From positions 591,716 through 655,715 of the forward strand of contig NZ_LT629969.1 of assembly GCF_900104665.1 (NCBI RefSeq): a DNA stretch of 64,000 bases, given 5' to 3'. This stretch comes from Traorella massiliensis (GTDB lineage Bacteria; Bacillota_I; Bacilli_A; Erysipelotrichales; Erysipelotrichaceae). Under the pieces are notes generated by a model. The model saw nothing but the letters and a program-made list of their open reading frames with translations. It made no database searches and was not told where the DNA came from. Both the position numbers and the translations under genes were made by a program. Positions 1 to 64,000 of this stretch are shown here, in pieces (position 1 is the first letter of the stretch; every line of letters begins with the position of its first letter).

Positions 1-1
1 C

Positions 2-668
2 GACAGAAAAGGGAATCTGGTAAAGGCATGGAGGATTCCATTGAAAGAAAGAGGAACAAGGAACCAGAGGGAATATGAAAGGTATGTGGCAGTGAAACGG
101 ATCGTAGAGGAATGTGCGGGCAAGAAAAAGAATCTGATCATGGAAGATTTAGAATTCGAGAGGAAGAAAGAAGAGAGCCTGTACAGGGACAGGAACTATA
201 ACCGGATGCTGGGAACATTTGCATATAAGAGGCTGGAGGAGAAGATCGAAAGGAAATGCATGGAAAAAGGAGTATATTTAAGGAAGGTGGATCCAAGGCA
301 CACAACGCAGATCGGGAAGCTGAAATATGCGAAGCGGCTAGGGCTAAGCATCCACCACAGTGCAGCGTATGTGATTGCAAGGAGGGGAGAAGGGTACCGG
401 GAAAGGATACCGAACGAATATCATGAATACAGGGAATGGAAAGAAGTGATCAGGGATCTGGGGAAAGCGACATTGGAGGAATGTCAGAGAACTCCCTATT
501 TATGCCTGTTCAGATAGAAAAGAAGCAGGACCCGGCAGTCATGCGATTCACTGGAAGATGGAAGCATGGCAAAGGGATGGAATCCTGCCAGAAAAAAATA
601 ATAAGCTGACACTGGAACATTTCGCCAATGCCTTACGCTTCAGAGAGGAGCAAAAGAAGGAGATGTGA
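2..668 (+). pseudogene. TnpB-related (IS200/IS605 OrfB-like) protein, 5' truncated by window edge and frameshifted
   Basis: The frame is open from the window edge to a stop at 515-517. It shows RuvC-like pieces of the TnpB-related family: a start-of-fold strand (DRKGNLVKAW), the second acidic motif (IMEDLEF) and a C-terminal block (HTTQIGKLKYAKRLGLSIHH followed by AAYVIARRG). No CxxC zinc-finger pairs are seen. The typical tail of the family (EAGPGSHAIHW...) lies in another frame, at 522-668, ending in TGA at 666-668. A single frameshift near 500-520 therefore separates the two parts. GC content is clearly higher than in the rest of the window, suggesting recent transfer. I infer a decayed or frameshifted transposon-associated gene. 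A sequencing error at that point is the alternative. Confidence 0.7.
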
Positions 669-736
669 AGGTGCCGGTGGAACCACGCCGCTAGAAAGGC
701 AGGTGGGTATGCAGATAGGGAGTTGCTTATTTGCAT

Positions 737-768
737 ATGATTTTGGTTACAAAATCATTTTCTTGTGT
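737..768 (+). terminator. Hairpin with T-rich tail downstream of the TnpB-related gene
   Basis: A perfect 9-bp stem (737-745 with 750-758), a GTTA loop and a T-rich tail. It could be a terminator or the right-end structure of the element. The rest of 669-889 holds no gene I can support. Confidence 0.45.
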
Positions 769-889
769 GTTAAATGAGAAATAAAGGACATAATAAAAGA
801 CAAAACATAATTATTTGAAACTGTCTAAGGAAAAGATATCACAAAGGAATGAAGTTTGATAAATTATATTATAAAATTATGTGAGAATA

Positions 890-898
890 TGTTATAAT
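890..898 (+). promoter_or_regulatory. Extended -10 promoter of the rnf operon
   Basis: TG-T-TATAAT at 890-898 is a strong extended -10 element about 48 nt before the rnfC start. No good -35 box is seen at the usual distance, which fits an extended -10 promoter. The leader (905-945) carries a GGAAGGTG ribosome binding site. Confidence 0.55.
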
Positions 899-945
899 AA
901 CAGAGATGTCGTTTTACACGATTGTAAGAAGAGGAAGGTGACGAA

Positions 946-2238
946 ATGTCTTTGTTTAGAGGGTCCATGCGTACCCATATAAATGGGCACAAAGAGTTGA
1001 GTGAACATGCAGATATCATCACTTTGGTTCCTGAAAAGGTTGCGATTCCATTGTATTTTGGTACAGAAATGAATCCACAAATACTTGTTCAGCCAGGAGA
1101 TGAGGTGAAAGCTGGAACAAAAATTGCACAGTTCAACAGCCGCTTTGTAGTTCCTATATATTCTAGTGTTAGTGGTAAAGTAGAAGCTGTTGAAGACCGA
1201 TTACATCAGAGCTTAAAGAAGGTCAAGCATGTAGTTATTTCTAATGATAAAAAATATACAAAAGAAGAAAATCCTGTGCTGGATTATAAAACTGCTACTC
1301 GTGAAGAGTTAGTGGATTTTATGATGAATGCTGGGATTGTCGGCTGCGGTGGAGCAGGTTTTCCTGCTTATGTAAAGTATAAAGATGTTAAGGATGTTGA
1401 AAATCTGATTATTAATGCTGTGGAATGTGAACCTTATATTACCAGTGATTATAAAGTCATGGAAAATGATTTTGACTTGGTGCTTACAGGTATAAAGGCG
1501 ATGAAGAAGATGAGTGATGCGAAAAAAGTATTGATCGCTATTAAGAAAACACATCCTGAACTCATTCAAAGTGTCAGCGAAAAACTGAAAAATGAAAAGG
1601 ATATCGAATGTATCAGTGTGCCTGATGTTTATCCGATGGGGTGGGAAAGAACGCTTGTGTATCAATTGACGAAAAAGCGTTATGATAAACTTCCACTGGA
1701 AGTTGGATGTATAGTGAATAATGCAACAACAGCCTATATGTTTGCGAAAGCATTGACAACGGGTGAACCGATTGTTAGCAGGATGCTGACGGTAAGCGGA
1801 GACGCAGTAAAGAAACCGTGCAATGTAATAGCACCTGTAGGAAGCAGTGCACACGATGTGATTGAAGCTTGTGGCGGTTATACGACAGATGATGTTGTTG
1901 TCTGCTTTGGCGGTCCAATGATGGGGACTACGATTACGACAGATGATGTCTGTGTAGAAAGACAGAATAATGCTATTACGGTATTGAAAAAAGTAGCGAT
2001 TGATGAAGTTGCCTGCTTAAGATGTGGAAGCTGTTCTGATCATTGTCCTAGTGGTTTGCAGCCAGTACGTATCGTTCAGGCAAACAAATTAAAAGATATG
2101 GCACGTTTGGAAAAACTAAATGTCAGTAAATGTATTGAATGTGGAATGTGTACATATGTTTGTCCTTCTAAAATTGCAGTTACAGAAAATGTACGCCGAG
2201 CTAAGCGAGCCTATCAAATGTCGAAGGCTAAGAAATAG
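946..2238 (+). CDS. rnfC: Rnf electron transport complex subunit RnfC
   Basis: 430 residues. RnfC is the NADH-facing cytoplasmic subunit of the ion-pumping ferredoxin:NAD+ oxidoreductase. The N-terminal biotin-like/barrel region is followed by a Complex I 51-kDa-like fold with the glycine-rich stretch GIVGCGGAGFPAYVKY. Two 4Fe-4S motifs are near the C terminus: CLRCGSCSDHCP from about residue 357 and CIECGMCTYVCP from about 396. ATG 946 is preceded by a good ribosome binding site. It is the first gene of a tight operon, with rnfD starting 12 nt after its stop. The order C-D-G-E-A-B is standard for Rnf in Bacillota. Confidence 0.93.
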   Translation: MSLFRGSMRTHINGHKELSEHADIITLVPEKVAIPLYFGTEMNPQILVQPGDEVKAGTKIAQFNSRFVVPIYSSVSGKVEAVEDRLHQSLKKVKHVVISNDKKYTKEENPVLDYKTATREELVDFMMNAGIVGCGGAGFPAYVKYKDVKDVENLIINAVECEPYITSDYKVMENDFDLVLTGIKAMKKMSDAKKVLIAIKKTHPELIQSVSEKLKNEKDIECISVPDVYPMGWERTLVYQLTKKRYDKLPLEVGCIVNNATTAYMFAKALTTGEPIVSRMLTVSGDAVKKPCNVIAPVGSSAHDVIEACGGYTTDDVVVCFGGPMMGTTITTDDVCVERQNNAITVLKKVAIDEVACLRCGSCSDHCPSGLQPVRIVQANKLKDMARLEKLNVSKCIECGMCTYVCPSKIAVTENVRRAKRAYQMSKAKK

Positions 2239-2250
2239 GGGGAAGTGACG

Positions 2251-4080
2251 ATGAAATTTAATTACAGTCCGGCTCCAAATTATCGCAGTACAAACTCGAC
2301 TAAAAGAATCATGTTTGAACTGTTATTGGGGCTGATAGTTATTTATTTGTATTCACTGTTTTATTATGCGACAAACTATGGTAGCGAATATGTTGTTCAG
2401 GCAGTGCTGATCATGGCAGCATCGCTTGGAGGCTGTATGCTTACTGAAATAGTTTGGGCATTAGTCATCAAAAAAGATGTTGTTTCATATTTAAAAGGGT
2501 CATTTCCTTGGATTACAGGTGTAATTTTAGCGCTTATGGTGTCTGTTAACACACACTGGTATGCAGTTGCAGTGGCAGCGGTTCTTTGTACGATTTTCGG
2601 AAAACTGGCTTTTGGCGGCTTTGGACAGAATATCTTCAATCCGGCAGCTGTTGGAAGAGCGATAATCTTAACAGCATTTTCAAGTATGGTAGCGGCGGAT
2701 ATTACGACAGGCGCTACACCGACAACATTAATGGCTAATACATATTCATGGTGTGTAACAGATGCTGGCATGGTCAATGAATTATTGAATTCTGTTGGTG
2801 GCCTTGGTGGTTTACTGTTTGGTTCTCATCCTGGAGCTTTAGGTGAAACTTGTGGAATTCTAATCATTGTGGTAGGAATCATTCTTGCAGTACGTAAGGT
2901 TATTGATTGGCGAGTACCTGTTGTTTATATAGGAAGTGTCTTTGTGATGACAGCAGTTATGGCATTATTTAAAGGCATGGGTATGTGGTATCCTGTTTAC
3001 CATGTATTAAGCCGTGGGCTATTGTTTGGAGCTTTCTTTATGGCAACTGATCCGGTTACTAATCCGACAAGTGCATCAGGAAGAGTTATTTTTGCATTGG
3101 GCTGTGCTATTTTGACGGTGTTGATTCGTGTAAAAGCCAATCTTCCGGAAGGTGTTTTATATTCTATCCTGATCATGAATGCATGTACACCGATGATCGA
3201 ACGTGTCTGTGACTGTGAACAAATTAAAGGCTTAAGGAATGCCGTTATTACATTTGTATGTCTAGCTGTTGTTGGTCTTGGATGTGGTGTATTGGCAATT
3301 CATGCGGTTGAGCCTGCCGCAGCACAAACACCTGTTGAAGAAGAAAATAACAGCAGTTCAGGTGGAAGTGAAACAGGAATGGATTTCAATACAGAAATCA
3401 CTAATACGACAGAGAATAGCGATGGAAGCGTAACTTATACGGTAAGTGTAGACGGCTATGCAGTCTATAATCATGCAGACGGAAAGCCAAATGTCATAGA
3501 GGTTACGGTTTTAGATGGAACAGTACAGAATGTAGTCGTTGTAGAAGCTAATGATACACAGCATGTTGGCGATCAGATTGCAAATGAAGACTTTACAAGC
3601 CAGTTTGCAGGTATGACACTGGATACACTTGAAGTTGAGCCACTGTCAGGAGCAACAATTTCAAGCACTTCGGTACAGAAAGCGGTGCAGGCAGCACTTG
3701 AAGCGGCACAGGAGCCAGCAGGTGAAGAAAACGGCAACAGTACAGGAGGAATGGATTTCAACACAGAAATCACTAGTACGACAGAGAATAGTGATGGAAG
3801 CGTAACTTATACTGTAAGTGTAGACGGCTATGCAGTCTATAATCATGCAGATGGAAAGCCAAATGTCATAGAGGTTACGGTTTTAGATGGCACAGTACAG
3901 AATGTAGTCGTTGTAGAAGCTAATGATACACAGCATGTTGGCGATCAGATTGCAAATGAAGACTTTACAAGCCAGTTTGCAGGTATGACACTAGATACAC
4001 TTGAAGTTGAGCCACTGTCAGGAGCAACAATTTCAAGTAATTCAGCATATCATGCAGTATTAGCTGCTTTGGAGCAATAG
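2251..4080 (+). CDS. rnfD: RnfD with two fused C-terminal FMN-binding modules
   Basis: 609 residues, against about 310-350 for ordinary RnfD. The first ~360 residues are the multi-helix membrane core, with the family blocks GGFGQNIFNPAAVGRA and FFMATDPVTNPTSASGR. A last hydrophobic helix leads into a low-complexity linker (AAAQTPVEEENNSSSGG) and then two tandem modules, at about residues 377-490 and 501-609. Each carries the SGATISS motif; the candidate flavinylated threonines are Thr469 and Thr593. This motif is the FMN attachment site of RnfG/NqrC-type FMN_bind domains. The start is taken as ATG 2251, with GGGGGAAGTG in front, rather than the upstream GTG. Modification by an ApbE transferase is inferred; none is encoded in this window. 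Confidence 0.88.
   Translation: MKFNYSPAPNYRSTNSTKRIMFELLLGLIVIYLYSLFYYATNYGSEYVVQAVLIMAASLGGCMLTEIVWALVIKKDVVSYLKGSFPWITGVILALMVSVNTHWYAVAVAAVLCTIFGKLAFGGFGQNIFNPAAVGRAIILTAFSSMVAADITTGATPTTLMANTYSWCVTDAGMVNELLNSVGGLGGLLFGSHPGALGETCGILIIVVGIILAVRKVIDWRVPVVYIGSVFVMTAVMALFKGMGMWYPVYHVLSRGLLFGAFFMATDPVTNPTSASGRVIFALGCAILTVLIRVKANLPEGVLYSILIMNACTPMIERVCDCEQIKGLRNAVITFVCLAVVGLGCGVLAIHAVEPAAAQTPVEEENNSSSGGSETGMDFNTEITNTTENSDGSVTYTVSVDGYAVYNHADGKPNVIEVTVLDGTVQNVVVVEANDTQHVGDQIANEDFTSQFAGMTLDTLEVEPLSGATISSTSVQKAVQAALEAAQEPAGEENGNSTGGMDFNTEITSTTENSDGSVTYTVSVDGYAVYNHADGKPNVIEVTVLDGTVQNVVVVEANDTQHVGDQIANEDFTSQFAGMTLDTLEVEPLSGATISSNSAYHAVLAALEQ
3314..3700 (+). repeat. FMN_bind module copy 1 (in rnfD), with linker
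   Basis: This stretch is almost identical at nucleotide level to 5313-5700 in rnfE, with only a few substitutions up to about 3665 (constant offset 1999). It includes the linker that precedes the module. Such identity, silent sites included, points to recent duplication or ongoing gene conversion. Confidence 0.9.
3751..4060 (+). repeat. FMN_bind module copy 2 (in rnfD)
   Basis: Tandem second copy of the module at 3379-3700, differing by a handful of mostly silent changes. The linker before it is different (PAGEENGNSTGG). Confidence 0.9.
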
Positions 4081-4090
4081 GAGGGGTCTT

Positions 4091-4591
4091 ATGAAAAAAA
4101 TCATTCATTTAACGCTTTTCCTAGCTGTGATTTCTGCAATTGCCGGAGGAGCATTGGCAGCTGTCAATAATCTGACGGCACCAATTATTGAAGAAAACGC
4201 ATTAGCAGAAGTAAGATCTACGCTGGAAGAATTTTTCCCTAACGGAAACTTTACAGAAGTAGAAATTAAGGGAGAAGTTGAATATATTACAAATATTTAT
4301 GAAGCTGAGGGTGAAGGTGTAATCTATAAAGTCAGCGTTCAAGGTTTTAGTGATACTATTACCTATCTTGTCGCAATTGATAATGATGGTAATTTTTCAG
4401 GATATAAGGTAACTCAAATTAATGATACACAAGGTTATGGTTCACGTGTAGCGGATCCTGAGTTCTATGAATCCTTTATTGGTCAGTCAATTGATGATCA
4501 GGTTGATACATTAAGTGGTGCAACAGTTTCATCTACCGCTGTTGTAAATGGTCTTGCAGAAGTTGTGAATTATCACAACGAGAATTATTAG
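4091..4591 (+). CDS. rnfG: Rnf complex subunit RnfG (FMN-binding)
   Basis: 166 residues, near the usual size. One N-terminal transmembrane helix (residues ~4-25) is followed by an extracytoplasmic FMN_bind domain. The motif LSGATVSST places the covalently FMN-bound threonine at Thr145. The domain is homologous to the extra modules in RnfD and RnfE but clearly diverged from them (for example NDTQGYGSRVADPEF against NDTQHVGDQIANEDF). This is thus the ancestral flavin subunit, and the other three modules form a separate, recently amplified family. It starts 11 nt after the rnfD stop, with AGGAGGGG as ribosome binding site. Confidence 0.92.
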   Translation: MKKIIHLTLFLAVISAIAGGALAAVNNLTAPIIEENALAEVRSTLEEFFPNGNFTEVEIKGEVEYITNIYEAEGEGVIYKVSVQGFSDTITYLVAIDNDGNFSGYKVTQINDTQGYGSRVADPEFYESFIGQSIDDQVDTLSGATVSSTAVVNGLAEVVNYHNENY

Positions 4592-4603
4592 GAGGGGATC
4601 TTT

Positions 4604-5713
4604 ATGAAACGTTTTGAAAATTTTAAAGCGGGTTTCATAAGTGAAAATCCGATCTTTGGACTTTATCTTGGATTATGCTCTACATTGGCAATTTCTACGA
4701 CGCTCAACAATGCTATTGGCATGGGTGTGGCAGTTACACTTGTATTAGTAATGTCTAATGTTATTATTTCATGTATTCGTAAGATTACACCGGATGAAAT
4801 TCGAATTCCGGTATATATCGTTGTTATTGCGGCATTGGTAAAGATTGTTCAGATGCTTGTAGAAGCTTATACGCCTGAATTAAATACAGCATTGGGAATT
4901 TTCTTGCCATTAATCGTGGTTAACTGCATTATTCTGGGACGTGCTGAGGCATTTGCCAGTAAAAATGGTGTCATAGATTCGCTGGTAGATGGCTTAGGTA
5001 TGGGGCTAGGTTATACGCTTGGACTTTTAGCTATGTCGGTAGTTCGTCAGATTATCTCTACAGGAACATTAAGTTTCACGAATCCGTTTAATACAAATTT
5101 TATTATTTTTGAAACTACGTTTTTCCCAAGTGAATATGTAGTATCTATATTTAGTCAGCCAATTGGCGCCTTCTTTACTTTTGCTTGTTTGGCTGCTGCC
5201 TTAACAGCTTTCAAAAACAGCAAAAATAAAAAGCCTTGGAAGATTGGCGGAGGTATCGTTGCAATTGTTTTAGTTGCTTTTATCGCATTAAGAAGTGATT
5301 TTATGGTTGATACTGCCGCAGCACAAACACCTGTTGAAGAAGAAAATAACAGCAGTTCAGGTGGAAGTGAAACAGGAATGGATTTCAACACGGAAATCAC
5401 TAATACGACAGAGAATAGCGATGGAAGCGTAACTTATACGGTAAGTGTAGACGGCTATGCAGTCTATAATCATGCAGACGGAAAGCCAAATGTCATAGAG
5501 GTTACGGTTTTAGATGGAACAGTACAGAATGTAGTCGTTGTAGAAGCTAATGATACACAGCATGTTGGCGATCAGATTGCAAATGAAGACTTTACAAGCC
5601 AGTTTGCAGGTATGACACTGGATACACTTGAAGTTGAGCCACTGTCAGGAGCAACAATTTCAAGTAATTCAGCACAGAAAGCGGTGCAGGCTGCACTTGA
5701 AGCAGCTAAGTAG
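4604..5713 (+). CDS. rnfE: RnfE with an added seventh helix and C-terminal FMN-binding module
   Basis: 369 residues, where ordinary RnfE has about 200. Residues ~1-205 form the six-helix NqrD/RnfE core. After a basic loop (NSKNKKPWK) comes an extra hydrophobic segment at about 213-235 (GGGIVAIVLVAFIALRSDF). Then follows the same linker as in RnfD, and one FMN_bind module from ~259 with SGATISS and candidate Thr351. The seventh helix would move the C terminus to the outside, where flavin transfer occurs; that is inference from topology. ATG 4604 has GGAGGGG upstream. Confidence 0.88.
   Translation: MKRFENFKAGFISENPIFGLYLGLCSTLAISTTLNNAIGMGVAVTLVLVMSNVIISCIRKITPDEIRIPVYIVVIAALVKIVQMLVEAYTPELNTALGIFLPLIVVNCIILGRAEAFASKNGVIDSLVDGLGMGLGYTLGLLAMSVVRQIISTGTLSFTNPFNTNFIIFETTFFPSEYVVSIFSQPIGAFFTFACLAAALTAFKNSKNKKPWKIGGGIVAIVLVAFIALRSDFMVDTAAAQTPVEEENNSSSGGSETGMDFNTEITNTTENSDGSVTYTVSVDGYAVYNHADGKPNVIEVTVLDGTVQNVVVVEANDTQHVGDQIANEDFTSQFAGMTLDTLEVEPLSGATISSNSAQKAVQAALEAAK
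5313..5700 (+). repeat. FMN_bind module copy 3 (in rnfE), with linker
   Basis: Direct repeat of 3314-3700, about 2 kb downstream in the same orientation. Identity begins inside the AAAQTPVEEENN linker and ends near the SGATISS motif, after which the copies diverge. Confidence 0.9.
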
Positions 5714-5727
5714 AAAGGAGAAAACAT

Positions 5728-6303
5728 ATGAGTGAATTATTTACATTGTTTCTTGGCGCTGCCATTATCAATAATATTATTCTAACCAGATTTTTGGGTA
5801 TGTGTCCTTTCCTTGGCGTTTCTAAAAAAGTAGATAGTGCTTTAGGAATGGGTGCTGCAGTTACTTTTGTAATTTTTGTATCAAGTATCGTAACTTATAC
5901 TCTTTATTATCAGGTGTTAGAACCAGCTGGTTTGGAATACATGGATCTGATTACATTTATTTTAGTTATTGCGGCATTTGTACAGCTTGTAGAAATGATC
6001 ATCAAGAAATTTTCACCAGCTTTGTATAAAGCTTTAGGTATTTATTTACCTTTGATCACAACGAACTGTGCGGTATTGGGTGTCGCATTAGATAATATTT
6101 CTAATGGCTATGACTTTGCGGAAATGTGTACTTATTCTTTGGCTGTACCTATCGGTTTTGCTTTGGTTCTATTTATTTTCTCTACGATTCGTGAACGTTT
6201 AGATACAGCAAATACACAGCCGTCTTTTAAAGGAAATCCAATTGCACTCATTGTGGCTGGATTGATGGCTTTAGCATTCTCAGGATTAGCAGGGCTGGTA
6301 TAA
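5728..6303 (+). CDS. rnfA: Rnf complex subunit RnfA
   Basis: 191 residues, standard length, with six transmembrane helices of the NqrE/RnfA family. Family blocks are visible: NNIILTRFLGMCPFLGVSKK near the N terminus and GIYLPLITTNCAVLGVAL in the middle. The conserved cysteines (TRFLGMCPF and TTNCAVLG) are those known in this family to bind the membrane-embedded 2Fe-2S cluster shared with RnfE/NqrD. It carries no fused module, unlike RnfD and RnfE. AGAAAGGAGAA precedes the start. Confidence 0.93.
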   Translation: MSELFTLFLGAAIINNIILTRFLGMCPFLGVSKKVDSALGMGAAVTFVIFVSSIVTYTLYYQVLEPAGLEYMDLITFILVIAAFVQLVEMIIKKFSPALYKALGIYLPLITTNCAVLGVALDNISNGYDFAEMCTYSLAVPIGFALVLFIFSTIRERLDTANTQPSFKGNPIALIVAGLMALAFSGLAGLV

Positions 6304-6304
6304 T

Positions 6305-6463
6305 ATGACAGGGATTATCATATTAGTGGTGCTGGCTGCTGGATATGGCTGTTTCTATTATCTGAATCACAAAACGCCAGTGCCTAAGGGCTGTGAAAAT
6401 CTGAAACAGGCCTGTCATGGGTGTAAAGATTTTTCATGTGGAAATCACCCTAGCCAAAATTAA
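6305..6463 (+). CDS. Small Cys-rich membrane protein inside the rnf operon
   Basis: 52 residues, starting one nucleotide after the rnfA stop. An N-terminal hydrophobic helix (residues ~3-20) is followed by a short tail with four cysteines spaced CX6CX2CX4C (Cys30, 37, 40, 45). The layout resembles the small FeoB-associated Cys-rich membrane proteins, but the pattern is too short for firm assignment. Its place between rnfA and rnfB suggests a role in the complex or in Fe-S delivery; this is inference. rnfB starts 9 nt downstream with its own GGAGGA. Confidence 0.75.
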   Translation: MTGIIILVVLAAGYGCFYYLNHKTPVPKGCENLKQACHGCKDFSCGNHPSQN

Positions 6464-6472
6464 GGAGGAACT

Positions 6473-6781
6473 ATGATACAAGCAATCATTTTGATGCTCG
6501 TTCTAGGAGCAATCCTAGGATTGGGTTTAGGTCTTGCCAATAAATTTTTAGCAGTTAAAGAAGATGAACGTATTGAACATGTTACGCAGCTTTTACCTGG
6601 TTATAATTGCGGATCTTGCGGTTATCCGGGATGTAGTGGTCTAGCGGAAGCATTGGTGAATGGAAAAGTAAAAAGCGTAAGTACTTGTCGTCCATCTAAA
6701 GCAGATAAAAAACAGGAAATTGTTGACTATTTGAATGCTGCTGAAGGTCCTAATGGTGAAAAAGTAACAGTAACATTATAG
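6473..6781 (+). CDS. rnfB: Minimal RnfB: membrane anchor plus one Fe-S motif, no ferredoxin domain
   Basis: 102 residues, against roughly 260-330 for typical RnfB. A transmembrane helix (residues ~3-23) is followed by the RnfB Fe-S domain with CX2CX4CX17C (Cys46, 49, 54, 72; NCGSCGYPGCSGLAEA). The protein then stops after about 30 more residues, where other RnfB proteins continue into two or more ferredoxin-type 4Fe-4S domains. An intrinsic terminator begins 3 nt after the stop, so the missing part is not downstream in another frame. I see a complete short gene, not a broken one. Confidence 0.88.
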   Translation: MIQAIILMLVLGAILGLGLGLANKFLAVKEDERIEHVTQLLPGYNCGSCGYPGCSGLAEALVNGKVKSVSTCRPSKADKKQEIVDYLNAAEGPNGEKVTVTL

Positions 6782-6784
6782 TAT

Positions 6785-6815
6785 AAGGAGATCGGTTAGA
6801 TCTCCTTTTATTTTA
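6785..6815. terminator. Bidirectional terminator between rnf and tad operons
   Basis: A 9-bp perfect stem (6785-6793 with 6799-6807), a 5-nt loop and a T-rich tail. The minus-strand tad operon ends just to the right, so it may serve both strands. Confidence 0.85.
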
Positions 6816-7137
6816 TAACTTGTGTCATCATGTGAAGTGAACCATTCGTATGATAATTGATAAGAGAAAGATGAATAGGAAAAGTTACTTTGACGTCGTA
6901 GCGCTGATCAGTTGGGGTAATGTTCAATGTACATGAAGAACAGTATTTTTTTCCATTATCAATTAATTCATAGACTGAATCATCTAGACGGTTTTGATGT
7001 TCAATTTGAGTAACGACATAGTTCTGGTATTGCCTTGCCTGATTATAAGTCATTAAAATTTGCATAAAATTTAATCCAAAGACAATCATTGGCAATGCGA
7101 AAATCATGATAAATCCAAATTCAAAAGCACCTTTCAT
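6808..7137 (-). CDS. TadE-like minor pseudopilin
   Basis: 109 residues. The N terminus has the prepilin-like arrangement of a short basic leader followed by a hydrophobic helix with a glutamate (MKGAFEFGFIMIFALP). A small extracytoplasmic domain with a CSSC pair follows. This is the TadE/TadG-like layout found in Tad pilus operons. It is the last gene of the minus-strand tad operon and starts 3 nt after the stop of the Flp-like gene, with no separate ribosome binding site, so translation is probably coupled. Confidence 0.65.
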   Translation of the reverse strand: MKGAFEFGFIMIFALPMIVFGLNFMQILMTYNQARQYQNYVVTQIEHQNRLDDSVYELIDNGKKYCSSCTLNITPTDQRYDVKVTFPIHLSLINYHTNGSLHMMTQVIK

Positions 7138-7140
7138 AGA

Positions 7141-7290
7141 TTAAAGAGGTGATTCTTCTGTCATTTTATCCCATTGAGTTTCAATTGTATCTTGCATCGT
7201 ACCTCTAAACTCACTGGCAAATAAAATCATGCCTGAAGCAATGATCGTTACGATCAGTACAAGTCCATATTCTTCAAAAAAAGCTTTCAT
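7141..7290 (-). CDS. Flp-like pilin (49 residues)
   Basis: Reads MKAFFEEYGLVLIVTIIASG and on to a polar tail ending EESPL. Flp pilins of Tad systems are tiny proteins with a Glu-Tyr pair at the start of the hydrophobic segment; here it is EEYGLVLIV. A GGAGGTTCCT ribosome binding site precedes ATG at 7290. Position between TadC and TadE in the operon supports the call. This gene is too short for ordinary ORF filters. It would be the main structural subunit if the assignment is right. Confidence 0.65.
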   Translation of the reverse strand: MKAFFEEYGLVLIVTIIASGMILFASEFRGTMQDTIETQWDKMTEESPL

Positions 7291-7301
7291 AGGAACCTCC
7301 T

Positions 7302-8051
7302 TTACATTCCGTTCATAAACATATTCATGACAACCTCACACATAATTGCTAGAAATAAGAGTGTCACGCCAAAAAGGGGAATCATAGAAAACCATTCATA
7401 AATAGCCATTGCATCTTTATGGTGTTCCTCTCTTTCGCTTCTTAACCACTTTGTAGTTGTTTGTATCATACGGTTAAATTGCAGATAAGCATCATCTTTA
7501 CCAACGGTGTTATATCGATATAAAAGTTTCATTGCTCGCTCGATCTCGCTGAGGCGATAAGCGCTAAGAAAATTTAAATAGGGGGTAATATTTAAGGCAT
7601 CCTGATCAATTTCATCAATAAGTTTTTTTAAATCATTCTGTATCAACGTAGGTGCATGATCCAAAGACAGACGTAGTGACTGTGCAACAGTGTTGCTTTG
7701 AAGGAGGATTTGCAGCTGTCTTAACCAGATTGGAAACTGAAATTTTAAAAGACGGCTTTTTCTTTTCACGTTTTGTTTTAATATCCAATAATCCTTTTTT
7801 AAAAGGAAGATAAAGATAAGTAAGATAAGAAAGAGAAAGGTAAAAGAATAATCTAGCTTGCTCCATAAGCATAGAGGAATCAAAGCAATTTTGCTTTTGC
7901 GAATTCTTTTGAGTAAATACTTCTGCGAGTCTTCATGAATCAGTTCATTGAGATCATCTTCATGAATCAAAGAAGCAAGCAGAGGATCAAACGTTTTATG
8001 AAAAAGAAATAGCAATAATACGATAATTACAGGAAGGATGACTTGGATCAT
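7302..8051 (-). CDS. tadC: TadC-like type II secretion F-domain membrane protein
   Basis: 249 residues. Two N-terminal hydrophobic segments, a cytoplasmic helical domain of the GspF/T2SSF type, and a C-terminal pair of helices (SMIPLFGVTLLFLAIMCEVV). The start overlaps the upstream tadB stop by 4 nt (8048-8051), so the two are translationally coupled. TadB and TadC form the inner-membrane platform of Tad pili. Assigned by order and fold type rather than by strong motifs. Confidence 0.7.
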   Translation of the reverse strand: MIQVILPVIIVLLLFLFHKTFDPLLASLIHEDDLNELIHEDSQKYLLKRIRKSKIALIPLCLWSKLDYSFTFLFLILLIFIFLLKKDYWILKQNVKRKSRLLKFQFPIWLRQLQILLQSNTVAQSLRLSLDHAPTLIQNDLKKLIDEIDQDALNITPYLNFLSAYRLSEIERAMKLLYRYNTVGKDDAYLQFNRMIQTTTKWLRSEREEHHKDAMAIYEWFSMIPLFGVTLLFLAIMCEVVMNMFMNGM

Positions 8052-8911
8052 AGGGTTTCCTCCTTCTCAAACCATGATTTTGAAAAGATGCGATGAGCCA
8101 TGAAAAGAGTAAATAAAAGTGATGATAAGAAAATAAGTATAGATAACTGATAGATATCACTATTAGTATTGAAAGAAATTTCCGCAAGCATATTTTTTGA
8201 TAAAAAAGCAATACCGATGGAAAGCAAACACAGACCCATCATTTTGTTTTTCGTGCTCACTTGATTTTTCTTAAAACTATAGATATCCTCAATCCAGTCA
8301 TCAATATCATCTTGAATTAAATCTAAGCCTTCACTAAAGCTTCCTCCATGTTTTTCAATTGTCGCAACTAAGGTAATTAAATTGTGAACAATAAAGTGTG
8401 GCTGATAATCACTCAAAATCTTTAACGCTGCTTCGACATTTCCTTCCTCCATTAATCTTTCTTTCATTTTTAAAATCAGTATATGTATTTCACCTTCGCA
8501 GACTTTTTCGCATTCACATAAAGATGGATAAGTTTTAGGGTTTAGTTTGAATACAGCAATAAAAGTCTGAAGAAACATTGTGAAACTATTAAAGATTTTT
8601 TCTTGATAAGAGTGAAAAAGAAGCCAAATAATGATATGAGGAAGCATGAATAAGGATATAAGAGCTAATAAAAGATAGGTTTCAATACGTACTTCGAATT
8701 GATAACAAAGGAAATATAAGGCACAGAGAAAGAAAGCCGTACTAAAGAGATGGGTTTTTATATCATAGTTGTAACCATAGGTCAGAATTGTTTTTCTTAG
8801 CTCCTGATATCCTTTTCGATTAAAGATCGCATATTTAAAGAAATTCTTTTTCTTAGAAAAATTTAGAGCTAGTAAAAGAAAAATAGCTAAGATATAAACG
8901 AAAATCATCAT
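8048..8911 (-). CDS. tadB: TadB-like pilus platform membrane protein
   Basis: 287 residues. N-terminal helix, two central helices (about residues 55-95), a cytoplasmic F-domain with EKHGGSFSEGLDLIQDDIDDWIE-like helix pairs, and C-terminal helices. It overlaps tadA by 4 nt and tadC by 4 nt. The GGSFSEGLD stretch matches the T2SSF signature region. Its role is the membrane platform that the TadA ATPase drives. Confidence 0.72.
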   Translation of the reverse strand: MMIFVYILAIFLLLALNFSKKKNFFKYAIFNRKGYQELRKTILTYGYNYDIKTHLFSTAFFLCALYFLCYQFEVRIETYLLLALISLFMLPHIIIWLLFHSYQEKIFNSFTMFLQTFIAVFKLNPKTYPSLCECEKVCEGEIHILILKMKERLMEEGNVEAALKILSDYQPHFIVHNLITLVATIEKHGGSFSEGLDLIQDDIDDWIEDIYSFKKNQVSTKNKMMGLCLLSIGIAFLSKNMLAEISFNTNSDIYQLSILIFLSSLLFTLFMAHRIFSKSWFEKEETL

Positions 8912-9894
8912 TTGGACCTCTCCATCTTTAATTTTAGTTTTAGTCTTTCAGGCATATCTTCTAAATGTAATTTACCATCATAGATGATATGACTTTGTGC
9001 CTGTTCATCTTTGACATCAAAACAAACTATCTGTTTCAAAAAACGACGAATTCCTTTTTCACTGATATTAGCTTCCAAATGGATACCAAAATCGATGGAT
9101 TCATGAATACTGTTTAAGATGATCTGATTACTGATTTCTACATTTTCAAACATATGTAAGATACGACTTGGAATCTTTTGCGCATCATAAGCATGAATCG
9201 TTGAAATCAAATGAGTGCCAGTAGAAATGCTTTCTAAAAGATGAACCACTTCATGACTGCGTACTTCAGAAACAAGCATCCAGTCCGGTCGTTGTCTTAA
9301 AGATGCTTTGATAGCATCGACATAACTGAAACGATCACTTACTCTTAAAGCCACAACATCTTTATCTTCAAAAATATCATGAGCTCGAAGTTCTAATGTA
9401 TCTTCAATCGTAATGATACGTTCACTATCTTTAATGAATTGTGTCAGATATTTCATCAGCTCGGTCTTTCCTGAAGAGGGAAGTCCGGATATCATGATAT
9501 TACAATGATGTTCCACCATTTTTTTTAAAAGCTTTAGTACTTCTGTACTTGCATATCTCTCTTTCACCATCTTCTTATCATTCAATCTTAAGACAGCAGG
9601 AGTCTTACGTATCGAAATGCTATGTCCGCTGCGAGCGATAGAATGATGTAAGATGCTGATGCGTAAATCCTTGGTTTCAGCTTCAATAATGGGAGAAGAT
9701 ACATTAAAGCTGCAATTGACATAATTTGCCATCTTGAAACAAAACTGCTGAATGAATTCATCTTCATCAAAAGCTTCACAATATCTTCCTTTTGAGAGAT
9801 GATCGATCCATAAATGCCTTCCATTGTAATTGATGTCCGTGATGTTTTCATCCTCAATATAAGGAGTTAATGGACCAAAATCAAAGCTATTCAT
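8908..9894 (-). CDS. tadA: TadA/CpaF pilus assembly ATPase
   Basis: 328 residues, short for the family because the N-terminal region is reduced. Walker A is GLPSSGKT at residues ~137-144, Walker B is WMLVSEVR at ~205-212, and the His box GTHLISTIHA is at ~226-235. The CpaF signature ITDINYNGRHLW is at ~18-30. It is a secretion ATPase of the VirB11/GspE superfamily, powering pilus assembly from the cytoplasm. Start ATG 9894 overlaps the 3' end of the cpaB-like gene by 8 nt. Confidence 0.88.
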   Translation of the reverse strand: MNSFDFGPLTPYIEDENITDINYNGRHLWIDHLSKGRYCEAFDEDEFIQQFCFKMANYVNCSFNVSSPIIEAETKDLRISILHHSIARSGHSISIRKTPAVLRLNDKKMVKERYASTEVLKLLKKMVEHHCNIMISGLPSSGKTELMKYLTQFIKDSERIITIEDTLELRAHDIFEDKDVVALRVSDRFSYVDAIKASLRQRPDWMLVSEVRSHEVVHLLESISTGTHLISTIHAYDAQKIPSRILHMFENVEISNQIILNSIHESIDFGIHLEANISEKGIRRFLKQIVCFDVKDEQAQSHIIYDGKLHLEDMPERLKLKLKMERSK

Positions 9895-10579
9895 ACAAAA
9901 GTGGAAGAAGGACGCTTTCCTCGTTCAACAAACATTCTTCCTCTTGTGGGTAAGCTGTTGCATAAAGATCAATACTACCCATTTCACTTGCTTTTTTCAA
10001 CAAAGCAACATATTCTTCATCTACCGCTAAATTAATGACACTTGGTACATTCAACTCACTTTTCTTCATATCGATACCTTTGCGATCAACAACATTGATA
10101 ATTCGTACGCCCCATAATAAAGCATCACTTACAGGATTTTCTTTTTTAGGTGAAAGTGTGACATAAACATCGATCATCTGATTGTTTGTTAAGGAATTGC
10201 CTGAGCTTTTAACTAAATCAATAGGTAAAGAAAATACATTTTGACCTTCTTTTAATTTTAATGCTGGATAATCCGGAAGCTCTTCTTCTTCAAAAAGCAT
10301 TGACTGATATAAAAGCGATCCTTTAGGAATGATTCCTTCAATTTCTGTATATTTACCAATCGCTTCCTCTATATCTAAAATACAATCTTCATTCAAAAGA
10401 GCTTTGCTTACCTTAACAGTTTCAAGCATTCCTTCTTCAATTTTAGTACGTGGCTCGATCTGCACTTTAGCAATCGGTACTTCTACCAGATCTAATTGCT
10501 TGTCTAAAAGAATCTTAAAAAGCAGCACATTGACTATTACGAGTGCGATAAGCCCTATTAAAACCGTATTCTTTTTCAT
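9887..10579 (-). CDS. cpaB: CpaB/RcpC-like SAF-domain pilus assembly protein
   Basis: 230 residues. One N-terminal transmembrane helix (residues ~5-25) is followed by an SAF-type domain (VPIAKVQIEPRTKIEEGMLE, then IPKGSLLYQSML) and a further region with GQNVFSLPIDLV and VDVYVTL-like strands. CpaB is the usual partner of TadA operons. It overlaps its upstream neighbour by 4 nt and tadA by 8 nt. In Gram-positive Tad systems it is outside the membrane, role not settled. Confidence 0.75.
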   Translation of the reverse strand: MKKNTVLIGLIALVIVNVLLFKILLDKQLDLVEVPIAKVQIEPRTKIEEGMLETVKVSKALLNEDCILDIEEAIGKYTEIEGIIPKGSLLYQSMLFEEEELPDYPALKLKEGQNVFSLPIDLVKSSGNSLTNNQMIDVYVTLSPKKENPVSDALLWGVRIINVVDRKGIDMKKSELNVPSVINLAVDEEYVALLKKASEMGSIDLYATAYPQEEECLLNEESVLLPLLYE

Positions 10580-10941
10580 TCACTCAACTCCTCTACCATG
10601 GCTTCATCCACTTCAATCCTCATTCCCTTTAGCTTACTTTCATTGACAGCTTGACAATGAATTCTCATAAACAAGGGTTCTTTCATAAAACCACTTAATG
10701 TCAGATCATAGGTATAATCCTCAAGTGCTAATTCTTTAAAATAAGCAGTAAAAGTTTCGAAAGCATCTTGAGCTTCAAACTCACTCTGATCGACATAATC
10801 AGCCATTGTTGAAAGCAAAGCTCTTTTTACAGCCATTTCGGTTACATTTTGTGTATGATCAAACTGTACATACCAGCAAAATGAAAGAAAAAGGACAAAG
10901 GATCCAATGATCATGCTGTAGGCAATGAAAATTGACTTCAT
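10576..10941 (-). CDS. Membrane-anchored protein at the head of the tad operon
   Basis: 121 residues: an N-terminal hydrophobic helix (residues ~5-25) and an acidic extracytoplasmic domain. No family motif is recognised. The layout (short basic start, long hydrophobic helix, small beta-rich domain) resembles pseudopilins or TadE/TadF-like proteins. It is the first gene of the operon, with a strong AGGAGG site before ATG 10941, and overlaps the cpaB-like gene by 4 nt. A structural role in the pilus is inferred from context only. Confidence 0.55.
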   Translation of the reverse strand: MKSIFIAYSMIIGSFVLFLSFCWYVQFDHTQNVTEMAVKRALLSTMADYVDQSEFEAQDAFETFTAYFKELALEDYTYDLTLSGFMKEPLFMRIHCQAVNESKLKGMRIEVDEAMVEELSE

Positions 10942-11072
10942 AAATATTACCTCCTACTATTTTATATGCATCAAAATTACAAATTTCCCAAAAAAAGTAG
11001 AAAAAATTCATAATTATTTAACATCAACATGAAATCGACATCATTTGCATCAAAATGATCTAAGATAAGTAG

Positions 11073-12089
11073 ATGAAAATAAAACCAATTTATCAGTTAA
11101 TATTTATGATCCTCCTGATGCTTTTAGTTATTGGAATCATCCTTAAAGATGACTATTCAATTATATTGATACAACTTTCTAAAATTTCTCTTATCGCTTA
11201 TCTGCCTATTCTTTTTCTTTGCGCTTCTTTAGGAATGATACAAGGCTGGATATTATATAGGTTAGCTAAACCTTATCAAACTAATTTTAAAATATCAGAA
11301 GGAATCTTATTCGCTTTTAGCGGCAGTTTCTTCAACAGTGTGACACCTTTAGGCGGAGGGCAGGTATCGTTAACATATATTTTAAGAAAAAAGCATTTTA
11401 GCTATACTGAAATAGCTGCGATTTTATGGAAAGATTTTTTCTTATTTCAATTGGCACTGATCATAACAGTAACCATGATCTTAGGTATAAGCATGAAACA
11501 GGCTTTGCTTGCCTTTCCTAAAACAGTGGTATGGATTCTATTCGGTTATTGTATCAACATATCTGTGATTCTATTTCTTTATTCCATGAATCGTTTTCCT
11601 CAATTATATATAAAAATATCAAGTCTTCTGATTTTATTCCTTAAAAAGCTTCATTTTATTCAAGATCCTGAAACATTATTTATAAAAGGAAAAGACATGA
11701 TCGATCAATTCAATATCCATACTTCTCAGCTAAAACAAAATAAAAAAGAAACGTTTCTAATTATCATCACTCATGGTTGCCGTCTTTTGCTGCTTTATGC
11801 CGTACCTTATCTCATTGCACTTTTACTTCAATTACCTCTGACACTAGAAGATTTGTTTCGAGTCATATCTATTTCCTGTTTTGTGCATATGCTGAATGCT
11901 TTGACACCGCTTCCGGGAGATGCCGGATGGAGCGAAGGCATGTTTATATTTCTGTTTATGAGCATGTTCACCAAAAGTGCTGCCGTAAGCATGATGATCT
12001 TATGGCGTTTTGCTACTTTTTATTTGAATATTATTTTAGGTGCCTGTTGTTTTATTATGTTAAAAAGAAAGTATGAATCATCTAAATGA
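11073..12089 (+). CDS. Flippase-like (UPF0104/YbhN) multi-pass membrane protein
   Basis: 338 residues, with about eight hydrophobic helices. It carries the signatures of the lysylphosphatidylglycerol-synthase transmembrane (flippase) family: TPLGGGQ at ~91-97 and PLPGDAGWSEG near residue 285. It has no synthase domain, so it is not full MprF; members of this family are thought to move lipids across the membrane. A TAAGAT box at 11061-11066 lies 6 nt before ATG 11073 and there is no ribosome binding site, suggesting a leaderless mRNA. Confidence 0.78.
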   Translation: MKIKPIYQLIFMILLMLLVIGIILKDDYSIILIQLSKISLIAYLPILFLCASLGMIQGWILYRLAKPYQTNFKISEGILFAFSGSFFNSVTPLGGGQVSLTYILRKKHFSYTEIAAILWKDFFLFQLALIITVTMILGISMKQALLAFPKTVVWILFGYCINISVILFLYSMNRFPQLYIKISSLLILFLKKLHFIQDPETLFIKGKDMIDQFNIHTSQLKQNKKETFLIIITHGCRLLLLYAVPYLIALLLQLPLTLEDLFRVISISCFVHMLNALTPLPGDAGWSEGMFIFLFMSMFTKSAAVSMMILWRFATFYLNIILGACCFIMLKRKYESSK

Positions 12090-12162
12090 AACAAATATAT
12101 CTATCCTTTCAAAAAAATGAAACAGAAGATATCTGTATTTAAAGGATTAGATCAAATAAAAT

Positions 12163-12195
12163 TCCGCTCTCTACTTTGAAAGCGGACTCTTTTAA
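12163..12195. terminator. Terminator hairpin after the flippase-like gene
   Basis: Stem TCCGCT (12163-12168) with AGCGGA (12181-12186) followed by CTCTTTT. The reverse strand also has a T-rich tail, so it could act in both directions. Confidence 0.6.
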
Positions 12196-12315
12196 ACTAA
12201 AAAATCAATGACATGTCCTACCAGATTTCATTTGCAAGGGTTGAATCTGATATACCATTATTTACAAAACTAAAAATCGATCAGATGAGTTTTACAAGTA
12301 AGGACACATCCTTTT

Positions 12316-12556
12316 TCAACCTTGTGCTTTTATATCAGTAATAACTAGCTCATATCCTTTATACTGATGGTGAAAACTGTATTGATACCAGGAATCGCCT
12401 GATAAGTACCATCTTTTTTCATTGATAAGAGGACCATTGATAAAAGCTAGTATTTTTATATTCTTCTTCTGATGCAGTTTCTTCGATTGAATAACGTTAC
12501 ATTTCAATGTTAGAAATTGCTATTAAATCATCTAAGGCTGTACTGCGAATTATCAT
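12316..12556 (-). pseudogene. GNAT acetyltransferase remnant
   Basis: From 12556 the minus strand reads MIIRSTALDDLIAISNIE and then hits a stop. The expected continuation (SIEETASEEEY, then AFINGPLINEKRWYLSGD) is spread over other frames down to 12316. The first block matches the N-terminal beta1-alpha1 of GNAT acetyltransferases, and the AFINGPLI strand fits the next core strand. At least two frameshifts are needed and the C-terminal acetyl-CoA loop is missing. I infer a decayed gene. The 63-residue open stretch (12316-12507) is part of it rather than a gene of its own. Confidence 0.45.
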
Positions 12557-12567
12557 ATCTTATGAAC

Positions 12568-13194
12568 TTATTTCTCTGATTCTTGCGGTTTTATGAACTT
12601 TATGTCTTGTATTCGATCTATTAAAAAAGAAGAAACAGTGACTGTAATTAAAGAAAAAATAATTCTTTGATAAGGAATGTAAGTAAGTGATAATCCTAAT
12701 ACAGTTAGATCACTAAAAAGATAGGCGTAAGATAAACGACAGTGAGTAACATGTGAAATCGTCAGTGCTAAAGCATCATCGCCCCCGCTTGAACCACCTT
12801 GCCGTACGATCATACCTACACCTGCACCGACAAAGATTCCTCCTAATATAGCCGCTAACAGTGGAGTATCACTAAGATTTGGCAGCATTGGCGGAAAGAG
12901 CTCCCATACTTTATAAAAAAGGGAAACACTGAGTGTAGATAAGATAGATGTAACAATAAAGTGACCTCCCAGATAACGAAATGCCAATAAATAACAGCAG
13001 ATATCTAATATAGGTGTAATGTAGGCAGGTGATATGTGAAACCAGTGCTCGATCAATAACATCAATCCAATGACTCCGCCTTCTGTAATATTACATTGCT
13101 GATGAATGTTATGAATACCAAAGGATGTAATCATAGCACCTATAACGATAAGGATCATTTTTTTTATAGGTAATCGATGTATAAAAGATGACAT
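12568..13194 (-). CDS. YitT-family membrane protein
   Basis: 208 residues, with five to six helices of the YitT/DUF161 family: FGIHNIHQQCNITEGGVIGL near the N terminus and GMIVRQGGSSGGDDALAL in the middle, both hallmark blocks. It lacks the C-terminal DUF2179 domain of longer YitT proteins. Transport substrate unknown. It is divergent from the MerR gene, separated by 75 bp, so that regulator may control it (inference). Confidence 0.85.
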   Translation of the reverse strand: MSSFIHRLPIKKMILIVIGAMITSFGIHNIHQQCNITEGGVIGLMLLIEHWFHISPAYITPILDICCYLLAFRYLGGHFIVTSILSTLSVSLFYKVWELFPPMLPNLSDTPLLAAILGGIFVGAGVGMIVRQGGSSGGDDALALTISHVTHCRLSYAYLFSDLTVLGLSLTYIPYQRIIFSLITVTVSSFLIDRIQDIKFIKPQESEK

Positions 13195-13204
13195 AAAAAC
13201 CTCC

Positions 13205-13234
13205 TTGTATTTTGTAAGTGAATATAGATATAAT
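13205..13234 (+). promoter_or_regulatory. Promoter of the MerR-family gene
   Basis: TTGTAT (13205-13210), 18-nt spacer, TATAAT (13229-13234). Overlong spacers are usual for MerR-regulated promoters, though 18 is only mildly long. The inverted repeat ATAGTAACTAT lies just downstream, at 13242-13252. Confidence 0.5.
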
Positions 13235-13269
13235 AAAGGATATAGTAACTATAATGTCAAGGAGATTTT

Positions 13270-14082
13270 ATGAAAGATTTATTTTCTATTGGAGAAGTAT
13301 CAAAGTACCAGAATATATCGAAACAGACACTCATTTATTATGATAAGATTGGTTTATTTTGTCCTGCTTATGTAGATCCAAATACAGGTTATCGCTATTA
13401 TAGTGCAGTCCAAATTGATTATCTGGATACGATTTTGATCATGAAAAAGATTGGTTTTTCACTCCGTGAAATAAAAGAACACATGCGTAATTATAATATT
13501 GACCGTTCACTCATACTTTTTAAAAACCAGCTATCCGTTATTGAAGAAAAGATTAAAGAACTCCGTCTGATTCAAAGCAGGGTCAAACATCGCTGTGAAC
13601 AAATGGAACATTCAAGATCATACAAAGAGAATGAAGTGATCATAGAAAAGATCGAAGAGCAGTATATATTGACTGAAGCTGTTAAGAAACCTTATTCATT
13701 AAAAGAAATTAGTGTTGCTACTAAGAAATGTTTTTCTAAAGCATTTCAAAAACAGTTACCGATCTTTTTTCAATCAGGTGTGATCGTTCCTTTGAAACGT
13801 ATTGAAGAAAATCGCTTTACAGAAGCCAGTGAAGCTTTTTTACCGATTGAAAAAACAGATAAAATACAAAATATCGTAACTCTTCCATCAGGTAAATGTG
13901 TTTATATCTATCATATAGGTGATTATTTATCTATTGGTCACTCTTATAAGAAATTATTGAATTACTGTAAAGAAAATAATTTACATATTATTTCTGATTC
14001 TTATGAATTTTGTATCAATGATTATCTGACCTCACATGATGAGGATGAGTATATTACGAAGATCATGTTTTATATAAAATAA
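13270..14082 (+). CDS. MerR-family transcriptional regulator with effector-binding domain
   Basis: 270 residues. The N-terminal winged helix has the MerR pattern FSIGEVSKYQNISKQTLIYY, followed by GLFCPAYVDPNTGYRYY. A dimerisation coiled coil spans ~80-125, and a GyrI/BmrR-like effector-binding domain follows (LPSGKCVYIYHIGDYLSI). This is the architecture of multidrug-sensing BmrR-type activators. ATG 13270 has AAGGAGATTTT. Its target is probably its own promoter and the divergent yitT-like gene; inference from position. Confidence 0.88.
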   Translation: MKDLFSIGEVSKYQNISKQTLIYYDKIGLFCPAYVDPNTGYRYYSAVQIDYLDTILIMKKIGFSLREIKEHMRNYNIDRSLILFKNQLSVIEEKIKELRLIQSRVKHRCEQMEHSRSYKENEVIIEKIEEQYILTEAVKKPYSLKEISVATKKCFSKAFQKQLPIFFQSGVIVPLKRIEENRFTEASEAFLPIEKTDKIQNIVTLPSGKCVYIYHIGDYLSIGHSYKKLLNYCKENNLHIISDSYEFCINDYLTSHDEDEYITKIMFYIK

Positions 14083-14112
14083 AAGCTATTCTATAGTAAA
14101 AGAGCTTTTATT
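14078..14112. terminator. Bidirectional terminator between convergent genes
   Basis: A 10-bp stem (14078-14087 with 14103-14112) with A/T tails on both sides, between the MerR gene and the convergent small membrane gene. Confidence 0.75.
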
Positions 14113-14135
14113 ATAAATGAATTATTTGATTCTTT

Positions 14136-14327
14136 TCATTGCTGATGATCTTTAAGGTCATCTTTATCTTTAAGATAATCTAATTTGTGATTAATCTGAT
14201 ACAACTGATAAGCGATAATACTTCCATAAATAATTTCAATAAATGGAACAGGAAAAGTAACTGTAAAACCTATAATTGAACAAATGATTAATGGTATAGC
14301 TAATAGTATTAAATGTTTTAGTTTCAT
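14136..14327 (-). CDS. Small membrane protein of unknown function (63 residues)
   Basis: Two hydrophobic segments (residues ~4-22 and ~25-42) and a charged C-terminal tail rich in Asp and Lys. No family recognised. The ribosome binding site is poor (ACATATTGATATG region), so expression is uncertain. The plain amphipathic build suggests a small integral membrane protein. Confidence 0.45.
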   Translation of the reverse strand: MKLKHLILLAIPLIICSIIGFTVTFPVPFIEIIYGSIIAYQLYQINHKLDYLKDKDDLKDHQQ

Positions 14328-14687
14328 ATCAATATGTATTACCTAAATGTCAACAGTTTTATCAAATTATCTATTTTTGATTGTTTTCAACTTCTAATTA
14401 AGGCATCTCTTTTCTATAAATGTTTATATAATTCAATTACATTAATTGTTAATAAAGTCTTTTCTGATGAAATCCATGTCAAAAGTAAATTTTGTAGGAT
14501 TAACTAAAGCTATGATGATATATTGACTCAGTTAACGTCAAGTACGATTGTCATTGCGTACACATATTGATTACTATTTGTTTTTGGAAAGTTCCATGCC
14601 CCGTATTCAGTTGTCAAAGAGCATTTTTCTTTTTACATAGACAACTAAACATGGAGTATCGAACTGATTTAAAAAGTTTGGATAAAA
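14328..14687. other. Gene-free stretch
   Basis: About 360 bp of AT-rich sequence upstream of the small membrane gene and downstream of tRNA-His. I see no open frame with a ribosome binding site and no clear structured RNA. Confidence 0.6.
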
Positions 14688-14723
14688 TATAAAAATAAAG
14701 CTAATTTGCAGGACAAATTAGCT
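14688..14723 (-). terminator. Terminator of tRNA-His
   Basis: A perfect 10-bp stem (14699-14708 with 14714-14723), a CAGGA loop and a T-rich run on the minus strand (14688-14698), 13 nt past the tRNA 3' end. Confidence 0.85.
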
Positions 14724-14736
14724 TATATTTCATAAA

Positions 14737-14813
14737 TGGGGCGACCGATGGGATTCGAACCCACGCATGACGGGACCACAACCCGCTGTGTTAACCACTT
14801 CACCACAATCGCC
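14737..14813 (-). tRNA. tRNA-His (anticodon GTG), with encoded CCA
   Basis: On the minus strand the cloverleaf folds fully: acceptor with the extra G-1 paired to C73 (typical of tRNA-His), anticodon loop TTGTGGT, T-arm GTGGG-TTCGAAT-CCCAT, and the 3' CCA encoded at 14739-14737. A TATAAT box is at 14829-14824 on the minus strand, close to the 5' end. Confidence 0.96.
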
Positions 14814-14881
14814 ATAGTGCTTTATTATATTACCAAATTCATTACAAATTGTAAAGAGGAAAATGAAAAAAATCTTGCGAA

Positions 14882-16578
14882 GTAAAGTGAAAAGTTAAAT
14901 TCTACTTTAATATAGGAAGAGATGAATTTAATCTTTCACAAAATTCATGTTGAATTTACTCTTTCAATATGTCATATTGAAAATGACCGGAAGCAGCCAG
15001 AATCACAAAGAAAGGAGGCCCTTATGGCTGCCACAAATAAAAATAAACATATGACCGAAAATGAAAGAAAAATTATTGAATCAAGTATTCGTAATGGTGC
15101 CACCCATACGGCCATTGCACAAGTCATCGGTAAAGACAAGTCTACCATAGGAAAGGAAATCAGGCTTCATCGGGTCCTGACTTATAAATGCAATCTTCCT
15201 CTGGAATGTGTGAACCGATCCAAATGCTCTCATAATCACAGCTGTAAATTGGAATGCCCTGATTATATCCGGTTTAAATGCTCACGAAGAGACAGAAGTC
15301 CCGGGGCCTGCAATGGCTGTTCAAAATTTCATTCCTGCAGATTCAATAAATATGTCTATCAGCCCGAAACAGCTCACAGAGAGTACAGGAATACGCTTGT
15401 CGATTCAAGAGTGGGCGTGAACCTGACAACAGAGGAGGCAAAAAAGATGGGCGGAATTGTCAAACCGCTTCTTGATCAGGGCCAGTCCCCTTATCAAATC
15501 ATTCAGGCTCATCCGGAATTAGGAATTACTGAAAGAACCCTCTATACTTATATCGAAACAGGCGTATTCAGTATTGTCGGAATCAGTGTTATGGACCTAA
15601 GACGCCAGGTATCCAGAAAAAAATTCAAGTCTAAGAAAGCCGCTTTAAAAAAGCGTGAAGACAGAAGATTCCTGAAAGGGAGAACCTATAAGGATTACTG
15701 TAACTATCTCTCCGAGAATGAGGACGCCAGAATCGTACAGATGGATACGGTATACAACGATATATCAAATGGTCCATTTATTCAGACATTCAAATTTGTG
15801 AAATACGGCTTCCTGTTCGGCATCCTTCACGAAGAGAAAACAGAGGAAGCGATGGTTTCAGGCGTGAATGCTTTAGAAAATCTTTTAGGCAGCGAACTTT
15901 TCCATGAAGAAGTTGAAATTCTTCTGACAGACCGCGGAAGCGAAATGGCCGATGCAGAAGGAATTGAAAAAAAAGAAAACGGAGCAAGAAGAACCCGTGT
16001 CTATTACTGTGATCCGATGCAGTCCACACAAAAGGCAACCCTGGAAAACAATCATATTGAACTGCGCTACATTTTTCCAAAAGAAACAGATTTAAGAGCT
16101 CTGGGGCTAACATCTCAGAAAGCCTTGAATACTGCACTGTCGCATATTAACTCGATGTCAAAAGAAAAGCTCAACGGAAAGTCACCCATTGAGCTGATGG
16201 AATTTCTTCATCCTGAACTCATGAAGAAATTCAACGATTTTGGAATTACCAGAATCGAAAAAGATAACATTATTCTAAAGCCCTACTTATTGAAAAAATA
16301 ATGAATTAAAAACCAGCTGCTTCACGGTCTTTCAAACAAAACATAGTAGAATTTAGTCTTTCCAGCCAAAAAAATTTCTAAATTCTCCTATCCTTTATTG
16401 CGGCCTTTTTATGTTATCGTCAATAATATTATATACCTGAAACAGTAATTCCTACAATAACAAAAAGCAAATAACTATCCGTCTGTCCTGATAACTATTT
16501 CATTTTAGAAATGATGAACGACTAATTTCCACATTTTTTTGTCGCTTTTTAAAGTAGAATTTAACTTTTCACTTCACG
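14882..16578 (+). mobile_element. IS30-family-like insertion sequence, copy 1 (1697 bp)
   Basis: Ends carry inverted repeats with the core AAGTGAAAAGTTAAATTC. The flanks show a 14-bp direct repeat, AAAAATCTTGCGAA at 14868-14881 and 16579-16592; its border is uncertain by one base. It is identical in length and transposase sequence to the inverted copy at 23307-25003. Target duplications of 2-3 bp are usual for IS30 elements, but IS1630 of Mycoplasma fermentans is known for long ones. The insertion point lies between tRNA-His and the pheS promoter. Confidence 0.92.
15024..16301 (+). CDS. IS30-family transposase
   Basis: 425 residues from ATG 15024, which has AAAGGAGG upstream; the frame is open further 5' but without a start signal. 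N-terminal helix-turn-helix (GATHTAIAQVIGKDKSTIGK), then a Cys-rich insertion with about ten cysteines (residues ~60-110), then the DDE integrase core: Asp in VQMDTVYND, Asp in LLTDRGSEM, Glu in NNHIELRYIFPKETDLR. Identical to the copy at 23584-24861, so both should be active enzymes or very recent copies. Confidence 0.93.
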   Translation: MAATNKNKHMTENERKIIESSIRNGATHTAIAQVIGKDKSTIGKEIRLHRVLTYKCNLPLECVNRSKCSHNHSCKLECPDYIRFKCSRRDRSPGACNGCSKFHSCRFNKYVYQPETAHREYRNTLVDSRVGVNLTTEEAKKMGGIVKPLLDQGQSPYQIIQAHPELGITERTLYTYIETGVFSIVGISVMDLRRQVSRKKFKSKKAALKKREDRRFLKGRTYKDYCNYLSENEDARIVQMDTVYNDISNGPFIQTFKFVKYGFLFGILHEEKTEEAMVSGVNALENLLGSELFHEEVEILLTDRGSEMADAEGIEKKENGARRTRVYYCDPMQSTQKATLENNHIELRYIFPKETDLRALGLTSQKALNTALSHINSMSKEKLNGKSPIELMEFLHPELMKKFNDFGITRIEKDNIILKPYLLKK

Positions 16579-16585
16579 AAAAATC

Positions 16586-16614
16586 TTGCGAATATGTGTA
16601 GAATGATTTATAAT
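16586..16614 (+). promoter_or_regulatory. pheST promoter, -35 box inside the IS target duplication
   Basis: TTGCGA (16586-16591), 17-nt spacer, TATAAT (16609-16614). The -35 hexamer is part of the 14-bp target duplication, so the promoter was rebuilt on the right side of the element. Confidence 0.8.
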
Positions 16615-16620
16615 GAAACC

Positions 16621-16834
16621 ATTAAAGCGATGATAAGGAGTAGTAGATCGTCTAACATCAAATAGGGAAAGAGGGTCAGCGACTGGAAGCCTTCTGTTGA
16701 TGATTCGATTGAATTCACCTTGGAGTGGGACCAATCCTCCCCCGTCAGCCACGGTTATCGGTATAAAGTGTGTCGCAAGATGAAACAGGATGGTACCGCG
16801 CTGAAGGCGTTCCTGCAGGTTGCGATTTTTTTTT
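16621..16834 (+). promoter_or_regulatory. T-box riboswitch (Phe) of pheST
   Basis: The T-box motif AGGATGGTACCGCG lies at 16787-16800. A long terminator hairpin (CGCAA...CAGGA with TCCTG...TTGCG) ends at 16825 and is followed by a T-run at 16826-16834. Stem I contains the AGTA-type bulge region (AAGGAGTAGTA near 16636). TTC at 16714-16716 is a candidate Phe specifier codon. Uncharged tRNA-Phe is expected to stabilise the antiterminator and allow transcription of pheS-pheT. Confidence 0.9.
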
Positions 16835-16852
16835 ATTTTAGAGAGGTAGAAA

Positions 16853-17884
16853 ATGGAAAAGCTAGAGCAGTTAAAAGAAGAAGCGATGCAGGCAATTGAA
16901 AATGCCCAAAGTTTATCTGAGCTCCAACAACAAAGAGTTCATTATTTAGGAAAAAAGGGTCCGATTCAGGATGTTATGAAAATGATGAAGGATCTTTCCG
17001 CTGAAGAAAGACCAGCTTTTGGTGCTCAGGTCAATGAAATTAAAAAGGCTGTCAGTGATGCGATTGAAGCAAAACGTGGTGAACTTGAAGTTAAAGAAAT
17101 GAATCTGCGCCTTGAAAAAGAGAAAATTGATATTACATTAGAAGGTTACAAGCCAGTGATCGGTAATATCCATCCATTGACATTAGTTCAACAGGAGCTT
17201 GAAGATTTGTTTATCGGACAAGGCTATACGGTAGCAGAAGGTCCTGAGGTAGAACTTGATTTTTATAATTTTGAAAGAGCGAATATTCCTCAGGGACATC
17301 CGGCTAGAGATATGCAGGATACTTTCTATATCGATCATGAGCGTCTTTTACGTACGCATACGACAGCGATTCAGACACGTCAATTAGAGCTTCATGCACC
17401 TCATCCTATCAAGGTGATCTGTCCGGGTAAGGTGTATCGTCGTGATGATGATGATGCAACGCATTCTCATCAGTTTACACAGATGGAAGGACTAGTCGTT
17501 GCTGAAGGTATTCAGTTATCAGATTTAAAGGGAACGCTTGAATTTATGGCAAAGAAAATGTTTGGAGAGAGCCGTGTGATTCGTTTCCGTCCAAGTTATT
17601 TCCAGTTTACAGAACCAAGTGTAGAAGTAGATGTCAGCTGTCATGTTTGTAATGGCAAAGGCTGTCCGGTATGTAAAGGAACAGGCTGGATTGAAATCTT
17701 AGGGGCTGGTATGGTTCATCCAAATGTTTTGGAAATGGCTGGCTATGATTCGACAAAGATGAGTGGTTTTGCGTTTGGCGTTGGAGTAGAACGTGTAGCA
17801 ATGTTGAAGTATGGTATTGATGACATTCGTCATTTCTATACAAATGATGTACGTTTCTTAAAGATGTTCAAACGTTTCGATTAG
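16853..17884 (+). CDS. pheS: Phenylalanine-tRNA ligase alpha subunit
   Basis: 343 residues, usual length. N-terminal coiled coil (residues ~1-85), then the class II catalytic core with motif 2 ([20 protein letters not shown]) and motif 3 ([20 protein letters not shown]). A zinc-ribbon-like [14 protein letters not shown] insertion is present, as in many Bacillota PheS. Charges tRNA-Phe in the cytoplasm as an alpha2beta2 enzyme with PheT. Controlled by the T-box 20 nt upstream. Confidence 0.97.
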
Positions 17885-17893
17885 GAGGATTTT

Positions 17894-20281
17894 ATGATTA
17901 CAAGTAAAAAATGGCTCAGCCAGTATATGAATTTAAGTGATATAACAGCTCAGCAATTGGCAGATAAAATGACTGAAGCTGGTTTAGAGGTTGAGGGAAT
18001 TGAGCCTTTGGCACAAGGAACCCATCTGGAAATCGGTTATGTGAGAGAATGTGTAGATCATCCTGATAGTGATCATCTTCATGTTTGTCAGGTAGAACTT
18101 GCCGATGGCTGTGAACAAATCGTCTGTGGAGCACCGAATGTTCGTGCCGGACTAAAGGTCATCGTAGCTAAAGTAGGAGCTCAATTGCCTGAAGTTGAAA
18201 TTAAGAAAAGTGTGATTCGTGGGGTTGAAAGCAATGGTATGATCTGTTCGCTTTTAGAACTAGGTGTTGATCCAAAGCAGTTAAGTGATGATCAGAAAAA
18301 TGGTATTGAAGAATTAGGAGAAGATGCAGTTGTAGGTGGTAATCCATTAGCATATTTAGGATTAGATGATGTACTGCTGGATGTCGGTTTGACACCTAAC
18401 CGCAGTGATTGTCTGGCAAGTTTTGCACTTGCCAAAGAAGTAGGTGCCATCCTTCATAAAAAAGTAACTTTACCTGATTTTGAAAATGCCAGTGATATTG
18501 GTGAAAAGACGCAGTTAAAGGTATCTTCAACGACGGATAAATGTCCTTTATTCTTAGGAAAAGTCATCAAAGAAGTGACCATCAAACCATCACCAAAATG
18601 GATCCAAGAGATCCTTCATGCAGCAGGTGTAAAATCAATCAACAACGTGGTGGATATTTCCAATTTAGTTATGCTGGAAACAGGTCAGCCAACACACTTC
18701 TACGATATTAACAAGATGCATCAGGATATCGTAGTTAGCACAGGCTTTGATACTGTTTATACTGCTTTAGATGGTGTTGACTATAAGATCGAACCTGAAG
18801 ATATCATGATCACAACACATGGTGAACCTGTGGGTATTGCCGGTTTAATGGGTGGTGATGATTCTAAGATCGATGAAACGACCAAGGGAATCATTATTGA
18901 GGTGGCTACTTTCGATTATGTACAGTGCCGTAATACAGCTCGTCGTTTAAATATTACGAGTGATGCTTCGATTCGTAATTCAAAAGAAATTGAACCAGGG
19001 GCTCCTAAAAAGGCCATGGATCGCTGCGTACAGCTTTTAATTGAATACGCTGACGCTAAAGGCATCGAAGAAACAGCTGTTTATGGAGATCCACACGTTG
19101 AAGACACAGCCTTAGAAGTTTCTGTAGAACGTATCAATAAGCGTTTAGGAACACAGTTTAGTGCTGAAGAAATGTGTGATGTACTTCAGTGGCTAGATTT
19201 CTCGCCTGTATGTGAAGGTGACCGCATTTCTATTTCAGTGCCAAGTTATCGAAGCGATATTAAGATTGAAGCAGATGTTTCCGAAGAAATCATTCGTCTG
19301 ATTGGTTATGATCGTTTACAGTCTACCTTGCCACTTATGGAAATGACGCAAGGAGAACTGGATAATCGTCAGAAGATGAATCGCCGTATCCGTACATTAT
19401 TGACTCAATTAGGTCTTTATGAGTGTGAATCATATACTCTGGTAAGTCAAAAACATATCGATGATGCGATCATGGGAGTTGAACCAGTCGTAGAATTGGC
19501 TTCACCAATGAGTGAGGATCGTAAATATGTGCGTAATACGCTTTTACCAAGCATGTTAGATGTGATGGCTTATAATCAAAATCGCAGTGTGAAAGATCTT
19601 GCATTGTTTGAATTAAGTCATATCTATAGTGAAAATAAAAATGAAGAACATCTAGGAATCGTAATGTCAGGTGCGATGCAGAAAAGCCGTTGGCAGAAGA
19701 TCGAGCTTAAAGCAGATTTCTATGCTTTAAAAGGTTTGGCAGAAACGTTATTAAGTGATTTTGGTTTTGAAGGAAGTCGTGTAAAGATCAAAGAAAATGA
19801 TTTAGATACGACACATTTCCATCCTTATGCCAGTGCTCTTATCTATATAGGAAAAGAATTGTTTGGAATCTTAGGTGTCATTCATCCAATGATGGCTAAA
19901 AAATATGATGTATCAAGCGACTGTGTCATGATGGAAGCAAATTTAGAGGTATTATTGAATAATAAAGCTTCTAAGATCAAATTCGAAGGTATTTCTAAAT
20001 ATCCATCAGTTACACGAGATCTTGCATTAGTGGTGAAAAAAGAAATCAAGGCAGGAGATATCGTTGAAACGATCAAACGCTGTGATAGAGCCATCGTTAA
20101 AAATGTAGAAGTCTTTGACGTATATACAGGTGAACATGTGGCTAGTGACTGTAAGTCAATTGCCTTAAGTATTTTGTTCCAGTCTAAGGAAAAAACTTTG
20201 ACTGATCAGGAAATCAATAATGTTCATCAGAAGATATTAGATGCTTTGAAAAAAGAATATGACGCAGAATTAAGAGGTTGA
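17894..20281 (+). CDS. pheT: Phenylalanine-tRNA ligase beta subunit
   Basis: 795 residues. Domains in order: tRNA-binding OB fold (residues ~40-150), B3/4 editing domain (~210-380), B5 domain (~400-475), catalytic-like core, and C-terminal FDX-ACB anticodon-binding domain (ISKYPSVTRDLALVV, then GEHVASDCKSIALSI). Starts 9 nt after pheS with GGAGG, and is followed at once by a terminator. Confidence 0.97.
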   Translation: MITSKKWLSQYMNLSDITAQQLADKMTEAGLEVEGIEPLAQGTHLEIGYVRECVDHPDSDHLHVCQVELADGCEQIVCGAPNVRAGLKVIVAKVGAQLPEVEIKKSVIRGVESNGMICSLLELGVDPKQLSDDQKNGIEELGEDAVVGGNPLAYLGLDDVLLDVGLTPNRSDCLASFALAKEVGAILHKKVTLPDFENASDIGEKTQLKVSSTTDKCPLFLGKVIKEVTIKPSPKWIQEILHAAGVKSINNVVDISNLVMLETGQPTHFYDINKMHQDIVVSTGFDTVYTALDGVDYKIEPEDIMITTHGEPVGIAGLMGGDDSKIDETTKGIIIEVATFDYVQCRNTARRLNITSDASIRNSKEIEPGAPKKAMDRCVQLLIEYADAKGIEETAVYGDPHVEDTALEVSVERINKRLGTQFSAEEMCDVLQWLDFSPVCEGDRISISVPSYRSDIKIEADVSEEIIRLIGYDRLQSTLPLMEMTQGELDNRQKMNRRIRTLLTQLGLYECESYTLVSQKHIDDAIMGVEPVVELASPMSEDRKYVRNTLLPSMLDVMAYNQNRSVKDLALFELSHIYSENKNEEHLGIVMSGAMQKSRWQKIELKADFYALKGLAETLLSDFGFEGSRVKIKENDLDTTHFHPYASALIYIGKELFGILGVIHPMMAKKYDVSSDCVMMEANLEVLLNNKASKIKFEGISKYPSVTRDLALVVKKEIKAGDIVETIKRCDRAIVKNVEVFDVYTGEHVASDCKSIALSILFQSKEKTLTDQEINNVHQKILDALKKEYDAELRG

Positions 20282-20300
20282 TGTCCAACCTCTTTTCTTT
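20272..20300 (+). terminator. Terminator of pheST
   Basis: A 9-bp stem (20272-20280 with 20286-20294), a 5-nt loop and a T-rich tail. It overlaps the pheT stop and the -35 box of the next promoter. Confidence 0.85.
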
Positions 20301-20306
20301 TATAAT
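20278..20306 (+). promoter_or_regulatory. Promoter giving a leaderless mRNA
   Basis: TTGATG (20278-20283), 17-nt spacer, TATAAT (20301-20306). The expected start of transcription falls on or next to the ATG at 20313, and there is no ribosome binding site. Confidence 0.65.
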
Positions 20307-20312
20307 AAAACT

Positions 20313-21686
20313 ATGAAATTACAAATTATACACACCAATGACATTCATTCTCATTTTGAAAAGCTTCCGCTGATCAAGACATGTATTCAAAAAAATAAGA
20401 AAGAGCATGTACTTGTTTTAGATGGTGGTGACTTTCATGATATGAAATCACTCACACTACTGGGATCCGATGCGAAAGCAGGAATCGTATTTCTTAAAGC
20501 ATGTGGTTATGATGCCATGACTTTAGGAAATAATGATCTATGGAGCGGTGAAGGAAATTTTGAAAATATCATTCAAAATGAAGATGTAAATGTTCTATCC
20601 TGTAATATTGATTACTATCCTTCAAGAGAAATACCTTTGAAAAGGAGCATCATAAAAAAATTTGAAGATGTAAAGGTCTGTATCATTGGTGTTAGCGTGG
20701 GCAGTGATTCTTATAATTCTTTTTCTCATCTTTATGGTTTGCATGTCAAAGATCCGCTTGTCTGCATTCAACAGGAAATAGAAACGAATGAGGCAGATAT
20801 TTATATCCTGTTATCACATATGGGAATCCAGCAGGATAGAGAAATTGCTCAAAAATTGCCCATCGATCTTATCATAGGCGGACATTCGCATACTTTGATG
20901 CGAAATCATGAATATGTCAACGGTACTTATATTCATCAGGCAGGAGAGTATGGGGAACATGTAGGTGAATGTTTGATCGATATTGAAAATAAAAAGATGA
21001 GATCGGTTACCTCACAAATGTATGATACAAAGGATTACCTTGCTGATGAGCGTATGGAGCAGTTAGTTGTTTTAGAGGAAAGAAAAGCCATCAATGTTTT
21101 AAAACAGCCATTTGTGGAACTCCCTTTTGAAATGAGTCATGATTGGGTTTGTGAGGATGATCTGACAAATTTTATTGCAGATGCTTCTTTAAAAGTTATG
21201 AGTGATGACTTTGCAATCGCCAATAGCGGCTTATGCCTTCATGGCTTGCAAAGGAAAGTTTCAAAGGCAGATGTATTTGATGCTGCTCCTTCACCTTTAA
21301 ATGTGTCAAGAGCTTATTTAAAAGGTGAACAAGTTTTAGAAGCGTTAAGGTTATCAATGGATCCAAATTACTGTCTGCATGAAGAAAGAGCTCCTGGTTT
21401 TCGTGGTAAAATAATCGGGCATTTAAGTGTAAGCAAAAATGTTGAAGTAATCGTAAAAGAAAATACGATAGAAGTTTTTATCGATGGAAAGGAACTGGAA
21501 AAACAGAAAAAGTATCTTGTGTGTGCCAATGATTTTCTTTTTAGAGGAAGCGGGTATCCCTCTTTATTTAGTGAAGATCATTTGGAATTTGATAAATTGA
21601 TGATCAAAGATGTCATTATTCAGTATTTGTTAGATGAAAAGCTTGTTTTAGATTCTAAAATCAGGCGTATTAAATTTAATATATAA
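20313..21686 (+). CDS. Cytoplasmic 5'-nucleotidase / UshA-like metallophosphoesterase (YunD-type)
   Basis: 457 residues. Metallophosphatase motifs: HTNDIHSHF at residues 7-15, VLDGGDFHD at ~35-43, TLGNNDLWSGEGNFE at ~71-85 (the GNxD/E block), SHMGIQQD and GGHSHT near 190. A 5'-nucleotidase C-terminal domain follows (DFAIANSGLC, AFRGSGYPSLF-like end). No signal peptide, so it is probably cytosolic, like Bacillus YunD. Likely a nucleotide or nucleotide-sugar phosphohydrolase. Substrate not determinable here. Confidence 0.85.
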   Translation: MKLQIIHTNDIHSHFEKLPLIKTCIQKNKKEHVLVLDGGDFHDMKSLTLLGSDAKAGIVFLKACGYDAMTLGNNDLWSGEGNFENIIQNEDVNVLSCNIDYYPSREIPLKRSIIKKFEDVKVCIIGVSVGSDSYNSFSHLYGLHVKDPLVCIQQEIETNEADIYILLSHMGIQQDREIAQKLPIDLIIGGHSHTLMRNHEYVNGTYIHQAGEYGEHVGECLIDIENKKMRSVTSQMYDTKDYLADERMEQLVVLEERKAINVLKQPFVELPFEMSHDWVCEDDLTNFIADASLKVMSDDFAIANSGLCLHGLQRKVSKADVFDAAPSPLNVSRAYLKGEQVLEALRLSMDPNYCLHEERAPGFRGKIIGHLSVSKNVEVIVKENTIEVFIDGKELEKQKKYLVCANDFLFRGSGYPSLFSEDHLEFDKLMIKDVIIQYLLDEKLVLDSKIRRIKFNI

Positions 21687-21699
21687 AAGAGGTGAACAT

Positions 21700-21984
21700 A
21701 TGAAGATAAGATGCAGGGAATGTAAGACAATTTATGATGATAGTGAGAAATATTGCCCCTATTGTTTTACTCGCACGAAACCGAAGGAAAGTTATACGGT
21801 AAGAAGAGGGCCTATCGAGGAAAAGACTGTAAGCAAGATACGGTCAAACCGTCCTTTGAATAGAGTTCAAAGGGAAAGAAAGGAATTTATAAAGGAAAAA
21901 CAAAAAGAGAAAAAGAGTACTATTTTCAATATGATCGTTTATATCATTATTATAATGATGCTTGTTATGACTTTCATGAATTGA
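21700..21984 (+). CDS. Zinc-ribbon membrane-anchored small protein
   Basis: 94 residues. An N-terminal zinc ribbon with two CxxC pairs (CRECKTIYDDSEKYCPYC), a long basic coiled stretch (residues ~35-70), and a C-terminal transmembrane helix (MIVYIIIIMMLVMTFM). No named family recognised. AAGAGGTGAAC precedes the ATG. It is probably a tail-anchored protein with a cytoplasmic zinc ribbon. It starts 13 nt after the nucleotidase gene, so co-transcription is likely. Confidence 0.7.
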   Translation: MKIRCRECKTIYDDSEKYCPYCFTRTKPKESYTVRRGPIEEKTVSKIRSNRPLNRVQRERKEFIKEKQKEKKSTIFNMIVYIIIIMMLVMTFMN

Positions 21985-21985
21985 T

Positions 21986-22018
21986 GAATTCCATACGTTA
22001 GAATGGTATTCCTTTTTA
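21986..22018 (+). terminator. Terminator after the zinc-ribbon gene
   Basis: Stem GAATTCCAT (21986-21994) with ATGGTATTC (22003-22011), one internal mismatch, followed by CTTTTT. Confidence 0.7.
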
Positions 22019-22038
22019 AACTCTGATATAATAAATCC

Positions 22039-23250
22039 ATGAAAATAAAAAGAGATTATCCACAAGTAGTGATTAGTAAAAAAGCAGCAAAAAGACAGGA
22101 AAAGAAACATCCATGGGTCTATGATAATGAAATATTATCTTATGAGCCTTATGAAAACGGAGCGATCGTTGATGTTGTCAGTGAATCAGGAAAATATTAT
22201 GGCAGTGGTTTTATCAATGATAACTCAGTGATTCGTGTTCGTATTCTTTCACGTAATGCGAATGATGTATTTGATGAAGCTTTTTATGAGCGTCGTTTAC
22301 GACATGCACTCGAGTATCGTAAGACGGTCATGAAAGATGATTTTTCATGCTGTCGTTTGATCTTTGGTGAAGCTGATATGTTTAGCGGATTGACAATCGA
22401 TCGTTTTAATGACATTTTAGTTGCTCAGGTTAATTCATTAGGTATGGAGAAAATCAAGGATCTTCTTTTTCATAAACTTATTGAATTGATGAATGAGGAA
22501 AAAGATGAAATCAAAGGTATCTATGAGCGGAATGATTCTAATCTAAGAGAAAAGGAAGGGCTTGTCCAATATAAGGGTTACTATCCTTTAAGAAACATGG
22601 AAATTCCTTCTTATACACATACGATTATATGTGAAAATGGTATCGAATATGAAGTAGATGTGGAAAATGGTCAGAAAACGGGATTCTTTCTGGATCAGAA
22701 ATATAACCGTTTGGCAGTAGCAAGACTAGCGGAAAATATGCAGGTACTGGATTGTTTTACTCATACGGGTTCATTCGGTTTAAATGCCGCTAAAGGAAAG
22801 GCCAAACGAGTCGTGAGTGTGGATATTTCGAGTACAGCAATCGAGATGGCCAAGAAAAATGCTGCCAGGAATCAGTTGAATGTTGAATATGTAGTTGCTG
22901 ATGTCTTTGACTATCTGGAAAATATCAAAAAGAACGAATTTGATTTAATTATCTTAGATCCGCCAGCTTTTACAAAGTCTAAAAAGACGGTTAACCATGC
23001 TTATGAGGGTTATAAAAAAATCAATCTGACAGCGATGCGTAAGTTACCGCGAGGGGGTTATTTAGCAACCTGCAGCTGTTCTCATTTTATGGAAAACTAT
23101 TTATTTGTGAGAATGTTGAAAGAGGCAGCACAAGAGGCCAATGTTGAATTGCGTTTGATTGAAGAGCGTCGACAATGCTGTGATCATCCGATTCTCTGGA
23201 ATGTTCCGGAAAGTGAATATCTTAAGTTTTATATTTTTCAAATTTGCTAG
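22039..23250 (+). CDS. Class I SAM-dependent rRNA methyltransferase (RlmI-like, PUA domain)
   Basis: 403 residues. N-terminal PUA domain (KKAAKRQEKKHPWVYDNE, GSGFINDNSVIRVRI), a central RlmI-type domain with GEADMFSGLTIDRF, then a Rossmann methyltransferase (VLDCFTHTGSFGLNAA, VVSVDISSTAIEMA, LIILDPPAFTKSKK). Family members methylate 23S rRNA at C1962 (m5C). TATAAT at 22027-22032 is 6 nt before the ATG and no ribosome binding site is present, so the mRNA may be leaderless. Confidence 0.9.
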   Translation: MKIKRDYPQVVISKKAAKRQEKKHPWVYDNEILSYEPYENGAIVDVVSESGKYYGSGFINDNSVIRVRILSRNANDVFDEAFYERRLRHALEYRKTVMKDDFSCCRLIFGEADMFSGLTIDRFNDILVAQVNSLGMEKIKDLLFHKLIELMNEEKDEIKGIYERNDSNLREKEGLVQYKGYYPLRNMEIPSYTHTIICENGIEYEVDVENGQKTGFFLDQKYNRLAVARLAENMQVLDCFTHTGSFGLNAAKGKAKRVVSVDISSTAIEMAKKNAARNQLNVEYVVADVFDYLENIKKNEFDLIILDPPAFTKSKKTVNHAYEGYKKINLTAMRKLPRGGYLATCSCSHFMENYLFVRMLKEAAQEANVELRLIEERRQCCDHPILWNVPESEYLKFYIFQIC

Positions 23251-23257
23251 CTGAATT

Positions 23258-23290
23258 ATAGCGTCCATTCGTGATTGGACGCTATTTTTG
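23258..23290 (+). terminator. Terminator of the rRNA methyltransferase gene
   Basis: A 10-bp perfect stem (23258-23267 with 23276-23285), 8-nt loop, then TTTTT. The IS copy 2 target duplication begins 3 nt further on. Confidence 0.88.
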
Positions 23291-23306
23291 CGATAAAAAA
23301 GACCTA

Positions 23307-25003
23307 CGTGAAGTGAAAAGTTAAATTCTACTTTAAAAAGCGACAAAAAAATGTGGAAATTAGTCGTTCATCATTTCTAAAATGAAATAGTTATCAGGAC
23401 AGACGGATAGTTATTTGCTTTTTGTTATTGTAGGAATTACTGTTTCAGGTATATAATATTATTGACGATAACATAAAAAGGCCGCAATAAAGGATAGGAG
23501 AATTTAGAAATTTTTTTGGCTGGAAAGACTAAATTCTACTATGTTTTGTTTGAAAGACCGTGAAGCAGCTGGTTTTTAATTCATTATTTTTTCAATAAGT
23601 AGGGCTTTAGAATAATGTTATCTTTTTCGATTCTGGTAATTCCAAAATCGTTGAATTTCTTCATGAGTTCAGGATGAAGAAATTCCATCAGCTCAATGGG
23701 TGACTTTCCGTTGAGCTTTTCTTTTGACATCGAGTTAATATGCGACAGTGCAGTATTCAAGGCTTTCTGAGATGTTAGCCCCAGAGCTCTTAAATCTGTT
23801 TCTTTTGGAAAAATGTAGCGCAGTTCAATATGATTGTTTTCCAGGGTTGCCTTTTGTGTGGACTGCATCGGATCACAGTAATAGACACGGGTTCTTCTTG
23901 CTCCGTTTTCTTTTTTTTCAATTCCTTCTGCATCGGCCATTTCGCTTCCGCGGTCTGTCAGAAGAATTTCAACTTCTTCATGGAAAAGTTCGCTGCCTAA
24001 AAGATTTTCTAAAGCATTCACGCCTGAAACCATCGCTTCCTCTGTTTTCTCTTCGTGAAGGATGCCGAACAGGAAGCCGTATTTCACAAATTTGAATGTC
24101 TGAATAAATGGACCATTTGATATATCGTTGTATACCGTATCCATCTGTACGATTCTGGCGTCCTCATTCTCGGAGAGATAGTTACAGTAATCCTTATAGG
24201 TTCTCCCTTTCAGGAATCTTCTGTCTTCACGCTTTTTTAAAGCGGCTTTCTTAGACTTGAATTTTTTTCTGGATACCTGGCGTCTTAGGTCCATAACACT
24301 GATTCCGACAATACTGAATACGCCTGTTTCGATATAAGTATAGAGGGTTCTTTCAGTAATTCCTAATTCCGGATGAGCCTGAATGATTTGATAAGGGGAC
24401 TGGCCCTGATCAAGAAGCGGTTTGACAATTCCGCCCATCTTTTTTGCCTCCTCTGTTGTCAGGTTCACGCCCACTCTTGAATCGACAAGCGTATTCCTGT
24501 ACTCTCTGTGAGCTGTTTCGGGCTGATAGACATATTTATTGAATCTGCAGGAATGAAATTTTGAACAGCCATTGCAGGCCCCGGGACTTCTGTCTCTTCG
24601 TGAGCATTTAAACCGGATATAATCAGGGCATTCCAATTTACAGCTGTGATTATGAGAGCATTTGGATCGGTTCACACATTCCAGAGGAAGATTGCATTTA
24701 TAAGTCAGGACCCGATGAAGCCTGATTTCCTTTCCTATGGTAGACTTGTCTTTACCGATGACTTGTGCAATGGCCGTATGGGTGGCACCATTACGAATAC
24801 TTGATTCAATAATTTTTCTTTCATTTTCGGTCATATGTTTATTTTTATTTGTGGCAGCCATAAGGGCCTCCTTTCTTTGTGATTCTGGCTGCTTCCGGTC
24901 ATTTTCAATATGACATATTGAAAGAGTAAATTCAACATGAATTTTGTGAAAGATTAAATTCATCTCTTCCTATATTAAAGTAGAATTTAACTTTTCACTT
25001 TAC
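23307..25003 (-). mobile_element. IS30-family-like insertion sequence, copy 2 (1697 bp, inverted)
   Basis: Same ends and length as 14882-16578 but on the other strand. It is flanked by the 14-bp direct repeat ATAAAAAAGACCTA (23293-23306 and 25005-25018); one extra T sits at the right border. The element lies between a terminator and the yebC promoter, so it seems not to damage either neighbour. Confidence 0.92.
23584..24861 (-). CDS. IS30-family transposase (identical copy)
   Basis: 425 residues, identical to the transposase at 15024-16301, with the same AAAGGAGG site before the ATG (24861). The DDE residues are intact. The two elements stand about 6.7 kb apart in opposite orientation. Confidence 0.93.
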   Translation of the reverse strand: MAATNKNKHMTENERKIIESSIRNGATHTAIAQVIGKDKSTIGKEIRLHRVLTYKCNLPLECVNRSKCSHNHSCKLECPDYIRFKCSRRDRSPGACNGCSKFHSCRFNKYVYQPETAHREYRNTLVDSRVGVNLTTEEAKKMGGIVKPLLDQGQSPYQIIQAHPELGITERTLYTYIETGVFSIVGISVMDLRRQVSRKKFKSKKAALKKREDRRFLKGRTYKDYCNYLSENEDARIVQMDTVYNDISNGPFIQTFKFVKYGFLFGILHEEKTEEAMVSGVNALENLLGSELFHEEVEILLTDRGSEMADAEGIEKKENGARRTRVYYCDPMQSTQKATLENNHIELRYIFPKETDLRALGLTSQKALNTALSHINSMSKEKLNGKSPIELMEFLHPELMKKFNDFGITRIEKDNIILKPYLLKK

Positions 25004-25019
25004 TATAAAAAAGACCTAT

Positions 25020-25048
25020 TTGAATTTCTTCTTTAAAATTCATATGAA
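25020..25048 (+). promoter_or_regulatory. Probable promoter of the YebC-family gene
   Basis: TTGAAT (25020-25025), 17-nt spacer, TATGAA (25043-25048), just outside the right end of the IS. An uninterrupted promoter, so the insertion probably leaves the gene active. Confidence 0.5.
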
Positions 25049-25092
25049 GTATGATAGAATGGTTGGGTAAAAATTTGAAGAAGGTGGAATAT

Positions 25093-25821
25093 ATGGGAAG
25101 ACATTTTGAAGTAAGAGCGGCAGCGATGGCGAAGACAAGTGCTGCAAATGCTAAGCTGTACTCTAGACATTCTAAAGAAATCTATGTGGCAGCTAAATCA
25201 GGTGAACCTGATCCAGATATGAATCAGACGCTGAAAAAAGCAATCGAAAGAGCAAAGGCCAACAATATACCGGCCGATGTTATTAAAAGAGCTATTGATA
25301 AGGCAAAAGGCGGATCAACTGAAAACTATTCATCAGCTACTTATGAAGGTTTTGGTGCTGGTGCATCAACAGTGATCATTGAATGTTTAACGGATAATCA
25401 GAATCGTACGATTGCTGATTTACGTACAGCTTTCAATAAATCACATGCGAAATTGGGTGTCAGTGGCAGCGTATCTTTTAACTATCAGCATTTAGGAAAT
25501 ATCATCATTGCTTATACAGATGAAGAAACGATGCTGGATACATTGATCATGGCTGATGTCGATGTAAAAGAAATTGAAGTACAGGGAGAAAATATGCAGA
25601 TCCTTGTGGAACCTAGCGATTTGTATAAGGCAAAGGAAGCCATTGATGAATTGATTCCGGGAGTGACTTATGACACATTAGAACTGGCTATGCTTCCAAA
25701 TGAATATTGTCGACTTGAAGGTGAAGACATGGTTTTATTTAAACGTTTGTTAACCCTATTGGATGATGTCGATGATGTACAGAATGTATGGCATAATGTT
25801 GAAAATGTAAATGAAGAATAA
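25093..25821 (+). CDS. yebC: YebC/YeeN-family transcriptional or translational regulator
   Basis: 242 residues from ATG 25093, chosen because AGAAGGTGG stands before it and the family begins near MGRHFE. YebC blocks are seen: AAKSGEPDPDMNQTLKKAIE, NNIPADVIKRAIDKAKGG, YEGFGAGASTVIIECLTDN, LGVSGSVSFNYQH. The N terminus matches the YeeN-like subgroup rather than the MAGHSKW type. Members act as DNA-binding regulators or, as shown for YebC2-type proteins, help ribosomes at proline stretches. Which role applies is open. Confidence 0.9.
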   Translation: MGRHFEVRAAAMAKTSAANAKLYSRHSKEIYVAAKSGEPDPDMNQTLKKAIERAKANNIPADVIKRAIDKAKGGSTENYSSATYEGFGAGASTVIIECLTDNQNRTIADLRTAFNKSHAKLGVSGSVSFNYQHLGNIIIAYTDEETMLDTLIMADVDVKEIEVQGENMQILVEPSDLYKAKEAIDELIPGVTYDTLELAMLPNEYCRLEGEDMVLFKRLLTLLDDVDDVQNVWHNVENVNEE

Positions 25822-25845
25822 TGCATCGAAAGGTGCATTTTTTCT
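25820..25845 (+). terminator. Terminator of yebC
   Basis: Stem AATGCA (25820-25825) with TGCATT (25834-25839), followed by a T-run. Confidence 0.7.
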
Positions 25846-25887
25846 TTATTAAATTTATCGGATGAATATCAAGTTTTAGTGATTTTG

Positions 25888-25916
25888 TTGTATATCAAAA
25901 AACTGACTGTTATAGT
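25888..25916 (+). promoter_or_regulatory. Promoter of the phosphorylase gene
   Basis: TTGTAT (25888-25893), 17-nt spacer, TATAGT (25911-25916), about 19 nt before the start codon. Confidence 0.65.
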
Positions 25917-25934
25917 TGTCAGGGAGGAAATAAC

Positions 25935-28199
25935 ATGAACATTGAAAATGATATTCAAATTTTATCTCAACAGACATGGGGACATTCATTAAGTGAATGT
26001 ACGATCGAACAGGTATATAGGATTTTACTTATTTATGTCAGTGAGAAATTAAAGGAATCAAAACTGATTGAAAAACCAAAGAAACTTTATTATATCTCTG
26101 CGGAATTTCTAATTGGACGACTTTTGTCAAATAATTTAATTCATTTAGGTATCGATCAGCAAATAAAACAAATCATTGAAAAATATGGTTTTCAAATGAG
26201 TGATATTGAAGAATGTGAAGGTGAACCCTCTCTTGGTAATGGAGGTCTGGGACGATTAGCAAGTTGTTTCTTAGATTCTATGGCAGCCTTGCAGTTATGT
26301 GCAGATGGCGTGGGTCTTAATTACCATTTAGGGCTTTTTAAACAGGTTTTTGAAGATCATAAGCAGAAAGAGTATCCTGATCATTGGATGGATCAAAAAG
26401 GATGGCTGATACCCACAGAAAAAAGATACACGGTAGAATACAAAGACTTTTCTTTGACATCACTGATGAATGTGATTGATATTGCCGGTTATGATGGCAG
26501 TAAGAATCAATTAAAACTTTTTGATTTAGAAACAGTCAATGAGTCTTTAGTGAAAGAGGGAATTCAATTTGATCAACAAAATGTTCGAGAAAATCTGACT
26601 CTTTTTCTTTATCCAAATGATGAAAATGAAGCGGGTCAAAAGCTGCGTATTTATCAGGAATATTTTTTATGTTCTTCAGCAGCCCAGATGATCCTAGAAG
26701 AAACAAAAGAAAAAGGATATGATTTGTCTTGTCTGCATGAACATGTCATCATACAGATCAATGATACGCATCCTTCCATGATCATTCCTGAAATGATACG
26801 CCTTTTAATGAAAGAAGGTATGACGGTGAAAGAAGCAGTAACAGAAGTCAGTCTTTCATGTGCCTATACCAATCATACGATCTTAGCTGAAGCACTTGAA
26901 AAGTGGCCGCTTTCTTATATTCAAGAAATTGTTCCACAGCTCTATGATATCATTCTCTTGCTGGATGCTTTAGCTCATGAACGTTCTTCTTTAGAAAAAG
27001 TAGCGATTATTGATCAGCATCATATCGTGCATATGGCTGCTATGGATATTCATTTTTCTAAAAGTGTCAATGGGGTCGCACAAATTCATACGGATATTTT
27101 AAAACATACCGAACTGAAAGAATTTTATGAACTCTATCCTGAACGATTCAATAATAAAACAAACGGTATTTCTTTTCGCCGATGGCTGTTTTCCTGCAAT
27201 CCTTCCTTATGTGAACTGCTGGATGAAACCATTGGCCAGGAGTATAAAAAAGATCCATTACAGTTAGAAAAATTACAGATTTATTATCATGATGAATCCA
27301 TACTTGAAAAATTAAGAGAAGCCAAACAAGTAAATAAAGATCGTTTATGTAAATATCTAAAAAAATATCATCAATTAAATTTAGATTCATCTTCTATCTT
27401 TGATATTCAAATCAAACGTCTCCATGAATATAAACGTCAGCAGATGAATCTTCTTTCGATCATTCATTACTATTTGCGTATCAAAGAAGGAGAAATTCCT
27501 AAAACACCTCTTACCTTTCTTTTTGGTGCGAAGGCAGCCTTCTCCTATACCTTGGCAAAAGATATTCTTCATGCGATCAGTGTTCTTTCAGAAGTCATTG
27601 ATAAGGATGCGATTGCTTCTAAGTATTTAAAAGTAGCTTTGATTGAAAATTATAATGTAACACTTGCGGAAAAGCTGATTCCGGCCTGTGATATTTCAGA
27701 GCAGATCTCATTGGCGTCAAAGGAAGCCAGTGGTACAGGTAATATGAAATTGATGCTGAATGGGGCAGTAACACTGGGAACATTGGATGGTGCGAATGTA
27801 GAGATCTTAGATTTAGTCGGTAAAGAAAATATTTTTATTTTTGGAAAAGAAGCTTCTGTCGTTATTGAACATTATAAGCAGCAGGATTATGATCCTTCTG
27901 CGATGATTCAATCCGATTCGGATATAAAAAGACTTGTAGATTTTTTGGCTGGCGAGGAAATGATATCTATTGGACATGAAACATCATTAAGGCGCCTTCA
28001 TCAGGAATTGACAACGAAAGACTGGTTTATGACACTTTTGGATCTAAAAGAGTATCTGCAAGCAAAAGATCAGATTTACAAGGCTTATGAAGATAAGAAA
28101 AGCTGGGCTCAAAAGATGCTTGTGAATATTTCTAAAGCAGGTTATTTTTCAAGTGATCGTACGATTGCTCAATATAATGAAGAGATTTGGCACATATAA
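25935..28199 (+). CDS. glgP: Glycogen/maltodextrin phosphorylase
   Basis: 754 residues, GT35 family. The N-terminal activation-free region is followed by the core block EPSLGNGGLGRLASCFLDSM, a central NDTHPSM/AYTNHTILAEALEKW stretch, and the PLP site EASGTGNMKLMLNG with the Schiff-base lysine at about Lys605. It releases glucose-1-phosphate from alpha-1,4-glucans in the cytoplasm. GGGAGG precedes the ATG. With the MsmX-type ATPase and malEFG nearby it forms a maltodextrin uptake and phosphorolysis set. Confidence 0.95.
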   Translation: MNIENDIQILSQQTWGHSLSECTIEQVYRILLIYVSEKLKESKLIEKPKKLYYISAEFLIGRLLSNNLIHLGIDQQIKQIIEKYGFQMSDIEECEGEPSLGNGGLGRLASCFLDSMAALQLCADGVGLNYHLGLFKQVFEDHKQKEYPDHWMDQKGWLIPTEKRYTVEYKDFSLTSLMNVIDIAGYDGSKNQLKLFDLETVNESLVKEGIQFDQQNVRENLTLFLYPNDENEAGQKLRIYQEYFLCSSAAQMILEETKEKGYDLSCLHEHVIIQINDTHPSMIIPEMIRLLMKEGMTVKEAVTEVSLSCAYTNHTILAEALEKWPLSYIQEIVPQLYDIILLLDALAHERSSLEKVAIIDQHHIVHMAAMDIHFSKSVNGVAQIHTDILKHTELKEFYELYPERFNNKTNGISFRRWLFSCNPSLCELLDETIGQEYKKDPLQLEKLQIYYHDESILEKLREAKQVNKDRLCKYLKKYHQLNLDSSSIFDIQIKRLHEYKRQQMNLLSIIHYYLRIKEGEIPKTPLTFLFGAKAAFSYTLAKDILHAISVLSEVIDKDAIASKYLKVALIENYNVTLAEKLIPACDISEQISLASKEASGTGNMKLMLNGAVTLGTLDGANVEILDLVGKENIFIFGKEASVVIEHYKQQDYDPSAMIQSDSDIKRLVDFLAGEEMISIGHETSLRRLHQELTTKDWFMTLLDLKEYLQAKDQIYKAYEDKKSWAQKMLVNISKAGYFSSDRTIAQYNEEIWHI

Positions 28200-28200
28200 A

Positions 28201-28228
28201 AACTCACCATATGGTGAGTTTTGTTTTA
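28201..28228. terminator. Bidirectional terminator between glgP and msmX
   Basis: A 20-bp perfect palindrome (28201-28220) with A-rich and T-rich sides, between convergent genes. Confidence 0.85.
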
Positions 28229-28229
28229 C

Positions 28230-29321
28230 TTATATAATATTGATCTGCGATTGAGGATCATAGAAATGTACTTTCGCAAGGTCCATGGCTAATTTGATTT
28301 TTTGATGTGCCTTTATATCCTGACGGGCAGCAATCTTAGCTTCCAATGGCTGTTGTCCCAAATTGCCATGTAAGATGAATTCATGACCTAAAAGCTCACT
28401 GACTTCAATTTCAAAATCAAAACATGAAGTAGGGTAGGTATCAGCCACGATATCTTCACTGTGCAGATCTTCGGGGCGTATGCCAAGAATGATTTCTTTA
28501 TCATGATAGCTCTTTAATTTTTCATGGAACATTTCAGGAAGCTGAATTTGATGGTTTTCACAATAAAAACAATTGTCTTTGATCATTCCTTGAAGAAAAT
28601 TTGTGGCGAATGAACCTAGAAAAGAGGCAACAAACATATTGGCAGGCTGATGATAGATATCTTTTGGAGTGCCGATCTGCTGGATATTTCCCTCTTTCAT
28701 GACAACGATACGATCTGCCATTGTCATGGCTTCTGTTTGATCATGGGTCACATAGATCATGGTCGCATTGACTCGTTCATGCAGCTTGATGATCTCACTA
28801 CGCATCTGGATACGAAGCTTGGCATCTAGATTACTAAGCGGTTCATCCATTAAATATACCTGAGCATTTCTTACGATCGCTCTTCCTAAAGCAACTCGCT
28901 GGCGCTGCCCGCCTGACAAGGCCTTAGGCTTGCGATCTAATAAAGATTCAATGTCCAATAATTTAGCTACTTCATCCACACGCTTATCAATTTCACTTTT
29001 AGGCATTTTACGAAGTTTTAGCGCAAAAGCAATGTTTTCTTTAACGCTCATATGAGGATAGAGTGCATAATTTTGAAAAACCATAGCGATATTACAATTT
29101 TTAGGTTCAATATCATTGCATAATTTATCGCCAATATAAAGCTCACCGGAGGAAATGTCCTCCAATCCGGCAATCATACGCAGTACTGTTGATTTTCCAC
29201 AGCCGCTTGGTCCAACAAAGACGATAAATTCTTTGTCCTGGATTTCAATATTAAAGTTTTTAACGGCTTCAAAGCCGTTAGAATAAGTTTTATAAATGTT
29301 TTTTAATGATAAATGAGCCAT
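28230..29321 (-). CDS. msmX: MsmX/UgpC-type sugar ABC transporter ATP-binding protein
   Basis: 363 residues from ATG 29321, which has AAGGAGG upstream; a longer start at 29354 lacks one. Walker A GPSGCGKST, Q-loop MVFQNYALYPHM, signature LSGGQRQRVALGRAI, Walker B VYLMDEPLSNLDAKLR, H-loop YVTHDQTEAMTM. The C-terminal MOBE/OB regulatory domain (GIRPEDLHSEDI) marks the sugar-importer ATPases. malEFG in this window has no ATPase of its own, so this protein is the likely motor, possibly shared with other sugar importers. Confidence 0.92.
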   Translation of the reverse strand: MAHLSLKNIYKTYSNGFEAVKNFNIEIQDKEFIVFVGPSGCGKSTVLRMIAGLEDISSGELYIGDKLCNDIEPKNCNIAMVFQNYALYPHMSVKENIAFALKLRKMPKSEIDKRVDEVAKLLDIESLLDRKPKALSGGQRQRVALGRAIVRNAQVYLMDEPLSNLDAKLRIQMRSEIIKLHERVNATMIYVTHDQTEAMTMADRIVVMKEGNIQQIGTPKDIYHQPANMFVASFLGSFATNFLQGMIKDNCFYCENHQIQLPEMFHEKLKSYHDKEIILGIRPEDLHSEDIVADTYPTSCFDFEIEVSELLGHEFILHGNLGQQPLEAKIAARQDIKAHQKIKLAMDLAKVHFYDPQSQINII

Positions 29322-29498
29322 GATATCCTCCTTTTTTATTATTGTATCATTCATCCTTCATCAGAGAATATATCGTTTATTTAAACAATATCAAATATAT
29401 ACGATAATTGTGATAAATAAAGAGGAAATAACTTTGATTCTACATAAATCGACAATGTTTTACATAAAATTTCATTATGATTAAAAAGAGGTGATAAT

Positions 29499-29969
29499 AT
29501 GAATGAACATATAGAATATAGTTTCTATAAAGAACTCTCTTTTCTTCAAAAACTGATACAAGTACTTTTAGGAATGATAGGTATTTTGGTGATTATAATA
29601 AGTTTTCTATTGCCCATCTTTTTTATGATAGGTTTTTTTATATTGATGATAGCGTATTTGATGAAATATCACTATGATCGTGAAATAGAATATCTTTTAT
29701 TTGATGATCAATTGGAAATCGATGAAATTATACATAATAGAAAACGAAAGAAATTATATGATGTAAATTTAAAAGAAATGACAGCTTTGGTGAAATATGA
29801 TCGGGAATCTTTTTTGAAATATCCTAAAAAATGTAGAAAGGATTTTTCAAATCTAAACAAGCAAAATGTTTATATGCTTTTATTTACGCATCAAAATGAA
29901 AACTACTGTCTACTGATCCAGGGGGATGATAAGCATCTTGAAGCATTAAAAAGAAGACTTGTAGAGTAA
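29499..29969 (+). CDS. Membrane protein of unknown function; last codons supplied by an IS
   Basis: 156 residues. Two close hydrophobic segments (residues ~20-60) are followed by a soluble domain rich in Lys and Asp. I do not recognise the family with confidence. AAAGAGGTGATAAT precedes the ATG. The final two codons (GAG TAA, 29964-29969) belong to the left end of an insertion sequence. Joining the frame across the target duplication gives an original end of LVFKGGLR and a stop overlapping the AraC start, so the gene was once coupled to the regulator. Confidence 0.7.
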   Translation: MNEHIEYSFYKELSFLQKLIQVLLGMIGILVIIISFLLPIFFMIGFFILMIAYLMKYHYDREIEYLLFDDQLEIDEIIHNRKRKKLYDVNLKEMTALVKYDRESFLKYPKKCRKDFSNLNKQNVYMLLFTHQNENYCLLIQGDDKHLEALKRRLVE

Positions 29970-31700
29970 GGACGAAAAGTAGTACTTAATCGAAAAGAAA
30001 AAGAAGAGATTTTAAATAAAAAAGTTAAATAAAAAAAATGAGCGCACTAAAAACAAGTGCACAAATGAAATAAAATAAATTTAGCGAAAATCAGGTTTCA
30101 TTTTTAATCCAAGCATCAAGATGAATATTGATGGCGGCAAAGATTGAAAAGAAAGCTGCTTTGGAGTCTTCACGAATTCTCATCTGATGAAGATGATAGT
30201 CATTGAGAATTCTATTATTGATTCTCTCAGTACAAGTTCTATTTTTGTATAGTTCTTTCCATTTATCTGTTTTGTAAGGAACAGGGCCAAAAAGACGCAT
30301 ATCAAGCGAATCGTTAATGTAAACAGTTCTACCATATGGAGAAGGAGAACATGTATCTGCATGTGGACAAGAATCAATCAATCCCATTTTTAGAGGACAA
30401 CGGAATTTTCTTCTTTGCCTTTGATAGTCGTAGCCACAGTGATACATTTCAACACCACAATCACAAATTGGTTTGCCGTTTTCACTAATAGAATCAAAGT
30501 GTTTATAAATATTTTTACCCAATTTACGTTGATTGAAATCAATGATTGGGATAATATTATGGTGACGCAGAAATTGGTAAACGGCAGAAGAATCGCTTGC
30601 GGAATCGAAACACATGAATTTTGGAGAGAGTTCAGGGTTAATATCAAGGAAACGAGCGGTAGAGGAAATGGAAGACAGAGCATCATGACGAGAAGCTTTC
30701 TCTAAATCGATAAAGACGGGAAGGTCAGTATGGATTAGAGGGTTATGATAAGAAATGTTATAGAGAGTATAACCGAAGTAATACATTCCAAGATCACTGT
30801 CCCAACCAAAATCTGCGTTTTTAGCGCTATAACGATGAGTGTTTAAAATATTGTCATCTTTAATGATTTGATGACCAAAAGGAGAAGCATGAATATGAAA
30901 AGCAGAACCATCACCAGAAAAGACAAGATTGTAGGAATCAATAAAGCCCATGTCATGAGAAGGAATGACAGCAATAGCGTTAAAAAGTAATTGAAGAGTA
31001 TAAATCATACGATCACGGTCAAAAACAGAACCATCATGAGTGTAATTATCGAAAAGAGAATAAGTATCATCATTAGAGAAGTTCATTAATTTTTCACCTT
31101 TCTTAGGTTTAGAAGAATTAGATTTATTCGTAAAAAGGCCTTTAGGAAGAAGATCGTTATGGTGAGAAAAAGAATGAGTGATACGGTTAATGAAATCGTA
31201 ATGAGAAGAATGGTTAGGAACATTCCAAGAACCGATAAGATATTGAAGAAGCCTATCGTGATGAACTTCATAACACCAATTTTTAAGAGAAGTAAAACCA
31301 AGATGAAGCATCAAAACGACAGAACGCAAATAGATAGCAGGATCGTTAGCGGGACGACCCAAAGGAGAATATAAAGGAAAGATGATATCGGCGACAAGGT
31401 CGACATCAAGTTTAGACAACTTATGAATAGCAGACTTAAAATTAGGAGAAGAAAGTCTGAAAAGATCAGAAGTTGAAAGAGAAGACTTTTCTGTCTTAAG
31501 AAATTCTTTGTAATCTTGAGACGAAGAGAAATAAATTAACATTGAAGATCACCACCTACTTACTACAGAAAGGCGAGCAAAGCGAGCCCGCAACGAGGGC
31601 GATTTGTCAAGCAAAAAGTGAAAAAAGTTGGGGGGATTTCAAAAAAACGGCAATTAAAAAAGAGCGTAAACAAGCCGTTAAAATGTTTTCGACCACGCTC
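29964..31700 (-). mobile_element. Insertion sequence, copy A (1737 bp)
   Basis: Inverted ends share GAGnnnGGnCGAAAA. A 5-bp target duplication, TTGTA, is at 29959-29963 and 31701-31705. The element at 40662-42398 has the same length and transposase, with one base difference seen (30060 C, 40758 A). Family not settled; the transposase is of the DDE type with a DUF772-like N-terminal region (GRPANDPAIYLRS), as in IS1182/IS5-like groups. Confidence 0.9.
30091..31542 (-). CDS. DDE-type transposase (IS1182/IS5-like)
   Basis: 483 residues. The N-terminal block YSPLGRPANDPAIYLRSVVL and the NWCYEVHHDRLLQYLIG stretch resemble the helical DUF772 domain of IS1182/IS5-like transposases. A Cys/His cluster near the C-terminal third (ICDCGVEMYHCGYDYQ, SCPHADTCSP) resembles the zinc-binding stretch seen in such enzymes. 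AGGTGGTG precedes the ATG. Identical protein at 40789-42240. Confidence 0.85.
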   Translation of the reverse strand: MLIYFSSSQDYKEFLKTEKSSLSTSDLFRLSSPNFKSAIHKLSKLDVDLVADIIFPLYSPLGRPANDPAIYLRSVVLMLHLGFTSLKNWCYEVHHDRLLQYLIGSWNVPNHSSHYDFINRITHSFSHHNDLLPKGLFTNKSNSSKPKKGEKLMNFSNDDTYSLFDNYTHDGSVFDRDRMIYTLQLLFNAIAVIPSHDMGFIDSYNLVFSGDGSAFHIHASPFGHQIIKDDNILNTHRYSAKNADFGWDSDLGMYYFGYTLYNISYHNPLIHTDLPVFIDLEKASRHDALSSISSTARFLDINPELSPKFMCFDSASDSSAVYQFLRHHNIIPIIDFNQRKLGKNIYKHFDSISENGKPICDCGVEMYHCGYDYQRQRRKFRCPLKMGLIDSCPHADTCSPSPYGRTVYINDSLDMRLFGPVPYKTDKWKELYKNRTCTERINNRILNDYHLHQMRIREDSKAAFFSIFAAINIHLDAWIKNET

Positions 31701-31722
31701 TTGTATTTAAAGGAGGTTTAAG

Positions 31723-32451
31723 ATGAATCAATCATATGAAAGAGAAAAAAATCAAAGTTTTATGAGTGATCTTTCTTCTTTAGAAAAAATGGAGTGGGCC
31801 GTGAAAGGGTTAGAAGAAGGTTTGATATGTAAGGATGCGATTAAGATGAAAAGTTCTTTATCTGAACTGCATGAACATACACAAGATCTCTCATCACCTC
31901 ATTATATGAAATTTATATTAAGTCCGCTTTTACGGGAAATGTGTCGTTTTTTAGAAAAAGAGAATGCTTCAAAGGTAAAACGAATGATCATTTGTTTTTA
32001 TGGGGCTGATAAGAGTAGTGCTATGATGGAAATTATTGATCAGGGCTGTAAAGAAGCGATCGTTTTATTTGAACGTCAAAAGGGTTTTGTACATAAGGAA
32101 ATTGATTCGGTAATTCAATATATTTTATGTCATTATCAGCAGGATATCAGTGTGGATCAGCTTGCGGAGGTGGTATGTCGAACGCCAAGTTATCTGAGCA
32201 GTATCTTCAAAAAGGAAACAGGTGAAAATCTGGCAAGGTATATACGTCAGGTGCGCATGGAAAAAGCAAGGGAGCTTTTAGATGAATCTTATGAGAAAAT
32301 TGTTGATATTGCACGTGAGGTTGGTTATCAGAATGTTTCCTATTTCTGTCAGATCTTTCGAGAAACCTATGGTATATCGCCAAAGAGATATCGTACTAGA
32401 TGTGTAAAACTGGTAAATATGAGGGAAATGGACGAAGACATAGAAATTTGA
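31723..32451 (+). CDS. AraC-family transcriptional regulator
   Basis: 242 residues. A C-terminal pair of helix-turn-helix motifs: ISVDQLAEVVCRTPSYLSSI then FKKETGENLARYIRQVRM, and IVDIAREVGYQNVSYFCQIF before the PKRYR end. The N-terminal ~140 residues are helical and not a cupin; no ligand domain recognised. AAGGAGG lies just outside the IS right end. It stands directly upstream of malE and probably controls the maltodextrin genes. The original start overlapped the stop of the preceding gene (ATGA) before the IS inserted. Confidence 0.88.
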   Translation: MNQSYEREKNQSFMSDLSSLEKMEWAVKGLEEGLICKDAIKMKSSLSELHEHTQDLSSPHYMKFILSPLLREMCRFLEKENASKVKRMIICFYGADKSSAMMEIIDQGCKEAIVLFERQKGFVHKEIDSVIQYILCHYQQDISVDQLAEVVCRTPSYLSSIFKKETGENLARYIRQVRMEKARELLDESYEKIVDIAREVGYQNVSYFCQIFRETYGISPKRYRTRCVKLVNMREMDEDIEI

Positions 32452-32496
32452 TAGATATCATAAATTCCTTATATATACGTTTTTAGTTTTAAAACC

Positions 32497-32502
32497 TATA
32501 AT
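32497..32502 (+). promoter_or_regulatory. -10 box before malE, without a good -35
   Basis: TATAAT at 32497-32502, 24 nt upstream of malE, with no -35-like hexamer at 16-18 nt. That fits a promoter needing an activator, plausibly the adjacent AraC protein (inference). Confidence 0.45.
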
Positions 32503-32526
32503 GGAGGCATACGACAGGAGGATAAA

Positions 32527-33735
32527 ATGAAAATCAGAAAAAGTTTGATCGCTTTAGCTGGTGTATTGGCACTGAGTGCTTGTGGCCAAGAAGCTGAAGA
32601 AAAGAAAAATGTGACGTTGACTGTATGGTCACCTGCTGAAGATCAGGATGAAAGTCAGGGTAACTGGCTGCAGACAATGTGCGATGAATTCGCAGCTGCG
32701 AATCCACAGTGGGAAATTGAATTTAAGTATGGAACGGTAAGTGAGGAAGCTATCGGTAAAACAGTAGTGCAGGATCCAAAAAATTCGGCGGATGTCTATA
32801 TGTTCTCCAATGATCAGATCGGAACGCTGTTAGATGCCGATGCGATTGCGAAACTTGGCGGTGAAGCAGCTGAAGATGTGAAGAAAAATAACTCACAGCT
32901 TATTATAGATTCAGTTACGAAGGATGATGCGATCTATGGCATTCCATTTACAACGAATACCTGGTTCATGTATTATGATAAATCAGCTTTTAGCGAAGAT
33001 GATATCAAGAGCTTAGATGTGATGCTGGAAAAAGGCAAGGTTGCTTTTCCGATGACAACTGCATGGTACAATGGAAGCTTCTTTTTAGCCAATGGTGCTA
33101 CTTTATTTGGAGATGGCAGTGATGCTTCTAAAGGTATTGATTTTGGCGGTGAAAAAGGACTTCAAACCGTAAATTATATGGTAGATCTAGTGGCTAATCC
33201 GAATTTTGTCAATGATGCGGATGGTGCAGGTCTTTCAAATCTTAGAAGTGGTGAAGTAAAAGCTTATTTTTCAGGAAGCTGGGATTATGCTCAGGTAAAA
33301 GAAATCTTAGGAGATAACCTGGGAGCTAGTCAGCTGCCAATGGTAAATATTAATGGCACAGATAAGCAAATGCTTTCTTTCGCAGGAAGTAAGGCTATTG
33401 GTGTGAATCCAAACTGTGAAGATCAGGAAGTTGCGGTTGCGCTAGCACGTTTCTTAGGAAGCAGTGAAGCACAATTGAAACATTACGAAATGCGCAGTGT
33501 GATTCCTTGCAGTAATGAATTATTGAGTGATCCTACAATTTCTAAGGACATTCTGATCAATGCTCAAAATGATACGATTGCGAATACTTCCATTATTCAG
33601 CCAACGCTTTCAGAAATGGCTCCTTATTGGATAGCAGCAGAAACATTTGGCAAGGCATTGATCGCTAAAGATATTACCAAGGACAATGCACAGCAGAAGC
33701 TGGATGACTATGTAACCCAGCTGAACAATCAGTAA
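32527..33735 (+). CDS. malE: Maltodextrin-type ABC transporter substrate-binding lipoprotein
   Basis: 402 residues. A lipoprotein signal peptide ends in the lipobox ALSAC (Cys19). The family 1 solute-binding fold shows VTLTVWSPAEDQD near residue 30, DVYMFSNDQIG at ~95, and the conserved AFPMTTAWYNGSFFLANGA and GEVKAYFSGSWDYAQV blocks. The ligand is likely maltose or maltodextrin, judged from relatives and the phosphorylase nearby. Strong AGGAGG before the ATG. Confidence 0.85.
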   Translation: MKIRKSLIALAGVLALSACGQEAEEKKNVTLTVWSPAEDQDESQGNWLQTMCDEFAAANPQWEIEFKYGTVSEEAIGKTVVQDPKNSADVYMFSNDQIGTLLDADAIAKLGGEAAEDVKKNNSQLIIDSVTKDDAIYGIPFTTNTWFMYYDKSAFSEDDIKSLDVMLEKGKVAFPMTTAWYNGSFFLANGATLFGDGSDASKGIDFGGEKGLQTVNYMVDLVANPNFVNDADGAGLSNLRSGEVKAYFSGSWDYAQVKEILGDNLGASQLPMVNINGTDKQMLSFAGSKAIGVNPNCEDQEVAVALARFLGSSEAQLKHYEMRSVIPCSNELLSDPTISKDILINAQNDTIANTSIIQPTLSEMAPYWIAAETFGKALIAKDITKDNAQQKLDDYVTQLNNQ

Positions 33736-33740
33736 ATACG

Positions 33741-33770
33741 ATCCTAAGGATATCTTCCTTGGGATTTTTT
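33741..33770 (+). terminator. Attenuating hairpin between malE and malF
   Basis: Stem ATCCTAAGGA (33741-33750) with TCCTTGGGAT (33756-33765), one mismatch, followed by TTTTT. It lies before the malF ribosome binding site and would lower malFG relative to malE. Confidence 0.7.
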
Positions 33771-33785
33771 CAAAAAGGAGAAGGT

Positions 33786-35132
33786 ATGGAAAAATCAGGA
33801 TTCAAAGAGGCTTGGTGTAAGGGTGATACGATCACGAGAAGCTCGTTTCTTCTCATGGGCAGCGGTAATTTCTTAAGAGAGCAGTATCTCAAAGGAGGAG
33901 CTTTTTTACTCGTACAGATCATCTACATCAGCATCATGCTGACAAGCGGTTTCTCAATTTTGGGAATGTTACCGGGTTTGGGAGAAGCTGCTCAGCAAGA
34001 AGTATGGAATGAAGCCAAGGGCATCTATGAGTATACCGCAGGTGATCAGTCACTTTTGATTTTGTTGTTTGGCATCAGCATTCTCTTTTTAACGATTGCC
34101 TTTTTCATCGTATATCGGGCGAATGTGAAAAGTGCCTATCATGCACAATGTTTAAAAGAAAAGGGACTGATGTTACCTACATTCAAGCAGGATGCTGGTG
34201 AGCTTTTTGATAGTAAATTACATGTTTTACTGCTTAGTGCTCCTGTAACGGGTGTCCTTATATTTACGATCTTGCCTTTAATTTTTATGATTGCGATGGC
34301 CTTTACAAATTACAGCAAAATTGATCAGCATTTAATTCTTTTTGATTGGGTAGGACTTAAAAACTTCGCTGAGGTATTGGATGTGAGTGGGGACATTGGA
34401 CGACAGTTTTGGGGTGTTTTAGGATGGACACTGACATGGGCCATCTTTGCGACGATCTTAAACTATGTATTAGGAATGATGCTGGCCATTGTCATCAATC
34501 GTAAAGAAACAAAGGGGAAAGGGTTTTGGCGGTTCTGTTTTATTCTTTCAATTGCCGTTCCGCAGTTTGTTTCACTTATGATCATGCGAACGATGTTGCA
34601 GCCTGAAGGAGCTGTAAATATTTTGTTACGGAATATGCATTTGATTGAAGCCTCAGCTTCATTGCCATTTTTTACAAATCCGACATGGGCCCGTATCACA
34701 GTAATTATTATTAATTTATGGGTAGGGATTCCTTTTACCATGATTCAGGTTAGTGGTATTCTACAAAATATTCCTTCAGAATTATATGAATCTGCAAAGG
34801 TAGATGGGGCAAATGCATTTACGATCTTTACGAAGATCACCTTACCTTATATGCTGTTTGTGACAGTCCCTTATCTGATTACGACTTTTATGAGCAATAT
34901 CAATAATTTTAATGTGATCTATCTGCTTTCAGGTGGTGATCCGACACCTGTAGGAATGAGTGCCGGTAAGACAGACCTTCTAGTTACCTGGTTATATAAG
35001 CTGACAATAGACAAGCAGTATTATAATTTAGGTGCTGTTATTGGTATATTTACCTTTGTGGTGCTGGCCATCATTTCACTGTTGACGTATCGCAACAGTC
35101 AGTCATATAAAGATGAGGAGGGCTTTATGTAA
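33786..35132 (+). CDS. malF: Maltodextrin ABC transporter permease MalF
   Basis: 448 residues from ATG 33786 (AAGGAGAAGG upstream; the start further 5' would lie in the hairpin tail). An N-terminal region with two or three helices, common to the long MalF type, precedes the binding-protein-dependent permease core. The EAA loop is ELYESAKVDGANAFTIFTKITLPYM. Forms the channel with MalG. Confidence 0.88.
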   Translation: MEKSGFKEAWCKGDTITRSSFLLMGSGNFLREQYLKGGAFLLVQIIYISIMLTSGFSILGMLPGLGEAAQQEVWNEAKGIYEYTAGDQSLLILLFGISILFLTIAFFIVYRANVKSAYHAQCLKEKGLMLPTFKQDAGELFDSKLHVLLLSAPVTGVLIFTILPLIFMIAMAFTNYSKIDQHLILFDWVGLKNFAEVLDVSGDIGRQFWGVLGWTLTWAIFATILNYVLGMMLAIVINRKETKGKGFWRFCFILSIAVPQFVSLMIMRTMLQPEGAVNILLRNMHLIEASASLPFFTNPTWARITVIIINLWVGIPFTMIQVSGILQNIPSELYESAKVDGANAFTIFTKITLPYMLFVTVPYLITTFMSNINNFNVIYLLSGGDPTPVGMSAGKTDLLVTWLYKLTIDKQYYNLGAVIGIFTFVVLAIISLLTYRNSQSYKDEEGFM

Positions 35133-35986
35133 TGAAACATAATTATAAGAAAAAAGCTGTCAATGCTTCGGTTTATATTGGTTTAAGCATATTGGCAGTT
35201 ATTTGGATATTACCTATTTTATGGGTCATCTTAACAAGTTTTCGTTTAGAAAGAGGCAGTTATGTCACAACTTTCTTTCCAAAGAATCTTACTTTGGACA
35301 ATTATCTGCTTCTTTTTACGGATATTGGTGTTTTGAACTTTCCAAGAATGTTTATGAATACGTTATTAATTGCTTCGATAGCCTGTGTTATTTCTTGTTT
35401 CTTTGTGCTTTCAGTGGCTTATTGTACTTCACGTCTGCGTTTTAAGCTACGCAAGCCTCTGATGAATATTGCTATGATATTAGGTTTATTTCCAGGATTT
35501 ATGTCGATGATTGCGGTTTATTATATCTTACAGGCATTAGGATTATCAGAAGGAGCTATGATCAAGGTAGCCCTGATTTTAGTATATAGTGCTGCAAGTG
35601 GAACCGGATTTTATGTCGCAAAGGGATTTTTTGATACGATTCCTAAGGCACTTGATGAAGCGGCTCTTTTGGATGGGGCAAATAAGTGGCAGATCTTTAC
35701 CAGAATTACAATTCCTCTTAGCCGTCCAATTCTGGTTTATACAGCTTTATCTTCTTTTCTGGCACCGTGGGTCGATTTTATTTTCGCAAGGGTGATCTGT
35801 CGTGCAGATGCCTCGCAATATACTGTATCGATCGGTATGTGGCGTATGTTAGAATATACGATGATCGATGCATGGTATACTCGTTTTGCAGCTGCGGCTG
35901 TTTGTGTATCGATTCCCATTGCCATCTTGTTTGTAGTCATGCAGAAATTTTATGCTGAAGGGATGTCAGGGGCTGTGAAAGGGTAA
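35132..35986 (+). CDS. malG: Maltodextrin ABC transporter permease MalG
   Basis: 284 residues, six helices. EAA loop at ALDEAALLDGANKWQIFTRI, and the typical end FYAEGMSGAVKG. The start overlaps the malF stop by one base (TAATG), so the two are translationally coupled. Conserved MalG block LGLFPGFMSMIAVYYIL at ~110. Confidence 0.9.
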   Translation: MKHNYKKKAVNASVYIGLSILAVIWILPILWVILTSFRLERGSYVTTFFPKNLTLDNYLLLFTDIGVLNFPRMFMNTLLIASIACVISCFFVLSVAYCTSRLRFKLRKPLMNIAMILGLFPGFMSMIAVYYILQALGLSEGAMIKVALILVYSAASGTGFYVAKGFFDTIPKALDEAALLDGANKWQIFTRITIPLSRPILVYTALSSFLAPWVDFIFARVICRADASQYTVSIGMWRMLEYTMIDAWYTRFAAAAVCVSIPIAILFVVMQKFYAEGMSGAVKG

Positions 35987-35994
35987 TGATGAAA

Positions 35995-36028
35995 AAAAGT
36001 GATGCATAGCACGGCATCACTTTTCTTT
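35995..36028. terminator. Bidirectional terminator after malG
   Basis: An 11-bp stem (35995-36005 with 36014-36024) and T-rich tail, shared with the convergent ydcF-like gene. Confidence 0.85.
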
Positions 36029-36577
36029 CCTTTTAAGATAATTTCTGATTTCAATATAAAGATATTGATATCTTGAAACATATTCACGAAGCATTTTCTT
36101 GATCGTAAAACGATAGGGAGCATGAAACATAATGACATCATCAAAAAATTTACGGCTCATCGCATAGGCACGATTTACATGGTAGCCACTTGTCAGAATG
36201 CCAATTTTCTTAAATTGATGTTCCTGGCAAAGTTTTTGAGTGTATTTCATATTTTCATAAGTTGTTGTACTTTTATCTTCTAAAAGTGCTTTTTGATGAG
36301 TTAGCTTTGTAAAGTATTCAGCCATGATCGAAGCTTCTGAATAATGATTATGAGCTTTCCCGCCTGTAAAGATACATACGGGTATCTTATATTGGATGAC
36401 AGCCTTTGCGGCCTTTTCTACACGCATTTTCTGAGTGACTGACATCGTGCCATCATCATAGGCAGGACATCCCAAAACGATCAGGGCGTCCACATAGCCT
36501 TCATCACGTTTGCAAGAAGGAAAACAGATGACAGGAAGTAATAGGAATAAAACAAGGATCAATAATATGAATATCAT
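36017..36577 (-). CDS. YdcF/SanA-like DUF218 membrane-anchored protein
   Basis: 186 residues. An N-terminal hydrophobic helix (residues ~1-20) and the DUF218 core: DALIVLGCPAYDDG, then CIFTGGKAH, SEASIMAEYF and ILTSGYHVNRAYAMSRKFF. Family members are implicated in envelope processes; the reaction is not known. The start overlaps the tmcAL stop by 4 nt, indicating an operon. Confidence 0.85.
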   Translation of the reverse strand: MIFILLILVLFLLLPVICFPSCKRDEGYVDALIVLGCPAYDDGTMSVTQKMRVEKAAKAVIQYKIPVCIFTGGKAHNHYSEASIMAEYFTKLTHQKALLEDKSTTTYENMKYTQKLCQEHQFKKIGILTSGYHVNRAYAMSRKFFDDVIMFHAPYRFTIKKMLREYVSRYQYLYIEIRNYLKRKEK

Positions 36578-37638
36578 AGAAAAATAGGCGCCTCCAATTC
36601 TCTTTTACGGAAGTCTTCACGTAAATGTTCTGGCAGAGCTAATGAATAAAGACAGGTGGCTTTATATTCCATTTGCCGGTAGGCTTCTTCAATCTGATTA
36701 AATTTAGAAGCATAGAGAAAATCACTTTTTCTTAAATATTGCCTTCCTTTATCATTAGCTCCTAAAATACGGACAGAATTTGGTAAAGAAAGCTCATTGA
36801 CCTGTTTTTTTGTTGTCTGATTCAATAAATGAATGCAAGTACGCTGAATCCTGCTTCGAGTATATTTTTTTGAGACAGAATGGTTCATAAATTCTTCAAA
36901 AGATGAAGCTTGAGCATTTTTGATCAAAAGATTTTCAATACCTTCATCCATTAGAAACAACTCTTTAAGAGAATCTTTTGGAAGCGTAAAAAGCAATAGT
37001 TGAATCATTGGATAAAAATCTTTCAAAAAAACAGGATTTTCTATTTTGACTGGTGTCGCTTTTGAAATATCCAGCTGATCTTGAACAGCTTTACGGATAC
37101 TGGTGGCACTAGAAATGTTTTCTTCCAATTGTTCATCAAAGTAGTGATTGGTTCTTTTGATACAATAAGGCTTCATATTTTTAGAATATTTAAGATAATT
37201 GATACCTAAGATATCATTGGCATAAAGGGTTCCATACATCTGTTCATATGATTGTACAGGTGCCTTCTTTTTATCTAATGCCATCTTTTCTAATTGAGAA
37301 AGGCGAATAAGTTCTTGAAGATCATGACTTTCTGAGCCAAAACAAAAAGCATCACAGCCCATCAGGTTTAAAAGATGCATCGCCCCCATAGCAAAAGGTT
37401 CAGCACTTTGGGTGGCAAAGATAAAAGGTAATTCAACGACCAAATCAACTCCATGTTCAAGGGCGTTTTGGGTTCGATGCCATTTGTCAATAATGGCAGG
37501 TTCTCCACGCTGAACGAAGTTTGGCGACATGACAGCAATTAAAATATCACAATGAGTGATTTGTCTAGTTTGGCTGATATGGTGAATATGACCATTATGA
37601 AATGGGTTATATTCCACGACGATTCCACATGTTTTCAT
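36574..37638 (-). CDS. tmcAL: tRNA(Met) cytidine acetate ligase TmcAL (YlbM)
   Basis: 354 residues from ATG 37638, which begins MKTCGIVVEYNPFHNGHIHH, the nucleotidyltransferase signature with HNGH. Further blocks: MSPNFVQRGEPAIIDKW and VELPFIFATQSAEPFA. The enzyme makes N4-acetylcytidine at the wobble base of elongator tRNA-Met using acetate and ATP. A TATATT box ends 6 nt before the ATG on the minus strand and there is no ribosome binding site, so the message may be leaderless. Confidence 0.93.
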   Translation of the reverse strand: MKTCGIVVEYNPFHNGHIHHISQTRQITHCDILIAVMSPNFVQRGEPAIIDKWHRTQNALEHGVDLVVELPFIFATQSAEPFAMGAMHLLNLMGCDAFCFGSESHDLQELIRLSQLEKMALDKKKAPVQSYEQMYGTLYANDILGINYLKYSKNMKPYCIKRTNHYFDEQLEENISSATSIRKAVQDQLDISKATPVKIENPVFLKDFYPMIQLLLFTLPKDSLKELFLMDEGIENLLIKNAQASSFEEFMNHSVSKKYTRSRIQRTCIHLLNQTTKKQVNELSLPNSVRILGANDKGRQYLRKSDFLYASKFNQIEEAYRQMEYKATCLYSLALPEHLREDFRKRELEAPIFL

Positions 37639-37671
37639 GAGCTTAATATACCATAAAATCATAAATTATGA

Positions 37672-37677
37672 TATATT
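37672..37677 (+). promoter_or_regulatory. -10 box of the hydrolase gene
   Basis: TATATT at 37672-37677 in the short divergent region shared with tmcAL. Transcription from it would begin past the ATG at 37680, which decides for the start at 37695. Confidence 0.45.
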
Positions 37678-37694
37678 AAATGAAGGTGAGGAAA

Positions 37695-38612
37695 ATGGAA
37701 TTTAAGTTCTATAAAACAAAATCGAGGGTCGATGGTCTTTTGTTAGAAGTGATGGTCATTGAACCTGAAGGTGAAGTAAAGGGCATTCTTCAAATGTGTC
37801 ATGGCATGGCTGAAAATAAGGAAAGATATCAGCCAGTAATGAAAAAGATGGCAGAAAATGGTTATATCTGTGTGATGCATGATCATCGTGGACATGGTAA
37901 TATCGACAATGAGGATCTAGGACATTTTAATGATTCTAGTGGAAATGCCATTGTAAGTGATGTGATTCAGATTAGTGATGAGATCAAAGTGAAGTATCCT
38001 GATCTTCCAATCATCTTATTTGGTCATTCAATGGGAAGTCTTGTCGTTCGCTGTGTCATGAAAAGAAATGATGATGCATATGCAGGTTTGATCGTTTGTG
38101 GTTCACCATCAAAAAACCCATTAACTTCTTTAGCGATCATGCTCGTGAAAGTGATGAGTATTTTCTTAGGAAAGCGGCATCGCTCAAAACTAGTAGATAA
38201 GTTAGCTTTTGGTACATATAATAAAGCATTTGATGAAGTTTATTATCCGCATTCATGGATCAGCAGTGTAAAAGAAGTGCAGGATGCTTATCAGGAAAGT
38301 GATAAGTGTGGTTTTTTGTTTACGCTTAATGGTTATCTCAATCTGTTCTTGCTTCTAAAAAACACCTATGATCCAACAGGATGGCAGATGAAGAATAAAG
38401 ACTGTCCGATTTATTACATTGTAGGTGAAGAAGACCCATGTCGCATCAGTCAGAAAGATTTTGAATATGCCGTTGATTTTATGAAAGATCGAGGATATAC
38501 CCATGTAGAGAGTAAAGTCTATCCTCATGCTCGCCATGAAATCTTAAATGAATACTGCAAAGAAGAAGTCATGCAGGATATGTTAACATTTATGGATAAG
38601 ATAGTAGGATAA
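37695..38612 (+). CDS. Alpha/beta hydrolase (monoacylglycerol-lipase-like)
   Basis: 305 residues from ATG 37695, with AAGGTGAGG upstream. Serine hydrolase fold: oxyanion block [18 protein letters not shown] near residue 67, nucleophile elbow GHSMGS at ~115, acid in GEEDPCRIS, and the catalytic histidine in [11 protein letters not shown]. Resembles lysophospholipase and monoglyceride lipase homologues. No signal peptide. Confidence 0.85.
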
Positions 38613-38622
38613 TGAGGTATTT

Positions 38623-38964
38623 ATGGAAAAAGTATATAATAAACTAGTCAGAGATAATATTCCTAAAATTATAAAAGACGATGGACGTGAACCTATCGTA
38701 AAGGTATTAGATGATAAAACGTTTAAAAAGGAATTGGAGATAAAGTTATTAGAAGAATATAAAGAAGTGTTATCCGCAGATACAAGTGAGGATAGAATAG
38801 AAGAATTGGCTGATATGTTAGAAATCATACGTTCGCTAAGTATCTTAGAGAATAAAACATTAGAGGATATTGTAGAAGTAGCTAATTTAAAACGTAATAA
38901 ACGTGGTGGTTTTGAAAAAAAGATTTTTTTGGAAAGAGTCTTAGAAAATGATGAACAAATTTAA
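38623..38964 (+). CDS. MazG-like / phosphoribosyl-ATP pyrophosphohydrolase-like protein
   Basis: 113 residues. Starts VYNKLVRDNIPKII, and holds the acidic NTP-pyrophosphatase pattern LLEEYKEVLSADTSEDRIEE followed by LADMLEIIR. These helices bind magnesium in all-alpha NTP pyrophosphatases. Members of this short family occur near phage and defence genes. It overlaps the next gene by 17 nt, which suggests an operon with the HNH gene; a house-cleaning or defence role is inference. Confidence 0.8.
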   Translation: MEKVYNKLVRDNIPKIIKDDGREPIVKVLDDKTFKKELEIKLLEEYKEVLSADTSEDRIEELADMLEIIRSLSILENKTLEDIVEVANLKRNKRGGFEKKIFLERVLENDEQI

Positions 38965-39325
38965 TGTGTTCAAACAAATCATTAGAGAAAGTAATTATGA
39001 CAATACTTATAAAATGGCGTGGGCTAAATCATTAGTTGAAATATCAACTCAAATTGATTTAACAAATGAAAAAATAACAATTCAGTTTAGTGATATTGCG
39101 AAAAAGTATATCAAATATTACTGGAATCAAACAATCTTTTTTAACTTAAAACAAGGTTCTAATCCCTTAAAACCACCTGTAATTTTAACTTGTGTGAAAG
39201 AACTCATTGACAAATATTTTATGTGTGTACAATCAAAAGCACCCGAATTATATGAAAAAGCAGAAACTAAATTTGAAAAATTCAATTTGTTAGAAGATTA
39301 TAATAGAACTATAAAAAAGATGTGA
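38948..39325 (+). CDS. HNH endonuclease, N-terminal part (upstream frame)
   Basis: 125 residues. Helical region with YYWNQTIFFNLKQGSNPLKP and VKELIDKYF. In relatives as I know them, this part is fused directly to the segment encoded by the next frame: a single protein reads through KKDVSWRF. Here the frame ends at TGA 39323-39325, seven bases after an A-rich slippery site, and the nuclease part continues in the -1 frame. Either a programmed shift or an indel separates them. Confidence 0.75.
   Translation: MMNKFNVFKQIIRESNYDNTYKMAWAKSLVEISTQIDLTNEKITIQFSDIAKKYIKYYWNQTIFFNLKQGSNPLKPPVILTCVKELIDKYFMCVQSKAPELYEKAETKFEKFNLLEDYNRTIKKM
39313..39319 (+). other. Slippery heptamer A AAA AAG in zero frame
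   Basis: The zero-frame codons ATA AAA AAG set up the same heptamer used by E. coli dnaX. A -1 slip gives AAA AAA GAT GTG AGT TGG, entering the HNH frame at 39322. I see no clear stimulatory hairpin within 20 nt downstream. Confidence 0.6.
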
Positions 39326-39900
39326 GTTGGCGTTTTAAAATATTAAATGGCAAAGATACAGAATTATATTCTTATATCAAAGGGGACGATTTTTTAGAAA
39401 TAGATTCTTCATTATTACAATTATTGAAAGAAAATGAACAGGATTTGTACGATCTGATAAATTATCGATGGGGATTAATCTTGGAAACATTTAATAGTAC
39501 ACCAAGAATTAATAAGAAAGTTAAAATTATGGACGAAAGAGAGATAAAAAGAAGTTCCTTAAATAAATTTAAAAGTTATTTAGATTTAGAAAATAAAGAA
39601 CACAAATGTTTTATTTGTAATAAGAAAATAGAAGATCATCTCTCTATTGATCATGTTATTCCTTGGTCATATATGTATTCAGATGATGTTTGGAATCTAG
39701 TGTATGTATGTCAAACTTGTAATTCGAGTAAAAATAATAGAATTCCAACAAGAATTGAAATTATTAAATTAATAAAAAGAAATAAAAATCTTTTAAAATG
39801 TATGGAAGACAATGGAATTAATAATAAAATATATGATGAATTAAAAATATCAATAGAAAAAGATTATGTAAATAAGTTCTGGACAGGAAGTAAGAGCTAG
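39322..39900 (+). CDS. HNH endonuclease, C-terminal nuclease part
   Basis: 192 residues in the open frame. The HNH fold shows CFICNKKIEDHLSIDHVIPW with DH as catalytic pair, and the second CxxC in YVCQTCNSSKNN. The upstream region WRFKILNGKDTELYSYIKGD is the expected continuation of the preceding frame. The GTG start at 39322 has no ribosome binding site of its own and overlaps the upstream stop by 4 nt, so independent translation is doubtful and read-through or re-initiation is more likely. Confidence 0.85.
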   Translation: MSWRFKILNGKDTELYSYIKGDDFLEIDSSLLQLLKENEQDLYDLINYRWGLILETFNSTPRINKKVKIMDEREIKRSSLNKFKSYLDLENKEHKCFICNKKIEDHLSIDHVIPWSYMYSDDVWNLVYVCQTCNSSKNNRIPTRIEIIKLIKRNKNLLKCMEDNGINNKIYDELKISIEKDYVNKFWTGSKS

Positions 39901-39932
39901 TAGATGCTAAAATAGCAAAGATAATATTCACT

Positions 39933-39966
39933 TATAGTAAAAACAGCAATTTTTACTATAATTTTT
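39933..39966 (+). terminator. Terminator of the MazG-HNH operon
   Basis: An 11-bp perfect stem (39933-39943 with 39950-39960) and ATTTTT. Confidence 0.85.
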
Positions 39967-40399
39967 AAAGGTCTGTTGAGTAATTAATCATTTACAGTTA
40001 TTTAAAATTATTGTCATGAATTATTAATTAACATGTAAGTAAGAATATATTATCATAATAACAGATGAACTTCATACAAATATGAAACCCTGGTGTTGCA
40101 ATCACTGGGGTTTTATTATGAAGGGAAAATCGTAGATTATCGTTTAATCAGACTAATGTACAGTATGTTCAAACGTAAACATTCCTTCACAGCTACGACA
40201 TTTTCATATAATAATTGGAGAAGAATGATAAGTTCAAATCCCAACTGCACCCCCTCTATACAAATAATACAGACGTCATGAATTTTCACTTCTTTGTAGG
40301 GAACCTACTATTCTATATCCATGAAAATGTCTTTTTTTCTAAAAATATTTACATTTTATTATTTATTTCTCATTGATTAGTAACAATTTTATCAAAAAC
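39967..40399. other. Gene-poor stretch with an isolated terminator-like hairpin
   Basis: No convincing gene. A GC-rich hairpin with T-run (AACCCTGGTG with CACTGGGGTT) lies at 40086-40116 and could end a small RNA. The 62-residue frame at 40093-40281 starts inside this hairpin and is not supported. Confidence 0.4.
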
Positions 40400-40434
40400 G
40401 ATAGATGTGTTATGTTTTTTTAACAGGCTTTTTT
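40400..40434 (+). repeat. Upstream element, copy 1
   Basis: GATAGA, two variable bases, TGTTATGTTTTTTTA, one variable base, CA. It repeats at 40608-40641 and stands upstream of the 33-residue gene, while the second copy stood upstream of the gene at 42421 before an IS inserted. A shared operator or promoter part is inferred. Confidence 0.5.
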
Positions 40435-40465
40435 GTATGATAATAATAGAAATGGAGGATAAACG

Positions 40466-40567
40466 ATGAATAAAGTAGAATTTGTATTAAAAAAAGTTTT
40501 TAAGTTCTTATTTTATGTTTGTATTTTCTTTTATTATTTATTAAAGAAAGCAAGTGAAAACTTATAA
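40466..40567 (+). CDS. Small hydrophobic peptide (33 residues)
   Basis: ATG 40466 follows a strong AATGGAGGAT ribosome binding site. The product starts MNKVEFVLKKVFKFLFYVC, continues with a hydrophobic and aromatic stretch, and ends LLKKASENL: a single, Phe/Tyr-rich transmembrane or amphipathic helix with lysines at both ends. No family recognised. The build resembles small membrane-active peptides such as type I toxins or regulators of membrane proteins; that is a guess. A TATGAT box is at 40435-40440. Confidence 0.5.
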   Translation: MNKVEFVLKKVFKFLFYVCIFFYYLLKKASENL

Positions 40568-40607
40568 GAGGGAAGATAGAGTGAAAGATTGGATAATTAT
40601 AAAAAAA

Positions 40608-40641
40608 GATAGAAATGTTATGTTTTTTTACCATTTTTTCG
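40608..40641 (+). repeat. Upstream element, copy 2
   Basis: Second copy of the element at 40400-40434, 20 nt before IS copy B. Before the insertion it would have stood just upstream of the gene now at 42421. Confidence 0.5.
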
Positions 40642-40661
40642 TGTAAACTTAAAGTATAAAT

Positions 40662-42398
40662 GAGTAAGGACGAAAAGTAGTACTTAATCGAAAAGAAAAA
40701 GAAGAGATTTTAAATAAAAAAGTTAAATAAAAAAAATGAGCGCACTAAAAACAAGTGAACAAATGAAATAAAATAAATTTAGCGAAAATCAGGTTTCATT
40801 TTTAATCCAAGCATCAAGATGAATATTGATGGCGGCAAAGATTGAAAAGAAAGCTGCTTTGGAGTCTTCACGAATTCTCATCTGATGAAGATGATAGTCA
40901 TTGAGAATTCTATTATTGATTCTCTCAGTACAAGTTCTATTTTTGTATAGTTCTTTCCATTTATCTGTTTTGTAAGGAACAGGGCCAAAAAGACGCATAT
41001 CAAGCGAATCGTTAATGTAAACAGTTCTACCATATGGAGAAGGAGAACATGTATCTGCATGTGGACAAGAATCAATCAATCCCATTTTTAGAGGACAACG
41101 GAATTTTCTTCTTTGCCTTTGATAGTCGTAGCCACAGTGATACATTTCAACACCACAATCACAAATTGGTTTGCCGTTTTCACTAATAGAATCAAAGTGT
41201 TTATAAATATTTTTACCCAATTTACGTTGATTGAAATCAATGATTGGGATAATATTATGGTGACGCAGAAATTGGTAAACGGCAGAAGAATCGCTTGCGG
41301 AATCGAAACACATGAATTTTGGAGAGAGTTCAGGGTTAATATCAAGGAAACGAGCGGTAGAGGAAATGGAAGACAGAGCATCATGACGAGAAGCTTTCTC
41401 TAAATCGATAAAGACGGGAAGGTCAGTATGGATTAGAGGGTTATGATAAGAAATGTTATAGAGAGTATAACCGAAGTAATACATTCCAAGATCACTGTCC
41501 CAACCAAAATCTGCGTTTTTAGCGCTATAACGATGAGTGTTTAAAATATTGTCATCTTTAATGATTTGATGACCAAAAGGAGAAGCATGAATATGAAAAG
41601 CAGAACCATCACCAGAAAAGACAAGATTGTAGGAATCAATAAAGCCCATGTCATGAGAAGGAATGACAGCAATAGCGTTAAAAAGTAATTGAAGAGTATA
41701 AATCATACGATCACGGTCAAAAACAGAACCATCATGAGTGTAATTATCGAAAAGAGAATAAGTATCATCATTAGAGAAGTTCATTAATTTTTCACCTTTC
41801 TTAGGTTTAGAAGAATTAGATTTATTCGTAAAAAGGCCTTTAGGAAGAAGATCGTTATGGTGAGAAAAAGAATGAGTGATACGGTTAATGAAATCGTAAT
41901 GAGAAGAATGGTTAGGAACATTCCAAGAACCGATAAGATATTGAAGAAGCCTATCGTGATGAACTTCATAACACCAATTTTTAAGAGAAGTAAAACCAAG
42001 ATGAAGCATCAAAACGACAGAACGCAAATAGATAGCAGGATCGTTAGCGGGACGACCCAAAGGAGAATATAAAGGAAAGATGATATCGGCGACAAGGTCG
42101 ACATCAAGTTTAGACAACTTATGAATAGCAGACTTAAAATTAGGAGAAGAAAGTCTGAAAAGATCAGAAGTTGAAAGAGAAGACTTTTCTGTCTTAAGAA
42201 ATTCTTTGTAATCTTGAGACGAAGAGAAATAAATTAACATTGAAGATCACCACCTACTTACTACAGAAAGGCGAGCAAAGCGAGCCCGCAACGAGGGCGA
42301 TTTGTCAAGCAAAAAGTGAAAAAAGTTGGGGGGATTTCAAAAAAACGGCAATTAAAAAAGAGCGTAAACAAGCCGTTAAAATGTTTTCGACCACGCTC
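40662..42398 (-). mobile_element. Insertion sequence, copy B (1737 bp)
   Basis: Same ends and orientation as copy A (29964-31700), flanked by the 5-bp duplication TAAAT (40657-40661 and 42399-42403). It separates the sequence TATAAA at 40655 and the upstream element from the gene at 42421, whose ribosome binding site begins 7 nt past the right target copy. Confidence 0.9.
40789..42240 (-). CDS. DDE-type transposase, identical to copy A
   Basis: 483 residues with the same sequence as the transposase at 30091-31542. Both copies face the same way and flank a segment of about 9 kb holding araC, malEFG, ydcF, tmcAL, the hydrolase and HNH genes. Confidence 0.85.
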   Translation of the reverse strand: MLIYFSSSQDYKEFLKTEKSSLSTSDLFRLSSPNFKSAIHKLSKLDVDLVADIIFPLYSPLGRPANDPAIYLRSVVLMLHLGFTSLKNWCYEVHHDRLLQYLIGSWNVPNHSSHYDFINRITHSFSHHNDLLPKGLFTNKSNSSKPKKGEKLMNFSNDDTYSLFDNYTHDGSVFDRDRMIYTLQLLFNAIAVIPSHDMGFIDSYNLVFSGDGSAFHIHASPFGHQIIKDDNILNTHRYSAKNADFGWDSDLGMYYFGYTLYNISYHNPLIHTDLPVFIDLEKASRHDALSSISSTARFLDINPELSPKFMCFDSASDSSAVYQFLRHHNIIPIIDFNQRKLGKNIYKHFDSISENGKPICDCGVEMYHCGYDYQRQRRKFRCPLKMGLIDSCPHADTCSPSPYGRTVYINDSLDMRLFGPVPYKTDKWKELYKNRTCTERINNRILNDYHLHQMRIREDSKAAFFSIFAAINIHLDAWIKNET

Positions 42399-42420
42399 TA
42401 AATAATAAAGGAGAAAAACA

Positions 42421-43002
42421 ATGAACTTATATGGAAACAAACCGGGAAAATTTTTTGACAAGAAAATCAATGAGAAAATGCTGATAGGAAGGGATTATTA
42501 TGAAAATCGAGAAGAAGATAAAGCAAGACCTTATTATGTGGAAGTATTTAGATATTTGATCAACTTTGCGAAAAGAAATGGAATCAAAACGTTAGATGAT
42601 TTAGATAAGTGCGGTATTATGGAAGATTTCGCAATGAATTTTATTGGTGATTATGAAATTGTTGTTTATAATTCAAAAGAAGATTTGCAGATGTTTTTAG
42701 ATATGCAAAGAGAATATATGGATACTTTTGAATTAACAGATTTAGATTATGAAAATGCATTGCGTTTAAAGGTAACCCTTTTATTTAAGCTTGGGCGAGC
42801 TGAAGAAGGAGAAAGAAATATCGTAAGGGAATTAAAAAAGAATCCAAAGTGGCTATGGGGTTATGTTGAGCTTGTGGATGACTTTACTTCTTATCATAAG
42901 GATTTAGAGAAGGCGAAGCATTATTATGAATTAGGTCTTAAAAATGCTGCTGACGATCCTGATTTTGATGCCTTGAAAGAAAGAGCGGATATGTTGGAGT
43001 AA
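42421..43002 (+). CDS. TPR-like protein of unknown function next to the CRISPR locus
   Basis: 193 residues, AAAGGAG before the ATG. Helical throughout, with a tetratricopeptide-like last third (NALRLKVTLLFKLGRAEEGE, then KHYYELGLKNAADDPDFDAL). No named family recognised; it resembles short TPR/SEC-C-associated bacterial proteins. It stands 260 bp before cas9 and runs towards the tracrRNA gene, which is on the other strand. Its natural promoter seems to have been cut off by IS copy B. Confidence 0.65.
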   Translation: MNLYGNKPGKFFDKKINEKMLIGRDYYENREEDKARPYYVEVFRYLINFAKRNGIKTLDDLDKCGIMEDFAMNFIGDYEIVVYNSKEDLQMFLDMQREYMDTFELTDLDYENALRLKVTLLFKLGRAEEGERNIVRELKKNPKWLWGYVELVDDFTSYHKDLEKAKHYYELGLKNAADDPDFDALKERADMLE

Positions 43003-43103
43003 TGAGATTTAGTAGAAGAAATTGATGTTGGATTACGTATATTTATATTGTGAAATAAAGCTACAAATTATTAGTAGAAAAGAAGAGAGAGTTAAAAAAG
43101 CAT

Positions 43104-43222
43104 AAAAAAATAGCTGCATGGCAACTATTCATTTATCACCTAAGTGATACCGAATTAACGGCATTTAAGCATAGCTTTATTTTAACTCGTTATGTTATTT
43201 TGAATATGTCAATCTCTTGACA
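43104..43222 (-). ncRNA. tracrRNA of the type II-A CRISPR system
   Basis: Read on the minus strand it holds an anti-repeat at about 43206-43180: 17 nt (ATTCAAAATAACATAAC) complementary to the CRISPR repeat, a small bulge, then TTAAAAT that pairs with the repeat start. Downstream are a nexus-like hairpin (AAGC-TAT-GCTT, 43178-43168), two hairpins (ATGCCG with CGGTAT; ATCAC with GTGAT) and a terminator stem ATAGTTGC-CAT-GCAGCTAT followed by seven Ts. The 5' end is set by the promoter at 43257-43229 and begins with a 6-bp hairpin at 43223-43208. Confidence 0.92.
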
Positions 43223-43228
43223 TAATTA

Positions 43229-43257
43229 GAATAACTCAATAAAGAAAGGAAGTCAAG
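43229..43257 (-). promoter_or_regulatory. tracrRNA promoter, overlapping the cas9 leader
   Basis: On the minus strand TTGACT (43257-43252), 17-nt spacer, TATTCT (43234-43229). It covers the ribosome binding site region of cas9, so the two genes start back to back and their control is likely linked. Confidence 0.75.
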
Positions 43258-43262
43258 ATAAA

Positions 43263-46200
43263 ATGAATAAAAACATGAATTATAGTATTGGAATTGATAC
43301 AGGAACTTCATCAGTTGGCTGGGCAGTTATTGATGAGCAATTTAAGCTTTTAAAAAAGAATAAAAATCATTTATGGGGAAGCAGAATATTTGAAGAAGCT
43401 CGAACCGCTGCTAATAGACGATTAAATCGGTCATCAAGAAGAAGGTACAATAAAAGAAGAGAAAGAATTTTTCTTCTTCAATCAATTATGGAAAAAATGG
43501 TTCTGGAAAAGGATCCAACATTTTTTATACGTATGAAAAATAGTACTTTTTTAGTTCAAGAAGATAAAAAGGAAGTTCTTCAGGAAAATTATAAAGATAA
43601 TTATAATTTATTTTCAGATAAGGAGTTTACGGATAAAGATTATTATAAGAAATTTCCAACCATCTATCATTTAAGAAATTATTTATGTAATAGTAATAAA
43701 AAAGAAGATCCTAGATTAATTTATCTTGCCTTGCATCATATTATAAAATATAGAGGAAATTTTCTTTATGAGGGAAAAGAATTTATAAATGACAAATTAG
43801 ATATAAAAGAAAAATTAGGATCATTGTTGAATCATGTTTTTGAAGAAAATGGTATTGAAGAGGATATAGACGATATAAATATCCAAAATATAATTGAGAC
43901 ACTGACAAGTAATCTTACAAAAAAGGAAAAAGTTGAAAAATGTGTATCAAAGTTTGAAGCAACTAGTTCATTAAAATCGATTCTTACTAATTTATTTAAT
44001 GGAGTTTTAGGGATGTCATGTAATTTTTCAAAAATTTATCCGTTTGAAAAACTAAAAGACGATGATAAAGATATTATATTTAAATTGTCTGAAGAAGATT
44101 TTAATGATCTGTTAACAAAATATGAAACTGCATTAGATGATAATAAATTATCTGTTTTTGAAGAAATTCAAAACGTATATAGCTGGATAGAACTTCAGCA
44201 AATTTTAGGGGAAGATTCTAATGGGGCTACAATTTCTGAAATAATGATCAAAAAATATGAGGACCATAAAAAAGATTTGAAACAATTAAAAAAAATTATC
44301 AAAGAATATGATACTAAAGTATATCATGAAGTTTTCAGAGATAAGATAAATGAGCATAATTATTATAATTATATTTATCATCCAAAAAAAGCATCACAAG
44401 ATAACTTTTACAAATATATTAAGAAAATATTGCTGAAAATTGATACATGTGAAGCCTATCAATTAATTGAAAAAATTGAAAAAGAAAATTTTATGTTAAA
44501 ACAAAATAGTCGCATTTATGGTTCGATTCCATATCAGATGCAACTTCAGGAACTTCGTATGATCTTAGACAAGCAATCAAATTATTATCCAGAATTAATG
44601 GAAAATAAAGATAAAATAATAAAAATACTCGAATTTAGAATTCCTTATTTTTATGGTCCTTTAGATGGAAATAAAACATTTGGATGGCTAAAAAAGAAAA
44701 TTGGTAAGGAAGATGAGAGAATTTTGCCATGGAATCATGAAGAAATTGTAGATGTCGATAATACAGCAGCTCTATTTATTGAAAAATTAAAAAGTATGTG
44801 TACATATTTACCAAGTGAACCTGTAATGCCTAAAAATTCGCTAACTTGCAATAAGTATGAAGTTCTCTCCGAACTTAATAAGATAAGGATTAATGGTAAA
44901 TTAATTAGAAGGGATACGAAATTACGTATCATTAATGATTTATTCTTAAAACATAAAAAAGTGAAAGAAAAACATTTAATTGATTGGTTGAATAATGAAG
45001 AGTATGGAGAAATAAAAGAAATTACTGGTTATCAGAAGGATAAAGAATTTGCTTCATCTATGAATGTGTGGATAGATTTTATGAATATTTTTGGAGAGGT
45101 TAATGATGAGAACTATCAATTAATTGAAAAAATAGCAAATGATGTTACAATATTCAATGATCCAAAAATATTAAAAAGAAGATTAAAAAAGGTTTATCTT
45201 TTATCTGAAGATAAGATAGAAAAAATAATGAAGCTGAATTATAAAGGATGGTCAAGTTTATCTTCAAAATTAGTAAATGGTTTATATGCTGACAACAGAA
45301 TTAGCTCTCATGCTACTATTTTGGATGTAATGGAAGAAGATAATTTAACTTTAATGGAAATTATTAATGATGATCAGTTGGGGTATGATCAGTTAATACA
45401 AAATGAATATTTTAAAGAAAATGATAATATTTCAGTATATGAAGAAATCGATAAACTTGCCTGTTCTCCAGCAATCAAAAAAAGTATTCGTCAGACTTTT
45501 CTAATTATAGATGAAATCGCTCATTTTATGGGACATAATCCAACGAATGTATTTATAGAATTTGCACGTGAAGAAAAAACAAAAAAAAGGACTTTGTCTC
45601 GTACCACACAATTAGAACAAATCTATAAAAACTTGGAATTAAATACTGAAGTAAAAGAAATAATAAGTAAATTAAATGATTATAAAGATTCAGGACGTAT
45701 GGATGATCGGCTATATTTATATTTTACACAAATGGGAAAATGTATGTACTCAAATAAACCTTTAGATATCAATCGATTAAGTGATTATCAAATTGACCAT
45801 ATTCTTCCTCGTTCGTTAATCAAGGATGATAGTTTAGATAACAAGGTTCTTGTCATTTCTTCAGAAAATCAAAGAAAATTGGATGATTTAGTTGTGCCTT
45901 TGGAAATTAGGAACAGGCAATATATGATCTGGAAAAATTTATACGATAAAAGACTAATTTCAAAAAAGAAATTTATTAATTTAACACGTTCAAAGATGGA
46001 TGACAACATGGTTGAGAAATTTATTAATCGCCAATTGGTAGAAACTCGTCAAGTAATAAAACATGTTGCTAGAATTATTTCAAGTTATTACGGAGGTACT
46101 AAAGTTTATGCGATACGTGCTAACCTAGGTCATAGTTATAGAGAAAAATATGAAATTCTCAAAATCAGGGAATTAAATCATTTTCATCACGCACATGATG

Positions 46201-47231
46201 CATATATCGCTTCGATTATCGGATTGTTCGTGAAGAAATCATTACCAAAACTTAATGGTAGATTTGACTATAATAGTTATATACATAATCAAAAAAGTAA
46301 GCTTGGAAATCAAGGACATTCTGGTTTTATATTAAATTCAATGAACTATACTCATTATGATCTTGATACAGGTGAGATACTTTGGGAACCTGAAATGATA
46401 AATAATATTAATAAGGTATTTGATTATAAAGATTGTTATGTTACAAAAAAACTTGAAGTTAATGATGGTCAATTATTTAAAATAACTATTATGCCATCAG
46501 ATAAAAATAGTAAAAATGGAAAAACTGAAGCTTCTTTTCCAGTAAACAAAAATAGACAAGATGTGCAAAAATATGGAGGATTTACTCAAATTAGCTATAA
46601 TTTTTATGCAATAGAAGGAAAAAAATTGTCAAAAAAACAAGAATTTATTAGAAGAATTGTAAATATTCCTTTATATTTACAAAATCAATCTAATGAAGCA
46701 CTCATTCAATATGTTGAAAAAGAATATAAGTTAAACTATGTTAATATCATTAAACAAATTAAAAAGAATCAGCTAGTTGAAATAAATGGAGGATTATTCT
46801 TTATTAGTTCAGCAGATGAACTTCAAAATGCAAAACAATTAATTTTGAATAGGAAACAAACAATTATACTAAATGAAATAATAAAATCTATAAAAATTAA
46901 CGATTATCAATCAATAGACGAAACACAGATTAATACGCTATATATAGATTTAATAGAAAAAATGTTTTTTCATTATCCTAAATATAAAAAAATTGCTGAA
47001 AAGCTATCTGATAAAACTGAATCGTTTAAAAATTCTGATATTGATATTAAATGCAAAGTAATCATTGAGATTTTAAATGTAATGTCAGCTGGAGCAAAAA
47101 ATGGAAATTTAAAATTGCTTGGTTTAACAGATAGAGTTGGGCGAATCAACAAAATAATGATAGATTTAGATAAGACGGTTTTCTATCATCAGTCTGTAAC
47201 TGGTATATATTGTAAAAAGGAAAAGCTATGA
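43263..47231 (+). CDS. cas9: CRISPR-associated endonuclease Cas9 (type II-A)
   Basis: 1322 residues. RuvC-I SIGIDTGTSSVGWAV with Asp12, arginine-rich bridge helix at ~52-70 (NRRLNRSSRRRYNKRRERI), RuvC-II FIEFAREE with Glu766, HNH YQIDHILPRS with His846, RuvC-III HFHHAHDAYIAS with His976 and Asp979. All catalytic residues are present, so both strands should be cut. GAAAGGAAG precedes ATG 43263; a second ATG at 43275 is possible. Guided by the crRNA:tracrRNA duplex of this locus. cas1 overlaps its stop by 4 nt. Confidence 0.97.
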   Translation: MNKNMNYSIGIDTGTSSVGWAVIDEQFKLLKKNKNHLWGSRIFEEARTAANRRLNRSSRRRYNKRRERIFLLQSIMEKMVLEKDPTFFIRMKNSTFLVQEDKKEVLQENYKDNYNLFSDKEFTDKDYYKKFPTIYHLRNYLCNSNKKEDPRLIYLALHHIIKYRGNFLYEGKEFINDKLDIKEKLGSLLNHVFEENGIEEDIDDINIQNIIETLTSNLTKKEKVEKCVSKFEATSSLKSILTNLFNGVLGMSCNFSKIYPFEKLKDDDKDIIFKLSEEDFNDLLTKYETALDDNKLSVFEEIQNVYSWIELQQILGEDSNGATISEIMIKKYEDHKKDLKQLKKIIKEYDTKVYHEVFRDKINEHNYYNYIYHPKKASQDNFYKYIKKILLKIDTCEAYQLIEKIEKENFMLKQNSRIYGSIPYQMQLQELRMILDKQSNYYPELMENKDKIIKILEFRIPYFYGPLDGNKTFGWLKKKIGKEDERILPWNHEEIVDVDNTAALFIEKLKSMCTYLPSEPVMPKNSLTCNKYEVLSELNKIRINGKLIRRDTKLRIINDLFLKHKKVKEKHLIDWLNNEEYGEIKEITGYQKDKEFASSMNVWIDFMNIFGEVNDENYQLIEKIANDVTIFNDPKILKRRLKKVYLLSEDKIEKIMKLNYKGWSSLSSKLVNGLYADNRISSHATILDVMEEDNLTLMEIINDDQLGYDQLIQNEYFKENDNISVYEEIDKLACSPAIKKSIRQTFLIIDEIAHFMGHNPTNVFIEFAREEKTKKRTLSRTTQLEQIYKNLELNTEVKEIISKLNDYKDSGRMDDRLYLYFTQMGKCMYSNKPLDINRLSDYQIDHILPRSLIKDDSLDNKVLVISSENQRKLDDLVVPLEIRNRQYMIWKNLYDKRLISKKKFINLTRSKMDDNMVEKFINRQLVETRQVIKHVARIISSYYGGTKVYAIRANLGHSYREKYEILKIRELNHFHHAHDAYIASIIGLFVKKSLPKLNGRFDYNSYIHNQKSKLGNQGHSGFILNSMNYTHYDLDTGEILWEPEMINNINKVFDYKDCYVTKKLEVNDGQLFKITIMPSDKNSKNGKTEASFPVNKNRQDVQKYGGFTQISYNFYAIEGKKLSKKQEFIRRIVNIPLYLQNQSNEALIQYVEKEYKLNYVNIIKQIKKNQLVEINGGLFFISSADELQNAKQLILNRKQTIILNEIIKSIKINDYQSIDETQINTLYIDLIEKMFFHYPKYKKIAEKLSDKTESFKNSDIDIKCKVIIEILNVMSAGAKNGNLKLLGLTDRVGRINKIMIDLDKTVFYHQSVTGIYCKKEKL

Positions 47232-48097
47232 CTTGGCGTACTGTTGTAGTGAAATCAAAATCAAGACTTTCATACAAGAATGATTATTTAATTATTCGCA
47301 ACGAAAAGCTTAATTTAATTCACCTTTCAGAAATATCAACACTTTTGATAGATTCTACTGCTGTATCAATCACTTCTTACTTGATATCAGAATTAATGAA
47401 ACGGAAAATTAAAGTTATTTTTTGTGATGATAAAAGAAATCCACAAAGTGAACTAATTCCATATTATGGCGCTCACAATTCAAGTCAAACTATTATGAAA
47501 CAGATAAATTGGACTTTATATACTCAAAAAATATGGACCAGAATTATCAAAGAAAAAATATGTAATCAATCTAAATTGTTGTATTCATTAGACAATAAGA
47601 ATTATCAAAAGCTTATAAAATATAGTGAAGAATTACAACTAATGGATTCTACCAACAGGGAAGGCCATGCGGCTAAAGTGTATTTTAATTCATTGTTTGG
47701 TATGGAATTTTCGAGAGAAGAAAGTAATGATATAAATGCTTCTTTAAATTATGGCTATTCAATTTTATTATCACAATTTAATAAGTCTATTGTAAATTAT
47801 GGTTATTTAACACAAATTGGTATCAAACACAGTAATTACTTTAATAATTTTAATCTTTCTAGCGATTTAATGGAACCATTTCGACCGTTGATAGATAAAA
47901 TAGTTAAGAATACTGAAAAAGTATATTTTGATACTTCAATGAAACTATCTCTTCTGGAAGTTTTAGATAATAAGATAATAATTAAAAATAAGGAACAATA
48001 TGTAAGTAATGCAATTAATATTTATGTTAAAAGTGTATTCAATGCGATTGAAAATGAGAATACAGAATTAATAGAATTTTACAGTTATGAGTTTTAG
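47228..48097 (+). CDS. cas1: CRISPR integrase Cas1
   Basis: 289 residues, usual for type II-A. Shows the N-terminal beta domain (RTVVVKSKSRLSYKNDYLII) and the helical catalytic domain, with the Glu in NREGHAAKVYFNSLFG and the later SNYFNNFNLSSDLMEPFRPL block containing the His/Glu site region. It overlaps cas9 by 4 nt and cas2 by 11 nt. Inserts new spacers at the leader end together with Cas2, Csn2 and Cas9. Confidence 0.95.
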   Translation: MTWRTVVVKSKSRLSYKNDYLIIRNEKLNLIHLSEISTLLIDSTAVSITSYLISELMKRKIKVIFCDDKRNPQSELIPYYGAHNSSQTIMKQINWTLYTQKIWTRIIKEKICNQSKLLYSLDNKNYQKLIKYSEELQLMDSTNREGHAAKVYFNSLFGMEFSREESNDINASLNYGYSILLSQFNKSIVNYGYLTQIGIKHSNYFNNFNLSSDLMEPFRPLIDKIVKNTEKVYFDTSMKLSLLEVLDNKIIIKNKEQYVSNAINIYVKSVFNAIENENTELIEFYSYEF

Positions 48098-48407
48098 ATA
48101 TATGAGAATGATTCTATTTTTTGATCTGCCAACTTTAACATATTCACAACGCAAATCTTATCAGAAATTTCATAAGTTTTTAATTAAATCGGGTTATATT
48201 ATGATGCAAGAAAGTGTTTATTGCAAACTTGCTTTAAATAGTTCAATAGTAAAAAGTGAGAAATTGAAATTAGAAAAGAATAAACCAGAAGAAGGTTTGA
48301 TACAAATGTTAGTAGTAACAGAGAAGCAGTTTTCACAGATGGAATATATTATTGGCAATAAACAAAGTCAAATAGAAGATAGCGAAAAAAGGATCATTAT
48401 AATATGA
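48087..48407 (+). CDS. cas2: CRISPR-associated protein Cas2
   Basis: 106 residues. Starts with the ferredoxin-like fold MRMILFFDLPTLTYSQRKSYQKF, the Asp after FF being the usual conserved residue, and ends with a strand (QSQIEDSEKRIIII). The start could be ATG 48087 or an internal ATG five or seven codons later; ribosome binding signals do not decide. Dimerises between Cas1 dimers. Confidence 0.93.
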   Translation: MSFRYMRMILFFDLPTLTYSQRKSYQKFHKFLIKSGYIMMQESVYCKLALNSSIVKSEKLKLEKNKPEEGLIQMLVVTEKQFSQMEYIIGNKQSQIEDSEKRIIII

Positions 48408-49099
48408 AAGTTAGAATTAAAGGATTTTACAAAGATATTGAAACATTTTCTTATAAAAATGTGCTATTAGCTATTGAGGATAAAAAATTATTTACTAACA
48501 CTATAAAAAACATATTGACTTATGATCATCGTAACTTAAATGAAATAATTATTTATAATGATGAATTAGAACTTGTTTTATCAAAAAATGTTATTTTGAT
48601 AAAGGATATTTTCAGTTTTGAAATTAATTCTAAAACAATTCTTAATAAGTTATATTTATCTCTAAAGCAGATAATAGAAGAGAGTAATGAATTAGTTAAT
48701 AGTTTTTATTCATCCATCAATATGATAAATCATTCTATAATTAATGCAGCAAGTGAATGGAGCTTCGATTTAATTTTGAATGAACAGTTAGAATTAGAAA
48801 CATATTTTAAATCTCATGGTATAAAAATATGGGCAGAATATTCAACATTGCTAGAAAAAGCACTATTGATAATAGAAATTCTTTCTGAATTTATGCCAGA
48901 TATTCTTTTAATTATATCTCATTCTCTAGATTATTTTGATGATGAAGAAGTAAAGGAAATACTTAAATATATACGGTATAAACAAATAGATGCATTATTT
49001 ATAGAAAATTCGATTGAAAGAGAATCGCTATTTGAAGATGTATATTTAATTGATAACGAATTTGATTTGATTTATAATAAAGATATAAATTCAAAATAA
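48404..49099 (+). CDS. csn2: CRISPR-associated protein Csn2
   Basis: 231 residues, the gene that defines subtype II-A. The family is weakly conserved: KVRIKGFYKDIETFSYKNVL at the N terminus and ILSEFMPDILLIISHSLDYF in the P-loop-like core. It forms a DNA-end-binding ring needed for adaptation. It overlaps cas2 by 4 nt. Its 3' end contains the promoter of the array. Confidence 0.92.
   Translation: MKVRIKGFYKDIETFSYKNVLLAIEDKKLFTNTIKNILTYDHRNLNEIIIYNDELELVLSKNVILIKDIFSFEINSKTILNKLYLSLKQIIEESNELVNSFYSSINMINHSIINAASEWSFDLILNEQLELETYFKSHGIKIWAEYSTLLEKALLIIEILSEFMPDILLIISHSLDYFDDEEVKEILKYIRYKQIDALFIENSIERESLFEDVYLIDNEFDLIYNKDINSK
49050..49078 (+). promoter_or_regulatory. CRISPR array promoter inside the csn2 3' end
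   Basis: TTGATA (49050-49055), 17-nt spacer, TATAAT (49073-49078). Transcription would begin near 49085, about 50 nt before repeat 1. Confidence 0.75.
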
Positions 49100-49135
49100 C
49101 AGATGGAGTCGTTACCCATTCATTCTAAATTTGAG
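49100..49135 (+). promoter_or_regulatory. CRISPR leader with ATTTGAG leader-anchoring sequence
   Basis: Only 36 nt separate csn2 from repeat 1. The leader ends in ATTTGAG, the conserved anchoring sequence of many type II-A arrays, known to guide insertion of new spacers. Confidence 0.8.
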
Positions 49136-50820
49136 GTTTTAGAGTTATGTTATTTTGAATAGATCCAAAACTGAAACATGGGATGGATATTTGGAATACA
49201 GTTTTAGAGTTATGTTATTTTGAATAGATCCAAAACGAATTTTCTCATATTTTAGCCGTATATCAAGTTTTAGAGTTATGTTATTTTGAATAGATCCAAA
49301 ACCACACCCCCTTTATCGGAACTTTGATTATAGTTTTAGAGTTATGTTATTTTGAATAGATCCAAAACTAGTGGAACGAGCACTCCTGCGTCTTCTTTGT
49401 TTTAGAGTTATGTTATTTTGAATAGATCCAAAACAAGAGTTGGTGTTGGCCGTGTTCTTGATGGGTTTTAGAGTTATGTTATTTTGAATAGATCCAAAAC
49501 TCTAGATATGTTGCCACAATAGAAATCTGGGTTTTAGAGTTATGTTATTTTGAATAGATCCAAAACTAAAAGACTTTCAGAACTTGAATTTGAAGAGTTT
49601 TAGAGTTATGTTATTTTGAATAGATCCAAAACAATGGACTATCTCGAATCTAAAATCGCTTTGTTTTAGAGTTATGTTATTTTGAATAGATCCAAAACTG
49701 TTAAAGTTGGTGCAGGTCTTAATATATCGTTTTAGAGTTATGTTATTTTGAATAGATCCAAAACTGGTACATATAAATTTAATGTTGATGATATGTTTTA
49801 GAGTTATGTTATTTTGAATAGATCCAAAACTGTTGGATTCTTGGCAATCGGTGGCGCAGTGTTTTAGAGTTATGTTATTTTGAATAGATCCAAAACAAAG
49901 GTACATCTCAGCGTCTGGACATATAAGTTTTAGAGTTATGTTATTTTGAATAGATCCAAAACTGTGATACTTTCTGCGAACGGCTTTCTTACGTTTTAGA
50001 GTTATGTTATTTTGAATAGATCCAAAACGATTATTGATTATCAGACTTCTTTGATATTGTTTTAGAGTTATGTTATTTTGAATAGATCCAAAACGACAAA
50101 CTGTCTCAAGGCCACGATGATAAAGTTTTAGAGTTATGTTATTTTGAATAGATCCAAAACCGAATATATGAACGTAGAGAGTGAATTTGGGTTTTAGAGT
50201 TATGTTATTTTGAATAGATCCAAAACTTTCACCTGTGTAAGCATTGCATCGGCTATGTTTTAGAGTTATGTTATTTTGAATAGATCCAAAACGTGTGCAG
50301 ATACTGGCACAAAAGAGGGCAGGTTTTAGAGTTATGTTATTTTGAATAGATCCAAAACTGGTGTTATAAGTGCTAACCAGCGCATTGTGTTTTAGAGTTA
50401 TGTTATTTTGAATAGATCCAAAACTTTTGTTGTGAATGATGAATCGTTCGGGTGGTTTTAGAGTTATGTTATTTTGAATAGATCCAAAACAGAGGCTTGA
50501 CCTTGCAGATGAGAAGTCTGGTTTTAGAGTTATGTTATTTTGAATAGATCCAAAACTGACACATTATATATAGAAACAAAATCAGCGTTTTAGAGTTATG
50601 TTATTTTGAATAGATCCAAAACTGAAAAGTTAGATGAAGTACCAAATATGCAGTTTTAGAGTTATGTTATTTTGAATAGATCCAAAACCTCCTACACAGA
50701 CTCTTAGCGTAACTGTCGGTTTTAGAGTTATGTTATTTTGAATAGATCCAAAACATATTCAGCTGGATGCCGAGTTCAGCGGGAGTTTTAGAGTTATGTT
50801 ATTTTGAATACTTTCAAAAC
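49136..50820 (+). CRISPR. Type II-A CRISPR array, 26 repeats and 25 spacers
   Basis: Repeat of 36 bp beginning GTTTTAGAGTTATGTTATTT and ending GAATAGATCCAAAAC, with a regular 66-bp period. Spacers are 30 nt, except the first (49172-49200), which is 29 nt. The last repeat (50785-50820) is degenerate near its 3' end (ATACTTTC for ATAGATCC), marking the old end, in agreement with a leader at 49100-49135. All other repeats look identical. The repeat pairs with the tracrRNA at 43104-43222. No spacer match inside this window was noticed. Confidence 0.99.
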
Positions 50821-50894
50821 AATCTGTATGAGAATAGATATGAAAAGAAAATTGTAGTTACTGTCAAGTATTTTAACTTTCCAGCAAATAAATC

Positions 50895-50923
50895 TTGCCT
50901 ATTGTTGGGGTTTGTGGTAAACT
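50895..50923 (+). promoter_or_regulatory. Promoter of yceD-rpmF
   Basis: TTGCCT (50895-50900), 17-nt spacer, TAAACT (50918-50923), with TG one base before the -10 box. The start of transcription would be about 22 nt before the TTG start of yceD. Confidence 0.65.
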
Positions 50924-50951
50924 ACTTACGTTAAGCAACGAGGTGATTTCT

Positions 50952-51461
50952 TTGAAGTGGACGAAAAGTGAATTACTCCAGGCTGAAAACAACACGATTG
51001 AGTTTGATGAAATGATTGAATTCAATGAAGCTGATTTGAAAAAGGTAAGCCACTTAAGGAAGTTAAAGGATGTTGAAGTATCAGGTGATATTCATTATGA
51101 TGTTTCTACTGAATTGGCAATTGCTAATATTCATGTGAGAGGGATCATGGTGGTACCTTGCAGCATTTCTTTGGAAGATGTTGAGGTGGAATTTGATACA
51201 TCTTCAAGTGAAGTTTATTCATTTGAAAAGAATCCTCAGGATTTGGATATCCATGAGACAAAGAAAGACATCGTCGAGTTGTATCCGGCAATTTTCCAGC
51301 TGATTGTAATGGAGATTCCTTACAAGGTTGTAAAAGAAGGGGTCGAGTATCCCAAGGGAAAAGGCTGGGAAGTTGTGAGCGAGGAAGAGTTTAATTCATC
51401 TAAAAAAGATGAAATCGATCCTCGATTAGCAAAACTAAAGGATTTCAAGATAGAGGAATAG
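50952..51461 (+). CDS. yceD: YceD/DUF177 family protein
   Basis: 169 residues when started at TTG 50952, which has a GAGGTGATTTC site and gives the family-typical start MKWTKSELLQ. The ATT-type start at 50895 would coincide with the promoter. Conserved features: VRGIMVVPCSISLEDVEVEF, with the CxxxxCx-like remnant reduced to one Cys. The gene always precedes rpmF, and its product is linked to 23S rRNA or ribosome assembly. It is followed at 16 nt by rpmF. Confidence 0.88.
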   Translation: MKWTKSELLQAENNTIEFDEMIEFNEADLKKVSHLRKLKDVEVSGDIHYDVSTELAIANIHVRGIMVVPCSISLEDVEVEFDTSSSEVYSFEKNPQDLDIHETKKDIVELYPAIFQLIVMEIPYKVVKEGVEYPKGKGWEVVSEEEFNSSKKDEIDPRLAKLKDFKIEE

Positions 51462-51477
51462 GTGAGGAGGTAGCAAG

Positions 51478-51645
51478 ATGGCTGTTCAACAAAGACGTAA
51501 CTCTAAAACTAGAAAAGCTAAACGTAGAACTCACTACAAGTTAGCGGCACCTACATTGGTAAAATGTCCTAACTGTGGAGCATTCAAGAGAACTCACAGA
51601 GTTTGTGGAGAGTGCGGTTACTACGATGGTGTAAAAGTTGCCTAA
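51478..51645 (+). CDS. rpmF: 50S ribosomal protein L32
   Basis: 55 residues, starting [20 protein letters not shown], with the zinc ribbon CPNCGAF then CGECGYYDG. The four cysteines make this the zinc-binding form. GTGAGGAGG before the ATG. Too short for common length filters. Confidence 0.97.
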
Positions 51646-51646
51646 G

Positions 51647-51670
51647 AAGAGTCAATGACTCTTTTTTTAT
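51647..51670 (+). terminator. Terminator of rpmF
   Basis: Stem AAGAGTC (51647-51653) with GACTCTT (51657-51663), then a T-run. Confidence 0.85.
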
Positions 51671-51706
51671 TATGTGTTGTGTTGTATAATCACAAAGAGG
51701 TGTTTT

Positions 51707-53002
51707 ATGAAACTATTGCTGATCAAAGGAATTCATTTTCTGTTATCGCTGATGGGAAGAGGAGGTTCTTTACCAGGAACGATTGCGTTGAAGATGGATG
51801 CGGATATATTAAAAAAATTTAAGATGCCTAAGAAGGTCATCATGGTTACGGGAACGAATGGGAAAACGACGACAAGCAATCTGATCGTTGAATCATTCGC
51901 TAAGGCAGGTTATCGTGTTATTGGTAACCGTAAAGGTGATAATCTGAAAGAAGGTATCGTTACGTTGTTGTGTACCCATTCCTCTTTGCGATATGAAGTA
52001 CAAGCAGACGTAGTAGTACTTGAAGTAGATGAACTGACGGTCATGCGTGTTTTTAAGGATCTTGGGGTCACCACTTTTGTTGTGAATAACTTTTTCCGTG
52101 ATCAATTGGATCGTGCGGGAGAAATGGAAACGATCGTACGGCGTATTGAGTCGGTGCTAGATGATTATGAGGGACATCTGATTTTAAATGCTAATGATCC
52201 TAATGTAGTGCGACTGGCAGATAGTGCTAAGAAAGCGGATATTCATTATTATGGTGTAGGTAAAAATGAAGTGTCTTCAGAAACGAGCAATGAAGCCAGT
52301 GAGGGGAAATTCTGTCCACGTTGTGGCCGTTCTTTGCATTATGATTATTATCAGTATTCGCATATTGGAAAGTTTGTTTGTGAATGTGGTTTTGGAAAGA
52401 ATGATATTGAGTATTTTGTAGATGCGATCGATTATGAGAATGAAACCTTTACGATGAATCAGAAGACGTATCATTCATTTCAGAATGCTATTTATGCGAT
52501 TTATAACTGTGCAGCTGTTTTGTGCTGTATGGGTGTCAATGGTGTTTCTGATGAATGTGCGAATGAAGTGTTTAAAACTTTTACGATGCATAAGGGACGT
52601 AATGAGTCTTTTGATTTAAATGGTAAATGTCTGTTGAATCTGGTGAAAAATCCAACAGGAGCCAATGAAGTAATGAAGGCTATCATGAAAAATCATGAAG
52701 ATAAAAATGTAATGATTATTTTGAATGATCATGATCAGGATGGTCGTGATGTTTCCTGGATCTGGGATGCTCATTTTGATCTTTTGATTGATGAACATAC
52801 CAAAAGAGTTTTATGTAGTGGAACACGAGCTTATGATATTGCCTTACGTATGAAATATGAAGGTTATGAGAATATTGAAGTCTATGAACGTGTTGAGGAT
52901 GGTATCGTGCGATTAAAAGAATTAAAAGAAGATGCTTATGTGATCGCTACTTATACTGCCTTGCAGTCAACACGTTCAATCATAAGGAGGCATGCGTCAT
53001 GA
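51707..53002 (+). CDS. murT: Lipid II isoglutaminyl synthase subunit MurT
   Basis: 431 residues from ATG 51707, with CAAAGAGGTG upstream. Mur ligase core: ATP loop VTGTNGKTTTSNL at ~45-57 and a zinc finger of the MurT type (CPRCGRSLHYDYY, CECGFG) at ~205-235. C-terminal DUF1727 domain with NPTGANEVMKAI and ILNDHDQDGRDVSW. With GatD it amidates the D-glutamate of lipid II in the cytoplasm. It overlaps gatD by 4 nt. Confidence 0.94.
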   Translation: MKLLLIKGIHFLLSLMGRGGSLPGTIALKMDADILKKFKMPKKVIMVTGTNGKTTTSNLIVESFAKAGYRVIGNRKGDNLKEGIVTLLCTHSSLRYEVQADVVVLEVDELTVMRVFKDLGVTTFVVNNFFRDQLDRAGEMETIVRRIESVLDDYEGHLILNANDPNVVRLADSAKKADIHYYGVGKNEVSSETSNEASEGKFCPRCGRSLHYDYYQYSHIGKFVCECGFGKNDIEYFVDAIDYENETFTMNQKTYHSFQNAIYAIYNCAAVLCCMGVNGVSDECANEVFKTFTMHKGRNESFDLNGKCLLNLVKNPTGANEVMKAIMKNHEDKNVMIILNDHDQDGRDVSWIWDAHFDLLIDEHTKRVLCSGTRAYDIALRMKYEGYENIEVYERVEDGIVRLKELKEDAYVIATYTALQSTRSIIRRHAS

Positions 53003-53730
53003 ATCTGAAAATATGCTGGATGTATCATGATCTGATGGATCTATATGGTGATAAGGGAAATATTCAGGTGCTGAAGATTCGTGCCCAAAAACGTAATATT
53101 GAATGCATCGTAGATACCTGTTCACTCAAAGAAGAAAAGGATCTGAGTGCTTATGATCTATTATTTATCGGTGGTGGTGCCGATAAGGAACAAAGTCTTT
53201 TGGTAGAAGATCTGTTAAGCCGTAAAGAGAATATTCGAAAGGCCATGGATGAGGGAAGTTTCATTCTTTTGATTTGTGGCGGTTATCAGTTGTTTGGCCA
53301 GTATTATCTGGATGGCGATGGGAATAAGATTGAAGGACTTGGCTTTTTTGACTATTATACTGAAAGTGCTTCACGTGATGTTCGCTGTATCGGTAATATT
53401 GCAATTGAAGTAGATGTTGAAGGTGAGAAATTTAAGGCCGTAGGTTTTGAAAATCACGGAGGGCAGACAAAAAACGTTTCAACCCCTTTTGGCAGAGTGC
53501 TCAGTGGTCAGGGAAATAGCTTTGGCTGTGGCTTTGAAGGCTTTTATAATGGTTCTGTCTTGGGTACCTATATGCATGGCCCTTTATTGCCTAAAAATCC
53601 TCAAATAGCGGATTTGATCCTTCGTAAAGCGTTAAAGAAACGCTATGGTGATGTAGAGTTGGAACAGTTAGATGATACGTTGGAAAATAAAGCTAGAGAT
53701 GTAATGTTAACAAGAATTTTAAAAGATTAG
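52999..53730 (+). CDS. gatD: Lipid II isoglutaminyl synthase glutaminase subunit GatD
   Basis: 243 residues of the CobB/CobQ-like glutaminase fold. The nucleophile lies in LLICGGYQLFGQYY (Cys ~94) and the catalytic His in GTYMHGPLLPKNP. Other family blocks: YGDKGNIQVL at the start and GFENHGGQT. Supplies ammonia to MurT. Ends in a terminator before the dcw cluster. Confidence 0.94.
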   Translation: MNLKICWMYHDLMDLYGDKGNIQVLKIRAQKRNIECIVDTCSLKEEKDLSAYDLLFIGGGADKEQSLLVEDLLSRKENIRKAMDEGSFILLICGGYQLFGQYYLDGDGNKIEGLGFFDYYTESASRDVRCIGNIAIEVDVEGEKFKAVGFENHGGQTKNVSTPFGRVLSGQGNSFGCGFEGFYNGSVLGTYMHGPLLPKNPQIADLILRKALKKRYGDVELEQLDDTLENKARDVMLTRILKD

Positions 53731-53734
53731 AGAT

Positions 53735-53768
53735 AGAGGATCGAAGTAAAATCCTCTCTTTTTTTTAT
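53735..53768 (+). terminator. Terminator of murT-gatD
   Basis: Stem AGAGGAT (53735-53741) with ATCCTCT (53751-53757), then a run of Ts. Confidence 0.8.
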
Positions 53769-53801
53769 GATTTTGTATCCAATTTTTTCCTAAATTAACA
53801 C

Positions 53802-53836
53802 AAAGTGTCTAACCTCGTGCATTGACACTTTTTTAG
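53802..53836. terminator. Hairpin upstream of mraZ
   Basis: An 8-bp stem AAAGTGTC (53802-53809) with GACACTTT (53824-53831), followed by Ts. It may be a second terminator; its arms also resemble the AAAGTG units bound by MraZ. Confidence 0.45.
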
Positions 53837-53903
53837 AATGTATTTGTTTAATCTTTAATTAATTTTTATGAAAAAAAGACTATACAATTTCAAGCAATTC
53901 TTT

Positions 53904-53950
53904 TATAATAGTGGTATAAAGTAGCGTAAAGTGGTAGAAAGTGGGTGATG
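53904..53950 (+). promoter_or_regulatory. mraZ promoter and MraZ operator (AAAGTG repeats)
   Basis: TATAAT at 53904-53909. Just after it, units with a 10-bp period: GTGGT at 53911, AAAGTAG at 53918, AAAGTGG at 53928 and AAAGTGG at 53938. MraZ of Mycoplasma and Bacillus relatives binds three or more AAAGTG-type units with this spacing. The last unit overlaps the ribosome binding site. Confidence 0.8.
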
Positions 53951-53952
53951 AT

Positions 53953-54384
53953 ATGTTCATGGGTGAGTTTTCTCACAACCTTGATGCTAAGGGAAGACTG
54001 ATTATTCCAGCTCGTTTCCGCAGCGAACTGAAGGATGGACTGATTCTCACTCAGGGACTGGATGGATGCCTGACACTTTATACGAGTGAAGCATGGGAGA
54101 AGATTTATGCTCAGCTTCAAACTTTGCCAGCTACAAAATCACAGGCTCGTGCTTTTGTTCGTATTCTGACAAGCAAAGCTTGTGAGGTAGAAATTGATTC
54201 ACAGGGACGTATTTTGATCCCTGCCAATCTAATCAAACAGGCTAATATCAAAAAGGAATGTGTCGTAGTAGGAGCCGGAAGCAAGGTTGAAATTTGGGCA
54301 AAGGATGTCTGGGAAGAATATATATCAAACAGTGAGGAAAGCTTTGAGGAATTGGCTGAAAGCTTAACGGAATTTATGCTATGA
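53953..54384 (+). CDS. mraZ: Transcriptional regulator MraZ
   Basis: 143 residues from ATG 53953; the family begins MFMGEF, so the GTG at 53941 is not the start. Two AbrB-like swapped-hairpin halves, each with a DxxGR motif: LDAKGRLIIPARFR near residue 10 and IDSQGRILIPANL near 80. Binds the repeats in front of its own gene and controls the dcw operon. It overlaps rsmH by 4 nt (ATGA). Confidence 0.95.
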   Translation: MFMGEFSHNLDAKGRLIIPARFRSELKDGLILTQGLDGCLTLYTSEAWEKIYAQLQTLPATKSQARAFVRILTSKACEVEIDSQGRILIPANLIKQANIKKECVVVGAGSKVEIWAKDVWEEYISNSEESFEELAESLTEFML

Positions 54385-55313
54385 AACATGTAAGTGTATT
54401 ATTAAATGAATGTATTGAAGGCTTAAATATCAAAGAAGATGGCATCTATGTGGATGGTACGCTTGGAAGAGGCGGGCATTCCGCAGAAATCTTAAAGAGA
54501 ATTCCTAAAGGGCAACTGATCTGTTTTGATAAAGATGCAGCAGCCATTGAAGAAAGTCGCAAACGACTGCTGGCAATTGGCACAAATGTGACCCTGATAC
54601 ATAACGGCTTTAAGCATTTAAAAGAAGAGCTTGAAAGATATCAAATCAGTGGTATTGATGGTCTGCTTCTTGATCTGGGTGTCAGCTCACCACAGTTTGA
54701 TGAGGCAAAGCGAGGATTTTCCTATCGTTATGATGCACCATTAGATATGAGAATGGATCAGAGTCAGTCATTAAGTGCTGAAAACGTTGTAAATGACTAT
54801 TCCTTTGAAGAATTATGTCGTGTATTTCTACGCTATGGGGAAGACCCATTTGCGAAACAGGTAGCTCGTAAGATAGAGCAGCGTCGTGCTGAAAAACCAA
54901 TCAAAACTACTTTCGAACTTGTTGATTGTATTAAATCAGCTTATCCGGCGAAGGTGCTCAATAAAAAAGGACATCCGGCAAAAAAAATTTTTCAGGCCAT
55001 TCGTATTGAAGTGAATGATGAACTTCATGAACTTGAAATCTGTTTGGAAGAGGCTTGTGAATGTTTGAATGTAGGCGGTCGAATTTGCGTTATTAGTTTT
55101 CATTCACTGGAAGATCGTATCGTTAAGGATACATTCCGACGTAAAAGTACTGCAGAAGATGTGGACAAACGTATTCCATTGAAAGAAAGTGAAATCAAGC
55201 AGGCAGATTTCCGCTGTATAAACCGTAAACCAATTACGGCAAGTGAAGAGGAACTGGAAGCGAATAATCGTTCCCATTCCGCTAAATTAAGAATATTAGA
55301 AAGGGTGAAATAA
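54381..55313 (+). CDS. rsmH: 16S rRNA (cytosine1402-N4)-methyltransferase RsmH
   Basis: 310 residues. SAM-binding DGTLGRGGHSAEIL at ~25, GLLLDLGVSSPQFD at ~94, the FSYRYDAPLDMRMD block at ~112, and the C-terminal RSHSAKLRILERV end. Usual length. Second gene of the dcw cluster, 1 nt before the ftsL-like gene. Confidence 0.96.
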   Translation: MKHVSVLLNECIEGLNIKEDGIYVDGTLGRGGHSAEILKRIPKGQLICFDKDAAAIEESRKRLLAIGTNVTLIHNGFKHLKEELERYQISGIDGLLLDLGVSSPQFDEAKRGFSYRYDAPLDMRMDQSQSLSAENVVNDYSFEELCRVFLRYGEDPFAKQVARKIEQRRAEKPIKTTFELVDCIKSAYPAKVLNKKGHPAKKIFQAIRIEVNDELHELEICLEEACECLNVGGRICVISFHSLEDRIVKDTFRRKSTAEDVDKRIPLKESEIKQADFRCINRKPITASEEELEANNRSHSAKLRILERVK

Positions 55314-55314
55314 G

Positions 55315-55620
55315 ATGGCTAAAATCGTTAAGAAAAAAAGAAAACTGAAAATGCAGAATCTCCTCAGTGTTGTTTTTGCTTTGAGCCTTTTGGCGTATCT
55401 TGGATCAACCTTTGTGATTCGCTCCATGAATGTGTCACTTAACTATGAATTGACACAGCTAAACAATGAGAATGAGGAAAAACAAAAAGAATTGGATACA
55501 TTACGTCTTGAAGTAGCAAGATATACAGAAAGAGATTATCTGATGTCAATCTGTGCTGCTAACGGTGTCAATTTAAATTACGATACAAATCGTATTACAT
55601 ATATTGATGAAAAAGAATAG
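55315..55620 (+). CDS. ftsL: FtsL-like cell division protein
   Basis: 101 residues. A basic cytoplasmic tail, one transmembrane helix (residues ~13-33) and an extracytoplasmic coiled coil (NYELTQLNNENEEKQKELDT). Sequence conservation of FtsL is low; the call rests on this architecture and on the position between rsmH and a class B penicillin-binding protein. It is expected to pair with a DivIC homologue, not encoded in this window. Confidence 0.82.
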   Translation: MAKIVKKKRKLKMQNLLSVVFALSLLAYLGSTFVIRSMNVSLNYELTQLNNENEEKQKELDTLRLEVARYTERDYLMSICAANGVNLNYDTNRITYIDEKE

Positions 55621-55632
55621 TGAGTGGTTTAA

Positions 55633-57861
55633 ATGAAAAAGAATACAACTAATATCAAAATATTAGTTATTTTTCTAGCAATCGTTTTAATTGGAGGCAT
55701 TATATCATTTAATGTCTTTTTCACTACCATCAGCGGTGTCCATCTGAGAAGCGGCATCAACGTACTGGAGAAAAAAGCGGGTTCTCAGGAAAAAGTAGAG
55801 GTACTGCAGGCTAAAAGAGGAACGATCAGAGATCGTAATGGCAGTGCGATTGCGCAAAATAGTGATACTTATACGATTGTTGCAATACTAGATAAAAACC
55901 GTCAAGGTGACTATGCTTATGTGGAAGACAGACAGTTTACAGCTGAAGCTTTAGCGCCAATCTTAGGGATGGAGGCAGATCAGATCCTGGAATATCTGAA
56001 TCTTCAGGATACTGGTCAATATCAGACATATTTAGGAGAAAAAGGAAAAAATCTTACACAGGAGCAGAAAGATGCGATTGAGGCAATTGTTTATACGCCA
56101 GATCCAGAAAAAGAAACAACAGGTCTGCCAGGGATCGAGTTTGAAAAAACCGTGTCAAGAGTTTATACTCCAGGTCGTTTTGCTTCTACTTTATTAGGCT
56201 TTGCCAGTTATAATTCTGAACAGCAGCGTCTAGTGGGGCAAGTAGGAATTGAAGCCTATTTAGATGATTATCTCAAGGGAACAGATGGTAAGGCCGTTTC
56301 GCAGAAAGATGCCAATGGTTATTCACTTCCGGGAACGACTCGTATTACAGAAGTGGCCACAAATGGAAGCGATGTCTATTTAACGATTGATAAAGATATT
56401 CAAGAAGCACTTGAAGATTGTTTACAAAAAACGATTGAAAATAATGATGCGGAAAATGCATGGGCCATTGTCATGGAAGTTGAAACAGGTAAGATATTAG
56501 CTTATGGCGGCTATCCAACCTATGATTTAAATTCACGTGAAGATCTTGTTTATACAGATATGCCAAGCATGTTTACTTTTGAACCTGGTTCTGTTATTAA
56601 GCCGTTTACTTATGCTATAGCTATGGAAGAAGGCGTTTACCGTGGATCTGATACCGTTGAAACGGGACGTTTCTGTATCGGCTATAATGAAGATTATACT
56701 GAAATCTATCGTAAAGAAGGACCATGTTCACTGGAAGGAAATATTAATGATGGTTACCGTCCAGGCTGGGGAACGATTACCTTTGATGAAGGACTGGTAC
56801 GTTCTTCTAATACTTGTATTGCCACTTTACTGACAAGTTATCTGAAAACAGATGTATTCTGGGATTATTTAGATCGTCTGGGTTTCTTTAAACAGACAGG
56901 GGTAGAAGGATTATCGATGTCTGAAGAAAAAGGTATTAAAAATAATACTTATGCGATTGACCGTTTAAACTTTGGTTATGGACAAGGTTCCAGTATCACG
57001 GCATTACAGCTTGTACAGGCATATACCACAATCTTTAATGATGGTTATGAGGTTAAGCCTTACTATATTGATAAAATTGTAGATGCAAACAATAATGTCG
57101 TCTATGAAGGAGAAACGACATATGTTCATACAGATGAAGAGGGAAATCCACAGCGTATTTTTTCTACTGAAACGACACAGAAGGTCATGGAACTAATGAA
57201 ACAGGTTATTCAGGATCCGGAAAAAGGAACGGGTTATTCCTACAATATTGAAGGACTTGATATGATTGGTAAAACAGGTACTGGAGAAATTGCGGTTAAT
57301 GGTTCATATGGCAAATCTCTTTATACATCAAATATCATGGCTGCTGCTCCAAGTGATGATCCAAAAATCATGGTTTACTATGGCTTCCAGTCTTCTCATG
57401 TTGGTGACTTTGATAAGAGCTTCTATCAGAATCTCTTTACTGTTGCCTATGAAGCAGCAGGTATTCGTTCTACAGAAACAACCGATACGGATACCAATTA
57501 TGAAAATTGGCAGGAATATTCTATGCCAGCCTTAAAAAATCATACGATGGATTATGTTAATCAGAAACTGTCTGAAATGAATGTACATCCTGTATTTATT
57601 GGTGATGGTACAATGGTCACAGACCAGTATCCAAGTTCGAATGATTCTGTAACGACGAATCAGAATGTATTTATCAAAACAAATTCTGTAAATATTAGTA
57701 TGCCAAATATGATCAATTGGTCGTATAAAGATGTTATGATATACAAAGAAATGAGTGGACTTAACATTGTTTGTAATGGCAGTGGCACGGTTGTAAGCCA
57801 AAGTGTCACAGAAAATACAGCCGTTACTTCTGATACGGAAATTGTGATACAACTCGAATAA
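55633..57861 (+). CDS. Class B penicillin-binding protein (FtsI/PBP2B-like) with PASTA domains
   Basis: 742 residues. N-terminal transmembrane helix (residues ~8-28), a dimerisation region with RGTIRDRNGSAIA, then the transpeptidase with Ser320 in EPGSVIKPF, SSN at ~391-393 and Lys547 in GKTGTGE. Two C-terminal PASTA-like repeats (residues ~630-742). Likely the septal transpeptidase. A terminator follows, so the next gene has its own promoter. Confidence 0.92.
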   Translation: MKKNTTNIKILVIFLAIVLIGGIISFNVFFTTISGVHLRSGINVLEKKAGSQEKVEVLQAKRGTIRDRNGSAIAQNSDTYTIVAILDKNRQGDYAYVEDRQFTAEALAPILGMEADQILEYLNLQDTGQYQTYLGEKGKNLTQEQKDAIEAIVYTPDPEKETTGLPGIEFEKTVSRVYTPGRFASTLLGFASYNSEQQRLVGQVGIEAYLDDYLKGTDGKAVSQKDANGYSLPGTTRITEVATNGSDVYLTIDKDIQEALEDCLQKTIENNDAENAWAIVMEVETGKILAYGGYPTYDLNSREDLVYTDMPSMFTFEPGSVIKPFTYAIAMEEGVYRGSDTVETGRFCIGYNEDYTEIYRKEGPCSLEGNINDGYRPGWGTITFDEGLVRSSNTCIATLLTSYLKTDVFWDYLDRLGFFKQTGVEGLSMSEEKGIKNNTYAIDRLNFGYGQGSSITALQLVQAYTTIFNDGYEVKPYYIDKIVDANNNVVYEGETTYVHTDEEGNPQRIFSTETTQKVMELMKQVIQDPEKGTGYSYNIEGLDMIGKTGTGEIAVNGSYGKSLYTSNIMAAAPSDDPKIMVYYGFQSSHVGDFDKSFYQNLFTVAYEAAGIRSTETTDTDTNYENWQEYSMPALKNHTMDYVNQKLSEMNVHPVFIGDGTMVTDQYPSSNDSVTTNQNVFIKTNSVNISMPNMINWSYKDVMIYKEMSGLNIVCNGSGTVVSQSVTENTAVTSDTEIVIQLE

Positions 57862-57888
57862 ATCCCATGTAACCCATGGGATTTTTTG
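57861..57888 (+). terminator. Terminator after the first PBP gene
   Basis: A 9-bp stem (57861-57869 with 57875-57883) and a T-run; it overlaps the stop codon. Confidence 0.88.
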
Positions 57889-57894
57889 TGCGAT

Positions 57895-57923
57895 TTGATT
57901 TTATTTTTGCTTTTCTGTATAAT
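57895..57923 (+). promoter_or_regulatory. Promoter of the lipoprotein gene
   Basis: TTGATT (57895-57900), 17-nt spacer, TATAAT (57918-57923), directly behind the terminator. Confidence 0.8.
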
Positions 57924-57947
57924 AATGAAGACGAGGGAGGAGTAAGC

Positions 57948-58781
57948 ATGAACCTTAAACGTTTTGGTTTGATTCTTTCACTTTTTTTATTGATAACTGC
58001 TTGTTCACAGCCACAGGATCAGACATTAAATCTGGAAACATTAAACCAAGAGCTTCCTTATCTGGCAGAAGAGACCTTTGATATTTCAAATGTTCTTTCA
58101 AGTGTGGAATATGAAAAAGACAATATATTTGAGAATTTAATAGACTTATATGATTATGATTATGAAGAAGTGCTGGGCATTACACCTAGTAATGTTCTTC
58201 ACGGTACTGTCCGTATTTCACCGACAAGCGCACAGATGTATATGGTATTTAAACCGGTCAGTGGGTGCGAAGAAGCACTGAAGCAGGAATTGATGGATTA
58301 TGTAAGTCAGCGTATTTTAAGTGCTGATAATGATACAGATAAAAATTTGCTTGAAAATGCACTGATTGAAGAAAATGAAGATTTTATAGCACTGATCGTA
58401 TCTACGGATAATCAGGAAGTATTAAGCCGCATTCAAAATGCCCGTACAACTTTATTTGGGGTGCTGACTCCTGCAGAAGACGGTGATCTTGAAGATTATG
58501 GTTTGGATCTTACGATGGTTTCCTCTTATGCCATTCAAAAACCGGTATTAACGAGTGCTAGAACTTATTTGATCGTAAAACCTGTTGAAGGACAGGAAGA
58601 GGAAGTAAAAGATGCTTTAAGTTCATATTTAAAGCGTTTAGAAACCGATTATGCTTCAATGCCGCAAGAGGAAGAACTGGTGAAAAATGCGATGGTTACA
58701 GAATTAGAAGGGTATCAGATCATTATTATTTCAAAGGATAATGAAAGGGTGCTTGAAGCAATTAAGACCTATTTACAGTAG
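57948..58781 (+). CDS. Lipoprotein with duplicated DUF4358-like domain
   Basis: 277 residues from ATG 57948, with GGGAGGAG upstream. Lipoprotein signal with lipobox LITAC (Cys19). The mature part is two related units of about 115 residues: YDYDYEEVLGITPSN then MYMVFKPVSGCEEALKQELM, and later YGLDLTMVSSYAI then TYLIVKPVEGQEEEVKDALS; each ends in a strand plus KDNERVLEAI-like helix. This fits DUF4358, known only as surface lipoproteins in Bacillota. It lies between two PBP genes with its own promoter and terminator, hinting at a role in wall synthesis or division (inference). Confidence 0.75.
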   Translation: MNLKRFGLILSLFLLITACSQPQDQTLNLETLNQELPYLAEETFDISNVLSSVEYEKDNIFENLIDLYDYDYEEVLGITPSNVLHGTVRISPTSAQMYMVFKPVSGCEEALKQELMDYVSQRILSADNDTDKNLLENALIEENEDFIALIVSTDNQEVLSRIQNARTTLFGVLTPAEDGDLEDYGLDLTMVSSYAIQKPVLTSARTYLIVKPVEGQEEEVKDALSSYLKRLETDYASMPQEEELVKNAMVTELEGYQIIIISKDNERVLEAIKTYLQ

Positions 58782-58798
58782 GTCTTTTTCTTTTTTTT
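58764..58798 (+). terminator. Terminator of the lipoprotein gene
   Basis: Stem AAGACCTA (58764-58771) with TAGGTCTT (58779-58786), then a long T-run. Confidence 0.88.
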
Positions 58799-58815
58799 AT
58801 ATCATAATATAAAAT

Positions 58816-60720
58816 ATGCAAAAAGAAATGAACTTAAAAAGAATGCGTATGGTAAGAGTCATCATTGGACTTGTTTTCTTATTGATTTGTTTTAAGCTGA
58901 TGTATGAACAGTTGTTTCATCATGCAACGATTTTAGAAAGAGCAGAGAATCTTTGGCAGCGTGATTTTAAAATATCTGGGAAAAGAGGAACGATCTACAG
59001 CAGTAATCAGGAAGTTTTGGCTATTAATATGCCTAGTACGAGCGTGATGGCAGTTCCTTTGATGATTAAGGATGCTCCTCGTACCGCTAAAATTCTTAGT
59101 GAAATCTTAGCGTGTGATGAAGCAGATCTGTTAGCAAAACTAGAAAAAAGGGTTTCTACTCAGAAGTTACAGCCGGAAGGGCGAAATATTACGGATGAGC
59201 AGCGAGATAAGATCATGGAAGAAGATTTAGAAGGAATTATTCTTGTACAGGATTCAAAGCGTTATTATCCTAATGGTGCTTATCTTTCTCAGGTGCTTGG
59301 TTTTTGTGGCATCGATCATCAGGGGCTTAGTGGTCTGGAATTGGAATATGATGAATATTTAAAGGCTGAAAGCGGTGATTTAAAAATATCTTTTGATGCA
59401 AAGGGTAATCTATTGGCATTGGAGGAGGAAGTGGTTCATTATGGGTATGGGAATGATCTTGTTTTAAGTATAGATTCAACGATTCAATCAATTGTAGAAA
59501 GAGAAATGAATCTGATGATGTTGAAGTATCAGCCGACAAGTGCCTTGGCAATTGCGATGGATCCTAACACTGGAGCCATTTTAGCAATGGTCAGCAAACC
59601 GGATTTTGATCCTAATGAATATCAAAATTATGATATTGAGACATTAAATCGTAATTTACCGATCTGGATGTCTTTTGAACCGGGGTCTACATTTAAAAGC
59701 ATTACTTTTGCGAGTGCTTTGGAAGAAAAATGTTTTGATATGTATACAGATACTTATTATGACCGTGGGTATGAAATTGTTGAGGGAGCACGTATTAAAT
59801 CATGGAAGGCAGGAGGACATGGCCAGCAAACTTTTCTTGAAGTGCTGGAAAACTCCAGTAATCCGGGTTTTGTGGAAATCGGTCGTCGGCTTGGACAAGA
59901 AAAACTGTATGAATATGTCATGAACTTTGGATTTGGCAAGAAGACAGGTATCGATCTTCCAGGAGAAAGCAGTGGTATCATGTTTGACTATGATGCAATG
60001 GGTCCTGTGGAGTCAGCAACGGTTGCTTTTGGTCAGGGAATTAGTGCTACTCCTTTACAGTTAGTACGAGCCTTTAGTGCAGTTATCAATGGGGGTACGC
60101 TTTATAAGCCTTATATTGTTTCATCAGTCACAAATCCTTTGACAGGAGAAGATTTGTATGAAAAACAGCCGGAAAGTCAAGGGACGGTTATATCTGAAAA
60201 GACCAGTGCATTGATGCGAGTTGCCTTAGAAAGTGTAGTAGCTAATGGCGGTGGCAAGAATTCGTATATCTATGGTTATAAGATTGGCGGTAAGAGTGGC
60301 ACTGCCCAAAAGGCAGTGAATGGCGTTTATTTAAGTAATGAATATGTACTCTCTTTTTTAAGTGCCGCTTCTATGGATGATCCGAAGATTGTCTTATATG
60401 TTGCCTGTGATTCGCCACAGAATAATATTCAATATGGCGGTACGGTCGTTGCTCCTGTTGTCAGAAATATGTATGAGGATATACTGCCTTATTTGGAAGT
60501 AGAAAAAGCACAGACACAGATTCCAAAGAAAACGACGTGGCTTGATCCAAAAATGATACAAGTTGGTAATTTTATTGGACTTTCTAAAGAAGATTGTATT
60601 CAGGAAGGATTAGAATTTGAATTCATAGGCGATGGTGATAAGGTGGTTGAACAGTATCCGTCATCAAATACCTATCTTCAAGAAAATGGAAAGGTGGTGC
60701 TGGTTTGTCTCGACAATTGA
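58816..60720 (+). CDS. Class B penicillin-binding protein (SpoVD/PBP2-like) with one PASTA domain
   Basis: 634 residues. Transmembrane helix at ~12-32, GKRGTIYSSNQEVLA block, transpeptidase with Ser291 in EPGSTFKS, SSN at ~347-349 and Lys493 in GKSGTAQ, and one C-terminal PASTA-like repeat (from ~580). CATAAT at 58803-58808 stands 7 nt before the ATG without a ribosome binding site, so the message may be leaderless; an inner ATG at 58828 is the alternative. It overlaps murE by 16 nt. Confidence 0.92.
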   Translation: MQKEMNLKRMRMVRVIIGLVFLLICFKLMYEQLFHHATILERAENLWQRDFKISGKRGTIYSSNQEVLAINMPSTSVMAVPLMIKDAPRTAKILSEILACDEADLLAKLEKRVSTQKLQPEGRNITDEQRDKIMEEDLEGIILVQDSKRYYPNGAYLSQVLGFCGIDHQGLSGLELEYDEYLKAESGDLKISFDAKGNLLALEEEVVHYGYGNDLVLSIDSTIQSIVEREMNLMMLKYQPTSALAIAMDPNTGAILAMVSKPDFDPNEYQNYDIETLNRNLPIWMSFEPGSTFKSITFASALEEKCFDMYTDTYYDRGYEIVEGARIKSWKAGGHGQQTFLEVLENSSNPGFVEIGRRLGQEKLYEYVMNFGFGKKTGIDLPGESSGIMFDYDAMGPVESATVAFGQGISATPLQLVRAFSAVINGGTLYKPYIVSSVTNPLTGEDLYEKQPESQGTVISEKTSALMRVALESVVANGGGKNSYIYGYKIGGKSGTAQKAVNGVYLSNEYVLSFLSAASMDDPKIVLYVACDSPQNNIQYGGTVVAPVVRNMYEDILPYLEVEKAQTQIPKKTTWLDPKMIQVGNFIGLSKEDCIQEGLEFEFIGDGDKVVEQYPSSNTYLQENGKVVLVCLDN

Positions 60721-62039
60721 AAGAATGTTTACAGGCGATCGGCTTGGATACTGATGAAAATCGGGTCATTTATAATATCACTCATGATTCTAGAGAATGT
60801 GATAAAAATAGTATCTATGCAGGAGAACGATATAAAGAAGATGCTTTGGCAAGAAATGCATATGTGGTTGAAGAAAAATATTTAGGGGAACTTTTATGCT
60901 TTTTTTATGATGATCCAAGTGCTCATTATTTTGTTATTGGGGTTACAGGAACGAATGGGAAGACCAGTGTAACGCATTTTCTTAAGCAGATGCTGACAAT
61001 GTTAGGTTATCGCTGTATCCGATTAGGAACGCAGGTAAATGAGTTTGAAGATAAACATGTGGAAAGTGACAATACGACCATGAATGTGATGGAGAATTTA
61101 AAGGTTTTTTTGAAACATCGTGATCAGATCGATTGTATTATCATGGAAGTTTCTTCACATGCCATTGAAGAGAACCGTTTGGCCTTTATCCGTTTTGATC
61201 GTATCATTTATACGAATATTACACCTGAACATTTAGATTATCATCTTACTTTTACACATTATCAGTATTCTAAGTTTAAACTGCGCTTTTATTTGAAACA
61301 GGAAGGGAAGATATTGCTTCATTATGATCAGCTGAATTTACATCGGATGTTTCAGTTTGAAAGAGAAAGAGTGATTCCTTATGGTATTAAGGGACGTTTT
61401 CAGCTTAAAGCAGGGAACACTACATTAAATGAATGCCGTTTTTCTGTTAGAGAATATGATTTTGTGGCGAATTTGGCTGGAGAACATACGATCATGAATC
61501 TTGGAGCCGTTTTAGCGTGTTTAGAAAGTATGAACATTGATTTTAAAAAATGTGTTCCTCTAATATCGTTATTAAAACCGGTAGAGGGAAGGATGGAGAT
61601 TTTTGAACTAGCTTCACGCAGCATTGTGATTGATTATGCCCATACGCCAGATTCACTGGCTGTTGTTGCTTCTTTTTTGAAAAAGCATGTTCAAAAGCGA
61701 CTGATTTGTGTATTTGGCTGCGGTGGCGAAAGAGATCAGAAAAAACGTGCGCCGATGGCTCAGATTGCTGCTTCTTTATGTGACATCGTGATCGTTACGG
61801 AAGATAACAGCCGTAATGAATCTTTTGAAAAGATCGTGAAAGATATGGAGCTGGAGCGTTTTCATAATGTCATCGTGATCGAAAAAAGAGCTGAAGCGGT
61901 TCATAAAGCTTTTATCTTATCGCAGTTAAATGATATAATACTGCTTGCAGGTAAAGGAAATGAACAATTTCTGATTGCCAAGGGAGTTAAAACTCCTTAT
62001 AATGATAAGGCATGTATATGCCAGTGTGAAAGAGGTTGA
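60705..62039 (+). CDS. murE: UDP-MurNAc-tripeptide synthetase (MurE-like)
   Basis: 444 residues, somewhat short. N-terminal domain with ITHDSRECDKNSIYAG, ATP loop VTGTNGKTSVTHFL at ~91-104, MEVSSHAIEENRL, and FGCGGERDQKKRAPM. The motif that reads the third amino acid is DNSR (TEDNSRNESF) instead of DNPR of diaminopimelate-adding or DNPA of lysine-adding enzymes. The amino acid added is therefore uncertain. mraY follows 4 nt after the stop. Confidence 0.9.
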   Translation: MSRQLKECLQAIGLDTDENRVIYNITHDSRECDKNSIYAGERYKEDALARNAYVVEEKYLGELLCFFYDDPSAHYFVIGVTGTNGKTSVTHFLKQMLTMLGYRCIRLGTQVNEFEDKHVESDNTTMNVMENLKVFLKHRDQIDCIIMEVSSHAIEENRLAFIRFDRIIYTNITPEHLDYHLTFTHYQYSKFKLRFYLKQEGKILLHYDQLNLHRMFQFERERVIPYGIKGRFQLKAGNTTLNECRFSVREYDFVANLAGEHTIMNLGAVLACLESMNIDFKKCVPLISLLKPVEGRMEIFELASRSIVIDYAHTPDSLAVVASFLKKHVQKRLICVFGCGGERDQKKRAPMAQIAASLCDIVIVTEDNSRNESFEKIVKDMELERFHNVIVIEKRAEAVHKAFILSQLNDIILLAGKGNEQFLIAKGVKTPYNDKACICQCERG

Positions 62040-62043
62040 ATTT

Positions 62044-63003
62044 ATGCAGATATTTATAGTAGCTTTAGTTATCAGTCTTGTAGTATCCTTGGGAATCTAT
62101 CCTTTAGTAATTCCCTTTCTACATAAAATTAAATTCGGACAAAGCATTCGTCAGGATGGCCCTAAAAGTCATTTGAAAAAAACAGGTACACCGACCATGG
62201 GCGGCTTTGTTTTTGTGTTAGTACCGATCATCGTATTGGCTATTTTGATGCCACAGGCTTTGTTAGATACTAAAATACAGATTGTGATCATTTCTTATGT
62301 TGGTTATTCCTTGATTGGTTTTATTGATGATTTCTTGATTGTCGTGAAAAAAAATAATGATGGTTTATCACCATCAGCAAAATTTTTACTGCAATTGATT
62401 TTAGCTGTGATCATTTTCTTCATGTATCGAAATGTTTCTTCAATGGGTATCTTGATTCCATTTACACATGTTGAAATTGATTTGGGATGGTTCTATTTTG
62501 TACTGATCTTAATTATGTTTACTGCAGAAAGCAATGCTGTGAACTTAACAGATGGTCTGGATGGGTTGAGCAGCGGTTGTGTATTGATTGCTTTAGCGCC
62601 GTTTATCTTATTTTCAATCTTGCAGGGAGAATATGGGTTAGGTGTTTTCCTGATGGCGGTTTTTGGAAGCTTATTGGCTTACTTAAAGAACAATTTCTTT
62701 CCGGCTAAAATATTTATGGGCGATACGGGCAGTTTGGCTCTAGGCGGCTTATTAGCAGCTGTAGCAATGGTTTTAAAACAAGAAATTTTGTTAGTTGTTA
62801 TTGGTGGTATGTTCGTGCTGGAAGTATTGAGTGTCATCATTCAGGTAACTTCTTTCAAACTGACAGGAAAAAGAGTGTTTAGAATGGCTCCTTTACATCA
62901 TCACTTTGAATTAGGCGGTATGAATGAAAAACAGGTTGTTTTGATGTTTTGGTGTATTGAAGCGGTCTTTGCGATCGTGGGTTATCTGATGGGGGTCCTA
63001 TAA
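62044..63003 (+). CDS. mraY: Phospho-MurNAc-pentapeptide transferase MraY
   Basis: 319 residues from ATG 62044, which has AAAGAGGTTG upstream; the longer frame start would lie in murE. Ten helices, with GPKSHLKKTGTPTMGG at ~39, FIDDFLIVVKKNNDGLSP at ~100 (Asp-Asp site), NAVNLTDGLDGLSSG at ~163, and the HHHFE motif near residue 290. Makes lipid I at the membrane. Confidence 0.96.
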   Translation: MQIFIVALVISLVVSLGIYPLVIPFLHKIKFGQSIRQDGPKSHLKKTGTPTMGGFVFVLVPIIVLAILMPQALLDTKIQIVIISYVGYSLIGFIDDFLIVVKKNNDGLSPSAKFLLQLILAVIIFFMYRNVSSMGILIPFTHVEIDLGWFYFVLILIMFTAESNAVNLTDGLDGLSSGCVLIALAPFILFSILQGEYGLGVFLMAVFGSLLAYLKNNFFPAKIFMGDTGSLALGGLLAAVAMVLKQEILLVVIGGMFVLEVLSVIIQVTSFKLTGKRVFRMAPLHHHFELGGMNEKQVVLMFWCIEAVFAIVGYLMGVL

Positions 63004-63004
63004 A

Positions 63005-64000
63005 ATGAAAAAAGTACTGGTGATTGGTGCAGCTAAGAGCGGTATTGCGGCAGCAAAGCTTTTAAAACGTCATGGCTATGAAGTCATATTGACGGATCAA
63101 AAAGAAATCAAAGAGAAAAATGAATTGGAAGAAGATGGAATGATTGTCTATGATAACGGGCATCCGGCATCTTTGAAGAATACAGGCTATGAATTTGTCG
63201 TAAAAAATCCGGGTATTCGCTATAATGTAGATATTATCGATTATTTTGTCAGGAATCATGTAAAGATCTATACAGAAATTGAAATTGCTTATCGCTATGC
63301 AAAGAAATTTCATTATGGCGCAGTAACGGGAACAAATGGTAAAACAACGATTACAAGCATGCTTGAGGCATGTTTAAAGATGAATCATCGTGCCTTAGCA
63401 GCAGGCAACATCGGTACACCGTTAAGTGAGATCGTATTTGAACATGAAGATGAGGAAAAGGACATTGCACTTGAATTGAGTAATTTTCAGCTTTTAGGTA
63501 TTGAAACATTTCGCCCTGAAGTAAGTGTTGTCTGTAACTTAGCTCCTGATCATTTGGATTATATGCCGACTTTGGAATCTTATTATGAATCAAAAATGCG
63601 TATTGCGATGAATCAAAAGGAGGATGACTGGTTTTTACGCAATGTAGATGATGAGACAGTGATGCATTATGCAAAGAATATTCAATGTGAGATCATTGAT
63701 TTTTCATTAAAGCGTCAGGATGTAGATCTTTATGTGTGCAATGGTGAAGCTTTGTTAAGAGGGAAGCATCTATTTTATGTAAAAGATCTGAAGGTCGTTG
63801 GTGAACATAATGTCAGCAATGCGATGATTGCGGCAGCCATGGCGATTAAGATGGGTGTTTCTTATGAAAATGTCGAAAAGGCATTAAAAGAATTTAAGGG
63901 TATTGAGCATCGTATTGAATATATTGGTGAAAAAGAAGGTATTTCTTTCTATAATGATTCAAAGGCGACCAATACGCAAGCGGCATGTATTGCCTTAGCT
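63005..64000 (+). CDS. murD: UDP-MurNAc-L-alanine:D-glutamate ligase MurD (runs off the window)
   Basis: 332 codons are present and the frame is open to the window edge; typical MurD is ~450 residues. N-terminal Rossmann start MKKVLVIGAAKSGIAAAKLL, ATP loop VTGTNGKTTITSM at ~103-115, ELSNFQLLGIE block and NLAPDHLDY, then EHRIEYIGEKEG and NDSKATNTQA near the edge. It starts 1 nt after mraY. Adds D-Glu to UDP-MurNAc-L-Ala. Confidence 0.95.
   Translation, partial: MKKVLVIGAAKSGIAAAKLLKRHGYEVILTDQKEIKEKNELEEDGMIVYDNGHPASLKNTGYEFVVKNPGIRYNVDIIDYFVRNHVKIYTEIEIAYRYAKKFHYGAVTGTNGKTTITSMLEACLKMNHRALAAGNIGTPLSEIVFEHEDEEKDIALELSNFQLLGIETFRPEVSVVCNLAPDHLDYMPTLESYYESKMRIAMNQKEDDWFLRNVDDETVMHYAKNIQCEIIDFSLKRQDVDLYVCNGEALLRGKHLFYVKDLKVVGEHNVSNAMIAAAMAIKMGVSYENVEKALKEFKGIEHRIEYIGEKEGISFYNDSKATNTQAACIALA

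Follow-up and report, generated by a model that had tools for sequence, protein, structure and literature searches.

The window analysed here is a 64,000-nucleotide stretch of the Traorella massiliensis genome, in which a short MazG-like gene is followed by two overlapping open reading frames, ORF A and ORF B (Table 1). The overlap is 4 nt long, and a -1 step at the A_AAA_AAG heptamer joins the two frames as NRTIKKDVSWRF, with the ORF A stop codon lying two codons past the heptamer. A sequence-only reading of the locus had proposed that the frames are two halves of one HNH protein overlapping by 4 nt, that a -1 slip would join them, and that the heptamer is of the dnaX type and sits in the zero frame; the ORF coordinates and the full-length relatives described below agree with the first proposal, and the joined sequence and the frame of the heptamer agree with the others. 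The HNH domain of ORF B scored above the Pfam cut-offs (HNH_4, E = 2.3e-10; HNH, E = 3.3e-10; HNH_5 was also matched), and the invariant residues of the motif, including the catalytic residues expected of a beta-beta-alpha-Me nuclease, are kept. ORF A had no match in Pfam, NCBIfam or PADLOC. Because relatives show both halves joined, we regard ORF A and ORF B as parts of one protein of about 325 aa.

Table 1. Features of the split nuclease locus (positions within the window).
Feature	Position	Strand	Remarks
MazG-like (all-alpha NTP-PPase / phosphoribosyl-ATP pyrophosphatase-like) gene, 113 aa, intact	38623-38964	+	ORF; overlaps ORF A
ORF A, N-terminal half of HNH nuclease (helical domain), 125 aa, ATG start	38948-39325	+	Ends with TGA at 39323-39325; matches N-terminal part of intact relatives
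ORF B, C-terminal half with HNH domain, 192 aa	39322-39900	+	First start codon GTG at 39322; no evident Shine-Dalgarno sequence
A_AAA_AAG heptamer	39313-39319	+	Zero frame of ORF A; missing from the break point in relatives
Site of net 22-nt deletion and frame break	39299-39324	+	Nucleotide comparison with L021; 7 more codons in 20/20 readable relatives
Cas9/IscB-type HNH motif (SIDHVIPWSYMYSDDVWNLVYVCQTCNSSKNN)	39601-39747	+	Conserved residues and Cys pairs intact
Acquired cassette (MazG-like and HNH genes)	38613-40386	.	No counterpart in sister species G057; flanking DNA continuous across the site

The junction in related nucleases

We used the read-through protein as a query and recovered full-length relatives of about 320-330 aa. 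Identity to the query was 57-65% for L021-L026, the nearest relative being L021 at 65%, and about 36-54% for others from the same family and order, with more distant relatives spread across the class. In each of the 20 relatives whose junction could be read (identities between 65% and about 36%), one frame runs straight across and has seven extra codons there, and A_AAA_AAG was found at the break point in none of them. The heptamer does occur further upstream in L048, and A_AAA_AAT occurs in L024 and L045, in each case inside an unbroken frame. The stretch from TATAAT (39299, YN codons) to GATGT (39319, DV codons) measures 20 nt in the window versus 42 nt in L021, a net loss of 22 nt, and this one event accounts for the disrupted frame as well as for the lack of seven residues. 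In the structure predicted by AlphaFold for an intact relative (mean pLDDT 85), the missing residues fall in helix 112-130. A hypothetical fused product would be short by 7 residues compared with every relative that can be read at the junction.

Intact relatives combined with a frame-breaking indel confined to one lineage are the mark of a pseudogene formed by an indel, and the net 22-nt loss was seen in the window only. Three readings of the split had been offered from the sequence alone, namely programmed frameshifting, a phase-variable A-run and a simple loss mutation; the loss mutation is supported by the 22-nt net loss and the intact relatives, whereas programmed frameshifting loses ground, since in relatives the frame runs on without interruption and the junction has no slippery motif that is conserved. 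We also searched for a second strain with the junction: a pattern allowing a variable A-run had no match among viral contigs, and searches of viral contigs, plasmids and phages returned distant relatives only.

Overall, we consider it likely (probability roughly 0.8) that the two ORFs belong to a single HNH nuclease gene, part of a MazG-HNH cassette gained by horizontal transfer, and that a net 22-nt deletion inactivated this gene recently. The cassette would have been acquired by a low-GC gut-type bacterium, and the deletion would then have hit the helix-coding stretch before DVSWRF, inactivating the nuclease; both the direction of change and the loss of function are inferred. ORF A would thereafter yield the N-terminal helical domain only, and for ORF B no separate ribosome-binding site is evident. 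Although the heptamer is genuine, it is most likely incidental, a presumed remnant of the deletion in a lysine-rich stretch, and would at most permit low-level spontaneous -1 slippage and hence a trace of fused protein from which two turns of the helix are missing. Intact members of the family are most likely restriction-type nucleases that work in defence islands together with an NTP-pyrophosphatase.

Frameshift signals and the age of the break

We next consider the heptamer itself. Genes sampled from the host genome contain 61 in-frame copies of A_AAA_AAG among 122,552 codons (0.5 per 1000 codons; 53 of 336 genes), so that a copy no more than two codons from the break is unlikely to be there by chance. 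An exact dnaX-type heptamer at the break, in the correct frame and with a stop codon two codons on, is not expected at random and counts against a simple loss, as does the retention of all invariant residues in the fused product, which continued function would also explain. Both observations favour programmed -1 ribosomal frameshifting, by which a small, regulated amount of full nuclease would be made and its toxicity limited. A heptamer at the break is, however, also the natural outcome of a deletion that ended in a lysine-rich A-run. Moreover, no relative is split, or carries the motif, at the break point, and the frameshift product would be without 7 residues of a helix that is present in all readable relatives. 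Neither kind of stimulator was seen: we found no hairpin 3' of the heptamer (fold z = 0.06 for 81 nt and -1.09 for 41 nt, versus shuffled sequences), and no SD-like element 5' of it, the best anti-SD pairing being -1.5 kcal/mol, a value that 42% of positions equal or better. Thus, the window matches dnaX-type programmed frameshifting in its heptamer and its frame, with a zero-frame X_XXY_YYZ heptamer inside an ORF overlap, but differs from it in having neither stimulators nor conservation of the site among homologues, and in a product shorter than all readable relatives. In a published survey of frame transitions, programmed frameshifting is recognised by a conserved heptamer, and frame breaks that do not cluster are put down to indels or errors (PMC3711429). 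By that standard the junction, with no conserved site, is an indel, and we regard programmed frameshifting here as very unlikely. A textbook slippery heptamer can evidently arise as deletion debris, so a heptamer with overlapping frames should not be named recoding unless relatives have been compared.

A nuclease made as two real subunits is still less probable, to the point of being hardly credible. ORF A and ORF B would be joined in expression by translational coupling across the TGA/GTG stop/start overlap, an arrangement that fits the 4-nt overlap, the GTG start and the position of the break between the N-terminal and HNH parts. By contrast, no SD sequence precedes the GTG at 39322, where anti-SD pairing reaches -1.1 kcal/mol versus -5.1 kcal/mol at the MazG-like gene; relatives are single-chain proteins; and the residues were removed from inside a helix, not at a linker.

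The break is probably recent, as judged from the coding sequence on either side. The read-through protein keeps 55 of the 55 residues that are invariant in 16 relatives, and differences from L021 are in excess at third codon positions in both halves (0.43 versus about 0.22, and 0.35 versus about 0.21), both of which point to a recent event. Phase variation is another reading of the split, in which a separate in-frame 21-nt deletion would have produced a shorter working nuclease whose frame is then toggled by the short A-run. The loss could indeed be 21 + 1 nt, and a threonine recurs seven residues apart at this place in relatives (e.g., L021 and L022), making slippage between repeats plausible. 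Nonetheless, this scenario is improbable: it needs two events, differences in run length that change the frame at the break point were seen in no relative, and the A-run at the junction is only six bases long. A run of six bases is short for contingency loci.

A further reading is that the gene is intact, though shorter by 7 residues, and that its A-run was wrongly sequenced or assembled. We estimated error rates from 464 kb of the host genome compared with 535 kb of the sister species G057. One of the 63 orthologues compared is frame-broken, by a 1-nt break, indicating that single-base errors or young pseudogenes do exist in the assembly; however, a rate of 1 in 63 is low, and such an error would account for only 1 of the 22 missing bases. 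We therefore give this explanation little credence. The broken orthologue is a HAD-type hydrolase gene, named by inspection (L081, about 15150-15900; host contig C9 near 455-456 kb), which reads AAAATTTT versus AAATTTT in G057 and is either a young pseudogene or an assembly error.

Lesions elsewhere in the nuclease family

Seven relatives carry HNH genes broken by different lesions. L021 has a nonsense mutation at codon 10, L042 has one within the HNH motif, L037 has a stop plus a frame change, L143 has a TAG codon, and L158 ends before the HNH domain. In L036 (genome G112) the HNH motif is interrupted by about 3 kb containing TnpB-like and IS110-type ORFs (names by inspection), and a Paenibacillus plasmid copy differs by a 1-nt indel from an otherwise near-identical, intact plasmid copy. 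Several of the broken relatives come from metagenome assemblies, in which single lesions could be errors; judging by the set of lesions as a whole, the HNH nuclease gene is lost repeatedly. The positions of the lesions are scattered, which argues against a shared recoding site. We considered the split gene of Paenibacillus sp. 37 as a second case at the same site and rejected it, as its 1-nt indel lies about 20 codons away and no heptamer is present.

The MazG-like partner, gene neighbourhoods and known systems

The MazG-like protein has the metal-binding motif EExxE...ExxD, with E44, E45, E48, E61 and D64 conserved in an alignment of 14 homologues. It had no match to Pfam MazG or PRA-PH at E up to 1 and none in PADLOC; weak matches to phosphoribosyl-ATP diphosphatase were obtained for 3 of the 14 MazG-like relatives, and homologues that adjoin the nuclease are annotated as "nucleoside triphosphate pyrophosphohydrolase". 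A blastn comparison of L028 with the window aligned positions 36180-38612 and 40387-40572, which are separated in G057 by only about 19 nt.

The MazG-like gene lies directly 5' of the nuclease gene in most near relatives, and directly 3' of it in distant ones, namely L141, L148, L154, L157, L158 and two Paenibacillus plasmids. The existence of two gene orders suggests that the partnership between the MazG-like and HNH genes has been kept. The MazG-like family is also found alone (G113), and in L141 (1174-1487) a frame-broken MazG-like gene lies beside an intact HNH gene. Neighbours in relatives include a type IV methyl-directed restriction enzyme, NUDIX and Schlafen-group-3 helicase proteins, as well as McrBC, a cytosine methylase with Vsr (Dcm-Vsr), GmrSD and BREX genes. 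The earlier suggestion that the MazG-like gene in front adds a defence-like context is supported by the neighbourhoods of relatives. In a more distant homologue on an Acinetobacter plasmid (L171), the HNH gene overlaps the gene for a SAM-dependent methyltransferase, with WYL and BREX genes coming next, and may possibly be an accessory restriction unit of BREX.

More useful than the fate of the heptamer is this side result, that genes for an HNH nuclease and a MazG-like pyrophosphatase keep company, whichever comes first, beside several kinds of restriction system. We tentatively propose that the NTP-pyrophosphatase and the nuclease form an undescribed two-gene phage-defence module, present in both gene orders across Bacillota, in which the nuclease half is repeatedly lost and the pyrophosphatase kept, and that residual -1 slippage in the window might supply traces of a shortened nuclease. 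This proposal is doubtful as a whole. The pair, with its often broken nuclease, can be put to the test as a candidate small defence module. We found no described MazG-plus-HNH system in the open-access papers searched; a recent study likewise counts MazG domains among defence components, by prediction and not by experiment (PMC13092281).

No named defence protein in PADLOC was matched over its full length; the HNH-containing part alone matches the Cas9, PtuB and PDC-M01B profiles. Full-length homology was found to standalone HNH endonucleases of defence islands (RefSeq "HNH endonuclease domain-containing protein", e.g., WP_338709177.1 from a Paenibacillus plasmid, which is 46% identical to relative L022). 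The Paenibacillus plasmid locus has the same MazG-type neighbour as the window, but there the pyrophosphohydrolase gene follows the nuclease gene instead of preceding it, and the window nuclease is split. Modification-dependent type IV restriction enzymes of the SBD-HNH and SRA-HNH kinds (ScoMcrA, EcoWI; PMC6224610, PMC7461809) are alike in having a possible recognition-type N-terminal domain and a C-terminal HNH domain, and in context, given that McrBC and other type IV genes are among the neighbours of relatives. Residues 96-251 of ScoMcrA weakly matched residues 1-204 of the whole predicted model (Z = 6.6, 123 residues, rmsd 3.4, 6% identity). When the N-terminal domain was modelled alone, Foldseek returned no match at E <= 0.001 (best E = 0.57, a cytochrome P450) and ScoMcrA was missing from the VIA-align list; SBD and SRA had no Pfam match either. 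An SBD-like identity for the N-terminal domain is thus a lead only, drawn from structural models.

The HNH domain resembles that of Cas9 and IscB, with a profile match to the Cas9 HNH domain (6o56, E = 4e-10) and a match of the predicted model to 8d2k (Z = 7.4, 110 residues, rmsd 3.8). The protein differs from Cas9/IscB in that neither RuvC nor any other Cas9 domain was recognised in it, and in having a 200-residue helical domain before the HNH domain. We considered a link between the HNH gene and a nearby cas9 gene (43263) and rejected it, as nothing past the likeness of the HNH domains backs it. The window also contains two equal-length, 483-aa ORFs on the - strand that are transposase-like by inspection (30091-31542 and 40789-42240), the second of which is missing from the corresponding site in G057. 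By size and order of its genes, 43263-49099 is a type II CRISPR-Cas locus (a 1322-aa Cas9-like ORF, followed by ORFs of 289, 106 and 231 aa), and 49136-50820 is a CRISPR array of 26 near-identical 36-nt repeats with a 66-nt spacing, the last repeat being degenerate.
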